Below, piece after piece: positions 1 through 64,000 of a stretch of DNA of 64,000 bases. A program made the translations under genes and the position numbers. Numbering within the stretch: position 1 is the stretch's first letter; every line of letters begins with the position of its first letter. Source of the stretch: Pedobacter punctiformis (GTDB lineage: Bacteria; Bacteroidota; Bacteroidia; Sphingobacteriales; Sphingobacteriaceae); NCBI RefSeq assembly GCF_027213715.1, contig NZ_JAPWGM010000001.1, positions 310,001-374,000 on the forward strand. The letters are read 5' to 3'. The notes beneath the pieces are model-generated. The model made no database searches. It had not been told where the DNA came from and was given only the letters and a program-made list of their open reading frames with translations.

Positions 1-535
1 ATTGCTGACTATCGTATTTTGGTGCGAAATTACTTTGATGATAGCCCTGACCTGCCTGAGAATAAGGTACATCACCATAAAGATCGGTAAGACGTTCAAA
101 AATTAAGGCTTTCCATAAGCGGGCTACTTGCTGTACGTTGTTATATTTAGACTGGCCTTTTGTAAATTCAACTACATCTACAATAGGTTTAACCTGCTCT
201 GTGTAGGCGCCTACACTTGCATTTCCCCAATAGGCGGCGGTATAACCTTCGTTTAACAGGTACTTATCGCCTGCCCAATAACCAATAACCGTAGAAAGGC
301 CCTGCATCATGGTAGAAGAATAAATTAAATTTCCCCTCCAGGTATCATAAGCAAAATCGGTGCTGCCTGTATATGTTAACTGCGCTGTTGTTAATATATA
401 ATTGGGGTCAAAATTAGCCTGACTGTAGGCTACAGGATTGGTATTAATTTCTTCAAAATCTTTTGTACAACCCGAGCTAAGTAAAATACCTGCAAAAAGC
501 AGCGTGCTATATTTTTTTAATATGTTCGTTTTCAT
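1..535 (-). CDS. SusD/RagB-family outer-membrane lipoprotein, N-terminal part (cut by window edge)
   Basis: The frame runs leftward from an ATG at 535 and leaves the window open after about 178 codons. The N-terminus is a lipoprotein signal ending in a lipobox with Cys23 (LLSSGC), followed by text typical of the SusD/RagB family (EINTNP, then TTAQLTYTG). SusD proteins are surface lipoproteins that cap a SusC channel and bind the glycan or other ligand. The gene lies 18 bases after the STN-type SusC gene and is surely its partner. The substrate cannot be told from this part. The C-terminal two thirds are outside the window. Confidence 0.9.
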   Translation of the reverse strand, partial: MKTNILKKYSTLLFAGILLSSGCTKDFEEINTNPVAYSQANFDPNYILTTAQLTYTGSTDFAYDTWRGNLIYSSTMMQGLSTVIGYWAGDKYLLNEGYTAAYWGNASVGAYTEQVKPIVDVVEFTKGQSKYNNVQQVARLWKALIFERLTDLYGDVPYSQAGQGYHQSNFAPKYDSQQ

Positions 536-553
536 CGTTCTGTCTTTTTAAAA

Positions 554-3500
554 TTAAAACTTAACACTAAGGTTTACACCGAATGTTCTAACCGGTGGAA
601 CACCACCCAATTCCAATCCTGGGAATGTAGCATTGTAGCTGGATTCGGGATCAATATTATCCGTTTTCTTCATTAGGATAAATAGATTCCGGCCAACCAG
701 GCTTACATTTAAGCCCTGAATTTTGTTGTTAAACATTTTTGCCGGGAAATTGTAGCCCAGTGTCATCTGTCTGAATTTGATGAAACTTGCATCCTGAACA
801 AATTGCTTTGAAACGTTATTGGCAAAAGTACTGTAATAAGTTGCCGCATTTACACCCAATGCATCCCTGTTTTCAAGCGTTGCCTTATGTAAACCAAAAA
901 CGTAACCATAGTAATCAGTGGCTGAGAAAACTTTACCACCCCATTTACCATCAATTAAGAATGATAATATGATGCCTTTATAATTGAATTCATTATTCCA
1001 GCCGGCAAACCATTTATTATAAGCCGATCCGTAATCTACCAATGCACCTCTTTTTGGAATTCCGGCTGCATCAACCTGAATTTTTCCGGCTGCATCATAC
1101 AGATAATCGTATGCGGACACCTGTGCAGCCGCTTTGCCCGGAATATTTTGTAAAAAACCTACACCTGATCTTGAGGTAGCCAATAATTGTGAAGTCACAC
1201 CTTCTGCTAAGGAAAGTACTTTATTGGCATTATAAGAGGCATTTAAAGTAGAGGTCCAAATAAAATCTTTATCTTTCAGTACCTGTCCTGACAGCAATAG
1301 CTCATAACCTTTATTTTCGATTTCGCCTGAGTTTAACACAGCGCCGGCATAACCTGTGGTACTGGACGTGGTTACGAAAGAAATCTCGTCTTTAGATTTT
1401 TTCTTGTACCAGGTAAAATCTACATTTAAACGATCGCCAAAAAAGCGCATTTCCGTTCCAATCTCAAATTCGCTGGCCTTTGATGCTCTTAAAGATGCAT
1501 TCGGAATATTAACATTTGAAATGGTTCCGAGAGGTGCCCCATTTAAACTCTCACTTCTGAAACTATAAGCCAGTTGAGTTTGGTAAGGATCAGTTGCCTG
1601 TCCAACAATAGCATAACCGGCTCTCAATTTACCAAAACTTAAAAAGGACGGCTTCCATAATTCGGAGAATACGAATGATCCACTCACTGAAGGATAAAAA
1701 ACACTTAATTTATTATCTTTCCCTGGGGTGGCAAGTGTCGAAAACCAATCACTGCGGCCACTTCCTGTCAGGTAAAAAATATCTTTATAGGTAAATTCTA
1801 AAGTACCATAAACAGACTGTGTTTCTGATTCTGAAACAGAATAATTAACAGATTTATTCTTGGCATTAATAATATTGTAAACACCAAATACAGCAAAATC
1901 AGAGCCGTTGTTTGTAGTTTGATCTATGTGTGTTCTTCTGTAACTGGCCCCTAAATTTGGCGTTACCGTAAAATCTTCGTCTATCTTAAAAGATTTACCA
2001 ATTAATCCGTCTACATTAATATCCGAAAATTTGGTCGTCTGCTCAGCAATCTTTCCTGCAGGATAGTATGCAGTACCCGATGGAACAACATTTTTATACG
2101 TATCTGAATAAGCATCTCTGCCTGCCCGGCCTTGTAAAAACAAACCGTTATCAAAAGTATATTTCGCATTAAATGAGCTAATTAACCTATCACGTTTGGT
2201 ATTATTAATAAATTCTTCGGCTGCAAACCAGGGATTAGTTGCATAAGTATTGCCTTTATTATATGCAATTTCATTTCCACTGGCATCTTTCCAGGGTTTC
2301 AAGTCATTAATATTAACACTGGTTGGTAAAAATGCAGCATTGTAATTGGCATTACCCGCCCCATCAGAAAGCATAGGGCGGTTATTCGCCTGTTCCAAAA
2401 TATAATTGGCACGGGCATCAACAACCAGTCGTTTAACCGGATTAAATGTTCCCGTTAAATTAAAGGATTGTCTGTTTAAACCAGAATTAGGGACCACCGA
2501 TGTATTGTGTACATCATTTGCTGAAAAACGGATTGTTCCACCATCAAAGGTCTTATTTAAAGCGATGGTATTTGTCCAGGTTCCTCCTGTTTTATAAAAA
2601 TTTTCAATATTGTCTTTTTGAGCTACATACGGTCTGGATATCCCATCAAACTGAACCACATTTGATCCGTCTAATTTAGCCCCCCAGCTTGATCCACCCG
2701 AAGGGCCTACCGATACCACATCAGCTGGCTTTATTCCATTGGCCCCCTGACCATAAACATATTGCCAGTCGGTTCTGTCCATGACCTGTTCGGCAACATA
2801 ATTCGTATTAAACTCGATGCTGTTGCCCTTACCGCTTTTTGTTGTAATTAATATTACACCAGCTTTTGCCCGATAGCCATATAGTGCTGATGCGGCCGCT
2901 CCTTTTAATACAGAAATACTTTCGATATCGTCAGGATTTAAATTTCCTACAGCATCACCTAAATCAGGGGCGTTATCCCATTGACTGCCCGAATTACCAT
3001 TCGGGTTAAGGTTATTTAAACCTGTAGGTTTATTTTCCATTGGCACCCCATTAATCACATACAATGGTTGATTGGTTTGACTTAAACTGGATACCCCACG
3101 GATAATAACACTGCTTGCAGCACCTGCCCCACCAGCTGTAGAACTTATATCCAAACCGGCAACTTTACCAACCAAAGAGTTGACTACATTATTTTCTCTG
3201 GCTTGTGTTAACGATTCTCCGTTAACCTGCGTTACCGAATAGCCTAAAGCTCTTCTTTCTTTTTTGATGCCCAATGCAGTAACCACTACATCTGTTAACT
3301 GTTTAGTATCCTCCGTTAAAACAATTTGCAGGCTGGTTTGCGTACCAATTGGAACTTCACGGGTTTGAAAACCTGCATAAGAAACGACTAATATGGCATT
3401 TTCGGGGGCATTTAAGGTAAATTTGCCGTTTATATCAGAAGATGTTCCAATACCGGTACCTTTTACGCGGATAGTTGCGCCGGGTAATGTACCGCCTTGT

Positions 3501-3898
3501 GCATCTTTAATTACCCCGCTTATGGGTACTTCTTTATTCCGGCTTATTACAATCAGGCCACCGTCTGAAATTGAATATTTTAAATTTGTTTTGTTTAAAA
3601 TTGCAGCTAAAACATCAGTAACCAAAGTATTGGTTACGGTGATGCTTACATCCTTGTTTACGGGAACATAAGACGAGCTATAAACAAAATGATAACTGCT
3701 TTGCTGTTCTATAATCTGTAAAACTCTCGCCAGCTTTGTTTTCTTTACATCAAGAGAAATTTTTTCCTGAGAAAAAACTGATGCTGAAACATTGAGGCAA
3801 GTAATGAGAACCATAATACAGACTAGTTTCATTAGCATGATGAATTTTAAAAACGTCCTGAATCCAGACCGCTCTTGCAGTAAGTAATAATAAATCAT
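554..3898 (-). CDS. SusC/RagA-type TonB-dependent outer-membrane transporter with STN signalling domain
   Basis: This 1114-residue protein starts with a long basic/hydrophobic leader ending near FSQ (about residue 44). An STN (secretin/TonB short N-terminal) domain follows at about 45-115, a carboxypeptidase-regulatory-like beta-sandwich at about 125-205, a TonB plug at about 215-350 (VVTALGIKKE, then VSSLSQTNQPLYVINGVP) and a beta-barrel to the C-terminus. STN domains signal ligand occupancy to a FecR-type anti-sigma factor, and such a gene lies just upstream with an ECF sigma factor. It is the import channel partner of the SusD at 1-535. The first ATG is used; a start at the internal MLMKL is also possible. 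The substrate is unknown. Confidence 0.95.
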   Translation of the reverse strand: MIYYYLLQERSGFRTFLKFIMLMKLVCIMVLITCLNVSASVFSQEKISLDVKKTKLARVLQIIEQQSSYHFVYSSSYVPVNKDVSITVTNTLVTDVLAAILNKTNLKYSISDGGLIVISRNKEVPISGVIKDAQGGTLPGATIRVKGTGIGTSSDINGKFTLNAPENAILVVSYAGFQTREVPIGTQTSLQIVLTEDTKQLTDVVVTALGIKKERRALGYSVTQVNGESLTQARENNVVNSLVGKVAGLDISSTAGGAGAASSVIIRGVSSLSQTNQPLYVINGVPMENKPTGLNNLNPNGNSGSQWDNAPDLGDAVGNLNPDDIESISVLKGAAASALYGYRAKAGVILITTKSGKGNSIEFNTNYVAEQVMDRTDWQYVYGQGANGIKPADVVSVGPSGGSSWGAKLDGSNVVQFDGISRPYVAQKDNIENFYKTGGTWTNTIALNKTFDGGTIRFSANDVHNTSVVPNSGLNRQSFNLTGTFNPVKRLVVDARANYILEQANNRPMLSDGAGNANYNAAFLPTSVNINDLKPWKDASGNEIAYNKGNTYATNPWFAAEEFINNTKRDRLISSFNAKYTFDNGLFLQGRAGRDAYSDTYKNVVPSGTAYYPAGKIAEQTTKFSDINVDGLIGKSFKIDEDFTVTPNLGASYRRTHIDQTTNNGSDFAVFGVYNIINAKNKSVNYSVSESETQSVYGTLEFTYKDIFYLTGSGRSDWFSTLATPGKDNKLSVFYPSVSGSFVFSELWKPSFLSFGKLRAGYAIVGQATDPYQTQLAYSFRSESLNGAPLGTISNVNIPNASLRASKASEFEIGTEMRFFGDRLNVDFTWYKKKSKDEISFVTTSSTTGYAGAVLNSGEIENKGYELLLSGQVLKDKDFIWTSTLNASYNANKVLSLAEGVTSQLLATSRSGVGFLQNIPGKAAAQVSAYDYLYDAAGKIQVDAAGIPKRGALVDYGSAYNKWFAGWNNEFNYKGIILSFLIDGKWGGKVFSATDYYGYVFGLHKATLENRDALGVNAATYYSTFANNVSKQFVQDASFIKFRQMTLGYNFPAKMFNNKIQGLNVSLVGRNLFILMKKTDNIDPESSYNATFPGLELGGVPPVRTFGVNLSVKF

Positions 3899-3927
3899 AT
3901 TTTTGTTTTTTTGGTTGCGTAGTTATC

Positions 3928-3958
3928 TGACAGCGATCTGTTTGCGCATGAGCTGTCA
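3928..3958. promoter_or_regulatory. Inverted repeat TGACAGC-N17-GCTGTCA upstream of STN-SusC gene
   Basis: TGACAGC at 3928-3934 and GCTGTCA at 3952-3958 are perfect inverse copies with 17 bases between them, 30 bases before the SusC start. It could be a protein-binding site or a leader hairpin. Its position, between FecR and the transporter that the ECF sigma factor probably controls, suggests a regulatory role. Function is inferred. Confidence 0.45.
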
Positions 3959-3982
3959 TATTAATTGATCAAAAAAGAATTT

Positions 3983-4010
3983 AAAGGGCGGTGCGTCAAC
4001 ACCGTCCTTT
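3983..4010 (-). terminator. Intergenic hairpin after FecR gene
   Basis: An 11-pair stem (AAAGG-g-CGGTG with CACCG-t-CCTTT, one G-T pair) with a 6-base loop lies just past the FecR stop. On the minus strand it is followed by an AT-rich stretch with a run of six T about ten bases later, so it is an imperfect terminator or attenuator. It would separate the sigma/FecR transcript from the SusC/SusD transcript. Confidence 0.5.
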
Positions 4011-4015
4011 TTTTC

Positions 4016-5077
4016 TTACTTCGATATGGTTACTTCATTCCCTTTTATCTCATATTTAAAGTTTTCTACATTTTGTAATGCTTTTAAGGCTTCTTCTAAA
4101 GTTTCGTGACTAAATGTTGCTGTAAACCGGTATTTTTCTATGCCGGGATTGGTAAAATGAATCTTGACATCAAACCATTTTTCTAAAGCACCTTTGATTT
4201 CGGCAAAATCCTGATCATAAATTTCAATCTTTCCTTTTGTCCAGGCTGTTTCTACAATAGAACTGTCTTTTATCAGGGTATAGTGATTAATGGTTATTTC
4301 AGGGTGCCCCGGCGTTGACTTTAACACCTTTTGATTTTCCTGCACAGGAGCAATTTTGTAAAAGGTAACTTTCTGACTTGGTTTCAAGGTAATCATTCCA
4401 CCATTACCGCTTACTGCTTCCATGGTAATTAAACCTCTGATTAAAGTTGCCTCAGAAGTATTTTCGTCTGCATAGGCTTTAACATTAAAGGCTGTGCCTA
4501 AAACATTAATTTCAAAATCTTCGGTGTGTACTTTAAATGGCTTGTCTTTATTGTGTACCACATCAAAAAAGGCTTCTCCGGTTAATTTTACTTCTCTAAG
4601 CTTATCATTAAAATCGGCACCAATGGATAGGGAGCTTTTTGCATTAAGCAATACCACCGAACCATCAGGAAGCGAAACTTTCTTACGTTCACCGCCTTTT
4701 GTGCTAAACACCTGTGCTTTTAGTTCGGTATGTACAGTTTTATCCAAACTATAATTGCGATATAAAAAAGCGATACCTGCAATTAAAATTATAGCCGCAG
4801 CTATTTTTAGCCAGGTGTAATTTTTATAAACTTTTAGCGGCTTATCTGAATTAAAATCTTTTTTAAAGGTATCGAACTGGTGATTTAGAGGTCGCTTATT
4901 ACCGCTCAGAATGATGAACAACCTTTTGGCTTCCATAATTACATTTTCCTGTTCGGGATGGGTTTTAATGTATTTTTCCCAATAGTCCGTACAAAGTTGA
5001 TCTGTACCCGAACAGTATAACTGAAAAGTATTATCAACAAGAAAGTCTTCTGCGTTGAATTGACTTCGATCGATCAT
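4016..5077 (-). CDS. FecR-family anti-sigma factor
   Basis: The protein has 353 residues: a cytoplasmic N-terminal part (about 1-84), one membrane segment at about 85-105 (IAAAIILIAGIAFLYR), a periplasmic FecR domain (about 120-235, including GGERKKVSLPDGSVVLLNAKS) and a C-terminal DUF4974-like domain that meets the STN domain of the transporter. It holds the ECF sigma factor inactive until the loaded SusC signals. It lies 146 bases after the sigma gene and 117 bases before the SusC gene, the usual order of these units in Bacteroidota. The system's ligand is unknown. Confidence 0.93.
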   Translation of the reverse strand: MIDRSQFNAEDFLVDNTFQLYCSGTDQLCTDYWEKYIKTHPEQENVIMEAKRLFIILSGNKRPLNHQFDTFKKDFNSDKPLKVYKNYTWLKIAAAIILIAGIAFLYRNYSLDKTVHTELKAQVFSTKGGERKKVSLPDGSVVLLNAKSSLSIGADFNDKLREVKLTGEAFFDVVHNKDKPFKVHTEDFEINVLGTAFNVKAYADENTSEATLIRGLITMEAVSGNGGMITLKPSQKVTFYKIAPVQENQKVLKSTPGHPEITINHYTLIKDSSIVETAWTKGKIEIYDQDFAEIKGALEKWFDVKIHFTNPGIEKYRFTATFSHETLEEALKALQNVENFKYEIKGNEVTISK

Positions 5078-5223
5078 TATTATTTGGCTTTTATATATCA
5101 GTGCCCAAAAGTTTTACTTTTTCCTAAAGAAATTTTAACTTTTTTTAATACGGATTGATTTCTGTTAAAAATCACAGAGAAAATGGGGTTTGAACTGCTT
5201 TTTAAATAAAAACGGGTAAGAGA

Positions 5224-5778
5224 TTAAGCTTTAAGTTCTTTTCTTAAAACTTTAAGCGCATCATAAATGGTATTATAGGCTGTTTTAATGGTTTGCTTGG
5301 TTTGTTCTGCAATTTGTTCGTAACTCAAACCATCAAAAAATTTAAGATGGATTAATTGTTTTTGACGAAAGGTGAGTTTATCCAGTGCATTTTTAAGCTG
5401 AAAGCGAACCAACTCATCACTTTGTACTTTCACGATAAATTCTTCATAACTCATTTCCATCCAGTCGCCTTCTGCGCCAGCATTATACAAAGCATCATTC
5501 AGCTTACGCTTTCTTTCCATAATACGGAGCAGTTTGCGTTTTAAGAAGGTTCTCAGGTAGGCTTCAACATTATCAACACGGTTTAGTGTTTCATGTTTTT
5601 CCCAGATAGTCGTAAAAACAAGATCAGTGGCTTCACTTGAAATATCGGCATCAGCACAAACGCGGATTCCAAAATTAACGAGAGGATAATAAAGTTCTCT
5701 GTATAAATCAAAAAATGCATCCTTATCGCTGGCACGTAATCGTTCCCATAATAAGTGATGCGTTAATTTGTTATTCAT
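5224..5778 (-). CDS. ECF RNA polymerase sigma factor (FecI-like, paired with FecR)
   Basis: The protein has 184 residues. Region 2 lies at about 18-85 (DLVFTTIWEKHETLNRVDNV) and region 4 at about 120-180 (ALDKLTFRQKQLIHLKFFDG, then SYEQIAEQTKQTIKTAYNTI). It is the sigma factor partner of the FecR gene next door and should direct transcription of the SusC/SusD genes downstream when the transporter is occupied. It belongs to the group typically linked to SusC, not to the housekeeping-type ECF factor at 41015-41548. Confidence 0.93.
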   Translation of the reverse strand: MNNKLTHHLLWERLRASDKDAFFDLYRELYYPLVNFGIRVCADADISSEATDLVFTTIWEKHETLNRVDNVEAYLRTFLKRKLLRIMERKRKLNDALYNAGAEGDWMEMSYEEFIVKVQSDELVRFQLKNALDKLTFRQKQLIHLKFFDGLSYEQIAEQTKQTIKTAYNTIYDALKVLRKELKA

Positions 5779-5904
5779 TTTTTAATTAGAGATTAAGGCA
5801 ATATTAACTAAAATCAGTCAAAATATTAACGCTAATCAAAATTAAAAGGCAGAAATTTAATAACTGCTTTTTAAAAAACATTAGATCATACCAATTAAAC
5901 GATC

Positions 5905-7788
5905 CTATTTCAAAGCCACTTTACTAAAAATATGATACTCTCCAGGGGCCAGCGTTGCGGTGTATGTACTTGAAGTTAAATTAACATTGCTACCGAAAGC
6001 ATCAATCCAGTTACCTGAGGCACCAAAATCAATATTTGCAGGTTGCGGTACCACATCAAAATTGCCAACCACAAAAACGGTGTTTGCAGCTTCTGTAAGT
6101 TTAATATACTTTATTCCACCAGTTAAGTTATAGGTTGAGCTTGTTGAATTAAAAATAGTATTATTCTTTTTTAACTTAATTAGTTTGCTGTAAACGTCAT
6201 ATAAGGCTTTTCTATTTACATCAGTAAAATAGTCCCACTTAATTGGTTTTTCTCCCGTTCTCCCATTAAAATCAATGCTGATATCGTAACCAAGTTCTCC
6301 AAATTGCCAGATCATTTTTGGCCCGGGTATACTCAACATAAATGTTGCTGCCATTTCTTGTCTTTTTAATGATGTTGGTAAATTTGCTTTAATCACATAA
6401 TTACCAGAAGCATTGCCATAAGTTATATTTTTAAAGTTCAGGCGTTCTTCGTCGTGGCTTTCAATATAACCTACCAAATGATCTGATTTACTAAAACCAT
6501 GTTTGGCATAAAAACCCCATGAAAAATCAGAATTACCTAACCAGCCCATGGTTGCTTCGTTCATATTATAATTCATATTGTTCCAAAGCATCATACCCTC
6601 GTCAGCTAAAACCTTTTCCTCTGTTGCATCAGCAAAGTGCTCTAAAATCACATAAAAATTATTAGGATCTATGCTTTTTATATAATTGTTATACTCCTTC
6701 CATATGGCAACTCTGCCCGCATCGTAAGCAGCAAATGAAGCATCATCTGCAGATACTTTTTGCGTAAAGCCTTTTGAAAGATCGAAACGGAAACCATCAA
6801 TTTTATATTGCTGCATCCAGAATTTCATTACGTTTTTAGCAAAATATTTTGTTGCTGCGCTTTCATGATTAAAATCGTAACCAACATTGTAGGGGTGTTT
6901 GGCATCAATGTTAAACCATGGACTATCGGATGTTGGCTTTTTACCATCAAAGTACAATTGAACCATCGGCGATTGCCCGAAAGAATGATTTAAAACCATA
7001 TCCATAATTACAGCAATGCCTCTGCCATGGCACTCATCAATAAAATTTTGAAGCGCAGTTTTAGTTCCGTAATATTTGTCGGGCGCAAAATAAAAGGAAG
7101 GATTATAACCCCAGCTTAAATTTCCTTCAAATTCATTTACCGGCATTAATTCAATGGCATTAATGCCCAAATTACTTAAATAATCCAGTTTTGCTAAAGT
7201 AGAAGCGTAATTATGATCGCTTGTAAAATCTCTTACCAGCAATTCATAAATTACCAAATTACTTTTATCAGGGCGGGTAAAGCTGGTATTTTTCCAGGTA
7301 TACACAGGCTGATTGGCTTGCATAACACTTACAATTCCTGAGGTTTTTCCGGTTGGATAAGCTTTTAAATTTGGATAGGTAGCTACAGCAATATATTTAT
7401 CGTTGTCGGCATCAAGAATTTTCTCGCAGTATGGATCAGCAACCTTTAAGGTTTCATTAACCAAAAACTGATAGGCATATTCAGTAGCCGGGTTAAGGTT
7501 ATCAACCTGGATCCACCAATAATTCCCATCGCTTGTTTTTTTCATTATACCGGCAGAAGATGACCAGTTATTAAACTCTCCAATTAATGAAACTGAAGTT
7601 TTACCGGGTGCATATAAAGTTACAATGGCAGAAGTGCCATTATTTATAAACGCCACTCCATCTTTAGCACCTGCGGGCAATTCGGTTGAAGGCGAAACGG
7701 GATCAGTAATTGGATCGTCGGTTTTTACTTTTTTACAGGCACTATTCAAAACTGTAATAAACAGCAGGAAGTAAATCATCTTTTTCAT
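5905..7788 (-). CDS. GH13 alpha-amylase lipoprotein (SusG-like role), with N-terminal CBM48/E-set domain
   Basis: The 627-residue protein has a lipobox with Cys18, then an immunoglobulin-like CBM48/E-set module (about 45-135, with LIGEFNNWSSSAG) and a GH13 barrel from about 175. The catalytic residues are visible: nucleophile D336 in GFRFD, acid/base E383 in VILEH, and D446 in ESHDEE. As a lipoprotein it is the best candidate for the surface enzyme that makes the first cuts in starch, although surface exposure cannot be proved from sequence. It is the last gene of the maltodextrin locus, 127 bases after the MFS transporter gene. Confidence 0.93.
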   Translation of the reverse strand: MKKMIYFLLFITVLNSACKKVKTDDPITDPVSPSTELPAGAKDGVAFINNGTSAIVTLYAPGKTSVSLIGEFNNWSSSAGIMKKTSDGNYWWIQVDNLNPATEYAYQFLVNETLKVADPYCEKILDADNDKYIAVATYPNLKAYPTGKTSGIVSVMQANQPVYTWKNTSFTRPDKSNLVIYELLVRDFTSDHNYASTLAKLDYLSNLGINAIELMPVNEFEGNLSWGYNPSFYFAPDKYYGTKTALQNFIDECHGRGIAVIMDMVLNHSFGQSPMVQLYFDGKKPTSDSPWFNIDAKHPYNVGYDFNHESAATKYFAKNVMKFWMQQYKIDGFRFDLSKGFTQKVSADDASFAAYDAGRVAIWKEYNNYIKSIDPNNFYVILEHFADATEEKVLADEGMMLWNNMNYNMNEATMGWLGNSDFSWGFYAKHGFSKSDHLVGYIESHDEERLNFKNITYGNASGNYVIKANLPTSLKRQEMAATFMLSIPGPKMIWQFGELGYDISIDFNGRTGEKPIKWDYFTDVNRKALYDVYSKLIKLKKNNTIFNSTSSTYNLTGGIKYIKLTEAANTVFVVGNFDVVPQPANIDFGASGNWIDAFGSNVNLTSSTYTATLAPGEYHIFSKVALK

Positions 7789-7915
7789 GGCATTGATTTG
7801 GTTAGATTTTAAGGCAATACAATTTCCCTACGGCCAACTTTACAGATCGATAATGACAAATAATTAAGTAGGTGATGAAGAATTATCCGGATTTAACCGG
7901 GCAATATTTATTTTG

Positions 7916-9292
7916 TTAAACCGGCCTGCCTTCTTCTACTTCCAGCCTCGCCGTTAAAGTTTCGTCAGTTTTTTTAGGTTCGCGAATAAATAAATAGCAA
8001 ATTATTGCAGCAATTATCATCAATCCTCCGCCAAGCTGTACAGCCAAAAGTCTGTCGTTATTTAAAACATTACGCATTAACCAGCCAAAGCCCAGTGATG
8101 CAATAATTTCGGGCAATACAATAAAAAAGTTGAAAATTCCCATGTAAATACCAATTTTATCTTTAGGCAACGCACCGCTTAACATGGCATAGGGCATAGA
8201 GAGAATACTTGCCCAGGCAATTCCAACACCTGTCATACACAAATAAAGCATATTTTTATCGTATACCCAGGCCACACTAATTAAACCTATGGCTCCGCAA
8301 ATTAAACAAAGGGCATGTGTAGTTTTGCGACCGAGTGCATCGGCAATTTTTGGCAAAACCAATGCAAAAAGAAAGGTGATTACGCTGTAATAAGCTAATG
8401 TTAAACTGCCAAAATCTGCACCCTGTGCATAAACTGGATCGCTGGCATCTTTACCGCCAAATACATTTACGGCAACAGCAGTGGTATAATAAAACCACAT
8501 TAAAAATAAGCCCGGCCAGGTAAAAAACTGAACTAAAGAAACAATCTGCATTCTTTTAGGCATGTTTCTTAATGCACTGAATATTTCTTTGGCACCTCCA
8601 CCAAAGCCCTTATTACTTTCTAAAACTTTTTCCTTAAAATCAACATCTTGCGGTGGATACTCTTTAGTGGTAAAAACCGTCCATAAAACTGCTGCAAGAA
8701 AGAAAAATGCACCGATATAGAATGAAAACTTAACATTTTCAGGGATATTGCCCTGATCTGCGGTATTGGTTAAATGGAAAACGTTATTCATGATCCAGGG
8801 TAGTGAAGAAGCTACGCTTCCGCCTAAACCAATCATCATACTCTGCATAATAAAACCACGGTTTACCTGGCTATCCGGTAACTTATCCGTAACAAAGGCC
8901 CTGAAAGGTTCCATTGCAATGTTTCCAAAAACATCCAGAATCCAAAGTAATCCTGCAGCCATCCACAAAACACTGCTATGTGGCATAAATATCAAAGCAA
9001 TACTGCTTACAATGGCACCAATTAGAAAATAAGGTCTTCTTCTGCCCCATTTTGGATGCCAGGTACGATCGCTTAAATAACCAATAATGGGTTGTACTAA
9101 AAGACCCGTTAAAGGAGCGGCCAAAAACAATAAAGGAACCTGATCGGGATTGGCACCAAGATTTTCGTAAATACGGCCCATATTGGCACGCTGCAAATCC
9201 CAGCCAAATTGTATCCCGAAAAAACCCACACTCATATTAATAATTTGGACCAGTGTTAGCTTCGGATTTTCAAATATTGTTTTCAAACTCAT
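7916..9292 (-). CDS. MFS sugar transporter (SLC45/GPH-like), probable maltose/maltodextrin importer
   Basis: This 458-residue membrane protein has about 12 hydrophobic segments. Early motifs match sucrose/maltose-type carriers: FGWDLQRANMGRIYENLG at about 28-45 and GYLSDRTWHPKWGRRRPYF after the second helix. In this locus it should carry maltose or short maltodextrins over the inner membrane to the GH65 phosphorylase. It sits between two GH13 genes on the same strand, 114 bases after the upstream one. Confidence 0.9.
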   Translation of the reverse strand: MSLKTIFENPKLTLVQIINMSVGFFGIQFGWDLQRANMGRIYENLGANPDQVPLLFLAAPLTGLLVQPIIGYLSDRTWHPKWGRRRPYFLIGAIVSSIALIFMPHSSVLWMAAGLLWILDVFGNIAMEPFRAFVTDKLPDSQVNRGFIMQSMMIGLGGSVASSLPWIMNNVFHLTNTADQGNIPENVKFSFYIGAFFFLAAVLWTVFTTKEYPPQDVDFKEKVLESNKGFGGGAKEIFSALRNMPKRMQIVSLVQFFTWPGLFLMWFYYTTAVAVNVFGGKDASDPVYAQGADFGSLTLAYYSVITFLFALVLPKIADALGRKTTHALCLICGAIGLISVAWVYDKNMLYLCMTGVGIAWASILSMPYAMLSGALPKDKIGIYMGIFNFFIVLPEIIASLGFGWLMRNVLNNDRLLAVQLGGGLMIIAAIICYLFIREPKKTDETLTARLEVEEGRPV

Positions 9293-9406
9293 TTTATTTG
9301 GTTTAGTTTTTTTATTAACCTCATAAGATATTTAAATCATACAAGATTTATTTTTAATCACAACACAATTACACAAAGCATAATTGCAAAGAGGTTCAAA
9401 GTTTAA

Positions 9407-11269
9407 TTAAAATTCTATTACCTGTGCCGAAACCGGCGCAATTTTAACGGGTATGCCTGTTCCTGCAGGGATATTTAATTTAACACCCGTTAATAAATCT
9501 GTTACTCTGGATGATGATTTTACTTTTAAAATTTCATCTGGAATTTCGATGCTGGCTTCCAGTGTTTGATTGCGGTCAAAATTAGCCACAACTAACAAAC
9601 GCTGCTTACCCGAATAACGGATAAAAGCGTACATCCGGTTATTCATATTCCCGGTTTGCGGAACATCATAAATATCACCGTTTAATACTGCATCACTTTG
9701 TGTGGTTACTTTGAGCAATTGCTGATAATAACTTCTTAATTTTTGCTGATCGTTATTTAGTTTTTTACCGTCAAATTTGCCACCATTCATCCACTGCTGA
9801 TGTGCAGGAACTCCCCAATAATCAAATATAGTGGTTCGGTTGTCATCACCACCAAAGCCTTCCGTACCTTTTCCCTGTTCACCAACTTCCTGCCCGAAAT
9901 AAAGCATCACAGGGCCCTTACCCAAAGTTGCCGAAACCACCATTGCGGGCAAAGCCAACTCGGCCTTTCCTGCAAATCCCGCTGATGCAATACGTTCTTC
10001 GTCGTGGTTTTCTAAAAAGCGCAACATATGATCGCCAAAACCAGCGCTTTCTACTTGCCAAACGTGCTTAATATCCTTTACATCAGCATTTGGTTCATTC
10101 CTGATTAATTTTTTTAACCCATCATAAAGTCCAACTTTATCATACAGGTAATCAAATTTACCTTCATTCAGATAGTGCCTGTAAACCTGAGGATTATAGG
10201 CTTCTCCAATAAAAATAAGGTTCGGATTAATGGCTTTAACCTGTGGAATAACCCAGTTCCAAAAAGCAATTGGAACCATTTCCGCCATATCACATCTAAA
10301 ACCATCAACTCCTTTATTTGCCCAAAAACTTAAAATGTCTTTCATTTTAATCCAAACAGGAGGAACAGGATCAAAATGTTTTTGTTCTCCTGTCAGATAA
10401 TCAACACCGTAATTTAACTTAATGGTTTCGTACCAATCGTCGAATTTTGGTTGTGCGGCAAAAACATTATTTCCGGTTGCTTTAGCTGGATTTTCAGTAA
10501 ATTTACCATCTTGTAAAACGGAGATTGGGGTTTGTTTAGGTGCTCCTGCCGGAACAATAAAGGGTTGCCCTGGAATATAATAAAAATCGTTTTTTGCACT
10601 AAATGCTTTGGTTACATCATCTTCAGCACCAAAATCCACCACATTAGCGGGCTTAGCGTACGCGTGATAACTCCTGGCTACATGATTGGGAATAAAATCT
10701 ATAATTACTTTTAAATCTTTAGCATGGGTTCTTTTAACTAAAGCTTCAAACTCCTGCATACGATTTTTAACATCTACAGCCAAATCCGGATCAACATCGT
10801 AGTAATCTCTAATGGCGTATGGAGAGCCTGCTCTGCCTTTTACTACATCTGCATCATCAACCTGAATTCCAAAAGCCGAATAATCAGTTAAACTGGCATG
10901 TGCAAGTGCGCCGGTGTACCAAACGTAATTTACATGCAATTCCTTTAAACCATCTAGGGCTTTATTGGTTATATCGTTAAACTTACCGCTTCCATTTTGC
11001 TCAATGGTGCCATAAGGAATATTTGAGGTATTTTTATTGCCAAATAAACGAGGCAATAATTGATAAATTACGATCTTTTTATCGCTCATTTTTGTACTGT
11101 TTTTTTGTGCGAAAGTGGGTAATGAAATGAGTAAAAGAATTGCCGGCAAAAGCCAAACTAAGGCCTTAACATTAATTACCCGATTATTTGGGGTAAACCG
11201 TTTCCTGCAATAACGATTTGCTCGGGCCTTTCCAATTACATTTTCCATTTTACTTTTCAGCATCTTCAT
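9407..11269 (-). CDS. GH13 family glycosidase, probably periplasmic
   Basis: The 620-residue protein carries a hydrophobic signal at about 34-55 (ALVWLLPAILLLISLP) without a lipobox, then a GH13 barrel. Visible catalytic residues are D327 (GFRCD), E356 (FIGEA) and D423 (ENHDEE). Its basic N-terminal stretch is long for a signal peptide, so M8 may be the true start. The start overlaps the GH65 stop codon (TAATG), which points to translational coupling. It probably trims maltodextrins in the periplasm together with the SusA-like enzyme; exact specificity is open. Confidence 0.9.
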   Translation of the reverse strand: MKMLKSKMENVIGKARANRYCRKRFTPNNRVINVKALVWLLPAILLLISLPTFAQKNSTKMSDKKIVIYQLLPRLFGNKNTSNIPYGTIEQNGSGKFNDITNKALDGLKELHVNYVWYTGALAHASLTDYSAFGIQVDDADVVKGRAGSPYAIRDYYDVDPDLAVDVKNRMQEFEALVKRTHAKDLKVIIDFIPNHVARSYHAYAKPANVVDFGAEDDVTKAFSAKNDFYYIPGQPFIVPAGAPKQTPISVLQDGKFTENPAKATGNNVFAAQPKFDDWYETIKLNYGVDYLTGEQKHFDPVPPVWIKMKDILSFWANKGVDGFRCDMAEMVPIAFWNWVIPQVKAINPNLIFIGEAYNPQVYRHYLNEGKFDYLYDKVGLYDGLKKLIRNEPNADVKDIKHVWQVESAGFGDHMLRFLENHDEERIASAGFAGKAELALPAMVVSATLGKGPVMLYFGQEVGEQGKGTEGFGGDDNRTTIFDYWGVPAHQQWMNGGKFDGKKLNNDQQKLRSYYQQLLKVTTQSDAVLNGDIYDVPQTGNMNNRMYAFIRYSGKQRLLVVANFDRNQTLEASIEIPDEILKVKSSSRVTDLLTGVKLNIPAGTGIPVKIAPVSAQVIEF

Positions 11270-13587
11270 TATACCAACGTTGCATTATCCACTTCAATTT
11301 CGGCATTACCGGCCAATTTATAATATTGGTCTCTAATGCCAATTTCAAGATCGATGCTTCCGCTGTTTTTAATATTAATTCCGTTTTCAGTGATTTGAAC
11401 TTTTAAGGTTGTGCCTCTAAATCCAATTGTGAAAGAGAATGACTTCCATTTTCCTGGTAAAAAAGGGTTGAATTGCAATTTATCTTCTCGCACACGCATA
11501 CCCGCAAAACCTTCAATCACACTCATCCAAGTTCCGGCCATTGAGGTAATGTGCAAACCATCTTCGGTATCGTTGTTGTAATCATCAAGATCTAAACGTG
11601 CGGTGCGAAGGTAAAATTCGTAAGCTCTGGCTTCATCATTTAATTTGGCAGCCAAAATACTATGTACACAAGGTGATAGTGAACTTTCATGAACGGTACG
11701 TGGTTCATAGAAATCGAAATTTCGTTTTAAGGTATCTAAATCATAGTCTTCCTCAAAGAAATATAATCCCTGCAAAACATCAGCTTGTTTAATAAAGCAC
11801 GAACGTAAAATACGATCCCAACTCCATTTCTGATTAATTGGTCTTTCACTTGCGGGCAAATCTTTTACCAAAATTTGCTCCTTGTCTAAATAACCATCCT
11901 GTTGTAAGAAAATTCCTTTTTCTTCATCAACCGGATAATACATTTTTTCTACAATATCAGCCCAGTCCGCAAATTCTGCTTCATCAAAGTTTAAAGCTTT
12001 AACCAGGCTGTTATATTTTTCGGGTTGTTGATTTTTTACGATATCAGCTGCTTCTTTCGCATATTTTAAGCACCATGCTGCTAATGTGCTGGTATACCAG
12101 TTATTATTTACGTTATTTTCATATTCGTTTGGACCGGTTACACCAAGCATCACATATTGTTGTTTATCGCTGCTCCAGTTTACGCGTTGTTTCCAGAAAC
12201 GGGCAATGCCGATTAATACTTCTAACCCGTAATCAAATAAATAACTTTGATCTCCGGTATAACGGATGTAATTAAAAATAGCAAAAGCAATGGCACCATT
12301 GCGGTGAATTTCTTCAAAGGTAATTTCCCATTCATTGTGGCATTCTTCGCCATTCATAGTTACCATTGGATACAAAGCAGCGCCCCGATTGAAGCCAAGT
12401 TTTTCGGCATTTTCTATGGCTTTACCCAATTGTTTGTGTCGATAAACCAGTAAATTTTTACTGACTTCCTGTGGGGCAGTAGCCAGATAAAAAGGTACAC
12501 AATAAGCCTCTGTATCCCAATAGGTAGAACCTCCGTATTTTTCGCCGGTAAAACCTTTTGGACCGATATTTAAACGATCATCCTTACCGGTATAGGTTTG
12601 AAACAACTGAAAAATATTAAACCGGATAGCTTGTTGTGCCGCTACATCACCTTCAATAATAATATCACTCTCCTGCCATTTGGTTGCCCAGGCTTCAACT
12701 TGTTCTTTTAATAAAGCATCGAAACCTTTTGCCGCAGCGTTTTTAATAACCGATTTACAATTGGCTAAAAGGGATGCTTTAGGATGGTTTTCGGAAGATA
12801 AATTAGCGGCAATTTTATATAAGGTAATTTCGTCGTTAGCTTTTACCTCAACAGAAAAAGTTTGACCAACAAATTTCTCCTTACGGATATCTTCTGCTGT
12901 AAATTTAACTTCTTCTTTATTCTTAAACAACTGAACACTGCTTCCGGTGCACACTTCGAATGCTGTTTTCTTTGTGCGTAAAGTTAAATAAGCTTCGTTT
13001 TCAGAAATTTCGTCATTTACCGCTTCCCAGAATTTCTCGTCGTAGTTACTGTCCTGATTTTTAACATCACCATCAATAAAAGGGGTTAAAGTTAATTGAC
13101 CATCAAAATTTAAAGCAGAAATACTATAACGTATGGCACCCACTTCGTCATCAGCAATGCTGCAAAAACGTGTAGATTTTACTTTTACCGTTTTGCCACT
13201 TTTTAGTTTAGCGGTAAAACTACGTTCCAAATAACCTTCATGCATGTTCAGTATGCGTTTAAAATCGCTTACTTCAGCAGCAGATAAATCTAAAATCTCG
13301 TCCCCGATCTTCACTTCAATACCAATCCAGTTTGCCGCATTTAACACTTTAGCAAAATATTCAGGGTATCCATTTTTCCACCAGCCCACACGGGTTTTAT
13401 CAGGGTAATAAACGCCGGCAACATAATTACCAGGTAAAGTTTCGCCCGAATAAGTTTCTTCAAAATTGGCACGTTGTCCCATCCGCCCGTTGCCCAAACT
13501 AAAAATACTTTCAGATATTTTATTTAAATGAGGGTCAAAGCCCTCTTCGATAATATTCCACTCGTCTGCTTTAATGTAATTCTTCAT
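11269..13587 (-). CDS. GH65 family phosphorylase, probable maltose phosphorylase
   Basis: The 772-residue protein has the full GH65 layout: N-terminal beta-sandwich, (alpha/alpha)6 barrel and C-terminal beta-sheet domain. The catalytic acid is E488 in GVTGPNEYENNVNNNWYT, a context typical of maltose phosphorylases; GGSTYWDTEAY at about 352-362 is the phosphate/sugar-side motif. There is no signal peptide, so it is cytoplasmic. The reaction gives glucose and beta-glucose-1-phosphate. The neighbouring pgmB, which uses that product, strongly supports the call. Trehalose or kojibiose phosphorylase cannot be excluded by sequence alone, but the locus favours maltose. Confidence 0.93.
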   Translation of the reverse strand: MKNYIKADEWNIIEEGFDPHLNKISESIFSLGNGRMGQRANFEETYSGETLPGNYVAGVYYPDKTRVGWWKNGYPEYFAKVLNAANWIGIEVKIGDEILDLSAAEVSDFKRILNMHEGYLERSFTAKLKSGKTVKVKSTRFCSIADDEVGAIRYSISALNFDGQLTLTPFIDGDVKNQDSNYDEKFWEAVNDEISENEAYLTLRTKKTAFEVCTGSSVQLFKNKEEVKFTAEDIRKEKFVGQTFSVEVKANDEITLYKIAANLSSENHPKASLLANCKSVIKNAAAKGFDALLKEQVEAWATKWQESDIIIEGDVAAQQAIRFNIFQLFQTYTGKDDRLNIGPKGFTGEKYGGSTYWDTEAYCVPFYLATAPQEVSKNLLVYRHKQLGKAIENAEKLGFNRGAALYPMVTMNGEECHNEWEITFEEIHRNGAIAFAIFNYIRYTGDQSYLFDYGLEVLIGIARFWKQRVNWSSDKQQYVMLGVTGPNEYENNVNNNWYTSTLAAWCLKYAKEAADIVKNQQPEKYNSLVKALNFDEAEFADWADIVEKMYYPVDEEKGIFLQQDGYLDKEQILVKDLPASERPINQKWSWDRILRSCFIKQADVLQGLYFFEEDYDLDTLKRNFDFYEPRTVHESSLSPCVHSILAAKLNDEARAYEFYLRTARLDLDDYNNDTEDGLHITSMAGTWMSVIEGFAGMRVREDKLQFNPFLPGKWKSFSFTIGFRGTTLKVQITENGINIKNSGSIDLEIGIRDQYYKLAGNAEIEVDNATLV

Positions 13588-13641
13588 TTTCTTTCGCTAT
13601 AAGATTGCTTCGTTCCCCGCAATGATGGCCCAAGACTAAAT

Positions 13642-14328
13642 CTATAATTCCTCTAAATCTTTAACTGTTAATTTATCCAATCCGCTAACCACTACATCTG
13701 CCGATGTTAACACACTCTTTTCTCCAATACCAATGGCTTTCATTCCACCATTTCTGGCGGCTTCAACACCGGCAACAGCATCTTCAAAAACCACACATTC
13801 GCTGGCTTTAAAGCCTAAAAGTTCTGCGCCTTTTAAAAAAACCTCTGGATCAGGCTTTGATTTACTTACCATATTTCCATCTACAATTTCATCAAAGAAA
13901 TGTGTCAGGTTGGTTTTTTCTAAAATGATACCCGAGTTTTTACTGGCCGATCCTAATGCAGTTTTATAACCCGCAGCTTTAATTTCGGTTAAAAAATCAA
14001 CCGTTCCGGGTAAAACCTCTCCTGGCGTCATTTTAGTAATCATATCTACATACCAGGTGTTTTTTAAAGCAGCAAGTTCTTCCTTTTCGGCATCTGTTTT
14101 AGTTACATTACCCCATGTTAATATCTTATTCAAACTTTCAACGCGGCTTACTCCTTTTAGCTGCTCGTTTTGTTCTTCAGTAAAATCGAAACCCATGGTA
14201 TTGGCCAAACGTTTCCATGCTTTATAATGGTAAACCGCGGTATCAACCAATACGCCATCCAAATCAAACAGACACGCTTTTATTTTAGTCTGAATTTGTG
14301 CGTTTGAAGTCGTGAGTCTTTCTTCCAT
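13642..14328 (-). CDS. pgmB: Beta-phosphoglucomutase
   Basis: This HAD-superfamily protein of 228 residues carries the DxD motif at D22/D24 (LFDLDGVLVDT) and the beta-PGM cap signature after it (YHYKAWKRLA). The later motifs are also present: GSASKNS with its Ser, then SKPDPEVF with its Lys, and FEDAVAGVEAA. It converts the beta-glucose-1-phosphate made by GH65 to glucose-6-phosphate. It lies 54 bases before the GH65 gene on the same strand, a common pairing in maltose loci. Confidence 0.95.
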   Translation of the reverse strand: MEERLTTSNAQIQTKIKACLFDLDGVLVDTAVYHYKAWKRLANTMGFDFTEEQNEQLKGVSRVESLNKILTWGNVTKTDAEKEELAALKNTWYVDMITKMTPGEVLPGTVDFLTEIKAAGYKTALGSASKNSGIILEKTNLTHFFDEIVDGNMVSKSKPDPEVFLKGAELLGFKASECVVFEDAVAGVEAARNGGMKAIGIGEKSVLTSADVVVSGLDKLTVKDLEEL

Positions 14329-14403
14329 CTTTATTTTAATTTCTTAGTAACAGGCAGTGAGTATCAAGGCACACCACCGTACTTTTAGCTTTAGTCTTTT
14401 TGT

Positions 14404-16287
14404 TTAATTTAATTCCAGCACTAAGGTTGTTTTAGCCGGAATCTTAATTTCTTTTAAGTTTATGTTGTCGCCTGTAATTACATTCTTTGCAGTTGTAAGG
14501 CCTTTAATTCTTTCTGAAAATCTATCTGTTGTTAAGCTTTTCTCTTTTTCTGTAGGGTTTACAATGACCATAACTGTTCCTTTTGCCTGATTATTATAAC
14601 GGAAATAGACATAAACATCATTTTGAGGAACATATTGCATTAATTTGCCATTTTGCAGCGCAGCACTGGATTTACGAAAATTAGCTAAGGTTTTTACGAA
14701 TGTAAAGGCTTCATTTTCTTTATTAGTTCTGCCATTGGCGATGAATTTATTTTCTTTATCACCATTCCATCCACCCGGAAAATCAGAACGGATTAAACCA
14801 TCAGGATTTGAAAAGTTTTTCATTAAGATTTCTGTTCCATAATACATTTGAGGTACACCACGCATGGTTAGTAAAATGGCCATTCCTTCTTTATATTTAT
14901 CAAAATCTTCATTCACCATAGAGTAAAAACGACTCATATCGTGATTATCTAAAAAAATGCAATTGGCATTCGGGTTTTTATAAAGAAAATCCTGAGCTAA
15001 GGTTGCATACAAACGGTTTATACCATCTGTCCAGCCCGATTTTCCATTTAATCCTTCGTAAATAGCATCTTTTAAAACGGCATCAGTTATTCCTTGTAAA
15101 TGTGTATCAAAACCTCTGTTAACGGTGTTTCCGCTAGTAAAAAACGCCTGGCTGGCAACTGAAGAAACCAAAGTTTCGCCAAATACAGATAAGTTTGGAA
15201 ATTCTGCATGAATTTTAATGGCCCAATCGGCCATATAAGCCGGATCGTTGTAAGGATAAGTATCCAAACGTAAACCATCAATTCCGGCATACTCAATCCA
15301 CCAAATGTGGTTTTGAGTTAAATAATTTTGAACGTAAGGGTTGGTTTGATTTAAATCGGGCATTGAGGGCACAAACCAGCCATCAAGCATTTGTTTTTTA
15401 TCTGCTGCAGAAGCATGCGGATCCATTACCGGTTGATCGCGGTAACTGGTTTGCGTATATTTTGGCCACTGATTTAACCAGTTTTTCATTGGTAAATCTT
15501 TATAAAACCAATGTCCGGTGCCAATGTGGTTATGCACCACATCTTTAATCACTTTAAGGCCCTTTGCATGGCAAGTCTCTACATATTGTTTATAAAGTTC
15601 GTTGCTGCCATAACGCGGATCAATTTTATAATGATCTGTTGCCGCATAACCATGATAAGATGCATGAGGCATATCGTTTTCAATTTCGGGTGTCATCCAA
15701 ACGGTGGTAACCCCTAAATCTTTTAAATAATCCAAGTGGTTGATAACGCCCTGAATGTCGCCTCCGTGACGGTAATACATACTATCGCGATTTAAGGCTG
15801 TTTCTGTTAATCCTTTTATCACATCGTTGTTTTTATCGCCGTTAGAAAAACGATCGGGCATTAACAGGTAAATAAAATCTTTATTGGTAACGCCTTGTAT
15901 GCGTCCTTTACTTTGATCACGATTTTTTAGTTCGTAGGTATACGTTTGTTTTGCTCCGTTTAACGAAAAGCTGATCGGGAATTTTCCTGCTTTTGCAGAA
16001 GGTGAAATTTCTAAGTCTAAAAACAGGTAATTCGGATTTTCTACTTTATTAACTTTAACCAGTTTTACACCAGGATAAGTTAAAGCAACTGAACTTGCAG
16101 CGATATGATCGCCATGCACCAGCAATTGTAACTTTGGATTGTGCATTCCTGTAAACCAGAACATCGGTTCGATACGTTCTAATTTTTGGGCGAAGAGGTT
16201 TATACTCGTTAATACTGCAACGGATAAGAGGAGTATTTTTTTTAGTCCTGCGGAGGATAAAAGAAAAAAAGTATGGGATCTGATCAT
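14404..16287 (-). CDS. susA: GH13 neopullulanase/cyclomaltodextrinase, SusA-like
   Basis: From the ATG at 16287 the protein has 627 residues: signal peptide to about residue 33 (LFAQ), an N-terminal immunoglobulin-like cyclomaltodextrinase domain (about 36-120), the GH13 barrel and a small C-terminal beta domain. Catalytic residues are D342 (GLRLD), E371 (FGETL) and D450 (LDNHD). A longer frame from a TTG at 16326 exists, but that codon lies inside the terminator hairpin, so the ATG is preferred. It should cut imported maltodextrins in the periplasm, as SusA does in Bacteroides. It is the first gene after the internal terminator. Confidence 0.92.
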   Translation of the reverse strand: MIRSHTFFLLSSAGLKKILLLSVAVLTSINLFAQKLERIEPMFWFTGMHNPKLQLLVHGDHIAASSVALTYPGVKLVKVNKVENPNYLFLDLEISPSAKAGKFPISFSLNGAKQTYTYELKNRDQSKGRIQGVTNKDFIYLLMPDRFSNGDKNNDVIKGLTETALNRDSMYYRHGGDIQGVINHLDYLKDLGVTTVWMTPEIENDMPHASYHGYAATDHYKIDPRYGSNELYKQYVETCHAKGLKVIKDVVHNHIGTGHWFYKDLPMKNWLNQWPKYTQTSYRDQPVMDPHASAADKKQMLDGWFVPSMPDLNQTNPYVQNYLTQNHIWWIEYAGIDGLRLDTYPYNDPAYMADWAIKIHAEFPNLSVFGETLVSSVASQAFFTSGNTVNRGFDTHLQGITDAVLKDAIYEGLNGKSGWTDGINRLYATLAQDFLYKNPNANCIFLDNHDMSRFYSMVNEDFDKYKEGMAILLTMRGVPQMYYGTEILMKNFSNPDGLIRSDFPGGWNGDKENKFIANGRTNKENEAFTFVKTLANFRKSSAALQNGKLMQYVPQNDVYVYFRYNNQAKGTVMVIVNPTEKEKSLTTDRFSERIKGLTTAKNVITGDNINLKEIKIPAKTTLVLELN

Positions 16288-16304
16288 GCTTGAGGCTAAG
16301 GATT

Positions 16305-16340
16305 GTAAAAACCCTGCAAAGCACAACGTTTTGCAGGGTA
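16305..16340 (-). terminator. Rho-independent terminator between susE and susA
   Basis: ACCCTGCAAA (16311-16320) and TTTGCAGGGT (16330-16339) form a perfect 10-pair stem with a 9-base loop, followed on the minus strand by TTTTT. It lies 12 bases past the SusE-like stop. It should lower read-through from the abundant outer-membrane genes into the enzyme genes. Confidence 0.85.
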
Positions 16341-16351
16341 GTAAAAGTTGA

Positions 16352-17356
16352 TTATAATTTGGTCATGGTATAAGAACCGGTTTTACCATCGGCATTAACG
16401 GTTAAAACCAATTTGTAATTTCCTGCAGAGGTAACATTGATATCACCGCCGTTATCGCCAATATTGGTTCCCCAATCATGGTTTTTTCTGAATTTAAAAG
16501 CACCAGCTGTTAAAGCAACTGTAGTTGTCCAGGTGTTATTACCATCATTTGTAGCTTTTAAGTCAGTATCTACCGACCAGTTACTTCCAGGTATAGCGTT
16601 GCCAATAATTGACCAGTAATCTGCATCAGCAATTGTATAAACAAAGCTGTTTAAATCAACTGTAAGTAATTTAAAACCAGCTGAAACAGAGTTTATATCG
16701 CCACCAGAGGCACTTAATTTGCCACCACCAGCATCACCATATGCTAAATCCCATTTTTTAGCAGGGGTAATTTTAAAGTTACTACCATCAAATTTAATAA
16801 TGCCTGAATAAACTCCATTACCCGTAACAGATACTAAACTATCAGCTGTTGCCGGGTTCCAACCCTGATAATTGCCTGGAACATATACCCAAGCTGTTAA
16901 AGGGAAAGGTTTTGCGCTAACGGTTACTACATTACTATAAACCGGAGCAACAGCGTTAGAAATAGAAGACTTCAAACGGATTTCTACTTCAGATGTAGCC
17001 GTTGTTGACAAGCCTAATGCAAGAAGCAGGTTATTAAAATCTAAACCATTATAGCTTTTTGAAGTCACATTAACATCAAGTGGCGCTTCTTTTGGCTTAG
17101 CAAAATTAGTACCCTTTGGCGCTAATTGTAAAACATTGCTAACAGCTGCATTGTAACCAAAATTTGCATTTGTTGTTGTAAACGTAATTACGTTAGTGGT
17201 AAGTACAGTTTTATCTAAAGTTACACTAGTTGCCGAAGCTTTCAAAGAACCTCCAGTACCAGTATTTGCAATAGTTTGAGTTTCGTCTTTTTTACAAGAC
17301 CATAGCGATAAAGCAATAAAGCTTAATGCTAAGAATTTATAAAATGTTGATTTCAT
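16352..17356 (-). CDS. susE: SusE-like starch-binding outer-membrane lipoprotein
   Basis: The 334-residue lipoprotein (lipobox LSLWSC, Cys21) has a SusE-type N-terminal domain (about 25-150) and two repeated C-terminal starch-binding-like modules (about 150-245 and 250-334). Both modules show the pattern of an aromatic patch, a Lys-rich strand and a GGDINxxSAG segment. SusE/SusF proteins bind starch at the cell surface and assist SusCD. It follows susD by 18 bases and ends in a strong terminator, so susC-susD-susE form one transcript unit. Confidence 0.88.
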   Translation of the reverse strand: MKSTFYKFLALSFIALSLWSCKKDETQTIANTGTGGSLKASATSVTLDKTVLTTNVITFTTTNANFGYNAAVSNVLQLAPKGTNFAKPKEAPLDVNVTSKSYNGLDFNNLLLALGLSTTATSEVEIRLKSSISNAVAPVYSNVVTVSAKPFPLTAWVYVPGNYQGWNPATADSLVSVTGNGVYSGIIKFDGSNFKITPAKKWDLAYGDAGGGKLSASGGDINSVSAGFKLLTVDLNSFVYTIADADYWSIIGNAIPGSNWSVDTDLKATNDGNNTWTTTVALTAGAFKFRKNHDWGTNIGDNGGDINVTSAGNYKLVLTVNADGKTGSYTMTKL

Positions 17357-17374
17357 ATCTTATAATAATTAAGA

Positions 17375-18958
17375 TTAATAACCTGTATTTTGCTTCAAAT
17401 TCTGGTTAGCAATTAAATCTGCAGCCGGAATTGGATATAAATTGCGGTATTCAGGAACACTTGCGCCTGCTTTAACACCGCCTTTAAACGGCCACAGATA
17501 TGTTGAGCCAGTGAATTTACCATAGCGAATTAAATCTGTACGACGATGACCTTCCCAATATAATTCTCTACCACGCTCATCCAGGAAGAAATCTGTACTT
17601 AGTGTAGAAACGTTACCAGAGGTATTACCGTAAGCACGTTGGCGTAAAGCATTTACATAAAGTAAGGCTTGACTTGTACTGCCACCAGAACCACCACGCA
17701 TTACCGCCTCTCCATAAATTAAATATTGCTCGGCTAAACGGAAGATTGCAAAATCCAAAGAGCTATATGTGCCACCTAATGAAGCAGGTGTTACGCCTGT
17801 AGAAGTTACATTTTTGAATTTGGTTACACGTAAGCCATCTGTAAATACACCTATGTCATCAACATTCGCTTTTGCACCAAAGAAAACACCACGTTTATCC
17901 AATGCACCTGTTGCATCAGGAAACAATGCCGGCAAATTTTGACGGGTTCTGTTACCACCCCAACCGCCTGATGGTACACCGTAAGATGCTGGAACCATAT
18001 CTGCATTAATAGCTGCATTAATTAAGTATGTTGTTCCACCATTGTTTGTTCCATTTACGCCATCATAGTTGATCGTTAAGATATTCTCAGCATTGTTAAC
18101 ATTGTTATCAGCTAAGAACAAATCTTTGTAATTTGTTTTTAATGCATAACTGGCTCCAATAACTTTACTTGAATAAGTAATCGCTTCGGTGTATTTTGCT
18201 GTACCTGTATAAACTTGTGCATTTAAATACAACCTGGCTAACAATGCCCAATCTGCACCTTTATCGGCACGGCCATATTCATTTGTACGTGCATCAGCTA
18301 AATCGCCTTCGATTGCCTTCAGTTCTGATTCTACATAACTGAATAATGCGGCTCTTGTAATTTGTTTTGGCGCTACTTTACCTATCGCATCTTCTTCAGT
18401 AACAAATGGTGGGTTGCCAAAGGCATCCATCAATACCCAATATTGGTATGCACGTAAGAAACGGGCTTCAGCACGGTATTTTGTAATTGCTGAAGCATCA
18501 ACTCCTGTAATATTACGGCTTGCTAGTTTATCGGGCGTACTTTCGCGAAGAAACTCATTAGCTACTGTGATTTGCAGAATACTTCTTGAATATAGACCTC
18601 TCAAAAATTGATTGTCAACGGACCATGTTGAATAGTCCAATTCAGGAATACCTGTATCGCCCCAAGAACACACTGCCTCATCTGTGGTTAATTCCTGTGA
18701 CATCCAGAATAATCTTAAAAAATCTGCAAAACCTGAGTTCAGCCCACCTACATCACTTCCATCGGCACCCTGAGGACTTGTTAAACCATAAGTTGCATAT
18801 AATTTTACCAAAGCGGCTTTATAACCTGCAGGTGTAGCATAGACTGTAGTTGCAGTTACATCATTTGTTGGAGTTAAATCTAAATCTCCTTTTTTACATG
18901 AATTTAATGACAACAACAAAAATCCTGTTGCCAATATCGTTTTAAATGAATTTCTCAT
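17375..18958 (-). CDS. susD: SusD-like starch-binding outer-membrane lipoprotein
   Basis: The protein has 527 residues with lipobox Cys21 (LSLNSC) and SusD/RagB family text: an N-terminal TPR-like helical part (RAEARFLRAYQYWVLMDAFG at about 166-185) and a C-terminal LDERGRELYWEGHRRTDLIR motif. SusD caps the SusC channel and presents maltooligosaccharides. It follows susC by 12 bases. In a locus with three amylases and GH65, the ligand is most likely maltodextrin. Confidence 0.94.
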   Translation of the reverse strand: MRNSFKTILATGFLLLSLNSCKKGDLDLTPTNDVTATTVYATPAGYKAALVKLYATYGLTSPQGADGSDVGGLNSGFADFLRLFWMSQELTTDEAVCSWGDTGIPELDYSTWSVDNQFLRGLYSRSILQITVANEFLRESTPDKLASRNITGVDASAITKYRAEARFLRAYQYWVLMDAFGNPPFVTEEDAIGKVAPKQITRAALFSYVESELKAIEGDLADARTNEYGRADKGADWALLARLYLNAQVYTGTAKYTEAITYSSKVIGASYALKTNYKDLFLADNNVNNAENILTINYDGVNGTNNGGTTYLINAAINADMVPASYGVPSGGWGGNRTRQNLPALFPDATGALDKRGVFFGAKANVDDIGVFTDGLRVTKFKNVTSTGVTPASLGGTYSSLDFAIFRLAEQYLIYGEAVMRGGSGGSTSQALLYVNALRQRAYGNTSGNVSTLSTDFFLDERGRELYWEGHRRTDLIRYGKFTGSTYLWPFKGGVKAGASVPEYRNLYPIPAADLIANQNLKQNTGY

Positions 18959-18970
18959 CTCTATTTCTTA

Positions 18971-21946
18971 TTAAAAACCAACATTTAAACCTAAAGTATA
19001 TGTTCTTGGTCTAGGGTATAAATTATAGTCAATACCTGTAATTAATTCAGGATCCAGACCTTTATATTTAGATACTACGAAAACATTTTGGCAGTTCGCT
19101 GAAATACGCATAGTTGTATTGCCTGTTTTAGATAATTTACCGAAATTATATGATAAGCCAACATTATCCATTTTCAAGAATGACGCGTTTTTCATATAAT
19201 AATCACTCATATATTGATTTGTCTGGAAATTCGTATTCAAGAAATCTGAACTTGCGTTGTTAATTAAACCACTAGGGCTTAAGATATTTGATCTAACTCC
19301 AAAGTTTGATGAAACATTATCATAAACGTAGTTACCTAAGTTAGCTCTTAACACCGTTGTTGCAGTCCATTTTTTATAAGTAAACGAAGTGTTGAAACCA
19401 AATGTAAAGTTTGGATCTGGAGATTTATAGAAATACTGATCGCCTGTATTGATTACACCATCACCATTCAAATCTTCATATACACCCTCTAAAGGAGCGC
19501 CACTTGCATTATAAACTTGTTTGTAAACGAAGAATGAACCTGGCATTTGGTTAACTGCATTATACTTTAGTGTTACACCAGTTCCACCAGCTATATCTCC
19601 CGCTCCTACTTTTGATCCTGGATCAGGGTTTAAGGTTAAATTGGTCACTTTTCTTTTATTATAGGCAGCATTGAATCCAAAATCCCAGGTAATATTATCA
19701 TTTTGGATGGCTACAAAGTTTAAACTTGCCTCTGCACCTTTAACTTCCATATTACCAACATTAGTAGTTAATAGATTGCTAAAATTTGTTCCTACCGGAA
19801 TATTAATGGTACTCAACAAGTCTTTTGTCTTTTTGTAATAAACATCAATGCTACCATACAGTCTTCCTTTTAAGAAACCATAATCTAAACCAGCATTATA
19901 AGTAGTGGTTGTTTCCCATTTTAGATCAGGATCATAGGCTGCCGGACTATAATAGTTGTAGAAAGTATTTCCAACCTGATACTGACCTTGATTTGTATTA
20001 GCATAATATTTCGCTAAATAATCGTAGTTGCCAATCCCGTCCTTGTTACCCGTTTCGCCATAGCTTAATCTCAATTTCAAATCAGATACAACTTTGCTGT
20101 CTTTTAAAAATTCTTCACCAATTACTCTCCAGGTAAAAGCTGCAGATGGGAAATATCCCCAACGATTCTCCGCAGCGAATTTAGAAGAGGCATCAGCACG
20201 CATTGTTCCTGACAAGATATATTTATCAGCAAGGGTATAGGTAAACCTTCCATAATAAGAAAGCAGTTTATTGCGATCAACAGAGAAAGGAAAAACCGGA
20301 GTTGTTAAAAGCTGACCTAAACCATTGTATGATTTGTAGTTATAATTTGTTACCGCATCATCATAATAACCATAACCAGCAGTAACATCAAATCTACTCT
20401 TAATACTTTCCACAGTATGTGCATAGTTTAAATAAAACTCAGAGAACTTATTAACTTCTGTATTTAATCTACTTGTAGCTGAACCAAAATTAGAGGCACT
20501 TTGAGCAGCGAATGAAGGGACAAATGTAGATCCATGGCCTTTAGACACATCATAGCCTAGGTTTAAATTAGCATGTAACTCTGGCAGAAAATGAAAAGAA
20601 TAGTCAAATTTAGCGTTACCAAAACTTCTTGCAGCATTACCGTGGTTATCCTGCAATCTGATTAATGCAACCGGATTTTTTGGTGCATTCGGATTTAAAC
20701 TTTTATCGGCTCTTAACCACTCATAGTACCCACCAAAAGTAGCTGGTCCTTGAACAGCTTGAGTTGGATCGAATTGAATAGCACTACCAATTGCACCATC
20801 ATTTGGGTATTGTGAAGTAGTTAACGCCCCTTTCAAGTTCAAATCAATCTTTAAATGATCTTTAAATAATCTTGGAGAAAGTGTAATTGCACCTGTTGCT
20901 CTTTTTAATTTACTTTGGATAACAACACCATCCTGATCTAAATAACCTGCAGATACGCGATAAGGAAGACCTTTGAAAGTACCGGCTATACTTAAGTTAT
21001 TATCAGTTGAGAAAGCATTTCTATAAATTTCGTCTTGCCAATCCGTATTTGCACCACCTAATATTGATTTGAATGATTTTCCATCATCATATGTAATTTC
21101 CGGATGTGCATTCACATAATCTCTAATTTGAGCTGCCGAAAGTACGTCGACTTTCTTTGCAACTGTTGCTATTGAGTTGCTTGTACTAAAAGTAATTCTA
21201 GGCGCCCCTGAACTACCTTTTTTAGTGGTAATTAAGATTACACCATTTGAGGCTCTTGAGCCATAAATTGCAGTTGCATTTGCATCTTTTAAAACAGTAA
21301 AAGTTTCAATATCGTTAGGGTTAATTAACGAAAGCGGGCTCGGCGCATTACCGATGCTGTTTCCACTAAAAGGAACTCCGTCTACCACAATTAGAGGATC
21401 ATTACTGGCATTTAATGAAGCTCCGCCACGAATACGGATTGTACTACCGCCACCTGGAGAACCACCCCCGGACGTAATATTAACCCCTGCAACTTTACCT
21501 TGAATTAATTGCTCAGGTGTGGTAATTGTACCCTTCTGAAAATCTTTTGCACTCACTGTGCTGATAGATCCCGTTAAGTTTTTCTTTTCTGCAGTACCGT
21601 AACCAATTACAACAACTTCGTTTAGTTTTTGTGCATCAGGCACCAATTGAAAACTTACTGTTGCATTTGCAGTAACGTTTACCGGCTTTTCTAAAGTTTG
21701 GTAACCGATAAAACTAACAGATAATGTTGCGGAACCATTCGTTAATCCGCTTAATTTAAAATTACCGTTTACATCAGTTGATGTACTTCTGGTTGTTCCT
21801 TTAACTAAAATGGAAGCCCCAGGTAAGGGTTGGCCGGTTTCATCAAGCACCTTTCCGGAAACAGATCCGGTTTGTGCTTTTACGATTAATGCTGCAAAAA
21901 CTAACAGCACTAAAAGCCCCTGCTTTAACAGGTAAAATACTTTCAT
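18971..21946 (-). CDS. susC: SusC-like TonB-dependent maltodextrin transporter
   Basis: The 991-residue protein has a signal peptide (to about residue 24), a carboxypeptidase-regulatory-like domain (about 27-105), the TonB box region VVVIGYGT at about 111-118, the plug (with RIRGGASLNASNDPLIVVDG) and a 22-strand barrel. It has no STN domain, so it does not signal through FecR, unlike the SusC at 554-3898. Transcription instead appears to be controlled by the LacI-type regulator upstream. It is the first gene of the susCDE unit. Confidence 0.95.
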   Translation of the reverse strand: MKVFYLLKQGLLVLLVFAALIVKAQTGSVSGKVLDETGQPLPGASILVKGTTRSTSTDVNGNFKLSGLTNGSATLSVSFIGYQTLEKPVNVTANATVSFQLVPDAQKLNEVVVIGYGTAEKKNLTGSISTVSAKDFQKGTITTPEQLIQGKVAGVNITSGGGSPGGGSTIRIRGGASLNASNDPLIVVDGVPFSGNSIGNAPSPLSLINPNDIETFTVLKDANATAIYGSRASNGVILITTKKGSSGAPRITFSTSNSIATVAKKVDVLSAAQIRDYVNAHPEITYDDGKSFKSILGGANTDWQDEIYRNAFSTDNNLSIAGTFKGLPYRVSAGYLDQDGVVIQSKLKRATGAITLSPRLFKDHLKIDLNLKGALTTSQYPNDGAIGSAIQFDPTQAVQGPATFGGYYEWLRADKSLNPNAPKNPVALIRLQDNHGNAARSFGNAKFDYSFHFLPELHANLNLGYDVSKGHGSTFVPSFAAQSASNFGSATSRLNTEVNKFSEFYLNYAHTVESIKSRFDVTAGYGYYDDAVTNYNYKSYNGLGQLLTTPVFPFSVDRNKLLSYYGRFTYTLADKYILSGTMRADASSKFAAENRWGYFPSAAFTWRVIGEEFLKDSKVVSDLKLRLSYGETGNKDGIGNYDYLAKYYANTNQGQYQVGNTFYNYYSPAAYDPDLKWETTTTYNAGLDYGFLKGRLYGSIDVYYKKTKDLLSTINIPVGTNFSNLLTTNVGNMEVKGAEASLNFVAIQNDNITWDFGFNAAYNKRKVTNLTLNPDPGSKVGAGDIAGGTGVTLKYNAVNQMPGSFFVYKQVYNASGAPLEGVYEDLNGDGVINTGDQYFYKSPDPNFTFGFNTSFTYKKWTATTVLRANLGNYVYDNVSSNFGVRSNILSPSGLINNASSDFLNTNFQTNQYMSDYYMKNASFLKMDNVGLSYNFGKLSKTGNTTMRISANCQNVFVVSKYKGLDPELITGIDYNLYPRPRTYTLGLNVGF

Positions 21947-22224
21947 ATTCGAAGCTAGTTTAGTGATATAAATTTGGTTAAATAGTATAGTGATTTACAC
22001 ATAGCCCTAATTTACAGCACTTAATGAGAATTCAAAATTTATTTAAAAAATATATTCAGCACTCAAAAATGATGCTTTAATTTTTATAAGAATCCTGCAT
22101 TTTTGTTAAAATTGTTTTTTCAAAATAATAAAAAAATAATTCATAATATATTGATATTAAGTGATTTAAAAATGTTAAAATTAAAATTCAAGTGTATTTT
22201 TTACACTAAGCCATTTTTTTAGTG

Positions 22225-22248
22225 TTTTTCGGGAACGTTCCCGAAAAA
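22225..22248. promoter_or_regulatory. LacI-family operator 1
   Basis: This is a perfect 24-base palindrome centred on AACGTT (core CGGGAACGTTCCCG with A/T arms), the classical LacI-family shape with a central CG. It lies between lacI and susC, about 280 bases before the susC start, and shares its core exactly with operator 2. Confidence 0.88.
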
Positions 22249-22269
22249 ATAGAGGCAAAACTGAAGTAG

Positions 22270-22291
22270 TTTTCGGGAACGTTCCCGAAAA
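22270..22291. promoter_or_regulatory. LacI-family operator 2
   Basis: This perfect 22-base palindrome has the same CGGGAACGTTCCCG core. Its centre is 44 bases from that of operator 1, close to four helical turns, so two dimers could bind on the same face. It probably controls the maltodextrin locus through the adjacent LacI-type protein. Confidence 0.88.
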
Positions 22292-22367
22292 TTAGATCAA
22301 ATTCTGCTTATTTTACACTAAGCTTCGAAATTTCTTAAAAAAATAAAGGCAAAAAAAGAGCTGTTTT

Positions 22368-23393
22368 TTAGTGTGTTTTTATGGCTGCAGAAGTCGAATT
22401 TCTGATGATAATTTTCGACTCTAAAATCACTTCTTCCGGTTGATTTTCATCTGTTTTATTATCCAACATTTTAAACAGTAAACCTGCTGCCTGCTCCCCT
22501 ATCTCAGTGGCGGGCTGCGTAATTGTAGTTAACGATGGATTGAGCAAGGGAGCAATTTCCAAACTGGAAAAACTAATCACTTTTAAATCTCCGGGAATAG
22601 AAATATTTAAATCGTAACAGGCATAGTATGTGGCAAAGGCCAAACGCTCTACTGATGTAAATACGCCATCTGGTTTTAATTGAGTTAAAGCTTGTTTTAT
22701 AGTAATGCTATTCTCTTCATAACTGTTACTGCAATCTACAATCAAACTCTCTTCATATTGGATACCATGTTTTCCCAAAGCATCAATATATCCCTGCATA
22801 CGCGTTTTACCAATAGAGAGGCTTTTATTAACCACCAGATAAGCAATGCGTTTACAACCCTGCTCTATTAAATGCTCAGTTGCTAAAAAACTACTGTTAT
22901 AATCGTTTGTAATTACCCTTGATGTTTCAATATCTTCATAAATCCTATCAAAAAACACCAGCGGTAATCTTTTTGGCCCAAATTTATTCAGATAATTATG
23001 ATCATTTCCTTCGCCAGAAACGGACATAATAATACCATCTGCCCGGCCATTGTGTAAGTGACGGATAAAATTTACTTCTTTTTTATATTCATCATCCGTT
23101 ACATAGATTAAAATATGATAACCGTTTTCTCTGGCTACCCTTTCAATACCATGAATGGCCTGCGAGAAATAATTATTTGCTAATTCGGGTACAATTACGG
23201 CAATGGTTTTACTTTTTTGCTCTCTTAAATTGCTTGCGTAATGGTTAGGCTGATAGTTTAATTCTTTAGCTTTAGCCAGGATACGTTCTTTTGTAGCGAT
23301 ACTAATGTCACTGTTATCCCTGAAAGCTCTGGAAATTGTAGAAGTCGATAATTTTAAGGCCTGGGCTAATTTCTTAATATTAATGCTATCCAT
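22368..23393 (-). CDS. LacI-family transcriptional regulator of the maltodextrin locus
   Basis: The 341-residue protein has an N-terminal LacI helix-turn-helix (about 5-50: NIKKLAQALKLSTSTISRAF) and a periplasmic-binding-like ligand domain (IAVIVPELANNYFSQ, then DGIIMSVSG). It lies directly upstream of susC on the same strand, and the gap between them holds two perfect LacI-type palindromes. It replaces the SusR regulator of Bacteroides in this role. Whether it represses or activates, and which sugar it senses, cannot be read here. The strain's LacI proteins of this type usually respond to the imported sugar or its product; that is family knowledge, not seen. Confidence 0.93.
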   Translation of the reverse strand: MDSINIKKLAQALKLSTSTISRAFRDNSDISIATKERILAKAKELNYQPNHYASNLREQKSKTIAVIVPELANNYFSQAIHGIERVARENGYHILIYVTDDEYKKEVNFIRHLHNGRADGIIMSVSGEGNDHNYLNKFGPKRLPLVFFDRIYEDIETSRVITNDYNSSFLATEHLIEQGCKRIAYLVVNKSLSIGKTRMQGYIDALGKHGIQYEESLIVDCSNSYEENSITIKQALTQLKPDGVFTSVERLAFATYYACYDLNISIPGDLKVISFSSLEIAPLLNPSLTTITQPATEIGEQAAGLLFKMLDNKTDENQPEEVILESKIIIRNSTSAAIKTH

Positions 23394-23741
23394 CTGGGCT
23401 ATTAAACCTAATTAACATGAAAATAATGCTGTAAATATAAACTTTAAAAATGCTAAATGAAGTTTCCAATTTTTAATTGTAAAATTTATAAAACAATTTT
23501 ACCCTAAACCTTATTATAACAGAAACTATATAAAACGGATCATTATTGAGAAACGGCTACACATTTCTTTCAAGACAGTCAATCGGTTAATGCCTTAAAT
23601 GGTAATCATCTGGGTTTATAGTAAAAAAATAATAGACTCTTTTTTAACTTAAACATTAAAAAAGTATTAAATAATTATACAATAATTTTATCATATTTGG
23701 TTTTGCAGCTACAAAACTAAACAGATAGTACAGATAAACCG
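23394..23741. other. Intergenic region between lacI and receiver gene
   Basis: This 348-base AT-rich gap separates two divergent genes. I see no reading frame, palindrome or RNA structure worth naming. TATCATATTTGG near 23690 resembles a -7 box with one mismatch and could serve the receiver gene. Confidence 0.4.
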
Positions 23742-24101
23742 ATGGAAAATAAAAAAATACTCATCGCAGATGATGACGAGGGGATTGTTGATGCGGTAAC
23801 GATGATATTAGAAGTAATGGGTTATGAGGTAGAACATACTTATGATGGCGGAACTGTTATTGATGCAGTTAAAAGCAAACCAGATCTTATTATGCTTGAC
23901 ATTTGGATGTCTGGTCACGACGGAAGGGATATTTGTAAGGCCCTGAAAAATAATCCTGATTATAAAGAAATTCCAATTTTGATGATCTCAGCAAGCAGAG
24001 ACATTAAACAATCAGCGCTTGATGCAGGTGCTAACGATTTTATGGAAAAACCTTTCGAAATGGATTCTCTTTTAAATAAGGTAAACTTACTTTTGAATTA
24101 G
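23742..24101 (+). CDS. Single-domain response regulator (CheY-like receiver)
   Basis: The protein is a receiver domain only (119 residues): acidic pair in ADDDE at about 9-13, phosphorylation site D53 (IMLDIWM), Ser83 and K103 in EKPF. It has no output domain, so it should pass phosphate on or act by protein contact. No histidine kinase is nearby. It converges with the next gene, with one base between the stops. Confidence 0.92.
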   Translation: MENKKILIADDDEGIVDAVTMILEVMGYEVEHTYDGGTVIDAVKSKPDLIMLDIWMSGHDGRDICKALKNNPDYKEIPILMISASRDIKQSALDAGANDFMEKPFEMDSLLNKVNLLLN

Positions 24102-24102
24102 C

Positions 24103-24483
24103 TTACAAAGCCACTTCTTTAAAATAAATGGTTTGAGGCAATTGTTTAAAAACAAATTCCGTCACCTCACAAAGCCAAAGTTTGTGATTTTTCCATTCGC
24201 CTTTAAAACGCTCTAAAATATAGTCACCGCCCCCACCCAAATTAGCTTCACGGATATATATCAGATTTAAAATTTCTGCATCTTCCATAGGGCCGTCGGC
24301 CATAATTAGTTTGCATTCGCTGGCAGATGCGGCTATCCATTCCAATAATTCATCAGCACCTTCAACCATTTGCAAATCGGCAATATCACCACTCCATTCA
24401 GGTATATCTGCGTACCACTCTCCTTTTGCATTTTTATAAAACCGGATTGTTCTTTCCATATTTTGTAAAGAAAAAAAATCCAT
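24103..24483 (-). CDS. Small conserved protein of unknown function (DUF6717-like)
   Basis: This soluble 126-residue protein has no signal peptide. Its pattern (FYKNAKGEWYADIPEW, then LQMVEGADELLEW) resembles a small Bacteroidota family I associate with DUF6717; this is from memory and uncertain. An internal ATG nine codons in (MERTIRFYK, at 24459) is an equally good start. No role can be given. It is divergent from dinB. Confidence 0.7.
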   Translation of the reverse strand: MDFFSLQNMERTIRFYKNAKGEWYADIPEWSGDIADLQMVEGADELLEWIAASASECKLIMADGPMEDAEILNLIYIREANLGGGGDYILERFKGEWKNHKLWLCEVTEFVFKQLPQTIYFKEVAL

Positions 24484-24561
24484 TTCAATAATCCTTATAA
24501 AATCATCAATTTTATAGATGACCTTTGTTTAATTTATCACTTACTTTGGTTGTATAAATAA

Positions 24562-25662
24562 ATGTCTGAAGAAACTCCACTGGTTTTAAGAAAAATTATT
24601 CACATTGATATGGATGCCTTTTATGCATCGGTAGAGCAACGTGATTTTCCTGAATACCGTGGAAAACCTTTGGTAGTTGGAGGAAAACCAGACAGCCGCG
24701 GTGTGGTATCGACGGCCAGTTACGAAGCCAGAAAATTCGGAATCCGATCGGCAATGCCGGCCAGCAAGGCCTACCAATTATGCCCGACTGCTATTTTTGT
24801 CTATCCTAGATTTGATGCTTACACTGCCGCTTCAAAAAGCATTCGGGAGATATTTAGCCGTTACACTGATTTAATTGAACCTTTATCCTTGGATGAGGCC
24901 TATCTGGACGTTACCGAAGATAAATTAAACATTGGCTCGGCCATTGATATTGCCAAATCGATTAAAGATGCCATAAAAAACGAACTTAATTTAACTGCCT
25001 CTGCGGGTGTGTCAGTTAATAAATTTGTCGCCAAAATTGCGTCCGATATGAATAAACCGGATGGCTTAACTTTTATTGGTCCGTCAAAAATAGAACGCTT
25101 TATGGAGAAATTGCCTGTAGAAAAATTCTTTGGTGTGGGCAAAGTAACAGCAGCTAAAATGAAGGCGATGCAAATTAATACCGGGGCCGATTTAAAGAAA
25201 TTAACAGAGCAGCAACTCATTGCACAGTTCGGTAAGTCAGGCAAGTTTTATTATAAAGTAGTGCGTGGCATTGATGAGCGTCCCGTAAGGCCAGACCGTG
25301 AAACCAAATCGGTTGGGGCTGAAGATACATTTTCAGCAGATACCAACGAAACTTCGGTAATGCATGGCTTGTTGCTTCAGATAAGTGAGATTGTAAGCAA
25401 ACGACTGGAAAAATATCAGCTTAAAGGTAAAACGCTGACGCTAAAAATAAAATTTGCTGATTTCAAAATCATCACCCGCAGCCGATCGTTTGCCATTGCT
25501 TTTAACGATGCTAAACAGATTTATAGTGAAGCCATTAAGTTATTAAACGAGGCTGATATCGGTCGCACTGAAGTACGTTTGCTCGGTATTACACTTTCAC
25601 GCTTTTATGAAGAAATAGCCGAAGATAAAATAGAAAACAACCAACTGGAATTTGATTTTTAA
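24562..25662 (+). CDS. dinB: DNA polymerase IV (Y-family translesion polymerase)
   Basis: The 366-residue protein has the Y-family palm motifs: D16 in HIDMDAFYASVEQ and D111-E112 in LSLDEAYLDVT. It also has the helix-hairpin-helix thumb (FFGVGKVTAAKM) and a little-finger domain. The C-terminus ends in QLEFDF, which resembles a beta-clamp-binding tail. It copies past damaged bases at low fidelity. A TTACTTTGG box stands about 25 bases before the start. No LexA-type site was recognised. Confidence 0.96.
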   Translation: MSEETPLVLRKIIHIDMDAFYASVEQRDFPEYRGKPLVVGGKPDSRGVVSTASYEARKFGIRSAMPASKAYQLCPTAIFVYPRFDAYTAASKSIREIFSRYTDLIEPLSLDEAYLDVTEDKLNIGSAIDIAKSIKDAIKNELNLTASAGVSVNKFVAKIASDMNKPDGLTFIGPSKIERFMEKLPVEKFFGVGKVTAAKMKAMQINTGADLKKLTEQQLIAQFGKSGKFYYKVVRGIDERPVRPDRETKSVGAEDTFSADTNETSVMHGLLLQISEIVSKRLEKYQLKGKTLTLKIKFADFKIITRSRSFAIAFNDAKQIYSEAIKLLNEADIGRTEVRLLGITLSRFYEEIAEDKIENNQLEFDF

Positions 25663-25680
25663 CATCAGCTAAATAATCCT

Positions 25681-27204
25681 TTAAATCCGGTAAGTAGGAT
25701 CTTCCATAATATTAACATCGATTACATCGCCGGCATTTTTCAATAAAAGCCTGCAATCTTCACTTAAATGTTTTAAATGAAGTTTTTTGCCCGCTTTAGC
25801 ATATCTTTCCGTTAGTTTATTTACGGCATCAATGCCCGACATATCATAAATCCTGCTTCTTTTAAAATCTACCATTACAGTATCAGGATCTGCAGCCAGG
25901 TCAAATTCTTCATTAAAAGCCGTAACGGAGCCAAAAAATAAAGGGCCAAAGATTTCGTAATGTTTTATACCTTCCGTATCGATATATTTTTTTGCCCTGA
26001 TGCGCTTTGCACTTTCCCATGCAAAAACCAATGCAGAAAGAATTACTCCAATTAACACTGCTAAAGCTAAATTATGAAGCCAAATGGTAATTGCCGCAAC
26101 TAATATCCCTACCAATACATCCTGTTTAGGCATTTTGTTAATCACCCTAAAACTCATCCATTCAAAGGTACCAATGGCTACCATGGCCATTACGCCCACT
26201 AAAGCGGCCATTGGCACACGTTCTATTATTGGAGCACCAATTAAAATAATTAACAAAATGGTTAATGCCGCTATAATTCCGGATAACCTGGCTCTTGCTC
26301 CTGCAGATAAATTAACAAGGGTTTGAGCAATCATCGGGCAACCGCCCATTCCGGTGAAAAAACCATTCAAAATATTGGCTGTTCCCTGTGCAATACTTTC
26401 CCTGTTTCCATTTCCCTTGGTTTGGGTAATTTCATCAACCAGATTTAAGGTTAATAATCCCTCTGTTAAACCTACGCCAGCCATAATCAAAGAATAAGGT
26501 AAAATAATTTTAAGGGTATCCAGATTAAAGTGAATAGCAGGAATATGAAAGGGAGGAAAGCCACCACTGACTGAAGCGATATCCTTAACCAGTTTAGTGT
26601 GAATTCCAAAGCCTAAAACAATAAGAAAAACTATAATAATGGCCACCAATGATGCTGGAACAGCCTTTGTTATTTTAGACCAGATAATTACGATGGCAAT
26701 GGTTAGCGCAACTAAACCAAGCATAATTAAAAATGGCGATCCGTTCATCCAGGTTACCTGGCCATTAACAACTGTTTTAAACTGCTCCAGTTGCGACATA
26801 AAAATAACAACTGCCAAACCATTAACAAAGCCGAACATAACAGGTTGAGGAACGAGTCGGATAAATTTTCCCAATTTAAACAATCCCACTAAAATCTGGA
26901 AAATACCTGCTAAAGCCACTGCAGCAAATACATATTCAATGCCCTGCGTTTTCATTAAAGCAATCAGTACAATTACTGTTGCACCCGCACCACCCGAAAC
27001 CATACCCGGTCTTCCACCTAAAACGGCCGTAACCAAACCCATTATAAAAGCAGCATACAAACCCGTAAGCGGTGGAAATCCGGCTAAAATGGCAAACGAT
27101 AATGATTCAGGAATCATGGTCATTGCCACCGTCAACCCAGCTAAAACCTCGGTTTTATAGTTTATCTTTTTCGAAAAATCGAAGATTTGTAAGTATGGTT
27201 TCAT
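25681..27204 (-). CDS. SulP-family anion transporter with STAS domain
   Basis: The 507-residue protein has about 12 membrane segments and the SulP N-terminal signature (VAMTMIPESLSFAILAGFPP, then LTGLYAAFIMGL), followed by a cytoplasmic STAS domain (about 400-507, VDFKRSRIYDMSGIDAV). The family moves sulfate, bicarbonate or dicarboxylates; the substrate is not clear here. It converges on dinB with 18 bases between the stops. Confidence 0.93.
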   Translation of the reverse strand: MKPYLQIFDFSKKINYKTEVLAGLTVAMTMIPESLSFAILAGFPPLTGLYAAFIMGLVTAVLGGRPGMVSGGAGATVIVLIALMKTQGIEYVFAAVALAGIFQILVGLFKLGKFIRLVPQPVMFGFVNGLAVVIFMSQLEQFKTVVNGQVTWMNGSPFLIMLGLVALTIAIVIIWSKITKAVPASLVAIIIVFLIVLGFGIHTKLVKDIASVSGGFPPFHIPAIHFNLDTLKIILPYSLIMAGVGLTEGLLTLNLVDEITQTKGNGNRESIAQGTANILNGFFTGMGGCPMIAQTLVNLSAGARARLSGIIAALTILLIILIGAPIIERVPMAALVGVMAMVAIGTFEWMSFRVINKMPKQDVLVGILVAAITIWLHNLALAVLIGVILSALVFAWESAKRIRAKKYIDTEGIKHYEIFGPLFFGSVTAFNEEFDLAADPDTVMVDFKRSRIYDMSGIDAVNKLTERYAKAGKKLHLKHLSEDCRLLLKNAGDVIDVNIMEDPTYRI

Positions 27205-27332
27205 TAAGGAATAAAAAGCGTAATGATAATCTTATACAGGTTATTCAGCACAAAGGTATTAAAGAAAGCGCTAAGAAATCTAAATGTCAGAAGTTTCCAT
27301 TTTATCCCTAAAATAAATAGCTGTTTTTCTGA

Positions 27333-27584
27333 TTAACCATGTACCAAACTATAAATTTGCTGCATGTAAACGGCTTCTTGTATCGCTGCAAAAAAGATTT
27401 CCCACTCGTCACGGGTAAACACCAAACTAATATCAGGAAATGGTGTAGAAAGGATCACAATTTCATCTCCATTAGGAGCTGTTTCTAAATAATCGTCAAA
27501 ATTGAGTTTCCGGGTGGCCTGGTTAAAAGTATCAAACTGGCTAAAAGAGAAATTCATAAGTACACCTGCACGCCAAATGTTCAA
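27333..27584 (-). CDS. Small hypothetical protein
   Basis: This 83-residue acidic protein (DDYLETAPNGDEIVILSTPF, then FTRDEWEIFFAAIQEAVYMQ) has no signal or membrane segment. Its composition is normal for a real gene and the C-terminal helix is amphipathic. The start may be the internal ATG giving MNFSFSQFDTF. I do not recognise the family. Confidence 0.6.
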   Translation of the reverse strand: MNIWRAGVLMNFSFSQFDTFNQATRKLNFDDYLETAPNGDEIVILSTPFPDISLVFTRDEWEIFFAAIQEAVYMQQIYSLVHG

Positions 27585-27851
27585 TACTTTACAATTGCGG
27601 CATTCCGTGTGATGGAAATATTTCCTTTTTGAACAAGAATGGTTGTATTACACATAGGCTATGTCTTAATCTTTGAGATTAAGGCAAATATCACATTATT
27701 TAGAATAATTCCAAATAATATTTAAAATTAATCCTTTCATCCGTATTGCTTTAAAAAACTTTAATGCTTTTGAAAGGTTTTCAACTGCTCACTTTTACAT
27801 CATTTTGAAATCCGGATGACCTGTTTTACGCTTTGATTTTCTCTATTCTGT

Positions 27852-27859
27852 TATCTTTG
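27852..27859 (+). promoter_or_regulatory. -7 promoter box TATCTTTG of the GNAT gene
   Basis: This is a perfect TAnnTTTG box, ending five bases before the ATG at 27865, with TTTG about 16 bases upstream. Transcription would begin at or next to the A of the ATG, so the mRNA is probably leaderless. Confidence 0.6.
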
Positions 27860-27864
27860 CCCCT

Positions 27865-28365
27865 ATGATCATAAGAATAGCCATAAGCGAGGATATACCC
27901 AACATTATGCAGCTTGTAAGCAAGGTAATTCCGCTGATGCGTGCTGCAGGAAATTTTCAATGGGGAGATGATTATCCAAATCCGGAAGTATTTGCCAGCG
28001 ATATTTCTATCGGCCAGTTATGGGTAGCAGAAATAGCAAATGTGGTTGTTGGCGTTTCTGCAATTACAACAGATCAGGATCCTGAATATGCGGATGCGGG
28101 CTGGAACATAAATGAGAAGGCCATTGTTACGCATCGTTTAGCTGTTGATCCGGATCAACAGGGCAAAGGTATTGCCAGGGGTTTAATGGAACAGGCAGAA
28201 GTTGTAGCAAAAGCCTGTGGTATTAACATTTTAAGAGTGGATACCAATAGTGAAAATATGGCAACTCAGGCCCTTTTTCCAAAACTTGGTTATCAGTTTA
28301 GTGGCGAAATTACACTTGCTAAACGCCCCGGACTCCGTTTTTTTTGCTACCAAAAATTATTGTAA
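27865..28365 (+). CDS. GNAT-family N-acetyltransferase
   Basis: The 166-residue protein has a GNAT fold: HRLAVDPDQQGKGIARGLME at about 92-111 holds the acetyl-CoA pyrophosphate loop (QGKGIA), followed by LRVDTNSENMATQALFPKLG. The acceptor substrate is unknown. The start is fixed by the promoter box just before it. It converges with the DUF4256 gene. Confidence 0.92.
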   Translation: MIIRIAISEDIPNIMQLVSKVIPLMRAAGNFQWGDDYPNPEVFASDISIGQLWVAEIANVVVGVSAITTDQDPEYADAGWNINEKAIVTHRLAVDPDQQGKGIARGLMEQAEVVAKACGINILRVDTNSENMATQALFPKLGYQFSGEITLAKRPGLRFFCYQKLL

Positions 28366-28375
28366 AATCAGGCAT

Positions 28376-28942
28376 TTACACCCTCAGCGAAGCCCGGAAT
28401 CCTCTGGCAGCATAATAAGATTCAGCACCGTTATGATACACGAAAACAGTATTGTAGCGGCGATCGCAAAACAGCGCACCGCCAAGTTTTCTGATGTCAG
28501 CAGATGTAATGATCCAGCTTGAGGTTTTTGTATCAAATTTCCCCAATTCCTGCAGTTCACGATATTCCACTTCAGTTAAAATTTCCACACCCATATCTTT
28601 TGCCATCTCAACAGCACTGTTTTCCGGTTTATGTTCTTTTCTCGCTTCTAACGCCTCGTGATCATAGCAAATGCTTCTGCGTCCTTTAGGGCTTTCAGCC
28701 ACACAATCGTAAAAAATATATTCGTCTGTCTTTTTATCATAGCCCACAACATCGGGTTCTCCACCGGTCATTTCCATTTCATTTAATGACCATAATTGTT
28801 CCGCATTAGCTTCCAGCTTAGCTTGTACTTTGCTCCAATCAATTCCGTTATGACGATTTTGGTTCTGCTCAAAGCGTTTTTTCAACAAATCAAGCAGCTC
28901 TTCACTCAGCGCAGGCGATAACTGTTTTTTATTGTTCTTCAT
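28376..28942 (-). CDS. DUF4256-family protein
   Basis: The 188-residue soluble protein has text typical of DUF4256: LWSLNEMEMTGGEPDVVGYD, then FYDCVAESPKGRRSICYD and GGALFCDRRYNTVFVYHNGA. No biochemical role is known to me. It overlaps the upstream SRPBCC gene by 14 bases, so the two are translated together; the pairing suggests a shared context in the ArsR-headed series. Confidence 0.85.
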   Translation of the reverse strand: MKNNKKQLSPALSEELLDLLKKRFEQNQNRHNGIDWSKVQAKLEANAEQLWSLNEMEMTGGEPDVVGYDKKTDEYIFYDCVAESPKGRRSICYDHEALEARKEHKPENSAVEMAKDMGVEILTEVEYRELQELGKFDTKTSSWIITSADIRKLGGALFCDRRYNTVFVYHNGAESYYAARGFRASLRV

Positions 28943-29372
28943 ACATCCGTTTTAAATAAGTTTCTAACTTTTCTACATTTTGATTCAAGCCCTCATCAGC
29001 TTTAAAAACCTTAACTACCGTTTCAAATAATTCATTTGTTTCAAACAACATTGTCCATTCCATTAAAGTTTGGCTTTCTTTAGACTCAAAAACAATTGTA
29101 GCAAGGTAATTGGGATTGAAGTGCTGAAACACAATCTTTTTAGAGGGTATAATTTCTAAAAACACGCTTTTATTTGGATAGTTTTTGCCGTCAGGGCCGT
29201 GCATGGTCAGGCACCACTCTCCATCTGCAATCAAATCCATTTTATGAATCGTATTGGTAAATCCAATGGGTCCCCACCAATTTGCAATATGCACGGGATC
29301 TGTCCATACTTTCCAAACCAAATCAATTGGTGCGTTTAATATTTTAGTAATCCTTAGCGATCTGTTTGCCAT
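28929..29372 (-). CDS. SRPBCC (AHSA1/START-like) domain protein
   Basis: This 147-residue single-domain helix-grip protein has the AHSA1 opening (ITKILNAPIDLVWKVWTDP, then HIANWWGPIGFTN). These proteins bind hydrophobic ligands; the ligand here is unknown. It is the second SRPBCC gene of the series and overlaps the DUF4256 gene. Confidence 0.9.
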   Translation of the reverse strand: MANRSLRITKILNAPIDLVWKVWTDPVHIANWWGPIGFTNTIHKMDLIADGEWCLTMHGPDGKNYPNKSVFLEIIPSKKIVFQHFNPNYLATIVFESKESQTLMEWTMLFETNELFETVVKVFKADEGLNQNVEKLETYLKRMYEEQ

Positions 29373-29390
29373 GCCCTTACTTTTTTTCCA

Positions 29391-29906
29391 TTAGCGATGC
29401 TGATCAATTAGCACTACATTTCCGTCCGGGTCTGTGACCATTAAACTTGCAGGTCCGGTAGTCTGCTCATCTGCCTCAGGATTTACCGTTAGCCCCTTAC
29501 TTTTAAGTTGTTTCTGAATTTCGCGGACATCATCAAATTTTTCGATGTTATTGGCATTTTCATCCCAACCCGGATTAAACGTTAAAATATTGCCTTTAAA
29601 CATCCCCTGAAATAGCCCGACAAGTGCATTCTCATTTTTCATGATGAGGTAATTTTTTTCCATGCCACCTGCAAAGACTACAAAGCCAAGGTTTTCGTAA
29701 AATTGTTTTGAAACGTTGAGGTCTTTAACGCTCAGGCTGATTGAAAATGCTCCTAATTTCATATTTTTCTCTTGTTTAATTTTGACATTATCCACTTGTT
29801 TAACATCAATATGGTTAGTTGTTTGTTTGTTAAAGATGGTTTTAAAGAAAAAGCCCAGACTAAATGCGGCTGCAAATCCTAAAATTATTAAAGCTGTCTT
29901 TTTCAT
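29391..29906 (-). CDS. Membrane-anchored VOC (glyoxalase-like) protein
   Basis: From the ATG at 29906 the protein has 171 residues: an N-terminal membrane anchor or signal (ALIILGFAAAFSLGFFF), a linker, then one VOC domain (about 50-171, with SLSVKDLNVSKQFYENLGF and DPDGNVVLIDQH). A longer frame to 30002 adds 32 residues that do not look like coding sequence. VOC domains serve in metal-dependent enzymes and in antibiotic-binding proteins. An N-terminal anchor is unusual for this family. It lies 18 bases before the SRPBCC gene. Confidence 0.85.
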   Translation of the reverse strand: MKKTALIILGFAAAFSLGFFFKTIFNKQTTNHIDVKQVDNVKIKQEKNMKLGAFSISLSVKDLNVSKQFYENLGFVVFAGGMEKNYLIMKNENALVGLFQGMFKGNILTFNPGWDENANNIEKFDDVREIQKQLKSKGLTVNPEADEQTTGPASLMVTDPDGNVVLIDQHR

Positions 29907-30028
29907 TCTATTACACGTTAATTCTACTATTTGGTTATGGAAGCTTACAGATAAGCGCTCCTTATAGCTTATTAAATGTATAAAATTCTGATTAAGGCAC
30001 AAAGGCCGGAATGATTTTTCTGTCCGAA

Positions 30029-30616
30029 TTAATCATCCAGCCCCTTGCCAGTTAGAATTTTTGACAGGTATTTTTCAACCCTCGACTCACGGGTTTTAGA
30101 TTGTTTGGGTTGAGAAAAATGTAGCATGTAAGCCCTTTGTCGTCCCGGTGTTAATGCCTCAAAAGCTGTTTTTAAGGCCGGAATTTCATCCAGTTTCTTT
30201 TGAAATTCTTCAGCCATTGTAAATTCTGCAGTCTTTTTAAATTCTATTTTCAAGCCAGCTTTTTCTACTTCAAGCGCCTCAAAAATATAGGCTTTCAGGA
30301 TAGATTCCTGCTCAATTATTTCCTGGATATTGGTAAACCGGATTTGGCGTGCGGCTTGTACATTCTCTGTTTGCTGAATCAGAATGTTATGAGCATCGTT
30401 TAACAAAGCACCTTTAAAAAACAAAAACGCACAGTATTCTTTAAATACATGTATTAATACGATGTTATTTTTTTGAAACACATAACAGGGAACACCCCAT
30501 TTCAATTCTTCTGTTAGCCCACAACCAAGTGCAATCGTTCTTAATTTCCTGATTTCTTTCTGCCATTTTTTGGCTTTTTCAAAATAAAAATCAACTTTAG
30601 GGTTCATACCATTCAT
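30029..30616 (-). CDS. YdeI-family protein (DUF1801 plus OmdA-like)
   Basis: The 195-residue protein has an N-terminal DUF1801 fold (about 10-115, EELKWGVPCYVFQKNNIVLI) and a C-terminal YdeI/OmpD-associated segment (about 135-190, LTPGRQRAYMLHFSQPKQSK, then TRESRVEKYLSKI). The role is poorly known. The start is one base after the DoxX stop; the internal ATG three codons later is also possible. Confidence 0.88.
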   Translation of the reverse strand: MNGMNPKVDFYFEKAKKWQKEIRKLRTIALGCGLTEELKWGVPCYVFQKNNIVLIHVFKEYCAFLFFKGALLNDAHNILIQQTENVQAARQIRFTNIQEIIEQESILKAYIFEALEVEKAGLKIEFKKTAEFTMAEEFQKKLDEIPALKTAFEALTPGRQRAYMLHFSQPKQSKTRESRVEKYLSKILTGKGLDD

Positions 30617-30617
30617 T

Positions 30618-31001
30618 TTATTGGTTAACCGGAATAATTCTTCTATTTGCCGGCCTGAAATACCATGAAACCACAGTCAGGATTAGCAATAATAATGAAG
30701 GTGCCATATCTTTTATGGAATTACCCGATGCAATATGCGAAATTGTAGCTCCCGACATGGCAAAGAAAAAACCTGCATAAGCCCATTCCTTCAACAAGGT
30801 AAATTTAGGAATAAGCACCGCCACAACGCCCAAAAATTTCCAGATGCCTATTATCGTTAAGAAATATATCGGATAACCTAATTGCGTAATGTTATCTACT
30901 TCTTTTTTTACTTTTAATAACTGGACTATTCCGGTTGATGCCATCCCTAATGCGAGCCAGATGGTCGAAATCCAATAGATAATTTTATTTGTCTTTGTCA
31001 T
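30618..31001 (-). CDS. DoxX-like membrane protein
   Basis: The 127-residue protein has four predicted membrane helices, with the DoxX-like pattern YFLTIIGIWKFLGVVAVLIP. Family members are linked to redox or stress functions, without a firm reaction. It sits six bases after the first SRPBCC gene and one base before YdeI, so it is part of one transcript. Confidence 0.88.
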   Translation of the reverse strand: MTKTNKIIYWISTIWLALGMASTGIVQLLKVKKEVDNITQLGYPIYFLTIIGIWKFLGVVAVLIPKFTLLKEWAYAGFFFAMSGATISHIASGNSIKDMAPSLLLLILTVVSWYFRPANRRIIPVNQ

Positions 31002-31007
31002 AACATA

Positions 31008-31475
31008 TTATTTTAATTGATTTACCACATCCTGGAGGCGATTATGCGCCATGTTTAAACCCTGCGCAAAAGGCAAAGCGAGCATTTGATCCCGGAGTGC
31101 AAGCGATTTATATATAATGTGTATATTGAGTTTACAGGTATTTTCGGTAAGTTTTTCAAACTCCAGGAACTCGAGCTGGGTAGCAAAAGGTGTATTCTCC
31201 ATCTCAAAAGTCCGGGTGATTTTTTGATTCGGAACAAATTCATGAATTACTCCATTGGCCTTAAATACGACGTTTCCCTGAGCATTACTGGTTTCAAATT
31301 GATAACTACCATACTTTTTACTTTCCAATTTCAACACTTTTGTCCCCATCCACTGCTCTACTATATCAGCTTCTGCATAGGCTTTAAAAAGTAATTCTAC
31401 CGGCAGGTCAAATTCCCTGGTAATCATCAGTTCCTGTTTATCCTTTTCGGCATTGATCTTTGTTTTCAATTCCAT
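31008..31475 (-). CDS. SRPBCC (AHSA1-like) protein linked to ArsR
   Basis: The 155-residue helix-grip protein opens with TREFDLPVELLFKAYAEADI and contains VEQWMGTKVLKLESKKYGSY. ArsR-SRPBCC pairs are frequent in Bacteroidota, and the SRPBCC protein may bind the same hydrophobic compound; this is an inference. It lies six bases after arsR. Confidence 0.92.
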   Translation of the reverse strand: MELKTKINAEKDKQELMITREFDLPVELLFKAYAEADIVEQWMGTKVLKLESKKYGSYQFETSNAQGNVVFKANGVIHEFVPNQKITRTFEMENTPFATQLEFLEFEKLTENTCKLNIHIIYKSLALRDQMLALPFAQGLNMAHNRLQDVVNQLK

Positions 31476-31481
31476 ATCAAT

Positions 31482-31796
31482 TTATTTATAGTTTTTCATA
31501 ATGGCTTCCAGTTTATTAAATCTGTCGTCCCACATTTTGCGAAACGGTTCAATAAAATCGGCTACTTCTTTCATGTTTTTAGCATTAATGGTATAGTAAA
31601 TCTCTCTGCCGTTTTGTTTTTGCTCCAGCAAAGCACACTCCGTAAGTATTTGCAAATGTTTTGAAACGGTTGGCCTTGCAGTATCAAAGTTTGTGGCTAT
31701 TGCCCCTGCCGTCATCGCCTGCGAAGCAAGTAATAAAAGTATAGCCCTTCTTGTGGGGTCGGCTATGGCCTGAAATACATCTCGTCTTAAATTCAT
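31482..31796 (-). CDS. ArsR-family winged-helix repressor
   Basis: The 104-residue protein has a winged helix: [20 protein letters not shown], then the recognition helix in [20 protein letters not shown]. There is no metal-binding CxC motif, so it probably does not sense metals. Two similar inverted repeats surround its own promoter, so it very likely represses itself and the downstream series. Confidence 0.94.
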
Positions 31797-31798
31797 TA

Positions 31799-31816
31799 TG
31801 TAGCTATTTGACTACA
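31799..31816. promoter_or_regulatory. ArsR operator A (TGTAG-N8-CTACA)
   Basis: This inverted repeat with five-base arms covers the expected start of transcription and ends three bases before the arsR ATG. It matches operator B in sequence (GTAGCTATTTGACTAC versus GTAGCCATTTAACTAC), 26 bases away. Confidence 0.75.
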
Positions 31817-31846
31817 AATATAAACGTAGCCATTTAACTACGCAAA
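31815..31846 (-). promoter_or_regulatory. arsR promoter
   Basis: On the minus strand, TTTG (31846-31843), 20 bases, then TATATTTG (31822-31815) match the Bacteroidota -33/-7 consensus exactly. Operator B fills the spacer. Confidence 0.78.
31825..31842. promoter_or_regulatory. ArsR operator B (CGTAG-N8-CTACG)
   Basis: This inverted repeat fits exactly between the -33 and -7 boxes of the arsR promoter. Binding there would block RNA polymerase, consistent with autorepression. Confidence 0.75.
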
Positions 31847-31902
31847 TTTTAATGAAAATTTTTTCTAATAAACTCCATTTATTTAAAATTTCACCAAAAC
31901 AT

Positions 31903-31932
31903 TTTGATTGTACGAATACATTCGTACATTTG
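31903..31932 (+). promoter_or_regulatory. Promoter of the serine hydrolase gene
   Basis: TTTG at 31903-31906, 18 bases, and TACATTTG at 31925-31932 match the Bacteroidota promoter consensus. The start of transcription is expected near 31939, about 54 bases before the ATG. Confidence 0.75.
31910..31927. promoter_or_regulatory. Operator 1, GTACGAAT-AC-ATTCGTAC
   Basis: This inverted repeat with eight-base arms and a two-base centre lies between the -33 and -7 boxes and shares three bases with the -7 box. The TACGAA-N4-TTCGTA core recurs 24 bases downstream. It does not resemble the ArsR sites. Confidence 0.75.
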
Positions 31933-31934
31933 AT

Positions 31935-31950
31935 TACGAACAAATTCGTA
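31935..31950. promoter_or_regulatory. Operator 2, TACGAA-N4-TTCGTA
   Basis: This is a second copy of the core with perfect six-base arms, over the expected transcription start. The pair suggests repression by a protein that is not encoded beside it. Confidence 0.72.
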
Positions 31951-31992
31951 GACAAATAAAGCAACCAATCAAATTATAAAACCAAAATTTAA

Positions 31993-33405
31993 ATGAAAAG
32001 CCTCAAATTCACATTTTTACTACTAATCGCAGTTAACTTCTGCAATGCACAAACGAAAAATAAAGAAAAACAGTTAGACAGTATTTTCACTATTTTATAC
32101 AAACAAAATCAATTTAACGGAACAGTATTAATTGCCGATAAGGGCAAGGTTGTTTTCAAAAAAGGTTATGGTTATCGTGATGAAAACTCAAAAGCGCTAA
32201 ATTCTTCTACAACTATTTTTGAACTGGGTTCCTGCTCTAAACAATTTACGGCAATGGGAATCCTTCTATTGGCAAAACAGGGGAAACTAAGCTATAATGA
32301 TCAATTATCGAAATACATCCCTGAACTATCTTTCTGGAATGACGTTACCATTTACAATCTTCTCAGACATACCAGTGGTGTTCCTGAATATTTAGATGCC
32401 ATGAGAAAAGAATGGGACAGTACAAAGATTGCAACTAATAAAGATTTAATAAATTTTTATGCTAAAAGAAAAGATACGTTAAACTTTAAGCCAAACACAA
32501 ATCATAGATATTGCAATACCAATTATGCCTTACTGGCCTCCATAATTGAGCGGGTTTCGGGCGAAGATTATGCAACTTTTCTGAAGGAAAATATTTTCGT
32601 TCCACTTGGAATGAAAAATACATTTGTTTACAACAGAAGGCAATCTCCAAGGAAAATAACAAACTACGCAATTGGATACGTTTGGGCTAGGGATAGTTTC
32701 AAAAAAGTAACCTCTGAAAATCCTGGGTATGATGAAAAAATGGTTTATTATTTGGATGGAATTGTAGGCAGTGCAAAGGTAAATTCTACAGCAGAAGATT
32801 TACTTAAATGGATAAACGCTTTAAAAAGCAATAGCTTCATTTCTGCTGAAGACTTTAATCAAATGACAGAAATTACTAAAACCACAAAAGGCAAAAACAT
32901 TCCTTATGGTTTCGGACTAGATGTTTCAAAAGGCGAAAATAAATTTTCTTTTGGGCATACAGGATCCTGGGACGGTTACGCCTCATTTATATATCATAAT
33001 ATGCCTAAAGACAGAACCATTATTATTTTACAAAACTTTAAAATGGGCACTTATTCATTTAATAATATCAGTCAGATTTTAGACAATAAACCTGTAGTAA
33101 CTGAATATAGAAGTAAGATAAATATTCCGCAATCGGAAATGGAGAAATACGCAGGAACTTATTTAGACGAAAAGGATAAAGAGGAAGCGCATATTCTGAC
33201 CTATAAAAATGGACACTTGTTTTATAACACACCAAAAGTAAAATGGGACATGAGATTTTTTCCGGTTTCGGCGAATGAATTTAGCAGAATAAGTCAGGGA
33301 GGCGTTGATGGTATTTTAAAATTCACAAAACTAGAAAACGGAGACACCAAACTGGAGATGCTTCAATATGGCAATGTTATTGGCACAGGTATAAAAAGCA
33401 AATAA
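31993..33405 (+). CDS. Secreted serine hydrolase, class C beta-lactamase/PBP4-like fold
   Basis: The 470-residue protein has a signal peptide (to about residue 19), then a beta-lactamase-like domain with S80-x-x-K83 (GSCSKQF), Y173-x-N175 (RYCNTNY) and an HTG motif (FGHTGSWDGY). A C-terminal lipocalin-like extension follows (about 370-470). Such proteins include peptidases and esterases; true beta-lactamase activity is not established. Its promoter carries twin palindromes, so expression is probably inducible. The divergent neighbour is arsR. Confidence 0.92.
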   Translation: MKSLKFTFLLLIAVNFCNAQTKNKEKQLDSIFTILYKQNQFNGTVLIADKGKVVFKKGYGYRDENSKALNSSTTIFELGSCSKQFTAMGILLLAKQGKLSYNDQLSKYIPELSFWNDVTIYNLLRHTSGVPEYLDAMRKEWDSTKIATNKDLINFYAKRKDTLNFKPNTNHRYCNTNYALLASIIERVSGEDYATFLKENIFVPLGMKNTFVYNRRQSPRKITNYAIGYVWARDSFKKVTSENPGYDEKMVYYLDGIVGSAKVNSTAEDLLKWINALKSNSFISAEDFNQMTEITKTTKGKNIPYGFGLDVSKGENKFSFGHTGSWDGYASFIYHNMPKDRTIIILQNFKMGTYSFNNISQILDNKPVVTEYRSKINIPQSEMEKYAGTYLDEKDKEEAHILTYKNGHLFYNTPKVKWDMRFFPVSANEFSRISQGGVDGILKFTKLENGDTKLEMLQYGNVIGTGIKSK

Positions 33406-34013
33406 AATACTGACCATGCTACTCTGTACGCTAGCATCAGATTTCTCAACACATTAGGCAGCTAAACCAATTGAAGCTGATCAAAATCTATAAACAACAA
33501 AGCCCTACCAGATTTGGTAAGGCTTATATGTTTTGTTCCCGAGACGCTATATTTTTCCAAGAATCTCTTTACCGATCTTAAGTATTACAACGATTTGGGA
33601 TTTACCTCTAGAAAAAACCGATATAAATAAAAAATTGACAGGCTATTAGGAGAAATCATTGCAAAATTTACAAATTGGAAAAATAATAGGGATTTTACGG
33701 TAGTAACGAGGTTTTAGATGAATGAACCAAACCTTTAATAAGGTAAAATTACCCGTAACTTTTTTTGATTATTATTAATGTATTCTTATTAGCATCAATA
33801 AGTAGGTCATCATCTTTTTTAATGAATAAAGAAGTAAATTAAAATACCTAATTATTATTGTTGGCTCTCTCGGTTAATTGAATATAAATCAAACGTTTGC
33901 GTTAAAATAACCAAAAATCATTGATGATTATTAAATACTTTTACATACAACATCTAGTTACATGCTCTCTAGTTTAAAACCAACTGCGATGTTAACGAAT
34001 TATCAATTTTAAA
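33406..34013. other. Long intergenic region with tRNA-end-like remnant and decayed coding text
   Basis: This 608-base AT-rich gap has no intact gene. It holds a hairpin (33500-33525) followed by TGTTCCCGAGACG, which looks like the 3' end of a minus-strand tRNA with its terminator but without the rest of the tRNA. From about 33560 a short frame reads FTDLKYYNDLGFTSRKNR, reminiscent of a VOC domain, then stops. Both readings are weak. Confidence 0.4.
33500..33525 (-). terminator. Hairpin, probable orphan tRNA terminator
   Basis: AAGCC-c-TACC (33500-33509) pairs with GGTA-a-GGCTT (33516-33525) around a six-base loop. On the minus strand it is followed by a T-rich tail (TTTGTTGTTT). Its layout is like that of the terminators after the two tRNA-Asn genes. 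Confidence 0.5.
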
Positions 34014-34466
34014 ATGAACTTACAGATTAAAGAGATTAAGAGCTATAATCATGAAATAAGAAATACAGTTGAGCATTTCTTAAAATCATTACAAGGTTGC
34101 GAAAGCAGTATATCCGAGTACCAGTTAAAAGAAATAATATCGTCTGAAAACAGTTATCTTTTTTTCGCTTCTAGTGTCCACGATGTATGTATTGGTATGT
34201 TGACGATAGGAATTTATCAGTCGCCAACTGGCAAGAAAGCTTGGATTGAAGATGTTGCTGTTGATGACCTTTTTAGAGGACAAGGTATTGGCGAGAATCT
34301 AATAACATTTGCTATCCAATTCGCCAAACAGCATAATGTGGATGTTTTAAATCTAACATCATCGCCTGCTAGAGTTGCGGCTAATAATTTATACAAAAAA
34401 ACCGGCTTTCAACCAAAGGAGACCAATGTTTACAGAATGGCTTTAGGTACAAATTCTTATGCTTAA
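34014..34466 (+). CDS. GNAT-family N-acetyltransferase
   Basis: The 150-residue GNAT protein has IEDVAVDDLFRGQGIGENLI at about 81-100 (acetyl-CoA loop RGQGIG) and a C-terminal NNLYKKTGFQ motif. The substrate is unknown. Its last eight bases overlap the start of the broken amidohydrolase, so both were once translated together. Confidence 0.9.
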   Translation: MNLQIKEIKSYNHEIRNTVEHFLKSLQGCESSISEYQLKEIISSENSYLFFASSVHDVCIGMLTIGIYQSPTGKKAWIEDVAVDDLFRGQGIGENLITFAIQFAKQHNVDVLNLTSSPARVAANNLYKKTGFQPKETNVYRMALGTNSYA

Positions 34467-35445
34467 ACTTGAAACTTTCCCAAAAATAGATGCGCATTTT
34501 CACTCGACTTTTTATGATCCTATATATGAGAAAATAGCGAAAGACTATCATGTAAAATACATTAATATCAATACAAATGCGAGCGTGTTTCCTCCCATGG
34601 AAATTCAGGAAAGTGTGGCTTTAGCATATATTAAAAAAGCTCCTGAGCATTTCGCCTATATTGCCAGTTTTGAGATGAAAGGTTGGGAGAACCCGAATTG
34701 GTATAGCTATGTATTCGAACATCTAAAAAATTCGATTAATCAGGGGGCAGTTGGTATTAAAATCTGGAAAAATATTGGAATGGAGATATTGAAACCTGAT
34801 GATCAATCATTTCTGATGATTAATGACCCATTTTTTGATCCTCTCTTCATCTATTTGAGCGAAAATAACATTCCAGTGCTCACACATTTGGGTGAACCGA
34901 AAAATTGCTGATTACCTGTGGAAGAAATGACCTCGGAGCGTAATAAAGCTTATTACATTAAAAATCCTGAATTTCATGCGTATTTACATCCTGAAATCCC
35001 TACATACAAACACCAGATAGAGGCAAGAGATTATTTAATATCTAAATACCCCAAACTCAAGCTAATAGGCGCTCATCTGGGAAGCTTAGAATGGAGTTAC
35101 AAAGAGCTTGCAAACCGTTTTGATCAATATTCTAACTTCTACGTTGATTTATCTTCCCGTTTAGGGCATTTACAGATGCAGTCCGTTAACGATTATGAGG
35201 GTGTACGGAATTTTTTCATTAAATATGCTGATCGCATCATGTATGGAACAGATGCTTATAACAATCCCGAAAAACTTATAACTTCTTTAGTTAATGACTG
35301 GAAGTATTTCACTACAAATAAACAATGTGATTCTATAGAGGTACAAGGTGTTTTTAGAGGGATTGAACTACCTGAGGAGGTACTCTACAAGCTTTATTAT
35401 GCCAATGCGCAAAAAATATATCCAGGTCTTAAGACAGAATTCTAA
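34459..35445 (+). pseudogene. Amidohydrolase (TIM-barrel metal-dependent hydrolase) interrupted by an in-frame TGA
   Basis: The reading frame is open before and after a single TGA at 34909-34911 and resumes in the same frame. The text around it is GEPKNC-stop-LPVEEMT; family members as I remember them have Trp here, so TGG to TGA is the simplest cause. Metal-site motifs are split: HFH (KIDAHFHS) and LTHLGEP lie before the stop, GAHLGSLEW and YGTDAY after it, so neither half should be active alone. A GTG at 34918 could restart translation of the second half. It may be a real nonsense mutation, a base-call error, or read-through. Confidence 0.88.
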
Positions 35446-35650
35446 AGTTGAAACAACAGTATTTAAAACGCTCTAATTAATGTATACCATCCAGTAAAAC
35501 CAATAAACTGGCCTCATTCAGCTGCATCGAGGCAAAAAAATAGTTCCAGATTTTTTCTATTTTTTCAGTCCGGACAGAGATACTAGGCTCTAAACGAAAA
35601 TATAGCTTGATTTACTTTATTCAACGATTTGAAAATTAGCTAAAAATAGA

Positions 35651-35682
35651 AAAGCCCATCACGATATTGTGATGGGCTTTCG
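35651..35682 (-). terminator. Terminator of tRNA-Asn copy 1
   Basis: AAGCCCATCAC and GTGATGGGCTT form an 11-pair stem with a 6-base loop just after the tRNA 3' end, followed on the minus strand by TTTTCT. Confidence 0.85.
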
Positions 35683-35756
35683 CTCCCTCTGCTGGGCTCG
35701 AACCAGCGACCCTCTGATTAACAGTCAGATGCTCTAACCAGCTGAGCTAAGAAGGA
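35683..35756 (-). tRNA. tRNA-Asn (anticodon GTT), copy 1
   Basis: The 74-base cloverleaf on the minus strand has acceptor stem TCCTTCT/AGAGGGA, D stem GCTC/GAGC, anticodon stem TCTGA/TCAGA with loop CTGTTAA (anticodon GTT), T stem GCTGG/CCAGC with TTCGAGC loop, and discriminator G. CCA is not encoded. Confidence 0.97.
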
Positions 35757-35826
35757 GTGCTGGTCTTCCAAAAATCAAGTCTAAATGTACTTTTCAGCAC
35801 CTTTAGCCCTGTTTGTTTTGGGATTG

Positions 35827-35858
35827 CAATATTAGGGATTTTAAATTATTTATGCAAA
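35827..35858 (-). promoter_or_regulatory. Probable promoter of tRNA-Asn copy 1
   Basis: On the minus strand TTTG (35858-35855), 20 bases and TAATATTG (35834-35827) resemble the -33/-7 consensus with one mismatch. The block recurs upstream of copy 2. Confidence 0.55.
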
Positions 35859-36071
35859 AAATAGATGTTTTTTTCAAAATAAAGCAGCTTTTCAGGAAAA
35901 CTTAAAAACTACCACACCAATTTATAACTGATTATCAATAAGTTAATTAAGATACAACTTCATCAAACACTTATATTCGTTGGTTATTTAACAATCTAGG
36001 TACCTCATTAATGTCATACATTCCACTAAATTGATAGATTAACTCCTCTTTAATAGTTAAAATTAAGCACA

Positions 36072-36109
36072 CAAAAAAAGCCTTACAACTTTCATTATAA
36101 GGCTTTTAA
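36072..36109 (-). terminator. Terminator of tRNA-Asn copy 2
   Basis: On the minus strand AAAGCCTTA and TAAGGCTTT pair around a loop of about 12 bases and are followed by a T run. The stem sequence is unrelated to that of copy 1 although the tRNAs are identical. Confidence 0.8.
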
Positions 36110-36113
36110 TCTG

Positions 36114-36187
36114 CTCCCTCTGCTGGGCTCGAACCAGCGACCCTCTGATTAACAGTCAGATGCTCTAACCAGCTGAGCTAAGAAGGA
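36114..36187 (-). tRNA. tRNA-Asn (anticodon GTT), copy 2
   Basis: This is identical over all 74 bases to copy 1, displaced by 431 bases. The upstream leader and promoter block are also shared with a few substitutions. Confidence 0.97.
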
Positions 36188-36257
36188 GTGCTGGTCTTCC
36201 CAAAATCAAGTCTAAATGTGCTTTTTAGTACATATACCCTTGTTCGTTTTGGGAATG

Positions 36258-36289
36258 CAATATTAGGGCTTTTAAATTATTTATGCAAT
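36258..36289 (-). promoter_or_regulatory. Probable promoter of tRNA-Asn copy 2
   Basis: TAATATTG (minus strand, 36265-36258) lies 431 bases from its counterpart at copy 1, in a nearly unchanged block. The -33 TTTG has become ATTG. Confidence 0.5.
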
Positions 36290-36331
36290 ATTTGCAGAGA
36301 AAAAAAATTAAAATAATTTAAAATAATTTAT

Positions 36332-37252
36332 ATGAGCCTGATAATCATAGGTAGTGTAGCTTTCGATGCTATTGAAACTCCCTTCGGGAAAACGGATAAA
36401 ATTGTTGGTGGGGCAGCAACTTACGCAAGTTTAGCCGCTTCTTACTTCTATAAAAACACAAAAATTGTTGGCGTTGTAGGCGACGATTTCCCTAAAGAGG
36501 CAATAGATACTTTTACCGAACATGGCATTAACACAGAAGGCTTACAGATTAAAGCCGGAGAAAAATCTTTTTTCTGGTCAGGTAAATATCACAACGACAT
36601 GAACAGTCGCGATACTTTAGTGACTGAATTAAATGTATTGGAAAATTTTGATCCGATTATTCCGGATAGTTATCAGGATTGCGAATATTTAATGCTGGGT
36701 AACTTAACGCCTATTGTTCAGCAAACGGTAATTAACCGTTTAAAAAACCGCCCCAAATTAATCGTAATGGATACCATGAATTTCTGGATGGACATTATGA
36801 TGGATGATTTGTTGAAAACCATTAAAATGGTTGATGTTTTAGCCATTAATGATGCAGAAGCCCGTCAACTTTCAGGTGAGTACTCTTTGGTTAAAGCCGC
36901 TAAGAAAATTTTAGCCATGGGCCCAAAATATTTAATTATTAAAAAAGGCGAGCATGGTGCTTTGTTATTCAATGAAGATCAGATTTTTTCTGCACCAGCC
37001 TTACCTTTAGCTGAGGTTTTTGATCCAACAGGTGCTGGTGATACTTTTGCCGGTGGTTTTATTGGTTATTTAGCCAAAGTTGGAACCATTAATTTCAACA
37101 ATATGAAAAATGCAATTATCTACGGTTCTGCATTGGCTTCATTTTGTGTAGAGAAATTTGGAAATGAAAGGTTGCTAAACTTAACAGACAAAGAAGTAGC
37201 GGATAGAATTAATCAATTTGTGAATTTAAGTGCGTTCACAATTGAAGCATAA
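36332..37252 (+). CDS. PfkB-family carbohydrate/nucleoside kinase
   Basis: The 306-residue ribokinase-fold protein has an N-terminal GGAATYASLAASYF motif, the C-terminal DPTGAGDTFAGGFIGYLAK signature with its catalytic Asp, and INDAEARQL. It phosphorylates a sugar or nucleoside at a hydroxymethyl group; the substrate is not readable. It is divergent from the tRNA-Asn genes and stands alone. Confidence 0.92.
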   Translation: MSLIIIGSVAFDAIETPFGKTDKIVGGAATYASLAASYFYKNTKIVGVVGDDFPKEAIDTFTEHGINTEGLQIKAGEKSFFWSGKYHNDMNSRDTLVTELNVLENFDPIIPDSYQDCEYLMLGNLTPIVQQTVINRLKNRPKLIVMDTMNFWMDIMMDDLLKTIKMVDVLAINDAEARQLSGEYSLVKAAKKILAMGPKYLIIKKGEHGALLFNEDQIFSAPALPLAEVFDPTGAGDTFAGGFIGYLAKVGTINFNNMKNAIIYGSALASFCVEKFGNERLLNLTDKEVADRINQFVNLSAFTIEA

Positions 37253-37261
37253 ATAAATTTG

Positions 37262-37282
37262 GAGGGCCGGTAAACGGCCCTC
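37262..37282 (+). terminator. Hairpin after PfkB gene
   Basis: GAGGGCCG and CGGCCCTC form an 8-pair GC-rich stem with a 5-base loop, nine bases after the stop. There is no T run, so it may protect the mRNA end more than terminate transcription. Confidence 0.55.
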
Positions 37283-37331
37283 TCCTATTAAAACCCAGCC
37301 GGTGCCGGGTGCTTACCTTTAACGCTAATAA

Positions 37332-37673
37332 TTGTTTACTGATTACAGGCTGCAAGCTCTGGCTTACATTAATTTAAATGCCGGAGATGATTTGCTTAAC
37401 CTGGAAAGTGTAACCGCAGCCAATGGTTTTAGCGAAAGAACTTATCCAGAATTTTTCAATCGGCATTAAATATTTTTTTTTCAATATTTAAAACTGATGA
37501 GGATGACGAAGGCAATGGAAAAACTTTTAGAAAGCGATTTAATCATTAGCGAAATCGCCTATTCGGTTGGTTATAAAGGCATCCCCTCTTTCAGCAGTAC
37601 GTTTTCAAAAATGTTTGGTAAAAGATCTTCGGAATTTAAAGATTCAAAGCACACTACACTAATCAAACTTTAG
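37332..37673 (+). pseudogene. AraC-family DNA-binding domain remnant
   Basis: The frame encodes both helix-turn-helix units of an AraC regulator: RLQALAYINLNAGDDLL to GFSERTYPEFF, then FFQYLKLMRMTKAMEKLL to SVGYKGIPSFSSTFSKMFG. A TAA at 37467-37469 interrupts it in frame, and a one-codon shortening seems to lie beside it. The ligand-binding N-terminal half is absent and stops precede 37332. The second unit alone (ATG at 37497, 58 residues) is too short to act as a normal regulator. It ends one base before the convergent cytochrome b5-like gene. Confidence 0.85.
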
Positions 37674-37674
37674 C

Positions 37675-37908
37675 TTACTTTAAAACACCGATAATGGTAA
37701 ACTTTTCAAAAACGGTTTCGGTATGTGGTGCATCAGGCATTTCATCAGTTAAATCCTGCCCTGCCCAATGTTCATAATGTTTACCATTTCGCCATAAACG
37801 GCTTTCGGTTACTTCGTAAATAAATCCTTTATAGGCCACCCAAATTTGAGGTTTATCCTGCCCGTTGCGCAATGCAAGCTGTTGTTTGGTGTATACAGGC
37901 AAATCCAT
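37675..37908 (-). CDS. Small cytochrome b5-like heme-binding protein
   Basis: The 77-residue protein has a cytochrome b5 fold pattern: VYTKQQLALRNGQDKPQIWV, GFIYEVTES, and candidate heme ligands H44/H47 (GKHYEHWAGQDLT) and H62 (APHTETVF). The first base of its ATG is the last base of the lycopene cyclase stop region, so the two genes are coupled. It could give electrons to a carotenoid-modifying enzyme; that is an inference. Confidence 0.85.
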   Translation of the reverse strand: MDLPVYTKQQLALRNGQDKPQIWVAYKGFIYEVTESRLWRNGKHYEHWAGQDLTDEMPDAPHTETVFEKFTIIGVLK

Positions 37909-38588
37909 TAACGGGCTACCCTACTTTTAAAAAATTGATACAGATAAACATTCATCAGCAATAAAGCCATCAGGTAAAAATGATCCTCAAAAGGAATTGT
38001 TCCAACCCGCATGCCTAATATTTCTTTACTGTTATAAAGCACAACCGGAATAGAGGTTAAAAAACCATTAACGATATAAAAAGGAATTAATGAAACCAGG
38101 TAGGCCCTGTAAAACCGGTACATAAACCTGATTTTTTTATTGACGTATTCTACATAGGCCAGCACAATAAATAAAAAGCCGAAGTTGATGAGTGTATACC
38201 ACTTACTATAGCCAAAAAACAAAATTGCTACACACAGGCCCAAAACCAGGTTGCTTATTGCCAGACTGTATTTTTCTAAACCATTAGCTGGAAAATAGGC
38301 GTTTAAACATTCATAAATAAAGATGCAGGCATAAGGCACCGTTAAAAAGAATAAAATTTCTTCAATCGGCAAGCCTAATAAGTTTATTCCGGTAATATAT
38401 TTTGGATTAAATGACCAGATATCTAATTTCACAAACAAAAGATCCCAGGCCAGGAAAACAGCACCGGTTAACAAAATTGCGGGCAGCACGAACTTCCATT
38501 TACTAAAAAAATGAACCTTTTTATCGAAAGATAAAACCAGTGGAAAAAATAGTACAGCAAGATTAATAAGTAAATAAGTATAGTTCAT
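37908..38588 (-). CDS. crtY: Lycopene cyclase, CrtYcd type
   Basis: The 226-residue membrane protein has seven to eight helices and two acidic motifs of the heterodimer-type cyclases: LPIEEILFF at about 73-81 and IPFEDHFY at about 197-204. Both halves (c and d) are fused in one chain, as usual in Bacteroidota. It closes the ends of lycopene to beta-ionone rings. It lies directly after the 38589-39122 gene with no gap. Confidence 0.92.
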   Translation of the reverse strand: MNYTYLLINLAVLFFPLVLSFDKKVHFFSKWKFVLPAILLTGAVFLAWDLLFVKLDIWSFNPKYITGINLLGLPIEEILFFLTVPYACIFIYECLNAYFPANGLEKYSLAISNLVLGLCVAILFFGYSKWYTLINFGFLFIVLAYVEYVNKKIRFMYRFYRAYLVSLIPFYIVNGFLTSIPVVLYNSKEILGMRVGTIPFEDHFYLMALLLMNVYLYQFFKSRVAR

Positions 38589-39122
38589 TTATAAGTGTTT
38601 TTGGAATATTTTAATTTCCTGTGCCGTACAACGTTTACTGTCAATCATAAACTTAGCAACATTTTTAATCAGTTCTTCATCAGTGCTCCCAAAGTTATGA
38701 TTTTGATATTGCTTTACAATTTCCTTTCTATCCACATCCAAATCTTTACTGAAACCCAGAAATGCAGGTGTAAAATGTTCTATCGAAAAACGCATAAAAC
38801 GGATTTCCATGTTTTCCTTATCCATGGCTATCGCTTTTTTCATTGTTTTGAGCGACCTGCTTACAAATTTTATCTTATTGTAAGGATTCCATGAATGTTT
38901 GGCCTTCAGCGCTTCCAATGTTCCGGTATAGGCCGTAATTAATGCTGTTTTATTGGGTAATAGATTTAATTTTTTAAAAAGAGAGTCTGTTAATTTAGAA
39001 TTCTCCACCGCTTTAACCATATTGGTTTTTAAGATGGCTATTTCCTTATGATTAAGTTGTGCATAGCAAAAATTGCCTGTTATAACGCAAAGCAATAAAA
39101 ATATGGTTTTCAATTTAGTCAT
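38589..39122 (-). CDS. Secreted protein of unknown function in the carotenoid cluster
   Basis: From the ATG at 39122 the protein has 177 residues with a signal peptide (KTIFLLLCVITGNFCYA), then a helical Lys-rich domain (KFVSRSLKTMKKAIAMDKEN). A perfect -7 box at 39131-39138 excludes the longer frame starting at 39152. I do not recognise a named family. It is fused in one transcript with the lycopene cyclase and cytochrome b5-like genes, so a link to carotenoid synthesis or membrane placement is likely but unproved. Confidence 0.8.
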   Translation of the reverse strand: MTKLKTIFLLLCVITGNFCYAQLNHKEIAILKTNMVKAVENSKLTDSLFKKLNLLPNKTALITAYTGTLEALKAKHSWNPYNKIKFVSRSLKTMKKAIAMDKENMEIRFMRFSIEHFTPAFLGFSKDLDVDRKEIVKQYQNHNFGSTDEELIKNVAKFMIDSKRCTAQEIKIFQKHL

Positions 39123-39130
39123 GTATCCGG

Positions 39131-39138
39131 CAAAAATA
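39131..39138 (-). promoter_or_regulatory. -7 promoter box TATTTTTG of the crtY operon
   Basis: This perfect TAnnTTTG box on the minus strand ends nine bases before the ATG at 39122. It implies a very short or absent leader and decides the start codon. Confidence 0.6.
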
Positions 39139-39249
39139 ACAAAACATACCATTTTACAGGACTATAGTTTTTGAGGGATAATTTTCTTTAGTTTATCGGT
39201 TATCAACATTATACAAACAAATTCCCATTTATTTGCTTTATTTATATCA

Positions 39250-40731
39250 ATGAATAAAAAACCTGTTGTAACGGTAATTGGTGCCGGTTTCGCCGGATTA
39301 TCTGCTGCCGCTTTACTGGCTAAAAACGGTTGTGATGTTACGGTAATTGAAAAACACGATATGTCGGGCGGCCGGGCACGTACCTGGGAAAAAGATGGTT
39401 TTACATTTGATATGGGTCCAAGCTGGTATTGGATGCCTGATGTTTTTGAAAATTATTACAAGTTGTTTAACAAAACGGCTTCAGATTTTTACCAACTGGA
39501 AAGATTAAGTCCAGCCTACCGGATTTATTTTGGTAAAGCAGATACTATTGATGTTCCGGCAACGCTGGAAGCACTTTACCAGCTTTTTGAAACTTTAGAA
39601 CCAGGAAGCCGTAAAAATCTTGATGTTTTTTTAGCCCAGGCGAAATACAAATATGATGTGGGAATGAACGAATATGTGTTCAAGCCTTCGCATAGCGTAC
39701 TAGAATATTTCGATCCACGACTGGCCATAAGCGGCATTAAATTACAGCTGTTGGGCAATATGCGAAAACATGTACACCGCTTATTTAAAAATGACAAACT
39801 GCGGAAGCTTTTAGAGTTTCCGGTTTTATTTTTGGGGGCTACCCCTCAAAACACACCAGCTTTATATAGTTTAATGAATTATGCCGATTTAGTTTTAGGC
39901 ACCTGGTACCCGATTGGCGGGATGCACAAAATTGTTGAAGCCATGCAACAAATTGCAGAAGAGCAGGGTGTAAAATTTGTTTTCAATACAGAAGTAACCA
40001 AAATAAAGGTTAACAATGGCCGGGCTGAAGAAATCCAGACCAGACAAGGCAATTTCAAAACGGATTTCGTTGTGGGTAATGCGGATTATCATCATATTGA
40101 TCAAAAATTACTCGAACCACAATACCAGAATTATAGTGCAGCTTACTGGGATAAAAGAACCATGGCACCATCCTGCTTATTATTTTATATTGGGTTAAAT
40201 AAAAAGTTAAAAGACATTTTGCACCACAATTTGTTTTTTGATGAAAATTTTGATCTGCATGCTGAAGAAATTTATAGCCGTCCGCAATGGCCATCAAAAC
40301 CTTTATTTTATGTTTGTTGTCCTTCGGTAACAGATTCAACAGTAGCTCCTGAAGGATGCGAAAATTTATTTTTCCTGATTCCATTGGCTCCTGATTTAAC
40401 AGATAGCGAGGTAGAAAGAGAGAAATACTTTGATTTACTGGTTAGCCGCTTCAAAGATTTAACGGGAAATGACATTAAAGATAATATACTGTTTAAACGC
40501 AGTTATGCCATGGATGATTTTGGGGAGGATTATCATGCGTTTAAAGGAAATGCTTATGGATTAGCTAATACCTTAGCACAAACCGCTTTCTTGAAACCGA
40601 AAATGAGAAGTAAGGTAGCAAATCTTTTATATACAGGTCAGCTAACCATTCCTGGGCCCGGAGTGCCTCCTGCAATCATATCCGGACAAGTGGCTGCCCG
40701 GGAAATAATAAAAAAATTAAAAAAGGCTTGA
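39250..40731 (+). CDS. crtI: Phytoene desaturase (CrtI family)
   Basis: The 493-residue FAD protein has the dinucleotide site at the N-terminus (VIGAGFAGLSAAALLAKNG, then GGRARTW) and the CrtI C-terminal signature TGQLTIPGPGVPPAIISGQV. It introduces double bonds into phytoene to give lycopene. It is divergent from the lycopene cyclase unit with a shared 127-base control region. No phytoene synthase follows it, unlike most clusters of this kind. Confidence 0.93.
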   Translation: MNKKPVVTVIGAGFAGLSAAALLAKNGCDVTVIEKHDMSGGRARTWEKDGFTFDMGPSWYWMPDVFENYYKLFNKTASDFYQLERLSPAYRIYFGKADTIDVPATLEALYQLFETLEPGSRKNLDVFLAQAKYKYDVGMNEYVFKPSHSVLEYFDPRLAISGIKLQLLGNMRKHVHRLFKNDKLRKLLEFPVLFLGATPQNTPALYSLMNYADLVLGTWYPIGGMHKIVEAMQQIAEEQGVKFVFNTEVTKIKVNNGRAEEIQTRQGNFKTDFVVGNADYHHIDQKLLEPQYQNYSAAYWDKRTMAPSCLLFYIGLNKKLKDILHHNLFFDENFDLHAEEIYSRPQWPSKPLFYVCCPSVTDSTVAPEGCENLFFLIPLAPDLTDSEVEREKYFDLLVSRFKDLTGNDIKDNILFKRSYAMDDFGEDYHAFKGNAYGLANTLAQTAFLKPKMRSKVANLLYTGQLTIPGPGVPPAIISGQVAAREIIKKLKKA

Positions 40732-40757
40732 CAAATTTAAAATTTCGCTTATCTTTA
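40728..40757 (+). promoter_or_regulatory. Possible promoter after crtI
   Basis: TTG (40728-40730), 19 bases and TATCTTTA (40750-40757) match the Bacteroidota promoter with one mismatch. No gene follows before the terminator at 40890-40918, so it may drive a small RNA. Confidence 0.4.
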
Positions 40758-40762
40758 TAACC

Positions 40763-40925
40763 ACAAAACAAAAATACTGCATTTACCCTTTAAAAAAGAC
40801 AATAAAATTTAAATCAGCAGGTGTTTCGGAATTAGAGAGAAGGATGTTGAAATACAAAATAAGAATCAACTAACCAAATATATGATAAGCAAAAAGGCCC
40901 GGAAGTTTCCAGGCCTTTTGCTTTT
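40763..40925 (+). ncRNA. Candidate small RNA between crtI and sigma factor
   Basis: About 160 bases lie between a promoter-like site and a strong hairpin with a T-rich end. The only frames inside are nine and 22 codons long. Nothing known is recognised, and the call rests on promoter plus terminator alone. Confidence 0.3.
40890..40925 (+). terminator. Terminator downstream of crtI
   Basis: AAAAGGCC-c-GGAA and TTCC-a-GGCCTTTT form a 12-pair stem with a short loop, followed by GCTTTTT. It is T-flanked on both strands and may work both ways. Confidence 0.8.
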
Positions 40926-40975
40926 TAAGCACTTTCCTTTTTTCAAATAAAAAGATCTTGACGAACTAAAAATAA

Positions 40976-41003
40976 AAAAGCCCGGATAAACCGGGCTTTC
41001 ATT
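40976..41003 (-). terminator. Terminator of the ECF sigma gene
   Basis: AAAGCCCGG and CCGGGCTTT pair around a five-base loop, followed on the minus strand by TTTTATTTTT. It lies 12 bases past the sigma gene stop. Confidence 0.85.
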
Positions 41004-41014
41004 ATTATTTAAGG

Positions 41015-41548
41015 TTATGAAACCATTTCAGCAATTTGAATTTCTTTAGAATACGTTTTCAGGTATTTTTTAAGAATTCCTCTTGCCACATGAATCCTGG
41101 TTTTAACTGTTCCAATCGGAATGTGTAACATATCAGCAATTTCATGGTATTTATAACCTTCAAAATAGCGGATAAATGGCACATAATATTCTTCTGGTAA
41201 CTGAGATAATGCTTTGTTAATATCTCCCAGTACAAATTTGCTTTCAGCATCATTCTTTGTGGCACTATAAGAAAGGTTTGCTGATGATATGTCTTCGCTT
41301 TGCGTAATTAAGGTATTAGTTTTAACCAAACGACGATAATTATTAATGAAAGTGTTTTTCATTATTGTAAACAACCATCCTTTTAAATTCGTACCTTCTT
41401 TAAACTTATTATAGTACGTAATCGCTTTAAGCATCGTATCCTGCACAAGGTCATTTGCGTCTTCAGCATCTTTTGTAAAGTTTAAAGCATAAGATCTAAG
41501 AGATACCGAGTGATGGTTAACCAGATGATTGAATTCAAATTTTGTCAT
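41015..41548 (-). CDS. ECF RNA polymerase sigma factor, RpoE-like
   Basis: The 177-residue protein has region 2 (about 20-85, DANDLVQDTMLKAITYYNKF) and region 4 (about 120-170, LPEEYYVPFIRYFEGYKYHE, then IADMLHIPIGTVKTRIHVAR). No anti-sigma gene adjoins it. It belongs to the widely conserved Bacteroidota group without FecR. Neighbouring sigma genes often control carotenoid genes, but here crtI points the other way and no shared site was found. Confidence 0.93.
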   Translation of the reverse strand: MTKFEFNHLVNHHSVSLRSYALNFTKDAEDANDLVQDTMLKAITYYNKFKEGTNLKGWLFTIMKNTFINNYRRLVKTNTLITQSEDISSANLSYSATKNDAESKFVLGDINKALSQLPEEYYVPFIRYFEGYKYHEIADMLHIPIGTVKTRIHVARGILKKYLKTYSKEIQIAEMVS

Positions 41549-41681
41549 GATGTTTTAGCTTTAGGTAAGATTTAATAAACAAATGAATTGTCCAATATTT
41601 CATTTAAAACCAAACAAACTTAATACCAAAAAACATTTATGAGGCAGCAAAACCATGACAAGCCGTTGAGGCTGCTTTTCG

Positions 41682-42698
41682 TCACAAAATATTTACTTCA
41701 CGTTCTAAAGTGACTCCAAAAGTAGACTTTACACTGTCTATAATCTGTTCAGATAATTGGTATACTTCCTTTCCGGTCGCATTTCCATGATTAACCAAAA
41801 CAAGTGCCTGGTTTTTCCAGGTACCGGTTTCACCAACAATTTTGCCCTTCCAACCACATTGTTCAATCAGCCAGCCGGCGGCCAGTTTAACCTTCCCCTC
41901 TGCTGTAGGATAATGCACAACATCGGGGTGATTTGCCACAACATCTGCAAATTCATACTTTTCAATAACCGGGTTTTTAAAGAAACTCCCTGCATTACCA
42001 ATGGTTGATGGATCCGGTAATTTACTGACACGGATATGCGAAACCGCAGCAGAAACATCTGCAATGTTGGGTTTTTGGACACCTCTTTTTTCAAGCTCTG
42101 CCTCAATAGCTCCATAAGAAGTATTGATGTTAGGCTGCGTGCTCAAATTAAAAGTAACTGAAGTAATAATATATTTTCCTTTTAACCGTGCCTTGAAAAC
42201 ACTTTCACGATAACCAAAATGGCATTCTTCGTAATTAAAGGTTTTAAAAGTTCCGGTTTCAATTTCAAAAGCGGTGCAGCTTTCGAACACATCTTTTAGT
42301 TCTACGCCGTAAGCTCCAATATTTTGTATGGGCGATGCACCAACCGTACCTGGAATTAAACTTAAATTTTCTATACCGGCAAAACCATGTTCAACGCAAT
42401 AATTTACCAGATCGTTCCAAACTTCTCCTGCTCCGGCAGTCACTTTAACGGTTTCACCAGCAATTTCATTGGAAATTCCTTTAATACTCATTTTTACAAC
42501 CAAACCATCAAAGTCTTTCGTAAAAAGCATATTGCTTCCACCACCCATAATCAAAATCAGGTTGGATTTTACAATTTCTGATTCAAAAAGTGCTTTTAAA
42601 TCATTTTCACTAAATATCTCTGCAAAAAAACTTGCTTTAACATCTATACCGAACGAATTGTATGGCTTTAGTGAAATATTTTCCTGAATATGGAACAT
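41682..42698 (-). CDS. murB: UDP-N-acetylenolpyruvoylglucosamine reductase
   Basis: The 338-residue FAD protein has an N-terminal FAD-binding part (NLILIMGGGSNMLF, then ENLSLIPGTVGASPIQNIGA), the YGYRES-like segment FGYRESVF, and NAGSFFKNP with the catalytic Ser. It reduces enolpyruvyl-UDP-GlcNAc to UDP-MurNAc for cell wall synthesis, in the cytoplasm. It is monocistronic with its own promoter box. Confidence 0.96.
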   Translation of the reverse strand: MFHIQENISLKPYNSFGIDVKASFFAEIFSENDLKALFESEIVKSNLILIMGGGSNMLFTKDFDGLVVKMSIKGISNEIAGETVKVTAGAGEVWNDLVNYCVEHGFAGIENLSLIPGTVGASPIQNIGAYGVELKDVFESCTAFEIETGTFKTFNYEECHFGYRESVFKARLKGKYIITSVTFNLSTQPNINTSYGAIEAELEKRGVQKPNIADVSAAVSHIRVSKLPDPSTIGNAGSFFKNPVIEKYEFADVVANHPDVVHYPTAEGKVKLAAGWLIEQCGWKGKIVGETGTWKNQALVLVNHGNATGKEVYQLSEQIIDSVKSTFGVTLEREVNIL

Positions 42699-42717
42699 AG
42701 TTGGTTTTTATTTTGTC

Positions 42718-42725
42718 CAAAAGTA
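42718..42725 (-). promoter_or_regulatory. -7 promoter box TACTTTTG of murB
   Basis: This perfect TAnnTTTG match on the minus strand lies 20 bases before the murB ATG, giving a leader of about 12 bases. Confidence 0.6.
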
Positions 42726-43016
42726 AGAAAATAGTGTATGACTTGCAGAATGATTTCAGTTACGTTCTTTATAAAGGAATAGATAATCTTTTGGTTCACG
42801 ACTTAAAGAAAGGCTTGTAAAATAAATAATCTTCTGAGGGTTTCTGTAGAAATAATGCCAAATAAGACGATTCAACTGTTTAGTAAATCTGACACGATGT
42901 ACAAAACAAAGCGCCGTAAAGAGATATAAACCAGACAGAAACAGAATTATTGTCACAGAACTGCAAGGTTATGACAGAAATCTCCGTCATTGATTAACAA
43001 ATAATTTTTTTAGCAC
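42726..43016. other. Intergenic region between murB and tetR
   Basis: The region of about 290 bases holds no convincing gene. A 66-codon minus-strand frame (42756-42956) is probably chance. TGTCA at 42952 and TGACA at 42973 are a possible distant inverted repeat, too weak to call an operator. Confidence 0.4.
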
Positions 43017-43024
43017 TATTTTTG
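43017..43024 (+). promoter_or_regulatory. -7 promoter box TATTTTTG of the efflux operon
   Basis: This perfect TAnnTTTG box lies 38 bases before the tetR ATG, with a TTG 24 bases upstream. Confidence 0.55.
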
Positions 43025-43062
43025 ACCAAAATATTAAAAAAGTCAGAAAGTAGAAAAGTAAA

Positions 43063-43668
43063 ATGATTGTTGCTGATAAAAAAAGAGAACTAATTATTGA
43101 TGGTGCGATAAAGCGTTTTACACATTTTGGAATAAACAAAACCACCATGAATGATATTGCTGAGGACCTTTCCGTTTCAAAGCCTTCACTTTATTATTAT
43201 TTTCCGGATAAAAAAAGTTTAATTGTAGGTGTTATTGAACGTGTTTTTAATGATTTTTTCGACCTTTTGAAAAAGAAACATAATCCCAATCAACCGCTTA
43301 TAGATATTCTTTACAATACAATAGAGGTCAGAAATACCTTTTTTCAGAAATATTACATGCTGAGAATTGCAGAAGGTATTCCTGATTTACTGAACGATGA
43401 TGTAATTAAGAAAAAACTTACCTCATTAAAAAGTTCGGAAAAAGAATTTTTTGCTCAAATATTCATCCAGGCACAAGTAAAAAAAGAGATTATCCATGAG
43501 GACATGAACCATATAGCTGAACTTTATCTTGAAAGCTTAATGGGATTAACCAACATGTGCATCATGGAAACCGGAAAGGATCTTTTTCCAGATAAAAAGG
43601 CACTTTCCAGAATGACTCAAAAGCAAAAAGATCTTTCTACCATTTTCACTAAAGGACTTAAATGCTAA
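43063..43668 (+). CDS. TetR-family regulator of the RND efflux operon
   Basis: The 201-residue protein has a TetR helix-turn-helix at about 10-55 (RFTHFGINKTTMNDIAEDLS, then VSKPSLYYYFPDKKSL) and an all-helical ligand domain. It is the first gene of a four-gene co-directional unit with an outer-membrane factor, adaptor and RND pump, so it probably represses its own operon and responds to a pump substrate. Confidence 0.94.
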   Translation: MIVADKKRELIIDGAIKRFTHFGINKTTMNDIAEDLSVSKPSLYYYFPDKKSLIVGVIERVFNDFFDLLKKKHNPNQPLIDILYNTIEVRNTFFQKYYMLRIAEGIPDLLNDDVIKKKLTSLKSSEKEFFAQIFIQAQVKKEIIHEDMNHIAELYLESLMGLTNMCIMETGKDLFPDKKALSRMTQKQKDLSTIFTKGLKC

Positions 43669-43760
43669 AAGAGATCATTTAAAAATTTAAATACGAATAA
43701 ACCTTAATCCGGTAAGAATTAAGGAACAGATAAGAACCCAAAAACAAAAATCAATACATT

Positions 43761-45101
43761 ATGCTTAGAGTAAAAACGGTAAAAGTAATGCTTATCCTTA
43801 TTGCAGGCATTGCTCTACCATCATTAGTATCAGCGCAACAGAAAGTCACACTTAAAGATGCACTTACTTTTGCGCTTCAAAATAACAGTAATGTTCGCAA
43901 GGCTAAACTGGATATAGAAAAAGGAAGGTACAAAGTTGAGGAAGTAAGGTCTCAGGCTTTGCCTCAAATTACAGGTAATGCCGGCTTAACGTACAATCCA
44001 ATAATCGGACAACAGGTTGTTGATTTTGGCGGACAATTGCAAACGCTGAAGTTTGGCCAGAAATGGAATTCATCTGCCGGTGTTCAGCTTTCCCAGCAAC
44101 TATTCAATCAGCAGGTTTTTACAGGCTTAAAGGCTGCAAGATCGAGTGAAGAGTATTATAATCTTACTTCTCAATTAAGTGAGGAGCAAATTATAGAGCT
44201 GGTTGCCAATAATTATTATCAGGTATTGGTAAACAGACAACAGTTAAATGTAATTGACACTAACATTAAAAATGTTAAAGTTGTAGAAAAAATTGTTTCT
44301 AATCAGTACAAGAATGGTTTGGCCAGAAAGATTGATGTTGACCGTATTAACGTAAACCTGACTAATTTGAACACACAACGTGAACAAATTGTTAATGCCA
44401 TTACGCAGATGGAAAATCAATTAAAATTCTCAATGGGTATGCCGGTTTCAACACCAATCAGTTTGCCTTTTACTGAATTAACAGAGGTTACCCAATTGCC
44501 ACAATTTGCAGACTCTATTGACCTGGCAAACAGAACAGAGATTAAACTTTTAGATAACCAGGATAAACTTTTATCGCTGCAGAGAAAGGCTTATGTAGCA
44601 GAATATTATCCTACCCTGGCGCTAACAGGAAATTATACGTATTCAAGTCAAAGTAATGGTTTCGACTTCTTAAATTCAAACAGCACCGCCATTGGTTTTG
44701 GTTCATCGGCTGTAGGTTTAACTTTAAGGGTACCAATTTTTAACGGATTTTTAACACGTTCAAAAATTCGCCAGGCTGATATTGACATTAAAAAAGCTCA
44801 GGAAGACAGAAGAGAATCAACAAACTCATTGAATTTAGCTTATGAAAATGCAAAGATTCAATTACGCAATAACCTGAATACCATTAATGCACAACGTAAA
44901 AATGCGCAGCTTGCGGATGAAATTTACAGAAGCACGCAAAACAACTACAATAACGGCTTAGCTTCGTTAACGGATTTACTGGAGACAGAAAATTCACTTA
45001 CAGAAGCACAAAATAGCTATACACAGGCATTATTAAATTATAAAATTGCCGAAATACAATTAATAAAATCAAACGGAAATATTAAATCGCTAGTCAAATA
45101 G
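43761..45101 (+). CDS. TolC-family outer-membrane efflux protein
   Basis: The 446-residue protein has a signal peptide to about residue 25 and two TolC-like repeats of coiled-coil helices (VTLKDALTFALQNNSNVRKA; YNNGLASLTDLLETENSLTE). It forms the outer-membrane tunnel of the tripartite pump. It lies 92 bases after tetR and two bases before the adaptor gene. Confidence 0.95.
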   Translation: MLRVKTVKVMLILIAGIALPSLVSAQQKVTLKDALTFALQNNSNVRKAKLDIEKGRYKVEEVRSQALPQITGNAGLTYNPIIGQQVVDFGGQLQTLKFGQKWNSSAGVQLSQQLFNQQVFTGLKAARSSEEYYNLTSQLSEEQIIELVANNYYQVLVNRQQLNVIDTNIKNVKVVEKIVSNQYKNGLARKIDVDRINVNLTNLNTQREQIVNAITQMENQLKFSMGMPVSTPISLPFTELTEVTQLPQFADSIDLANRTEIKLLDNQDKLLSLQRKAYVAEYYPTLALTGNYTYSSQSNGFDFLNSNSTAIGFGSSAVGLTLRVPIFNGFLTRSKIRQADIDIKKAQEDRRESTNSLNLAYENAKIQLRNNLNTINAQRKNAQLADEIYRSTQNNYNNGLASLTDLLETENSLTEAQNSYTQALLNYKIAEIQLIKSNGNIKSLVK

Positions 45102-45103
45102 AA

Positions 45104-46171
45104 ATGAAAAGAGTAATTACCATAATCGTTGTAATTGTTATTGCACTTGGTGCAATAGCTTACGTATTAAGCAACAATAAAAAGAAGAACGAAGAAAAAA
45201 CTGCATTCATTGCTAAAGGTAGTGGCGCTGTAGCCGTTCGTGTTGCATCAGTAGAGAAAAAAGCTGTAGATCTGGATTTTAGTGCCAACGGCAACTTTAT
45301 TCCTAAACAAGAATTAAACCTTTTAAACGAAAATGCAGGTCGTATTTCTGCTATTTATGTTAAAGAAGGCGATCGTGTTTCTAGAGGGCAATCTTTAGCT
45401 CGTATTGACGCTGAAATTATTAATACAGACAGACAAACTGCTGAAGCAACTTATCAAAATGCATTAAGAGACGAGGCCAGGTACCAAAGTTCTTATCAAA
45501 CCGGGGGGGTAACTCAACAACAGTTAGACCAGGCTAAACTAGCCACCAGAAGTGCAAAACTTCGCTTACAGGCTTCGCAAAAAACATTAAGTAATGCTGT
45601 GATTAAATCGCCAATCAACGGTATTGTAAATAAAAAATACATTGAGATAGGGGCTTTTGTAAATGCTCAGGGTACGCAGTTATTTGAAATAGTTGATGTT
45701 TCTAGATTAAAACTAAAAGTTAATGTAAACGAATCTCAGGTCGCTAATTTGAAAATTGGTGATAAAATTGACATCAAATCTTCAGTATTCCCTACAGATA
45801 AATTTAGCGGTCAGATTACCTTTATTGCACCTAAGGCAGATGGAACATTAAATTTCCCAATTGAAATTGAAGTTGCAAACAATGCAAAAAACGCTTTAAA
45901 AGCAGGTATGTATGGCACTGCTGTATTCAACTTCCCTCAGCAAGCACCTAGTATTTTAATTCCACGTACTTCATTTGTGGGTAGTGTAAGCAGTAACGAG
46001 GTTTTTGTATTGGATAAAGCAAGCAATACATCAAAACTGCGTAAAGTTGTTGCCGGTCGCATTTTAGGAGAGAACGTTGAAATTCTTGAAGGATTAAACG
46101 AAGGCGAAACTGTAATCACCAGCGGACAAATTAACTTAACTGAAGGTTCTCCGGTGAGCATTGTTAAGTAA
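45104..46171 (+). CDS. RND efflux periplasmic adaptor (HlyD/MFP family)
   Basis: The 355-residue protein has an N-terminal membrane anchor (IIVVIVIALGAIAYVLS), a lipoyl-like domain split by a helical hairpin (AGRISAIYVKEGDRVSRGQS, then KSPINGIVNKKYIEIGAFVN), and a beta-barrel and membrane-proximal domain. It links the RND pump to the TolC-like protein. Confidence 0.95.
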   Translation: MKRVITIIVVIVIALGAIAYVLSNNKKKNEEKTAFIAKGSGAVAVRVASVEKKAVDLDFSANGNFIPKQELNLLNENAGRISAIYVKEGDRVSRGQSLARIDAEIINTDRQTAEATYQNALRDEARYQSSYQTGGVTQQQLDQAKLATRSAKLRLQASQKTLSNAVIKSPINGIVNKKYIEIGAFVNAQGTQLFEIVDVSRLKLKVNVNESQVANLKIGDKIDIKSSVFPTDKFSGQITFIAPKADGTLNFPIEIEVANNAKNALKAGMYGTAVFNFPQQAPSILIPRTSFVGSVSSNEVFVLDKASNTSKLRKVVAGRILGENVEILEGLNEGETVITSGQINLTEGSPVSIVK

Positions 46172-46198
46172 GGCAAATTTTGCAAATATAAATTCGCT

Positions 46199-46215
46199 TC
46201 ACGTGTATAACGTGA
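46199..46215 (+). other. Hairpin between adaptor and RND genes
   Basis: TCACGT and ACGTGA form a perfect 6-pair stem with a 5-base loop in the 60-base gap. It could tune relative expression of the two genes by processing or pausing; there is no T run. Confidence 0.4.
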
Positions 46216-46231
46216 GCAATATTAGAAGAAA

Positions 46232-49200
46232 ATGAAGATAACAGATATATCTATAAAAAGGCCGTCGCTGGTGATTGTGGTTTTTACCGCACTTACTTTG
46301 CTGGGCTTGCTAAGTTACTTTTCGTTGGGTTATGAGTTATTGCCAAAATTCTCAAACAACGTAGTATCTATTTCAACCATCTACCCGGGTGCATCGCCAA
46401 ATGAGGTAGAGAATACGGTAACCAAGAAAATTGAGGATGCCGTATCTTCAATGGAAAATATCAAGAAAATAAACTCTGTATCTTTTGAGAGTTTATCTAC
46501 AGTTACCATTACATTAACAGATAAAGCCAATATTGACATTGCTTTAAATGATGCACAACGTAAGGTAAATGCTATTCTTGCAGAATTACCGGATGATGTT
46601 AAAACACCATCATTGAGTAAATTCTCGTTGGATGACTTACCGGTAATTACCATGTCTGCATCAGCTAACATGGATGATATTACCTTTTATGATTTAATTG
46701 ATAAACGTATTGCCCCGGTAATTTCACGGGTAAGTGGTATTGCCCAGGTAAACCTGATTGGTGGTTCTGAGCGTGAAATACAGGTTGCTTTAGATGCAGA
46801 TAAATTACAAGGCTACAATCTTTCTGTACCTCAGGTGCAGCAAATGATTTTAACTTCAAATCTGGATTTCCCTACGGGTAGTGTTAAAACCCAAAATCAA
46901 GACGTTTTAATCCGTTTATCCGGTAAATACAAAAGCATTGACGAACTTCGTAAACTGGTTTTAACAACCGGGAAAGACGGTTCTCAAATCCGTCTGGGTG
47001 ATGTTGCTGATGTTCAGGATGCTCAAAAAGAAACTGAAAAAATTGCCCGTATTGATCGTAAAGGTGCAATTGCCATTCAAATTATTAAACAAAGTGATGC
47101 AAATGCTGTAGAGGTAAGTAAAGGGGTTCATGCCATTATTGAGCAGTTAAAGAAAGAATATGCTTCGAATAAGCTAGATATTAAAATTGTAAATGATAGT
47201 TCGATCTTTACATTAGAATCTGCTGATGCCGTAATTCACGATTTAATTCTTGCGGTAATATTGGTGGCATTCGTAATGCTTTTCTTCCTGCACAGTTTAC
47301 GTAATGCGTTAATTGTAATGGTATCCATTCCGGTATCATTAATTGCAACTTTTATCGGTATCAGTTTATTTGGCTTTACTTTAAACTTAATGTCATTATT
47401 AGGGCTATCCCTTGTGGTGGGTATCCTGGTGGATGATGCGATTGTAGTACTGGAGAATATCCAGCGCCACATGGAAATGGGTAAAAATAAAGTTAGAGCA
47501 GCATCAGATGCAACAAGAGAAATCGGTTTTACCGTTGTGTCCATTACTTTTGTAATTGTTGTGGTGTTCTTCCCTATCGCTGTAAGTACAGGTTTAGTGT
47601 CTAATATTTTACGTCAGTTCTGTATTGTGGTAATCATTGCTACATTACTTTCGTTGGTTGCTTCATTTACCATTGTACCATTAATTTTCTCAAGATTTGG
47701 TAAGCTGGAGCATATAGAAGGTAAAAATATCTTCGGTCGCTTTATCCTTTGGTTTGAAAAACAATTAAAGAAATTTACCAACTGGATTACCGGTATTTTA
47801 ACCTGGTCGTTAAACCATAAAGCATTAACCCTGATTATTGTTGTGGTGATGTTCTTTAGTTCTTGCGGATTATTGGCAACCGGATATATTGGTTCGGAGT
47901 TTTTCCCTAAATCAGATAAAGGTGAGTTCTTAGTTCAGCTGGAATTACCAAAAGATGCTTCTTTAGAACAAACCAACTTCTTTACGCAAAGAGCGGAAGC
48001 TTTTTTAAATAAACAACCAGAAATTACGCAGTTAATTACGACAGTTGGACAGGCAAGTGGAGATTTTGGTGGTACACAGGCTACCGCATATAAATCGGAA
48101 ATTAATGTAAAGCTTGTTGAGCGTGATCAGCGTAAAGGTGTTTCATCTGATATCTTTGCAACGAAGATGAGCCGTGCCTTAGCCAAAGAATTGGTTGGTG
48201 CTAAAGTTAAAACCGTGCCAATTAGTATATTGGGTATTGCAGAAAATGCACCAATATCATTAGTTGTAATGGGTTCTGACCTGGATAGCGTTCTGAAATA
48301 TGCCGAAGGTGCTAAAAGCGTTCTGGCTGGTATTTCGGGTGCTACGGAGATCAAATTATCAGTAGAAAAAGGTACACCTGAAATTAACGTTCAGGTAGAC
48401 CGTGATAAAATGTCTGCATTGGGCTTAACCCTTCAAACGGTTGGTTCTACTATGCAAACTGCATTTAGTGGTAATACCGATGGTAAATATAGAAAAGGTG
48501 AATACGAATACGACATTAATATTCAGTATCAGGATTTTAACCGTAAAAATATTGATGATGTACGTAATCTTATATTTGTAAATTCTGGCGGTCAGCAAGT
48601 TAAATTATCACAGTTTGCAACCATTACAGAAGGTTCAGGTCCAAGTCAGTTAGAGCGTAAAGACAAGTCAACTTCAGTTGCAGTTAATGCGCAATCAATT
48701 GGTCGCCCAACCGGTACAATCGTTGGAGATTTCCAGGCTAAATTAGAAGAGTTAGAGAAAAATGGCAAACTTAAAAAGCCTCTAGGTGTAAGTTATACAT
48801 GGGCGGGTGATCAGGAGAACCAGGCCGAAGGTTTTGGTACTTTAGGTATTGCTTTACTGGCTTCGATTATTTTGGTTTACTTAATTATGGTTGCGCTTTA
48901 CGATAGTTTTATCTATCCACTGGTTGTAATGTTCTCTCTGCCACTGGCAGTAATCGGAGCTTTACTGGCGCTGGCCTTAACCAATAACTCAATTGGTATT
49001 TTCACCATATTAGGTTTAATTATGCTAATGGGTTTGGTGGCGAAGAATGCGATTATTCTTGTCGATTTTACCAACCACATGAAAGCCGAAGGAAAAACTA
49101 CCAGAGAAGCTTTAATTTTAGCTAACCATGCCCGTTTACGTCCAATTTTAATGACCACCATTGCCATGGTGTTCGGTATGCTTCCAATTGCATTGGCAAG

Positions 49201-49420
49201 CGGTGCTGGTGCAGAATGGAAAAATGGTTTGGCATGGGTTATCGTAGGCGGTTTAACCAGTTCGTTATTCTTAACCTTAATTGTAGTACCGGTAGTTTAC
49301 CAGATATTCGATAATATGTTAGACCGTTTAGGATTTAACAAAAAAGGTAAAACTATTGATGACTTAATGGTTGAGCCTTATGACCATAAAGATGTTCACG
49401 AATATGATATGGAACATTAA
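46232..49420 (+). CDS. RND-family multidrug efflux permease (AcrB/HAE1-like)
   Basis: The 1062-residue protein has the RND plan: twelve membrane helices, two large periplasmic loops, and the helix-4 motif VVGILVDDAIVVLENIQRHM with its proton-relay Asp pair. The second half repeats the fold (GLVAKNAIILVDFTNHMKAE). It extrudes lipophilic compounds using the proton gradient; no metal-specific motifs are obvious. It is the last gene of the tetR operon. Confidence 0.96.
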   Translation: MKITDISIKRPSLVIVVFTALTLLGLLSYFSLGYELLPKFSNNVVSISTIYPGASPNEVENTVTKKIEDAVSSMENIKKINSVSFESLSTVTITLTDKANIDIALNDAQRKVNAILAELPDDVKTPSLSKFSLDDLPVITMSASANMDDITFYDLIDKRIAPVISRVSGIAQVNLIGGSEREIQVALDADKLQGYNLSVPQVQQMILTSNLDFPTGSVKTQNQDVLIRLSGKYKSIDELRKLVLTTGKDGSQIRLGDVADVQDAQKETEKIARIDRKGAIAIQIIKQSDANAVEVSKGVHAIIEQLKKEYASNKLDIKIVNDSSIFTLESADAVIHDLILAVILVAFVMLFFLHSLRNALIVMVSIPVSLIATFIGISLFGFTLNLMSLLGLSLVVGILVDDAIVVLENIQRHMEMGKNKVRAASDATREIGFTVVSITFVIVVVFFPIAVSTGLVSNILRQFCIVVIIATLLSLVASFTIVPLIFSRFGKLEHIEGKNIFGRFILWFEKQLKKFTNWITGILTWSLNHKALTLIIVVVMFFSSCGLLATGYIGSEFFPKSDKGEFLVQLELPKDASLEQTNFFTQRAEAFLNKQPEITQLITTVGQASGDFGGTQATAYKSEINVKLVERDQRKGVSSDIFATKMSRALAKELVGAKVKTVPISILGIAENAPISLVVMGSDLDSVLKYAEGAKSVLAGISGATEIKLSVEKGTPEINVQVDRDKMSALGLTLQTVGSTMQTAFSGNTDGKYRKGEYEYDINIQYQDFNRKNIDDVRNLIFVNSGGQQVKLSQFATITEGSGPSQLERKDKSTSVAVNAQSIGRPTGTIVGDFQAKLEELEKNGKLKKPLGVSYTWAGDQENQAEGFGTLGIALLASIILVYLIMVALYDSFIYPLVVMFSLPLAVIGALLALALTNNSIGIFTILGLIMLMGLVAKNAIILVDFTNHMKAEGKTTREALILANHARLRPILMTTIAMVFGMLPIALASGAGAEWKNGLAWVIVGGLTSSLFLTLIVVPVVYQIFDNMLDRLGFNKKGKTIDDLMVEPYDHKDVHEYDMEH

Positions 49421-49449
49421 AATATAAAAAAGTAACAATCAATTTAAAG

Positions 49450-49479
49450 GCCGCCTTACCCAAGGGCGGCTTTTTTTGT
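49450..49479 (+). terminator. Terminator of the efflux operon
   Basis: GCCGCC-TT and AA-GGGCGGC pair around a short loop, followed by TTTTTTT, 30 bases past the RND stop. Confidence 0.9.
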
Positions 49480-49647
49480 TTAACCTGCATTACGCTCCGT
49501 TTTCGGACAAAGACAATATGAATCTGATTACTGGCGTTATCAACTCAGTCATTTTATTAATAATTATAAACCGAAACACTAAAAAATCATAAATTTCTGG
49601 TGTTCCTGCTTCAAAACAAATTGCCTGTCAATATTGTATATTTAACT

Positions 49648-50451
49648 ATGTTTAAAATCATTCTAAGCCTCATTTTAATAAACTTAACCCTCTTTGTTAA
49701 AGCCCAGCACCCTCCTGTTTTCGATGGCATGTCTATCGATACCTCAGTTATAAAACTATACGATTTAGAAGTTCAGCTGGTTAAATACAGTTATAAACCT
49801 AATGGGGTAAAATTTTTAGCCGTCCATGACGATGAGGATACAGGGATTAAAGCCGGTTTTGATTACATCAGATGGTATGGCGGAGAAATTATAGACAGTC
49901 AGTACGGAAGCATCAGAGATTATAATTTTACCTATATGGACGATCCATACCGGATTGACCCTAATGCCATTTATACAAAAAGTGGTGTACACAGCCGGCT
50001 TAAAAAAAATCTTTACAGCACCGGCGAGGTAGAAGAATCTTTACTTAAAGCAGGCGAACAGATCCTGAATTTTTACGATCCCAAATCAACAGGTTATATC
50101 CTTACGCTGCACAACAATGGAGATGGTGGTTTTGGCATTTCATCGTACCTGCCGGGATACGATTTATCCAGTACGGCCGATTCGGTATATATTAATTTTC
50201 AGATGGATGGCGATGATCTGATTTATGTAACTGAGCCCCAGTTATTCAGTAGTTTTAAAAAAGCTAATGTTAATGTAATCCTTCAGTCTAAGTTTGCGCA
50301 TAATGATGGCTCCCTTTCTGTTTATGCCATGCAAAATAATATTCCCTATGTGAATGTGGAGGTACAGCATGGGCATTTAGAGGAAAATTTAAGGCTTATA
50401 GAATTATCTGTAGCTGTTTTAAAAGAATATGATCTGATTAAGAAGGAATGA
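49648..50451 (+). CDS. Secreted protein of unknown function, putative metal-dependent hydrolase
   Basis: From the ATG at 49648 the protein has 267 residues with a signal peptide (KIILSLILINLTLFVKA). The mature part carries conserved-looking polar motifs: LAVHDDEDTGIKAGFDYI, YGSIRDYNFTY, TLHNNGDGGFG and VNVEVQHGHL. The His/Asp/Glu content suggests a metal site in a peptidase- or amidohydrolase-like fold, which is an inference. I know similar sequences in other phyla but no established function. The longer frame from 49600 lacks a proper signal peptide. Confidence 0.8.
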   Translation: MFKIILSLILINLTLFVKAQHPPVFDGMSIDTSVIKLYDLEVQLVKYSYKPNGVKFLAVHDDEDTGIKAGFDYIRWYGGEIIDSQYGSIRDYNFTYMDDPYRIDPNAIYTKSGVHSRLKKNLYSTGEVEESLLKAGEQILNFYDPKSTGYILTLHNNGDGGFGISSYLPGYDLSSTADSVYINFQMDGDDLIYVTEPQLFSSFKKANVNVILQSKFAHNDGSLSVYAMQNNIPYVNVEVQHGHLEENLRLIELSVAVLKEYDLIKKE

Positions 50452-50501
50452 TTATTTCACCACATGACTAAAAAATACATGGTCAGCACCACATCCATCC
50501 A

Positions 50502-51716
50502 TTAATTTATCTTTTTAATCTTGGTAACTAAAAATGTGATCAATAAACCAAAAATGGAAATTATTCCAAAAGAATAACGCAGACTTGATAATTGCGAAAC
50601 ATAACCAATTAATGGTGGGCCAAACAAAAATGCAAAATAGCCTATGCTGGAAACCATTGTTATGGCTTTGCCTGCCGGCACTTCTTTATTATTGCCGGCT
50701 ATGCTATAAACCATTGGAACGATACTGGAAACTCCTAAACCAATAAGCATAAAGCCAAAAATGGCAACAATAATATTAGGAAATATTACAGCAAGTGCCA
50801 TACCAATGGATATAATTGTACCACTAATTTGCAACAGCTTTTTCCGCCCAAATTGTTGGATTAAGTATACGCCTAAAAATCTTCCACTTGCCATCATAAA
50901 CATAAACGAAGCATATCCAATGATCGCTCTGTTATGAGGTAACTTTACCACATCTTCAAAGTAAATAGCGCTCCAGTCAAACATTGTTCCTTCGGTAGCC
51001 ATACTGCAAAATGCAATAACACCCAATAATATTAAGATACCTTGCGGCATGGTAAACAACTTTGTTTTCTCCGCAGCAACATCCGGTTTTTTATAGTTTA
51101 GTAATTTTGCACCATTAAATGCAATATTTGTGAAAGAGATTAATGCAATAATCCAAAAATGAGTATACATGCCCAACTTTAAATTAACCAGCCCTAATGC
51201 AATTAATGCACCTGCTAAATTACCAATGCTCCATGCACCATGGAAAGAACTCATAATTGGTTTACCGTAGTAATTCTCGCCCGCAACTCCCTGGGTATTT
51301 AAGGCGATATTGCAAAGGTTACCTGTTATTCCAAATAGCACTAAAAAAGCTGCAAGCTGCCACCCTGTAGTTGATAAAGCCAAAAAAGTTAAAGCCAGGG
51401 CATAAAGTGGCGCCGTTGCTCTGAGCATTTTTTTACTCCCAAAATGTGTAGTAAGTTTTGCAGAAAAAAACATAGTAATAATTTGTCCGGCGGGTAATGC
51501 AAAAAGAATAGAGCCTAATTCTGCATCGTTTAGCCCCATTGAAGCTTTAAAGGTTGGTATTCGGCTTGCCCAACTTGCAAAACAAACGCCCTGCATAAAG
51601 TAGAAAGCAGATATGGCCAACCGGACTTGCTTTGGAGAGCTTTGCACAATTACAGGTTTAACTTCTGTTTGATCTAAAATTTCCTGATTTGCGTTTATTT
51701 CTTCCAAAGTGTACAA
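50502..51716 (-). CDS. MFS transporter (YbjJ-like)
   Basis: The 404-residue protein has about 12 membrane helices after a 30-residue cytoplasmic start. Its first helix reads FYFMQGVCFASWASRIPTFK and is followed by LNDAELGSILFALPAGQIIT, typical of the YbjJ-type carriers. The substrate is unknown. It is 146 bases past the thiD stop on the same strand, probably separate. Confidence 0.88.
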   Translation of the reverse strand: MYTLEEINANQEILDQTEVKPVIVQSSPKQVRLAISAFYFMQGVCFASWASRIPTFKASMGLNDAELGSILFALPAGQIITMFFSAKLTTHFGSKKMLRATAPLYALALTFLALSTTGWQLAAFLVLFGITGNLCNIALNTQGVAGENYYGKPIMSSFHGAWSIGNLAGALIALGLVNLKLGMYTHFWIIALISFTNIAFNGAKLLNYKKPDVAAEKTKLFTMPQGILILLGVIAFCSMATEGTMFDWSAIYFEDVVKLPHNRAIIGYASFMFMMASGRFLGVYLIQQFGRKKLLQISGTIISIGMALAVIFPNIIVAIFGFMLIGLGVSSIVPMVYSIAGNNKEVPAGKAITMVSSIGYFAFLFGPPLIGYVSQLSSLRYSFGIISIFGLLITFLVTKIKKIN

Positions 51717-51862
51717 TAGGTTATGACTATAATTGTTACAAAGGTCTTAAATCTATCGCTAATAGTGATAAGTTTTATCATTTATCTTAAAAATACTTGC
51801 ATAATCTTATGATTTGTTTAACATTTATTCAAGCGGCAGTCTTTATTACCTAACTTACAATT

Positions 51863-52681
51863 TTATTGTACAATTAATTTTAAAGGGTTAAAAAAATGAT
51901 TTAATGGGCCATTACCTTCGCCTGTTTTAATGCCCCTACCCGTTAGTATGGCATTAGTAATGTAGGCTTTAGCCTTTTTAACTGCGGTTAAAAGATTATT
52001 CCCTTTGGCCATTTCTGCCGCAATGGCTGAAGAAAGCGTACAACCTGTTCCATGTAAATTGCTGGATTTGATAAAATTGCCTTCCAATATCACTGGTTCT
52101 CGGGCTCCATCGATCAAAACATCATAGATTATCGGCCCCGATAAGTGTCCACCTTTTACAAGAACAGCTTTTGCACCCTGATTGATGATTTTTTGACCTG
52201 CAGAAATCATTTCTTCAACATTATTAATGCTTTGCCCCGACAGCATAATGGCCTCATCAATATTTGGAGTAACGAGTGTAACTAAAGGAAATAATTTTTC
52301 TTTTAACTGATCAATAGTATCTGGTTCAATTAAACGATCACCACTGGTGGCAATCATCACAGGATCTAAGATTATGGGTATATTTTGATCATATCCGGAA
52401 AGTTCTTCTCTTATCACCTCTACTACATCAGGCTGGTTAATCATACCTATTTTAATGGCTGCAGGTTTTATATCTCCTAAAATAGCCTGCAACTGATCTC
52501 TGATTATTTCTACCGGTAAAGCATGAACAGATTTTACACCCAAAGTATTTTGAGCGGTGACCGCAGTAATCACACATGTGCCGAAGCAACCCAGTGCAGA
52601 AAATGTTTTTAAATCGGCTTGTATTCCTGCTCCACCACCACTATCAGAACCGGCTATTGTTAATGCATTAATATAATTCAT
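51863..52681 (-). CDS. thiD: Hydroxymethylpyrimidine/phosphomethylpyrimidine kinase
   Basis: The 272-residue ribokinase-fold protein has [20 protein letters not shown] at about 10-29, [20 protein letters not shown] and the C-terminal [18 protein letters not shown]. It makes HMP diphosphate for thiamine synthesis in the cytoplasm. A TPP riboswitch ends 23 bases before the start, so it is shut down when thiamine diphosphate is plentiful. No other thiamine gene lies nearby. Confidence 0.96.
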
Positions 52682-52695
52682 AATAAAGACTTCAT
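52678..52695 (-). other. Five-codon reading frame overlapping the thiD start
   Basis: Between the riboswitch and thiD, ATG at 52695 opens a frame MKSLL whose TGA stop overlaps the thiD ATG (ATGA). It may couple re-initiation at thiD to the riboswitch, or be chance in a short leader. Confidence 0.35.
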
Positions 52696-52704
52696 TTCGT
52701 ATAT

Positions 52705-52835
52705 AACTTCAGGGGTCTTTAAATGCAGGATGCATTGCAAGCAGTTTTGCAGATAACTATTTCCTACGCCGGTATAATCCGGATCAGGTGATGAGGGTAT
52801 AATCTCAGCCAGTAAATAAAGGCACCCCTAAAGTT
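52705..52835 (-). promoter_or_regulatory. TPP riboswitch (THI element)
   Basis: The minus strand reads AGGGGTGCC, CTGGCTGAGATTATACCC, ACCTGATCCGGATTATACC and GGCGTAGGAAATAG, matching the TPP aptamer in order. A 12-pair P1 stem (AACTTTAGGGGT with ACCCCTGAAGTT) closes it. No terminator hairpin separates it from thiD 23 bases on, so control is probably at translation. Confidence 0.95.
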
Positions 52836-52976
52836 TTATGAGTTGCAATATAAGGCTTATTTTTTATTGAGCATATGGATATTAAGAAAGGAAAAGCTGA
52901 AAGCTCAGAGACACAAGCGTAAAACAAACTTACTAAACGCTAAAATTTCTCTGTAGTAGCATTAAAATTGTGTATA

Positions 52977-53010
52977 AAAAAAAGCCGACAATTTCTTATC
53001 AGCTTTAAGT
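52977..53010 (-). terminator. Terminator downstream of lpdA
   Basis: On the minus strand AAAGCTGA and TCGGCTTT pair (one T-G) around a loop of about ten bases and run into eight T, 108 bases past the lpdA stop. Confidence 0.75.
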
Positions 53011-53117
53011 TTTGCATGAGGGATAGGCGTGTAAATCCTTTTTTGCTTTTTCTGCAAAAAAGATTGAAATAGATAGCCCGACCCTTGCGTAGCCTGGGGC
53101 ATGCCCAAATTATTATT

Positions 53118-54524
53118 TTAAATGTGTATTGCTCTGTTATCAGTTGCAGCTAAAGCAGCTTCTTTTAATGCCTCTGTATAAGTTGGGTGCGCATGACAGG
53201 TACGTGCGATATCTTCTGCAGATGCACGGAATTCCATTGCAATCACCGCTTCAGCAATCATATCTGCAGCTCGTGGACCAATCATATGTACACCCAAAAC
53301 TTCATCTGTTTCTGCATCAGCTAAAACTTTAATGAAACCATCTGTATCCATACTTGCTTTTGCACGTCCGCTGGCTTTGAAAGGAAATGAGCCTGCTTTA
53401 TATTTTTTACCTTTTTCTTTTAACTGCTCTTCGGTTTGACCAACTGAGGCAACTTCCGGCCAGGTATAAACCACACCTGGAATTAAGTTATAATTGATGT
53501 GTGGTTTTTGTCCGGCAATGGTTTCTGCAACATAAGTTCCTTCATCCTCTGCTTTGTGTGCCAGCATTGCACCGGTAATAACATCACCAATTGCATAAAC
53601 GCCTTTAACAGCAGTTTCCAAATGTTCGTTCACCGGGATTTTTTTACCTCTTTCTTCAACCGTGATTCCGATTTTATCCAAACCTAAACCTTCGCTATAA
53701 GCGGTACGACCAACGGCTACTATGCAATAATCTGCATCAAAACTAACGGCTTCGCCTTTGGCATTATTTGCAGTAACGGTAACGGTTTTTCCTTTTACAG
53801 AAGCACCGGTAACTTTATGCCCCATAAAAAACTCCATGCCTAAAGATTTCTTTAATACCCGCTGAAGTTCTTTACCCAGGCCGGCATCCATTGTAGCAAT
53901 AATGGAAGGTAAAAATTCGATAACCGAAACTTTTGTACCTAAACGTGCATAAACAGAACCCAGCTCTAAACCGATAACCCCACCACCAATAACAACCATG
54001 GTTTTAGGTACTTCTTTAATATTTAAAGCTTCAGTTGAGGTAATGATCCGTTTTTTATCAATTGGTAAAAATGGCAATGCTGTAGGTTTAGAACCCGTAG
54101 CAATAATTACATTTTTGGCGGTTAATGTTTCTGTAGAACCATCGGCTTTTGTAACCAGGATTGTATTTTTATCAACGAAAGAACCAACGCCTTCGAAAGA
54201 ATCTATTTTATTTTTTTTAAATAAATATGTAATACCCGCAGTATTTTGAGCAACTACATCATCTTTACGGGCAATCATTTGTTTCATATCAACCTTTAAA
54301 TCTTTAAGGTTAATACCATGAGTGGTAAAAGTGTGGGCTGCGTTATGGAAATGTTCAGAAGAATCTAACAATGCTTTTGATGGAATACAACCTACGTTTA
54401 AGCAAGTGCCTCCAAAAGTTTTATATTTTTCTACTACGGCAGTTTTTAAGCCTAACTGGGCACAACGGATTGCTCCTACATAACCACCAGGACCTGAACC
54501 GATAACAACGACATCGTATTGCAT
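53118..54524 (-). CDS. lpdA: Dihydrolipoyl dehydrogenase
   Basis: The 468-residue flavoprotein has the FAD site (VVVIGSGPGGYVGAIRCAQL), the redox disulfide C41/C46 (GGTCLNVGCIPSK), an NAD site (VVIGGGVIGLELGSVYARLG) and the C-terminal HAHPTYTE His-Glu pair. It reoxidises lipoamide in pyruvate and 2-oxoglutarate dehydrogenases and the glycine cleavage system. It is not next to the other subunits here. Confidence 0.97.
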   Translation of the reverse strand: MQYDVVVIGSGPGGYVGAIRCAQLGLKTAVVEKYKTFGGTCLNVGCIPSKALLDSSEHFHNAAHTFTTHGINLKDLKVDMKQMIARKDDVVAQNTAGITYLFKKNKIDSFEGVGSFVDKNTILVTKADGSTETLTAKNVIIATGSKPTALPFLPIDKKRIITSTEALNIKEVPKTMVVIGGGVIGLELGSVYARLGTKVSVIEFLPSIIATMDAGLGKELQRVLKKSLGMEFFMGHKVTGASVKGKTVTVTANNAKGEAVSFDADYCIVAVGRTAYSEGLGLDKIGITVEERGKKIPVNEHLETAVKGVYAIGDVITGAMLAHKAEDEGTYVAETIAGQKPHINYNLIPGVVYTWPEVASVGQTEEQLKEKGKKYKAGSFPFKASGRAKASMDTDGFIKVLADAETDEVLGVHMIGPRAADMIAEAVIAMEFRASAEDIARTCHAHPTYTEALKEAALAATDNRAIHI

Positions 54525-54654
54525 AATTTATGGATTTTTTTTGATGACCCAAATGTAGAGAAAAAAGGTTAAACGTAAAAGGCAGAACATGCTATGCAAA
54601 AGACATAAAGCCGTAAAATTATGCTATCCTTACTGCTTCTGTTTACCTAAGTGT

Positions 54655-55818
54655 TTATGGCATTACTTCGAACAAAAAGAATTGCCCTCTCTCCGTTTTG
54701 GCAAAATTATCGTCTACCATAAAAATCAGGGTATTATGCCCATTAGGTAATTTTGGCCCAAATGTTACGCCTTCAAAATTATCGATGTACCGGTTTAAAG
54801 TATCAAAATCGAAAAGTAATTTCTTTTTTAAGGGTTTTGGTGGGTTCTGAATAAAAGAAGGATTATTGATTTCGTTCTCTGCATCGTTTAAATCAACCAG
54901 AAAAAGTTTAATAAAAGTATGATCATCGTTCCCTTTTGCCCAGGCCCGTTCCATAACCAGTAAGGTATGATCATTAACGGCCAGAATTTCTGATATGCCA
55001 TTTACATTCCAATCCATATCAACCGTAGGTTTAACGGGCAATGCACCTAAATTATAAGCATATTGAGCAGTATTCTTTTTACTTTTGGCATCAAACTTCA
55101 AAATCCGGGTCAATGCCTTATCATATTCAAAAGCAGCCTTTGGTCCATCTTCATACCTGGGCTCTTCTAAGCTGGCATAAATGGTTTTATAATGATCGGC
55201 ATAAGTTGTGCCCTCAAAAAGTGCATTTTTTCTTACGCCGTTTTCAGTTTTTGTAAATTGAAATCCGGCAGGCAATGGGATCGTATCAACAAATTTGCCC
55301 TCTAAAGTAATGTTGGTTAAAGTGGGTTGAACAATTATGGTATCACTACCTTTAAATAAACGTTCGCCCTCACTGCTCCACAATAATTGTTTGGTTAATG
55401 GATTGTAGCGAACCGATTCTCCATCGGCTTTTACCTTTTTGGTAGTACCCAGTTTAGGGTATTGCTCGCCATTTTCCTGCTGCATGTAAGTAACTCCGGT
55501 AAACTTTACCGTGTCGATTTTATTGTTGCTGATATCAATTTTTGCGGTATAAATCCTCGCCGTGCCAAACTGCGAAGGGTCATCGCTAATGATAAAGTAT
55601 TGATTGTTTTCAGCATCGTAATCTATACCGGATAAACCACCAACAAGGGTATAGTTATAGGAAGAACGGTTTGGAAGTACATATTCACTTAAAAATTTGA
55701 TAGACGAAATGGTTGTTTCCTTTTCGTGCTGATTAGATACCAGCCTTTGAGAAGAGCAGCCGCAGAATAAAGTAAAACTTAAAAGTAAAAAAGAGAGTTT
55801 AGCTGTAATTTGTTTCAT
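54655..55818 (-). CDS. Esterase-like-activity-of-phytase family lipoprotein
   Basis: The 387-residue protein is a lipoprotein (lipobox LFCGC, Cys21) with a beta-propeller-like domain typical of this family: LVGGLSGIDYDAENNQYFII, then GESVRYNPLTKQLLWSSEGE, and NFEGVTFGPKLPNGHNTLIF. The family was named after a phytase with esterase activity; the substrate here is unknown, and phosphoester cleavage is a guess. It probably faces the periplasm or cell surface. Confidence 0.88.
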   Translation of the reverse strand: MKQITAKLSFLLLSFTLFCGCSSQRLVSNQHEKETTISSIKFLSEYVLPNRSSYNYTLVGGLSGIDYDAENNQYFIISDDPSQFGTARIYTAKIDISNNKIDTVKFTGVTYMQQENGEQYPKLGTTKKVKADGESVRYNPLTKQLLWSSEGERLFKGSDTIIVQPTLTNITLEGKFVDTIPLPAGFQFTKTENGVRKNALFEGTTYADHYKTIYASLEEPRYEDGPKAAFEYDKALTRILKFDAKSKKNTAQYAYNLGALPVKPTVDMDWNVNGISEILAVNDHTLLVMERAWAKGNDDHTFIKLFLVDLNDAENEINNPSFIQNPPKPLKKKLLFDFDTLNRYIDNFEGVTFGPKLPNGHNTLIFMVDDNFAKTERGQFFLFEVMP

Positions 55819-55873
55819 TCTATGCTGGTGTATTGTAGAATGTAAAAGTATAGAAATTGATTAAATAAGCCTA

Positions 55874-55935
55874 TAAAAAAGCCACAGAACCACAAAGCAT
55901 ACAGAGCAACTGTAAAACCTGCGTTTCTGTGGCAG
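55874..55935 (-). terminator. Terminator of the 55955-56818 gene
   Basis: GCCACAGAA (55881-55889) and TTCTGTGGC (55925-55933) pair perfectly around a 35-base loop, followed by a T run on the minus strand. Confidence 0.7.
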
Positions 55936-55954
55936 AAAAATTAATTATAAATTA

Positions 55955-56818
55955 TTAAAACAGTTTACCAATAACCCGGTAACTTGTTTTATTTCCATCT
56001 ATCACTTCTTCGTAGTAAACATCATCAGGAGAAACCAGGTATTTCTCATTTTTAATGGTTACTTCTCTGCAACCTTCGGGCAACTGGTCAATAATATCAC
56101 CTATTTGATAGTTTGGTGCAGCACTGTCGCTACCTGTATTTAAAACTCCATCTTTACCCGCTACAATATAAACGGCTTTACCATCGGCATTAGTGCTTTG
56201 AGTATAATAAACACCTTTATATTCATAGTAATTTTGTCCGTTAATGGTAACCTGCTGTGCATCAGAAGGCAAATTAGGCACTTCTGCACCCACCGGCGGA
56301 ACCACTACTTCGTAATTATCATTATTTTGCTGATAAAACAAACCTCCTGAATAATAATACTGACTTGGTCCAAACCAAAACGGATAATAACCAAATGGCA
56401 ATACATTAATACGGAAACCTAAAAATGGGCGGTAATAATTGTAATAACTATAATATGGGCGGTAACTGTAGTTTGACCTGTAACCATAACCTGGCCTGTA
56501 ACCATAGCCTGGTCTGTACCCCGAACGATAACCCGAACGGCCTGAAACATATCCCGGGCTTGATGGTCTTACTGAACCATATCCAGGTCTGTAACTGCTT
56601 ACACCAGGTGCTCTTGAAACTCTGCTGCCTGTTGAAGCCTGCATAGAAGGCTGTCTGGAAAATGAACCGCCCCTTGACGGACTTGCAGAACTTATTCTGC
56701 CTCCACCCGATCCTCCACTCCTGCTTGCCCGCTGTGCGGAAGCATCATCTACATTTAGTGCAGTTATCATCGCTGCTATAGCAATAACCGCTAATCCTTT
56801 ATTAATTAAACTCTTCAT
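55955..56818 (-). CDS. Secreted Arg/Gly/Ser/Tyr-rich protein with C-terminal DUF6515-like domain
   Basis: From the ATG at 56818 the protein has 287 residues: signal peptide to about 29 (ASAQ), a basic low-complexity part (about 30-130) rich in SGGG, RPGY and YRP units, a Tyr-rich hydrophobic patch (FYYPF-like), then a folded domain with repeated (Y/V)-x-(V/Y)-x-G-x-x-Y text (VTINGQNYYEYKGVYYTQST, VTIKNEKYLVSPDDVYYEEV). I associate this with DUF6515. Function is unknown; an envelope role is likely. Confidence 0.82.
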   Translation of the reverse strand: MKSLINKGLAVIAIAAMITALNVDDASAQRASRSGGSGGGRISSASPSRGGSFSRQPSMQASTGSRVSRAPGVSSYRPGYGSVRPSSPGYVSGRSGYRSGYRPGYGYRPGYGYRSNYSYRPYYSYYNYYRPFLGFRINVLPFGYYPFWFGPSQYYYSGGLFYQQNNDNYEVVVPPVGAEVPNLPSDAQQVTINGQNYYEYKGVYYTQSTNADGKAVYIVAGKDGVLNTGSDSAAPNYQIGDIIDQLPEGCREVTIKNEKYLVSPDDVYYEEVIDGNKTSYRVIGKLF

Positions 56819-57029
56819 TTTCTGTGCGTTTAAATGATTTTCTAGTAAGACGATGAAAGTGACCAAAAGATTATCTCATCATATAAATTTAACTAAATTC
56901 TGATATAGAAATGACGAATTGCAGCTATTAAAAATTATTATCTTTTGCTAACAAACCTTTTACCTGATGTTTTTTTCCTAATCAATCCTTATCTCTATCT
57001 TTAAATTTTATTCCTCAAAACCATTTTAA

Positions 57030-58898
57030 ATGAACTTTACTAAATTTTACAGCCTTTTATTTTGTTTAATGCTCTCTAGCCAGCTATTTGCTCAACAAAC
57101 AGATTCGGCCTATGTTAGAGAAAATTACACTAAAATAGAGCGCCAAATTCCTATGCGTGATGGTGTAAAACTTTTCACATCCATCTATATTCCTAAAGAT
57201 CAATCTAAAAAATACCCTTTCCTGATTAACCGGACACCTTATACGGTTTCCCCTTACGGAGAAGACAAATACAAGACCAGTTTAGGTAATTTCCCGGCTA
57301 TGATGCGTGAAGGTTTTATTTTTGTTTATCAGGACGTTAGAGGAAGATGGATGAGCGAGGGTACATTTGAAGACATAAGACCTCAAACCACCAAAAAAGG
57401 CAAAAAAGATATCGATGAGAGTACAGATACTTACGATACCATTGACTGGCTGGTTAAAAACGTAAAAAATAACAATGGCAATGCCGGTATTTACGGCATT
57501 TCTTATCCGGGTTTTTATTCGACTACCTCTTTACCAAATGCACATCCGGCTTTAAAAGCGGTGTCGCCACAGGCTCCGGTTACGGATTGGTTTATGGGAG
57601 ACGATTTTCATCACCGCGGAACGTTGTTTTTAATGGATGCTTTCAGTTTTATGAGTTCTTTCGGCGTGCCCCGCCCAAAACCAATTACGCCCGATAAAGG
57701 CCCTAAAGGTTTTCAATTCCCCATTCAGGATAATTATCGTTTTTATCTGGAAGCGGGCTCTGTTAAAAACCTGAAAGAGAATTATTTTGCAGACAGTATT
57801 AAATTTTGGAATAACTTATTTAAGCATTCAAACCTGGATACCTTTTGGAAATCGCGTTTGATTCTTCCACACCTGACTAATGTTAAACCCGCAGTTATGG
57901 TTGTAGGCGGTTTCTTTGATGCAGAAGATGCATACGGAACTTTTGCGACCTATAAAGCTATTGAAAAACAAAACCCAGGTGCCAATAATATTTTAGTTGC
58001 AGGTCCATGGTTTCATGGCGGCTGGGTTAGAAGTGTGGGCAGCAGTTTTGGAGATATCCAGTTTGGACAGCCAACCAGTACACAGTATCAGGAAAATTAT
58101 GAGCTACCTTTCTTCAGGCATTATTTAAAGGGAGAAGGTAATTTTGATGCAGCTGAAGCCAATATTTTTGTAACCGGAAGTAATGAATGGAAAAAATTTA
58201 AAACCTGGCCTCCGCAAGAAACAGAAACGAAAAACTTATATCTGCAACCCAACGGCAAACTTGCTTTTGAAAAAGTTGGCAGAACCGATAGCTGGGACGA
58301 ATATGTAAGCGATCCTAATAACCCTGTACCTTACCAGGATGGGATTCAGGCTAAAAGGACCCGAGAGTATATGATTGATGACCAGCGTTTTGCTGCCCGC
58401 CGCCCGGACGTTAAAACTTTTCAAACCGATGCCCTGACGGAAGACATTACATTAACCGGACCTGTTTTAGCTAACCTGGTAGTGTCTACCACAGGTACAG
58501 ATGCCGATTATGTGGTTAAATTAATTGATGTTTATCCTGAAGATGCCCCAAATCCCGTTCCTAATCCAAAAAACCTGATTATGGGTGGTTATCAAATGCT
58601 GGTAAGAGGCGAGATTATGCGTGGCAAATACCGCAATAGTTTTGAAAAACCTGAGCCTTTTGTTCCCGGTGCAATCACTAAAGTAAATTATCCTCTGCCG
58701 GATGTTGCCCATACCTTCAAAAAAGGACATAAAATTATGATTCAGATTCAAAACTCCTGGTTCCCACTGGCAGACAGAAATCCACAAAAGTTTATGGATA
58801 TTTATCAGGCAGAAAAAGGAGATTTCCAAAAAGCAACACAAAAAATTTACCACGATACCTTTAACAGTTCTTACATTACCGTATCCGTTTTAAAATAA
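57030..58898 (+). CDS. CocE/NonD-family hydrolase, paralogue 1
   Basis: The 622-residue secreted protein (signal to about residue 21, LFAQ) has an alpha/beta-hydrolase domain with nucleophile S158 in YGISYPGFYS and a C-terminal jelly-roll domain of X-Pro dipeptidyl-peptidase type (from about 455). The family cleaves acyl or X-Pro dipeptide bonds; the true substrate is not established. It is followed after five bases by a paralogue and then by an M1 peptidase, so a peptide-degrading role in the periplasm is likely. Confidence 0.93.
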   Translation: MNFTKFYSLLFCLMLSSQLFAQQTDSAYVRENYTKIERQIPMRDGVKLFTSIYIPKDQSKKYPFLINRTPYTVSPYGEDKYKTSLGNFPAMMREGFIFVYQDVRGRWMSEGTFEDIRPQTTKKGKKDIDESTDTYDTIDWLVKNVKNNNGNAGIYGISYPGFYSTTSLPNAHPALKAVSPQAPVTDWFMGDDFHHRGTLFLMDAFSFMSSFGVPRPKPITPDKGPKGFQFPIQDNYRFYLEAGSVKNLKENYFADSIKFWNNLFKHSNLDTFWKSRLILPHLTNVKPAVMVVGGFFDAEDAYGTFATYKAIEKQNPGANNILVAGPWFHGGWVRSVGSSFGDIQFGQPTSTQYQENYELPFFRHYLKGEGNFDAAEANIFVTGSNEWKKFKTWPPQETETKNLYLQPNGKLAFEKVGRTDSWDEYVSDPNNPVPYQDGIQAKRTREYMIDDQRFAARRPDVKTFQTDALTEDITLTGPVLANLVVSTTGTDADYVVKLIDVYPEDAPNPVPNPKNLIMGGYQMLVRGEIMRGKYRNSFEKPEPFVPGAITKVNYPLPDVAHTFKKGHKIMIQIQNSWFPLADRNPQKFMDIYQAEKGDFQKATQKIYHDTFNSSYITVSVLK

Positions 58899-58903
58899 AC
58901 CAA

Positions 58904-60775
58904 ATGAAATACCTTAAACTTATTGTTTCCGTTTTTCTTTTCTCCTCATCTGCTGCATTTGCACAAGGTGATGCAGGTTACGCAAAAGAAAATTACACCA
59001 AGAAAGAAGTTTACATTACCATGCGTGATGGTATAAAACTTTTTACCGCAATTTATACCCCAAAAGATGCATCGGCACAGAAAAAATATCCGATGATTAT
59101 GCAGCGTACCTGTTATAGCATCGCACCGTATGGTGAGAGTAAATTTCCTGCACGTTTAGGCCCTTCAGAATTAATGATGAAAGAAGGCTATATTGTGGTG
59201 ATGCAGGATGTACGCGGCCGCTGGAAAAGTGAAGGCACCTGGACAAACATGACGCCAGTTATTGACAATAAAAAAGCAAAAACCGATGTTGACGAAGGTT
59301 CGGATACTTACGATACCATTGACTGGCTGGTTAAAAATGTAGCCAATAACAATGGAAAAATTGGTCAATGGGGCATTTCCTATCCAGGTTTTTATACCGC
59401 AGCAGGCATTTTAAGTAACCACCCTGCTTTAAAAGCTTCCTCTCCACAGGCGCCAATTTCTGATTTTTTCTTTGACGATTTTCACCACAACGGATCTTTC
59501 CTTCAAAGTTATTTTTTCACCTTTCCGGTATTTGGCGTTCAAAAAACTGATACCACTTCTAAAGCCTGGTACAGCAATCAAACAATTAAACCCAATACTA
59601 AAGATGGTTATCAATTTGCTTTAGATCTAGGCTCTTTAAACAATGCAGATAAATATTATAAAGATAATTTCTTCTGGCAGGAAACGGTTAATCACCCAAA
59701 TTACGATGAGTTTTGGCAAAAACGCGGTTTATTAAAACACTATGGCACCATTAAACCTGCGGTAATGCTGGTAGGTGGCTGGTATGATGCTGAAGATTTG
59801 TCTGGCCCTTTAAATATTTACAAAACCATTGAAAAGAAAAACCCTGATGCCTATAACACCATCGTAATGGGGCCTTTCGGGCATGGAAGATGGAGTCGTG
59901 AAACTGGCCATACTATGCACAGCAATGTATATTTTGGCGACAGCATTGCAACTTTTTACCAGAAAAATATCGAGGCCAAATTCTTTAGCCATTTCTTAAA
60001 AGGCAATGGAGATAAAAATTCTGGTTTACCAGAAGCCTATATGTTTGATACAGGCAAAAAAGAATGGGAAACTTTTACCAAATGGCCAACAGAAAAAGCC
60101 ACTAAACAAAAGTTATATCTTGCTGCTGATGGAAAATTGAGCATGACAGCACCCACCACTACCGGGTCAGTTAATTATGTGAGCGATCCGGCCAAACCCG
60201 TTCCCTACACTGAAGACATTACGACTACACTGGGTTTTACCCCTCATAACTACATGAGCGAAGATCAGCGTTTTGCTGGCCGCAGACCAGACGTTTTAGT
60301 TTATCAAACTGATGTACTAACAGAGGATGTTACTTTGGGCGGCGAAATTATGTCGCATTTAAAAATTGCCACCACCGGAACAGATGCTGATTTCGTTGTT
60401 AAGTTAATTGATGTATATCCGGGTGATGAGCCGAACAATCCGTATATGCCGAACAAAAACATCACTTTGAGTAATTACTGGCAAATGGTCCGTTCAGAAA
60501 TTATGCCTGCACGTTTCAGAAATAGTTTTGAGAAACCAGAAGCTTTGGTTGCCAATCAAAAAACGGATGTGAATTTCCGTTTGCAGGATGTATTGCATAC
60601 TTTTAAAAAAGGACACAGAATTATGATTCAGGTTCAGAGTACAGCTTTCCCTTTATTTGCCCGTAATCCGCAAAAATTTGTAGATAATCCTTATAAAGCT
60701 GCAGAAGCTGACTATATAAAGGCTACACAAACCATTTTTAATGATAGTTTTGTTGAAGTAGATATTATTAAATAA
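58904..60775 (+). CDS. CocE/NonD-family hydrolase, paralogue 2
   Basis: The 623-residue secreted protein matches paralogue 1 along its full length, including the nucleophile S159 (WGISYPGFYT) and the C-terminal jelly-roll domain. The active-site surroundings differ (FDDFHHNGSFLQ versus GDDFHHRGTLFL), which suggests different substrate preference after duplication. It lies two bases before the M1 peptidase gene. Confidence 0.93.
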   Translation: MKYLKLIVSVFLFSSSAAFAQGDAGYAKENYTKKEVYITMRDGIKLFTAIYTPKDASAQKKYPMIMQRTCYSIAPYGESKFPARLGPSELMMKEGYIVVMQDVRGRWKSEGTWTNMTPVIDNKKAKTDVDEGSDTYDTIDWLVKNVANNNGKIGQWGISYPGFYTAAGILSNHPALKASSPQAPISDFFFDDFHHNGSFLQSYFFTFPVFGVQKTDTTSKAWYSNQTIKPNTKDGYQFALDLGSLNNADKYYKDNFFWQETVNHPNYDEFWQKRGLLKHYGTIKPAVMLVGGWYDAEDLSGPLNIYKTIEKKNPDAYNTIVMGPFGHGRWSRETGHTMHSNVYFGDSIATFYQKNIEAKFFSHFLKGNGDKNSGLPEAYMFDTGKKEWETFTKWPTEKATKQKLYLAADGKLSMTAPTTTGSVNYVSDPAKPVPYTEDITTTLGFTPHNYMSEDQRFAGRRPDVLVYQTDVLTEDVTLGGEIMSHLKIATTGTDADFVVKLIDVYPGDEPNNPYMPNKNITLSNYWQMVRSEIMPARFRNSFEKPEALVANQKTDVNFRLQDVLHTFKKGHRIMIQVQSTAFPLFARNPQKFVDNPYKAAEADYIKATQTIFNDSFVEVDIIK

Positions 60776-60777
60776 AA

Positions 60778-62433
60778 ATGAAGAAACTCTTATTTTTACT
60801 TGCCCTGGGTTTGGGCATCTCTTCTGTTCAGGCACAAATGCTGGGTAAAGATCAGCCTAATGCCCGTGCAGATAGTTTGCGTGGAACTTTAACACCGCTA
60901 CGCAGCTGTTACGATATTAATTATTACCACCTGGATATTAAAATAGATATTGATCAGAAATTGATCAGTGGCAGCAATGAATTTGCCTTTACCGCCACGC
61001 AGGATTTCAAAAAATTACAGTTTGACCTTTTCGCAAACCTTAAGGTAGAAAAAGTTGTTTATCAAGGTGCGGAATTAACTTTCACGAGAGAGTTTAACGC
61101 CGTATTTGTGACTTTCCCAAAAACCATTAAAAAAGGCAGTAAAGAAAAGTTTACTGTATTTTACTCGGGCAACCCGGTTATTGCGAAAAGACCACCCTGG
61201 GATGGTGGTTTTATCTTTAAAAAGGATGCAGATGGTAATCCATGGGTTTCAGTAGCCTGTCAGGGTTTTGGCGCCAGCTGCTGGTGGCCGAACAAAGACC
61301 ATCAAAGTGATGAAGTAGACAGCGTTTTAATCAGCATCAGTGTACCAAAAGGCTTGCAGGATATTTCTAACGGAAGATTAAGAAGCACAGTAGAAAAACC
61401 AGATGGTTATACCCAATACAACTGGTTTGTAAGCAACCCGATTAACAATTATAGTGTAACTTTTTATGTTGGCAAATATGCACACTGGCAAGATAGTTAT
61501 GCAGGCGAAAATGGCAATTTAAGCATCGATTACTGGTCCTTAAAAGCCGATAGCGCTAAAGCCCGCCCGCACTGGGATGCCGATGTAAAACCAATGTTAA
61601 AATGTTTTGAATACTGGTTTGGCCCTTATCCTTTTTATAAAGACGGGTATAAACTGGTGCAGGCACCACATTTGGGCATGGAGCATCAAAGTGCTGTTGC
61701 CTACGGGAATCAGTTTAAACAAGGTTATTTAGGTCGCGATTTAAGCGGTACCGGGCATGGCTTAAAATGGGATTTTATTACGGTTCATGAAAGTGGCCAC
61801 GAATGGTTTGGAAACAATATTACTTCAAAAGATATTGCCGATATGTGGGTTCACGAAGGTTTCACTAATTACTCTGAAGTTTTATTTACAGAATGTACAG
61901 AAAACAAAACTGCCGGAAATGAATATGCTGTTGGTTTACAAAAAATCATTTCAAATGATATTCCTGTAATTGGCCCCTACGGTGTAAATAAAGAAGGCTC
62001 AGGAGATATGTATCCAAAAGGCGCCAATTTAATACATACCATTCGCCAGTTAATGAATAATGATGAAAAGTTCAGACAATTGCTTAGAGGATTGAATAAA
62101 ACTTTTTACCACAAAACCGTAACCACTGCAGAAATTGAAAACTATATTGCTAAACAAAGCGGCTTAAAACTGGATAAAGTTTTTGATCAGTATTTACGCC
62201 ATACCCAAATTCCGGTTTTAGAATATAAAATAAAAGCAGGCGCATTATCTTATCGCTGGCTAAGCGATGTTAAAGGTTTTGATATGCCTGTAAAAGTTAC
62301 TTTAAAAAATGGAACATACGATTTAATAAAACCAACAAACGATTGGAAGACAATTAAAGTTGATGCAACCATAACCGCATCAAGCTTTAAAACTGATCCT
62401 CAATTTTACATTAAATCAAAAAATGTAGAGTAA
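60778..62433 (+). CDS. M1-family metallopeptidase
   Basis: The 551-residue secreted protein has the zinc site H337-E-S-G-H341 and E360 (HEGFTNYSE), the gluzincin arrangement. The usual GAMEN exopeptidase motif is replaced by LGMEHQSA at 299-306. The C-terminal helical domain is short compared with aminopeptidase N. It should remove N-terminal residues or small peptides in the periplasm. It completes the three-gene operon with the CocE paralogues. Confidence 0.94.
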   Translation: MKKLLFLLALGLGISSVQAQMLGKDQPNARADSLRGTLTPLRSCYDINYYHLDIKIDIDQKLISGSNEFAFTATQDFKKLQFDLFANLKVEKVVYQGAELTFTREFNAVFVTFPKTIKKGSKEKFTVFYSGNPVIAKRPPWDGGFIFKKDADGNPWVSVACQGFGASCWWPNKDHQSDEVDSVLISISVPKGLQDISNGRLRSTVEKPDGYTQYNWFVSNPINNYSVTFYVGKYAHWQDSYAGENGNLSIDYWSLKADSAKARPHWDADVKPMLKCFEYWFGPYPFYKDGYKLVQAPHLGMEHQSAVAYGNQFKQGYLGRDLSGTGHGLKWDFITVHESGHEWFGNNITSKDIADMWVHEGFTNYSEVLFTECTENKTAGNEYAVGLQKIISNDIPVIGPYGVNKEGSGDMYPKGANLIHTIRQLMNNDEKFRQLLRGLNKTFYHKTVTTAEIENYIAKQSGLKLDKVFDQYLRHTQIPVLEYKIKAGALSYRWLSDVKGFDMPVKVTLKNGTYDLIKPTNDWKTIKVDATITASSFKTDPQFYIKSKNVE

Positions 62434-62457
62434 AAATTAAGCCGTTAAAATCATCAG

Positions 62458-62495
62458 AAAAGTGGGAGAAAATTTAAAGTTTCTTCCACTTTTTT
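62458..62495 (+). terminator. Terminator of the CocE/M1 operon
   Basis: AAAGTGG-g-AGAAA and TTTCT-t-CCACTTT pair around an 8-base loop, followed by TTTT, 25 bases past the M1 stop. Confidence 0.85.
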
Positions 62496-62581
62496 TATTC
62501 CGTTTAAAAGGTAAAAGATTATTTTTTCCGATGATGCAACTTTTTTGAAGTTCAATCGTCTTATAATTAAAGTTAATAACC

Positions 62582-62604
62582 CGCCCCAAAAACCTATTCG
62601 GGGC
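62582..62604 (+). other. Small leader hairpin before the DUF2807 gene
   Basis: GCCCC and GGGGC pair around a 12-base loop about 15 bases before the ATG at 62619. It could affect translation; no known element is recognised. Confidence 0.35.
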
Positions 62605-62618
62605 ATAATATCTAAACC

Positions 62619-63347
62619 ATGAAAAAATTATTCCCAATTTTATGTGCAGCTTTAATGCTTTCAGCAAGCTTCACCACAATAGCTTCACCTGTTAAAACCA
62701 ACATTACTAAAATCTCCGACGATGAGCGTAATGTGAAAAATTTTAGTGGCGTTGCAGCAGGTGGTCCAATTACCGTTATTGTAAAATTAGGCAATACGGA
62801 GAGTTTAAGATTTGAAGGTGATGCCGATGCAATATCTACTTTAGTAACTGAAGTAAAAGGTTCAGTATTAATTATTCGTCCACAAACAAGCTGGACAAGC
62901 TGGTCTAAAAAATACGAAGGCAAAAAAATCATTGCTTATGTAACTGCTAAAAAAATAAGCAGTTTAACCATGAGCGGCGATGGAAGTATTTCTGTTGATG
63001 GCACAGTCAACGGTTCAGAACTAAATGCAACTTTAAGTGGTTCGGGCGAAATTAAGGTAAACGTAAATACCAATGATGTTAACGGTGTAATTAGCGGCTC
63101 AGGCAACTTAAACATCACCGGCAAAGCAGAAGAAGCCAACGTTACCATTAGTGGATCGGGCAGATTTAACGGCAAAAGCTTAACGGTTGAAGATCTTTCT
63201 ACCCGCATTAGTGGCTCCGGAACGGTTAATATTCATGCAGAACGCAAAATCGACGCTGTAATTAGTGGTTCGGGCAATGTAAATTATACTGGTAATGCTG
63301 AGGTTGATAAAACTGTAGTCGGATCAGGAAGAGTTCGTAAAAACTAA
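62619..63347 (+). CDS. DUF2807 (GIN domain) secreted protein
   Basis: The 242-residue protein has a signal peptide (to about residue 23) and a DUF2807 head-GIN-domain body made of right-handed repeats. These show about seven (I/V/L)SGSG turns between residues 110 and 235, roughly every 18-21 residues, as in a beta-helix. Family members are called putative adhesins, without firm proof. It stands alone, with its own terminator. Confidence 0.92.
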   Translation: MKKLFPILCAALMLSASFTTIASPVKTNITKISDDERNVKNFSGVAAGGPITVIVKLGNTESLRFEGDADAISTLVTEVKGSVLIIRPQTSWTSWSKKYEGKKIIAYVTAKKISSLTMSGDGSISVDGTVNGSELNATLSGSGEIKVNVNTNDVNGVISGSGNLNITGKAEEANVTISGSGRFNGKSLTVEDLSTRISGSGTVNIHAERKIDAVISGSGNVNYTGNAEVDKTVVGSGRVRKN

Positions 63348-63370
63348 TAAAATATAAACAAATTAATCAT

Positions 63371-63403
63371 TAGCGCTTGTGGTTTCACTGCAAGCGCTTT
63401 TTT
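63371..63403 (+). terminator. Terminator of the DUF2807 gene
   Basis: AGCGCTTG and CAAGCGCT form a perfect 8-pair stem with a loop of about 12 bases, followed by TTTTTTT. Confidence 0.92.
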
Positions 63404-63460
63404 TATGTTGATTTTTCAAAATTTGATTAACGATTACCATAAAAGCATTAATTTGCATAT

Positions 63461-63907
63461 ATGCTAACGGAAGCATTAAAATCACTGTTTAACAGAGACC
63501 TGAATAAGCTCAAATTTGAAATAGAATCTTATAAAACGGAACCAAATCTGTGGGTAATTGATAAAAGCATCCTAAATCCAGCCGGAAATCTCTGTCTGCA
63601 TTTGGTTGGCAACCTGAACACTTACATTGGTGCAATACTTGGAAATACAGGTTATATCCGAAACCGGGAATTAGAGTTTTCCTTAAAAAATATTCCAAAG
63701 GCAGAACTTGTACAGAAAATCGAGGAAACCATTTCAGTTGTAAATAAAACACTTAAAGGTTTAAGCGACGAAGACCTTGCGGCTGAATATCCACTGTTGG
63801 TTTTCGAAGAAAAAACGTCTTCAGAATTTTTTCTTGTTCATTTAACTACGCATTTAGCTTATCATTTAGGGCAGATTAATTACCACAGACGTTTGCTGGA
63901 CATATAA
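63461..63907 (+). CDS. DinB-like four-helix protein (DUF1572 type)
   Basis: The 148-residue helical protein has three His residues at positions expected for the DinB metal site: LCLHLVGNL at about 47-55 and HLTTHLAYHLGQINYHRRLL near the C-terminus. It is probably metal-dependent, with bacillithiol- or other thiol-transferase relatives, but the reaction is unknown. TTTG then 23 bases and TAATTTG stand before the ATG. Confidence 0.9.
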   Translation: MLTEALKSLFNRDLNKLKFEIESYKTEPNLWVIDKSILNPAGNLCLHLVGNLNTYIGAILGNTGYIRNRELEFSLKNIPKAELVQKIEETISVVNKTLKGLSDEDLAAEYPLLVFEEKTSSEFFLVHLTTHLAYHLGQINYHRRLLDI

Positions 63908-63922
63908 GAAGAGAGCGGTTTT

Positions 63923-63998
63923 TCCATAAACCCACCATGGTGACAAGCATCATTTATGGAATAATTCACCGGATACAACAGGAATGTTGTTCCGGTGA
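63923..63998 (+). other. Two consecutive strong hairpins at the window end
   Basis: The first hairpin has TCCATAAA (63923-63930) pairing with TTTATGGA (63953-63960), with the palindrome CACCATGGTG inside. The second is TCACCGGA-t-ACAACA, a GGAA tetraloop, then TGTTGT-TCCGGTGA (63966-63998): fourteen pairs and a GNRA-type loop. They look like structured RNA or a regulatory leader running beyond the window. Confidence 0.6.
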
Positions 63999-64000
63999 GC

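Follow-up and report, generated by a model that had tools for sequence, protein, structure and literature searches.

Which repressors read the short gap between two back-to-back genes of the soil bacterium Pedobacter punctiformis, arsR on the minus strand and a serine hydrolase gene on the plus strand, and do the two halves of this gap form a single regulatory unit? The gap lies within a 64,000-nucleotide stretch of DNA, hereafter the window, for which a preliminary description had portrayed a mirrored control region: two divergent promoters, each with an operator pair of its own type, and hence two repressors, of which only ArsR would be encoded locally. We propose, with a probability of about 0.87, that the region comprises two independent conventional switches, ArsR acting on its own operon and a BlaI/MecI-family protein encoded on another contig (C12 BlaI, after its contig) acting in trans on the hydrolase gene. 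The features on which this reading draws, numbered by position in the window, are:

30029..31475, minus strand: AHSA1/SRPBCC, DoxX-like and DUF1801/OmdA genes downstream of arsR (profile matches)
31482..31796, minus strand: gene for an ArsR-family repressor of 104 aa (PF12840 and PF01022 over cut-off; PDB relatives mostly ArsR-family)
31800..31815, minus strand: putative ArsR operator over the arsR start, GTAGTCAAATAGCTAC (GTAG-N8-CTAC here in 30 of 30 loci, own included)
31815..31822, minus strand: -7 box of the arsR promoter, TATATTTG (by sequence; consensus TAnnTTTG)
31826..31841, minus strand: putative ArsR operator in the promoter spacer, GTAGTTAAATGGCTAC (GTAG-N8-CTAC here in 29 of 30 loci, own included)
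31843..31846, minus strand: predicted upstream TTTG box of the arsR promoter (by sequence and position)
31902..31906, plus strand: predicted upstream TTTTG box of the hydrolase promoter (same box before many blaI operators)
31911..31926, plus strand: putative BlaI-type operator 1, TACGAATACATTCGTA (exact site, located in the spacer and extending into the -7 box)
31925..31932, plus strand: -7 box of the hydrolase promoter, TACATTTG (by sequence; consensus TAnnTTTG)
31935..31950, plus strand: putative BlaI-type operator 2, TACGAACAAATTCGTA (exact site, over the predicted transcription start)
31993..33405, plus strand: serine hydrolase of the beta-lactamase family PF00144, 470 aa, probable target of the BlaI-type repressor

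By sequence, the gap holds two promoters of the Bacteroidota type, both with a -7 box that conforms to TAnnTTTG, the sigma-A consensus placed at -12 to -5 in the excerpted text of PMC9723704. Each operator pair flanks its own -7 box, and because each pair brackets this box, one copy falls in the spacer and the other over the predicted start. Scanning for E. coli-type sigma-70 promoters was tried and set aside, as it returned three sites against a shuffle mean of 3.0; the Bacteroidota boxes fit instead. On the hydrolase promoter, the TACGAA-N4-TTCGTA sites described for spacer and start are indeed there, both copies exact and 24 bp apart. On the arsR promoter, the pair and its positions stand (two GTAG-N8-CTAC sites, 26 bp apart), but the longer form TGTAG-N8-CTACA is exact only in the start copy (31799-31816), the spacer copy reading CGTAG-N8-CTACG. 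The distance of 57 bases given for the two promoters is near what we measure, 55 bases between their upstream TTTG boxes and 69 between the site pairs.

The arsR locus looks like an ordinary, conserved, autoregulated operon, as judged from sequence. Its product has the winged-helix domain of the ArsR/SmtB family, and the putative operator pair on its promoter recurs at the same places in 29 of 30 loci (those of the best ArsR matches, the window's own among them), the exception, L089, keeping the start-site copy. ArsR matches at E <=1e-25 occur in 82 of 119 genomes of the genus, paralogues included. The genes at 30029..31475 probably form an operon with arsR, as their spacing suggests. The locus is thus like the ArsR/SmtB autorepressors in pairing a winged-helix repressor with two operators on its own promoter, but unlike them in that the protein has a single cysteine in its 104 residues and no metal-binding CxC, and in the SRPBCC, DoxX-like and DUF1801 genes that follow. 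The metal-binding CxC motif of ArsR/SmtB proteins is not present in all members. With one cysteine, the family name implies no arsenic sensing, nor do the genes after arsR point to it; a literature search for ArsR with SRPBCC operons found nothing on point. Among the fetched flanks of the ArsR loci, a PF00144-like gene was found beside the window's own and in none of the other 29. The region is mirrored in the sense that both pairs are present, but it is not a conserved unit, only the ArsR half being widespread in the genus, and we regard its halves as most likely two independent switches lying side by side.

A genome search for TACGAA-N4-TTCGTA beside regulator genes, the check suggested in the preliminary description, turned up the same pair before a BlaI/MecI-family gene. 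The exact motif has four copies in the 4.1-Mb genome, which form two pairs of equal 24-bp spacing, the second of them on contig C12 in the promoter of a PF03965 gene and with the same orientation of the -7 box. The product of this gene (C12:352792-353127) scores 96.6 bits for PF03965 against a cut-off of 22.6 and matches MecI in the PDB at 4.6e-9. All six PF03965 (BlaI/MecI) genes of the genome lie on contigs other than that of the window, which agrees with ArsR being the only one of the two regulators encoded locally; the notion that two site types mean two repressors is likewise supported by the sequence evidence, with a BlaI/MecI-family candidate for the second. Loose counts lend nothing to this picture, since in the window neither the TACGAA site (<=2 mismatches, 3 versus 2.6 expected) nor the ArsR site (<=3 mismatches, 3 versus 2.05) is enriched, and in the own genome the 14 TACGAA sites with <=1 mismatch are fewer than the 41 of the reversed pattern; the case rests on exactness, pairing and conservation. 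Of the ten one-mismatch sites of the own genome, considered as further targets, eight were discounted, as they lie inside reading frames (one a frame of 95 aa); the other two are in the C9 blaI promoter (L017) and at L013, a possible further target, where a gene with the start MNKKSILIAAGLG follows at a distance of about 50 bp.

Conservation ties the site closely to blaI. With <=3 mismatches allowed, 98 of the 119 genus genomes contain the paired pattern and none contains its reversed control; at all 30 genus loci fetched, an orthologue 70-93% identical to C12 BlaI lies downstream, its ATG 6-14 bases after the operator pair. C12 BlaI orthologues (E <=1e-44) are present in 112 of the 119 genomes, each of these 112 having one exact site or more, while among the seven genomes without one (G005, G015, G028, G045, G056, G066, G108) the exact site is present once in G056 and absent from the other six (Fisher p 2e-9 for co-occurrence, a value that ignores the shared ancestry of the genomes). 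Across a sample of the whole family, 130 of 301 genomes, and 14 of 25 genera, have the exact pair, counted irrespective of the downstream gene. Among 80 named loci listed, drawn from at least 119 stretches, many of the same species, and including Pedobacter, Sphingobacterium, Olivibacter, Chitinophagaceae and Hymenobacter, 78 precede BlaI (76 by BLAST; two, L275 and L315, by reading frames); the other two precede a PF00144 gene (P. caeni) and an outer-membrane beta-barrel gene (Hymenobacter mucosus). At the latter (L268), the full operator pair and the -7 box stand upstream of the beta-barrel gene rather than of blaI.

The second repressor at the hydrolase is most likely C12 BlaI acting in trans, as the shared operator pair suggests. 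What the sequences show is the sites with their layout and conservation, their co-occurrence with blaI, and an operator of another kind at the nearest paralogue; we infer from these the binding, the repression, the signal, the cleavage of BlaI by its M56 partner and the way in which the hydrolase was recruited, in outline as follows. ArsR would repress its own operon from the two sites on its own promoter. The BlaI/MecI-family repressor from the blaI-M56 peptidase operon on the other contig would bind both TACGAA-N4-TTCGTA sites as two dimers, one on the spacer and -7 box and the other on the transcription start, and would shut off the serine hydrolase just as it does its own operon; that the two dimers would block the polymerase is suggested by the placement of the sites and by the known biology of repression by BlaI, MecI and CopY, as described in excerpts of PMC3305447 and PMC7253601. 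A signal at the membrane M56 protease would inactivate BlaI, such that the hydrolase, whose signal-peptide-like start suggests export, and the blaI operon would be induced together. The gene adjoining C12 blaI matches Peptidase_M56 at 2.3e-34 and has the HExxH motif in the form HELSH, and this partner makes release of repression through BlaI proteolysis plausible. The hydrolase would have been recruited recently, through a promoter similar to the one of blaI.

In outline, the putative BlaI-M56 module resembles BlaI/BlaR1; we do not claim induction by beta-lactams. As in the BlaI/BlaR1 and MecI/MecR1 systems of Staphylococcus and Bacillus, a PF03965 repressor related to MecI, with its predicted operators on its own promoter, has an M56 gene beside it, there is more than one operator (for those systems, according to excerpted accounts), and a PF00144 enzyme is among the probable targets. 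There are also differences. The operator core TACANNTGTA of BlaI/MecI is not seen here, both hydrolase sites reading TACGAANNNNTTCGTA, which sets TACGAA-N4-TTCGTA against the TACA/TGTA core of the excerpted descriptions; the predicted target lies on C1 and blaI on C12, whereas theirs is a divergon in which the target diverges from blaI-blaR1; and a search of the M56 protein detected no penicillin-binding sensor domain, M56 and M48 being its only matches at E <=0.001. Moreover, the Asn101-Phe102 bond at which S. aureus BlaI is cut (excerpt of PMC9834060) aligns to Gln-Ala in C12 BlaI, so that this cleavage site is not conserved. The CopY/CopR copper repressors are also BlaI/MecI relatives, with two operator palindromes in E. 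hirae according to the excerpted text, but the operator given there is RNYKACANNTGTMRNY, and C12 BlaI has no cysteine and therefore no CxC motif.

How the hydrolase came by its operators can be approached through its homologues. Neither the ten closer ones (57-63% identical, among 145 genus genomes) nor 18 more distant ones have a site with <=2 mismatches in the 500 bases upstream, hence the hydrolase is not conserved as a target; conservation of the sites in related strains, on which the preliminary description had staked its proposal, holds for the ArsR pair and in part fails for the hydrolase pair. The only other hydrolase homologue seen with the pair, which is exact there, is that of P. 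caeni (G058, 51% identical). In P. caeni the stretch from operators to hydrolase aligns with the start of the organism's own blaI, at a local score of 49 against a maximum of 42 in 2000 shuffles, and, with a stop inside, reads as a decayed BlaI N-terminus, to judge from this alignment. The P. punctiformis hydrolase promoter aligns with its own blaI promoter at a local score of 98, a value obtained without shuffle control, the alignment being gappy outside operators and boxes and displaying no coding remnant of blaI. These sequences are most simply explained if the hydrolase gene came under the same control when it gained a copy of the blaI promoter, in one event or two.

Outside C12-type blaI promoters, the exact site occurs at 41 places, 40 in the 119 genus genomes (the window's own included) and one in G125; for G006, G038, G065 and G103, with two exact sites each, the places were counted as blaI by assumption. 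So many places would be expected by chance, the reversed control occurring about once per genome over 119 genomes. Their position differs modestly from control, with 38 of 41 within promoter reach of a gene versus 15 of 23 places of the control palindrome (p 0.012; the 23 were found in 13 of 29 genomes). Ten of the 41 precede PF00144 serine hydrolases (9 of 40 without the window's own), which belong to six lineages with mutual identity <=35%; a binomial calculation on this share assumed a PF00144 rate of 1% and ignored shared ancestry. A profile of these PF00144 proteins matched none of 71 ORFs in control-site loci and none of 111 in blaI loci, one of 161 in arsR loci and one of 51 in the window (both the window's hydrolase), and two of 79 in a set of flanks from the own genome and from P. 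caeni (the hydrolase of P. caeni and another close to it). Of the other downstream proteins scanned, 13 are of the outer-membrane kind and bear CarboxypepD_reg, plug or beta-barrel domains (in several cases with scores under the Pfam cut-off), followed by pairs of DUF6624 proteins, PF00756 esterases, thioredoxin-like proteins and proteins without a match, and by single cases of an M16 peptidase, an aspartyl protease, a LytTR protein and a DUF4932 protein; L149 (no Pfam match) was grouped by look only, as were L153, L157, L163, L214 and L252, which were left out of the scan. In L154, L157, L163, L195 and L209 the first 46-108 bases of similar outer-membrane protein frames contain the site, which may be a coding coincidence; in L214 and L252 it lies deeper inside reading frames, and in L198 between that locus's hydrolase and a divergent gene, at comparable distances of 144 and 159 bases. 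In the own genome, the convincing predicted targets are the blaI-M56 operon and the window's serine hydrolase, and relatives also seem to use this BlaI-type repressor on beta-lactamase-like enzymes.

Two recurrent families were also observed. A second PF00144 family (65-88% identical; L152, L197, L199, L198) has a TACGAA-type site close upstream in four genomes, reading TACGAAATATTTCGTA in three of the four. In eight genomes (L148-L150, L155, L156, L205, L207, L251), the site stands 55-137 bases before a member of a recurrent outer-membrane-type family whose signal peptide is followed by FAQKG or YAQKG.

Against control by two repressors, it might be argued that ArsR binds both site types and governs the whole region, given that both pairs have an equal layout and lie about 70 bp apart. 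This is most improbable: the palindromes differ, GTAG-N8-CTAC pairs precede arsR in 29 of 30 loci with a hydrolase beside the window's own only, and TACGAA pairs precede blaI in 30 of 30 loci fetched. A comparably slim chance attaches to the palindromes being RNA hairpins or intrinsic terminators rather than operators. One palindrome per pair was scored as terminator-like (31909-31928 on the plus strand, 31843-31824 on the minus strand), and three such sites were found versus 0.4 in shuffles, but the palindromes sit at the -7 box and predicted start and not after a gene, and at blaI and hydrolase alike the central four bases vary while the arms and the 24-25-bp spacing stay fixed; position and conservation led us to reject the terminator reading.

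It is also unlikely that the hydrolase answers to a different BlaI paralogue, that of the C9 type, which is the closest one (assigned by similarity, without a tree, in 20 genomes, loci L374-L393). The C9-type blaI genes have TACGA-N6-TCGTA (<=1 mismatch) in 20 of 20, as one copy in 19 and two in L378; this operator class, TACGA-N6-TC(G/C)TA, sits just before the CCTT of the promoter, and the own C9 blaI operator is TACGATAGTTTTCGTA. Its TACGA...TC(G/C)TA arms are shared with the hydrolase sites, and the exact site precedes a C9-type blaI (L211) in G056, a genome without the C12 type, so that the paralogue may also recognise the TACGAA-N4-TTCGTA type. However, of the 20 C9-type promoters 19 have a single site and none has the exact TACGAA-N4-TTCGTA across the 180 bases scanned, whereas the exact pair, the 24-bp spacing and the embedded -7 box of the hydrolase promoter are those of the C12 class. 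Similarly doubtful is the idea that the sites before the hydrolase have no function and are left over from a copied blaI promoter, to which the decayed blaI start between operators and hydrolase gene in P. caeni and the closer homologues without the sites would lend some colour; yet both sites and the -7 box of the P. punctiformis hydrolase are intact, and six PF00144 lineages with the site fit selection for control, not decay. Control by C12 BlaI in trans thus remains the reading that we prefer.

If correct, this reading assigns a likely regulator to an operator pair that had none and provides a short operator code for a BlaI family; among open-licence papers, we found no description of this operator or of Bacteroidota targets of this BlaI family. 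It also suggests that beta-lactamase-fold enzymes are under BlaI-type control in a further group, one in which the M56 partner shows no penicillin sensor, in which case the BlaI-M56 signalling module would be separate from antibiotic sensing, and it illustrates one way in which genes may enter a regulon. Going further, and at somewhat less than even odds, Sphingobacteriales and neighbouring Bacteroidota might share a BlaI-M56 regulon that has its own operator, senses the state of the envelope rather than beta-lactams, and has repeatedly recruited beta-lactamase-family hydrolases and outer-membrane proteins of the CarboxypepD_reg/TonB type, sometimes through the promoter of a decaying blaI copy, to which the P. 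caeni leader points.

Some minor observations concern the surroundings of these genes. Three other BlaI paralogues of the genome (L001, L002 and L003, on contigs C14, C10 and C11) have A/T-rich upstream repeats, ACTA/TAGT-like in two of them, and given these differing repeats each paralogue may have its own code. In many draft genomes the contig ends some 4-6 kb away from the blaI operator, and this closeness suggests a conserved repeat near blaI, perhaps an rRNA operon. Within the window itself, an amidohydrolase-like frame at 34459-35445, with PF04909 in its second part, contains one in-frame stop and is either a pseudogene or a sequencing error.
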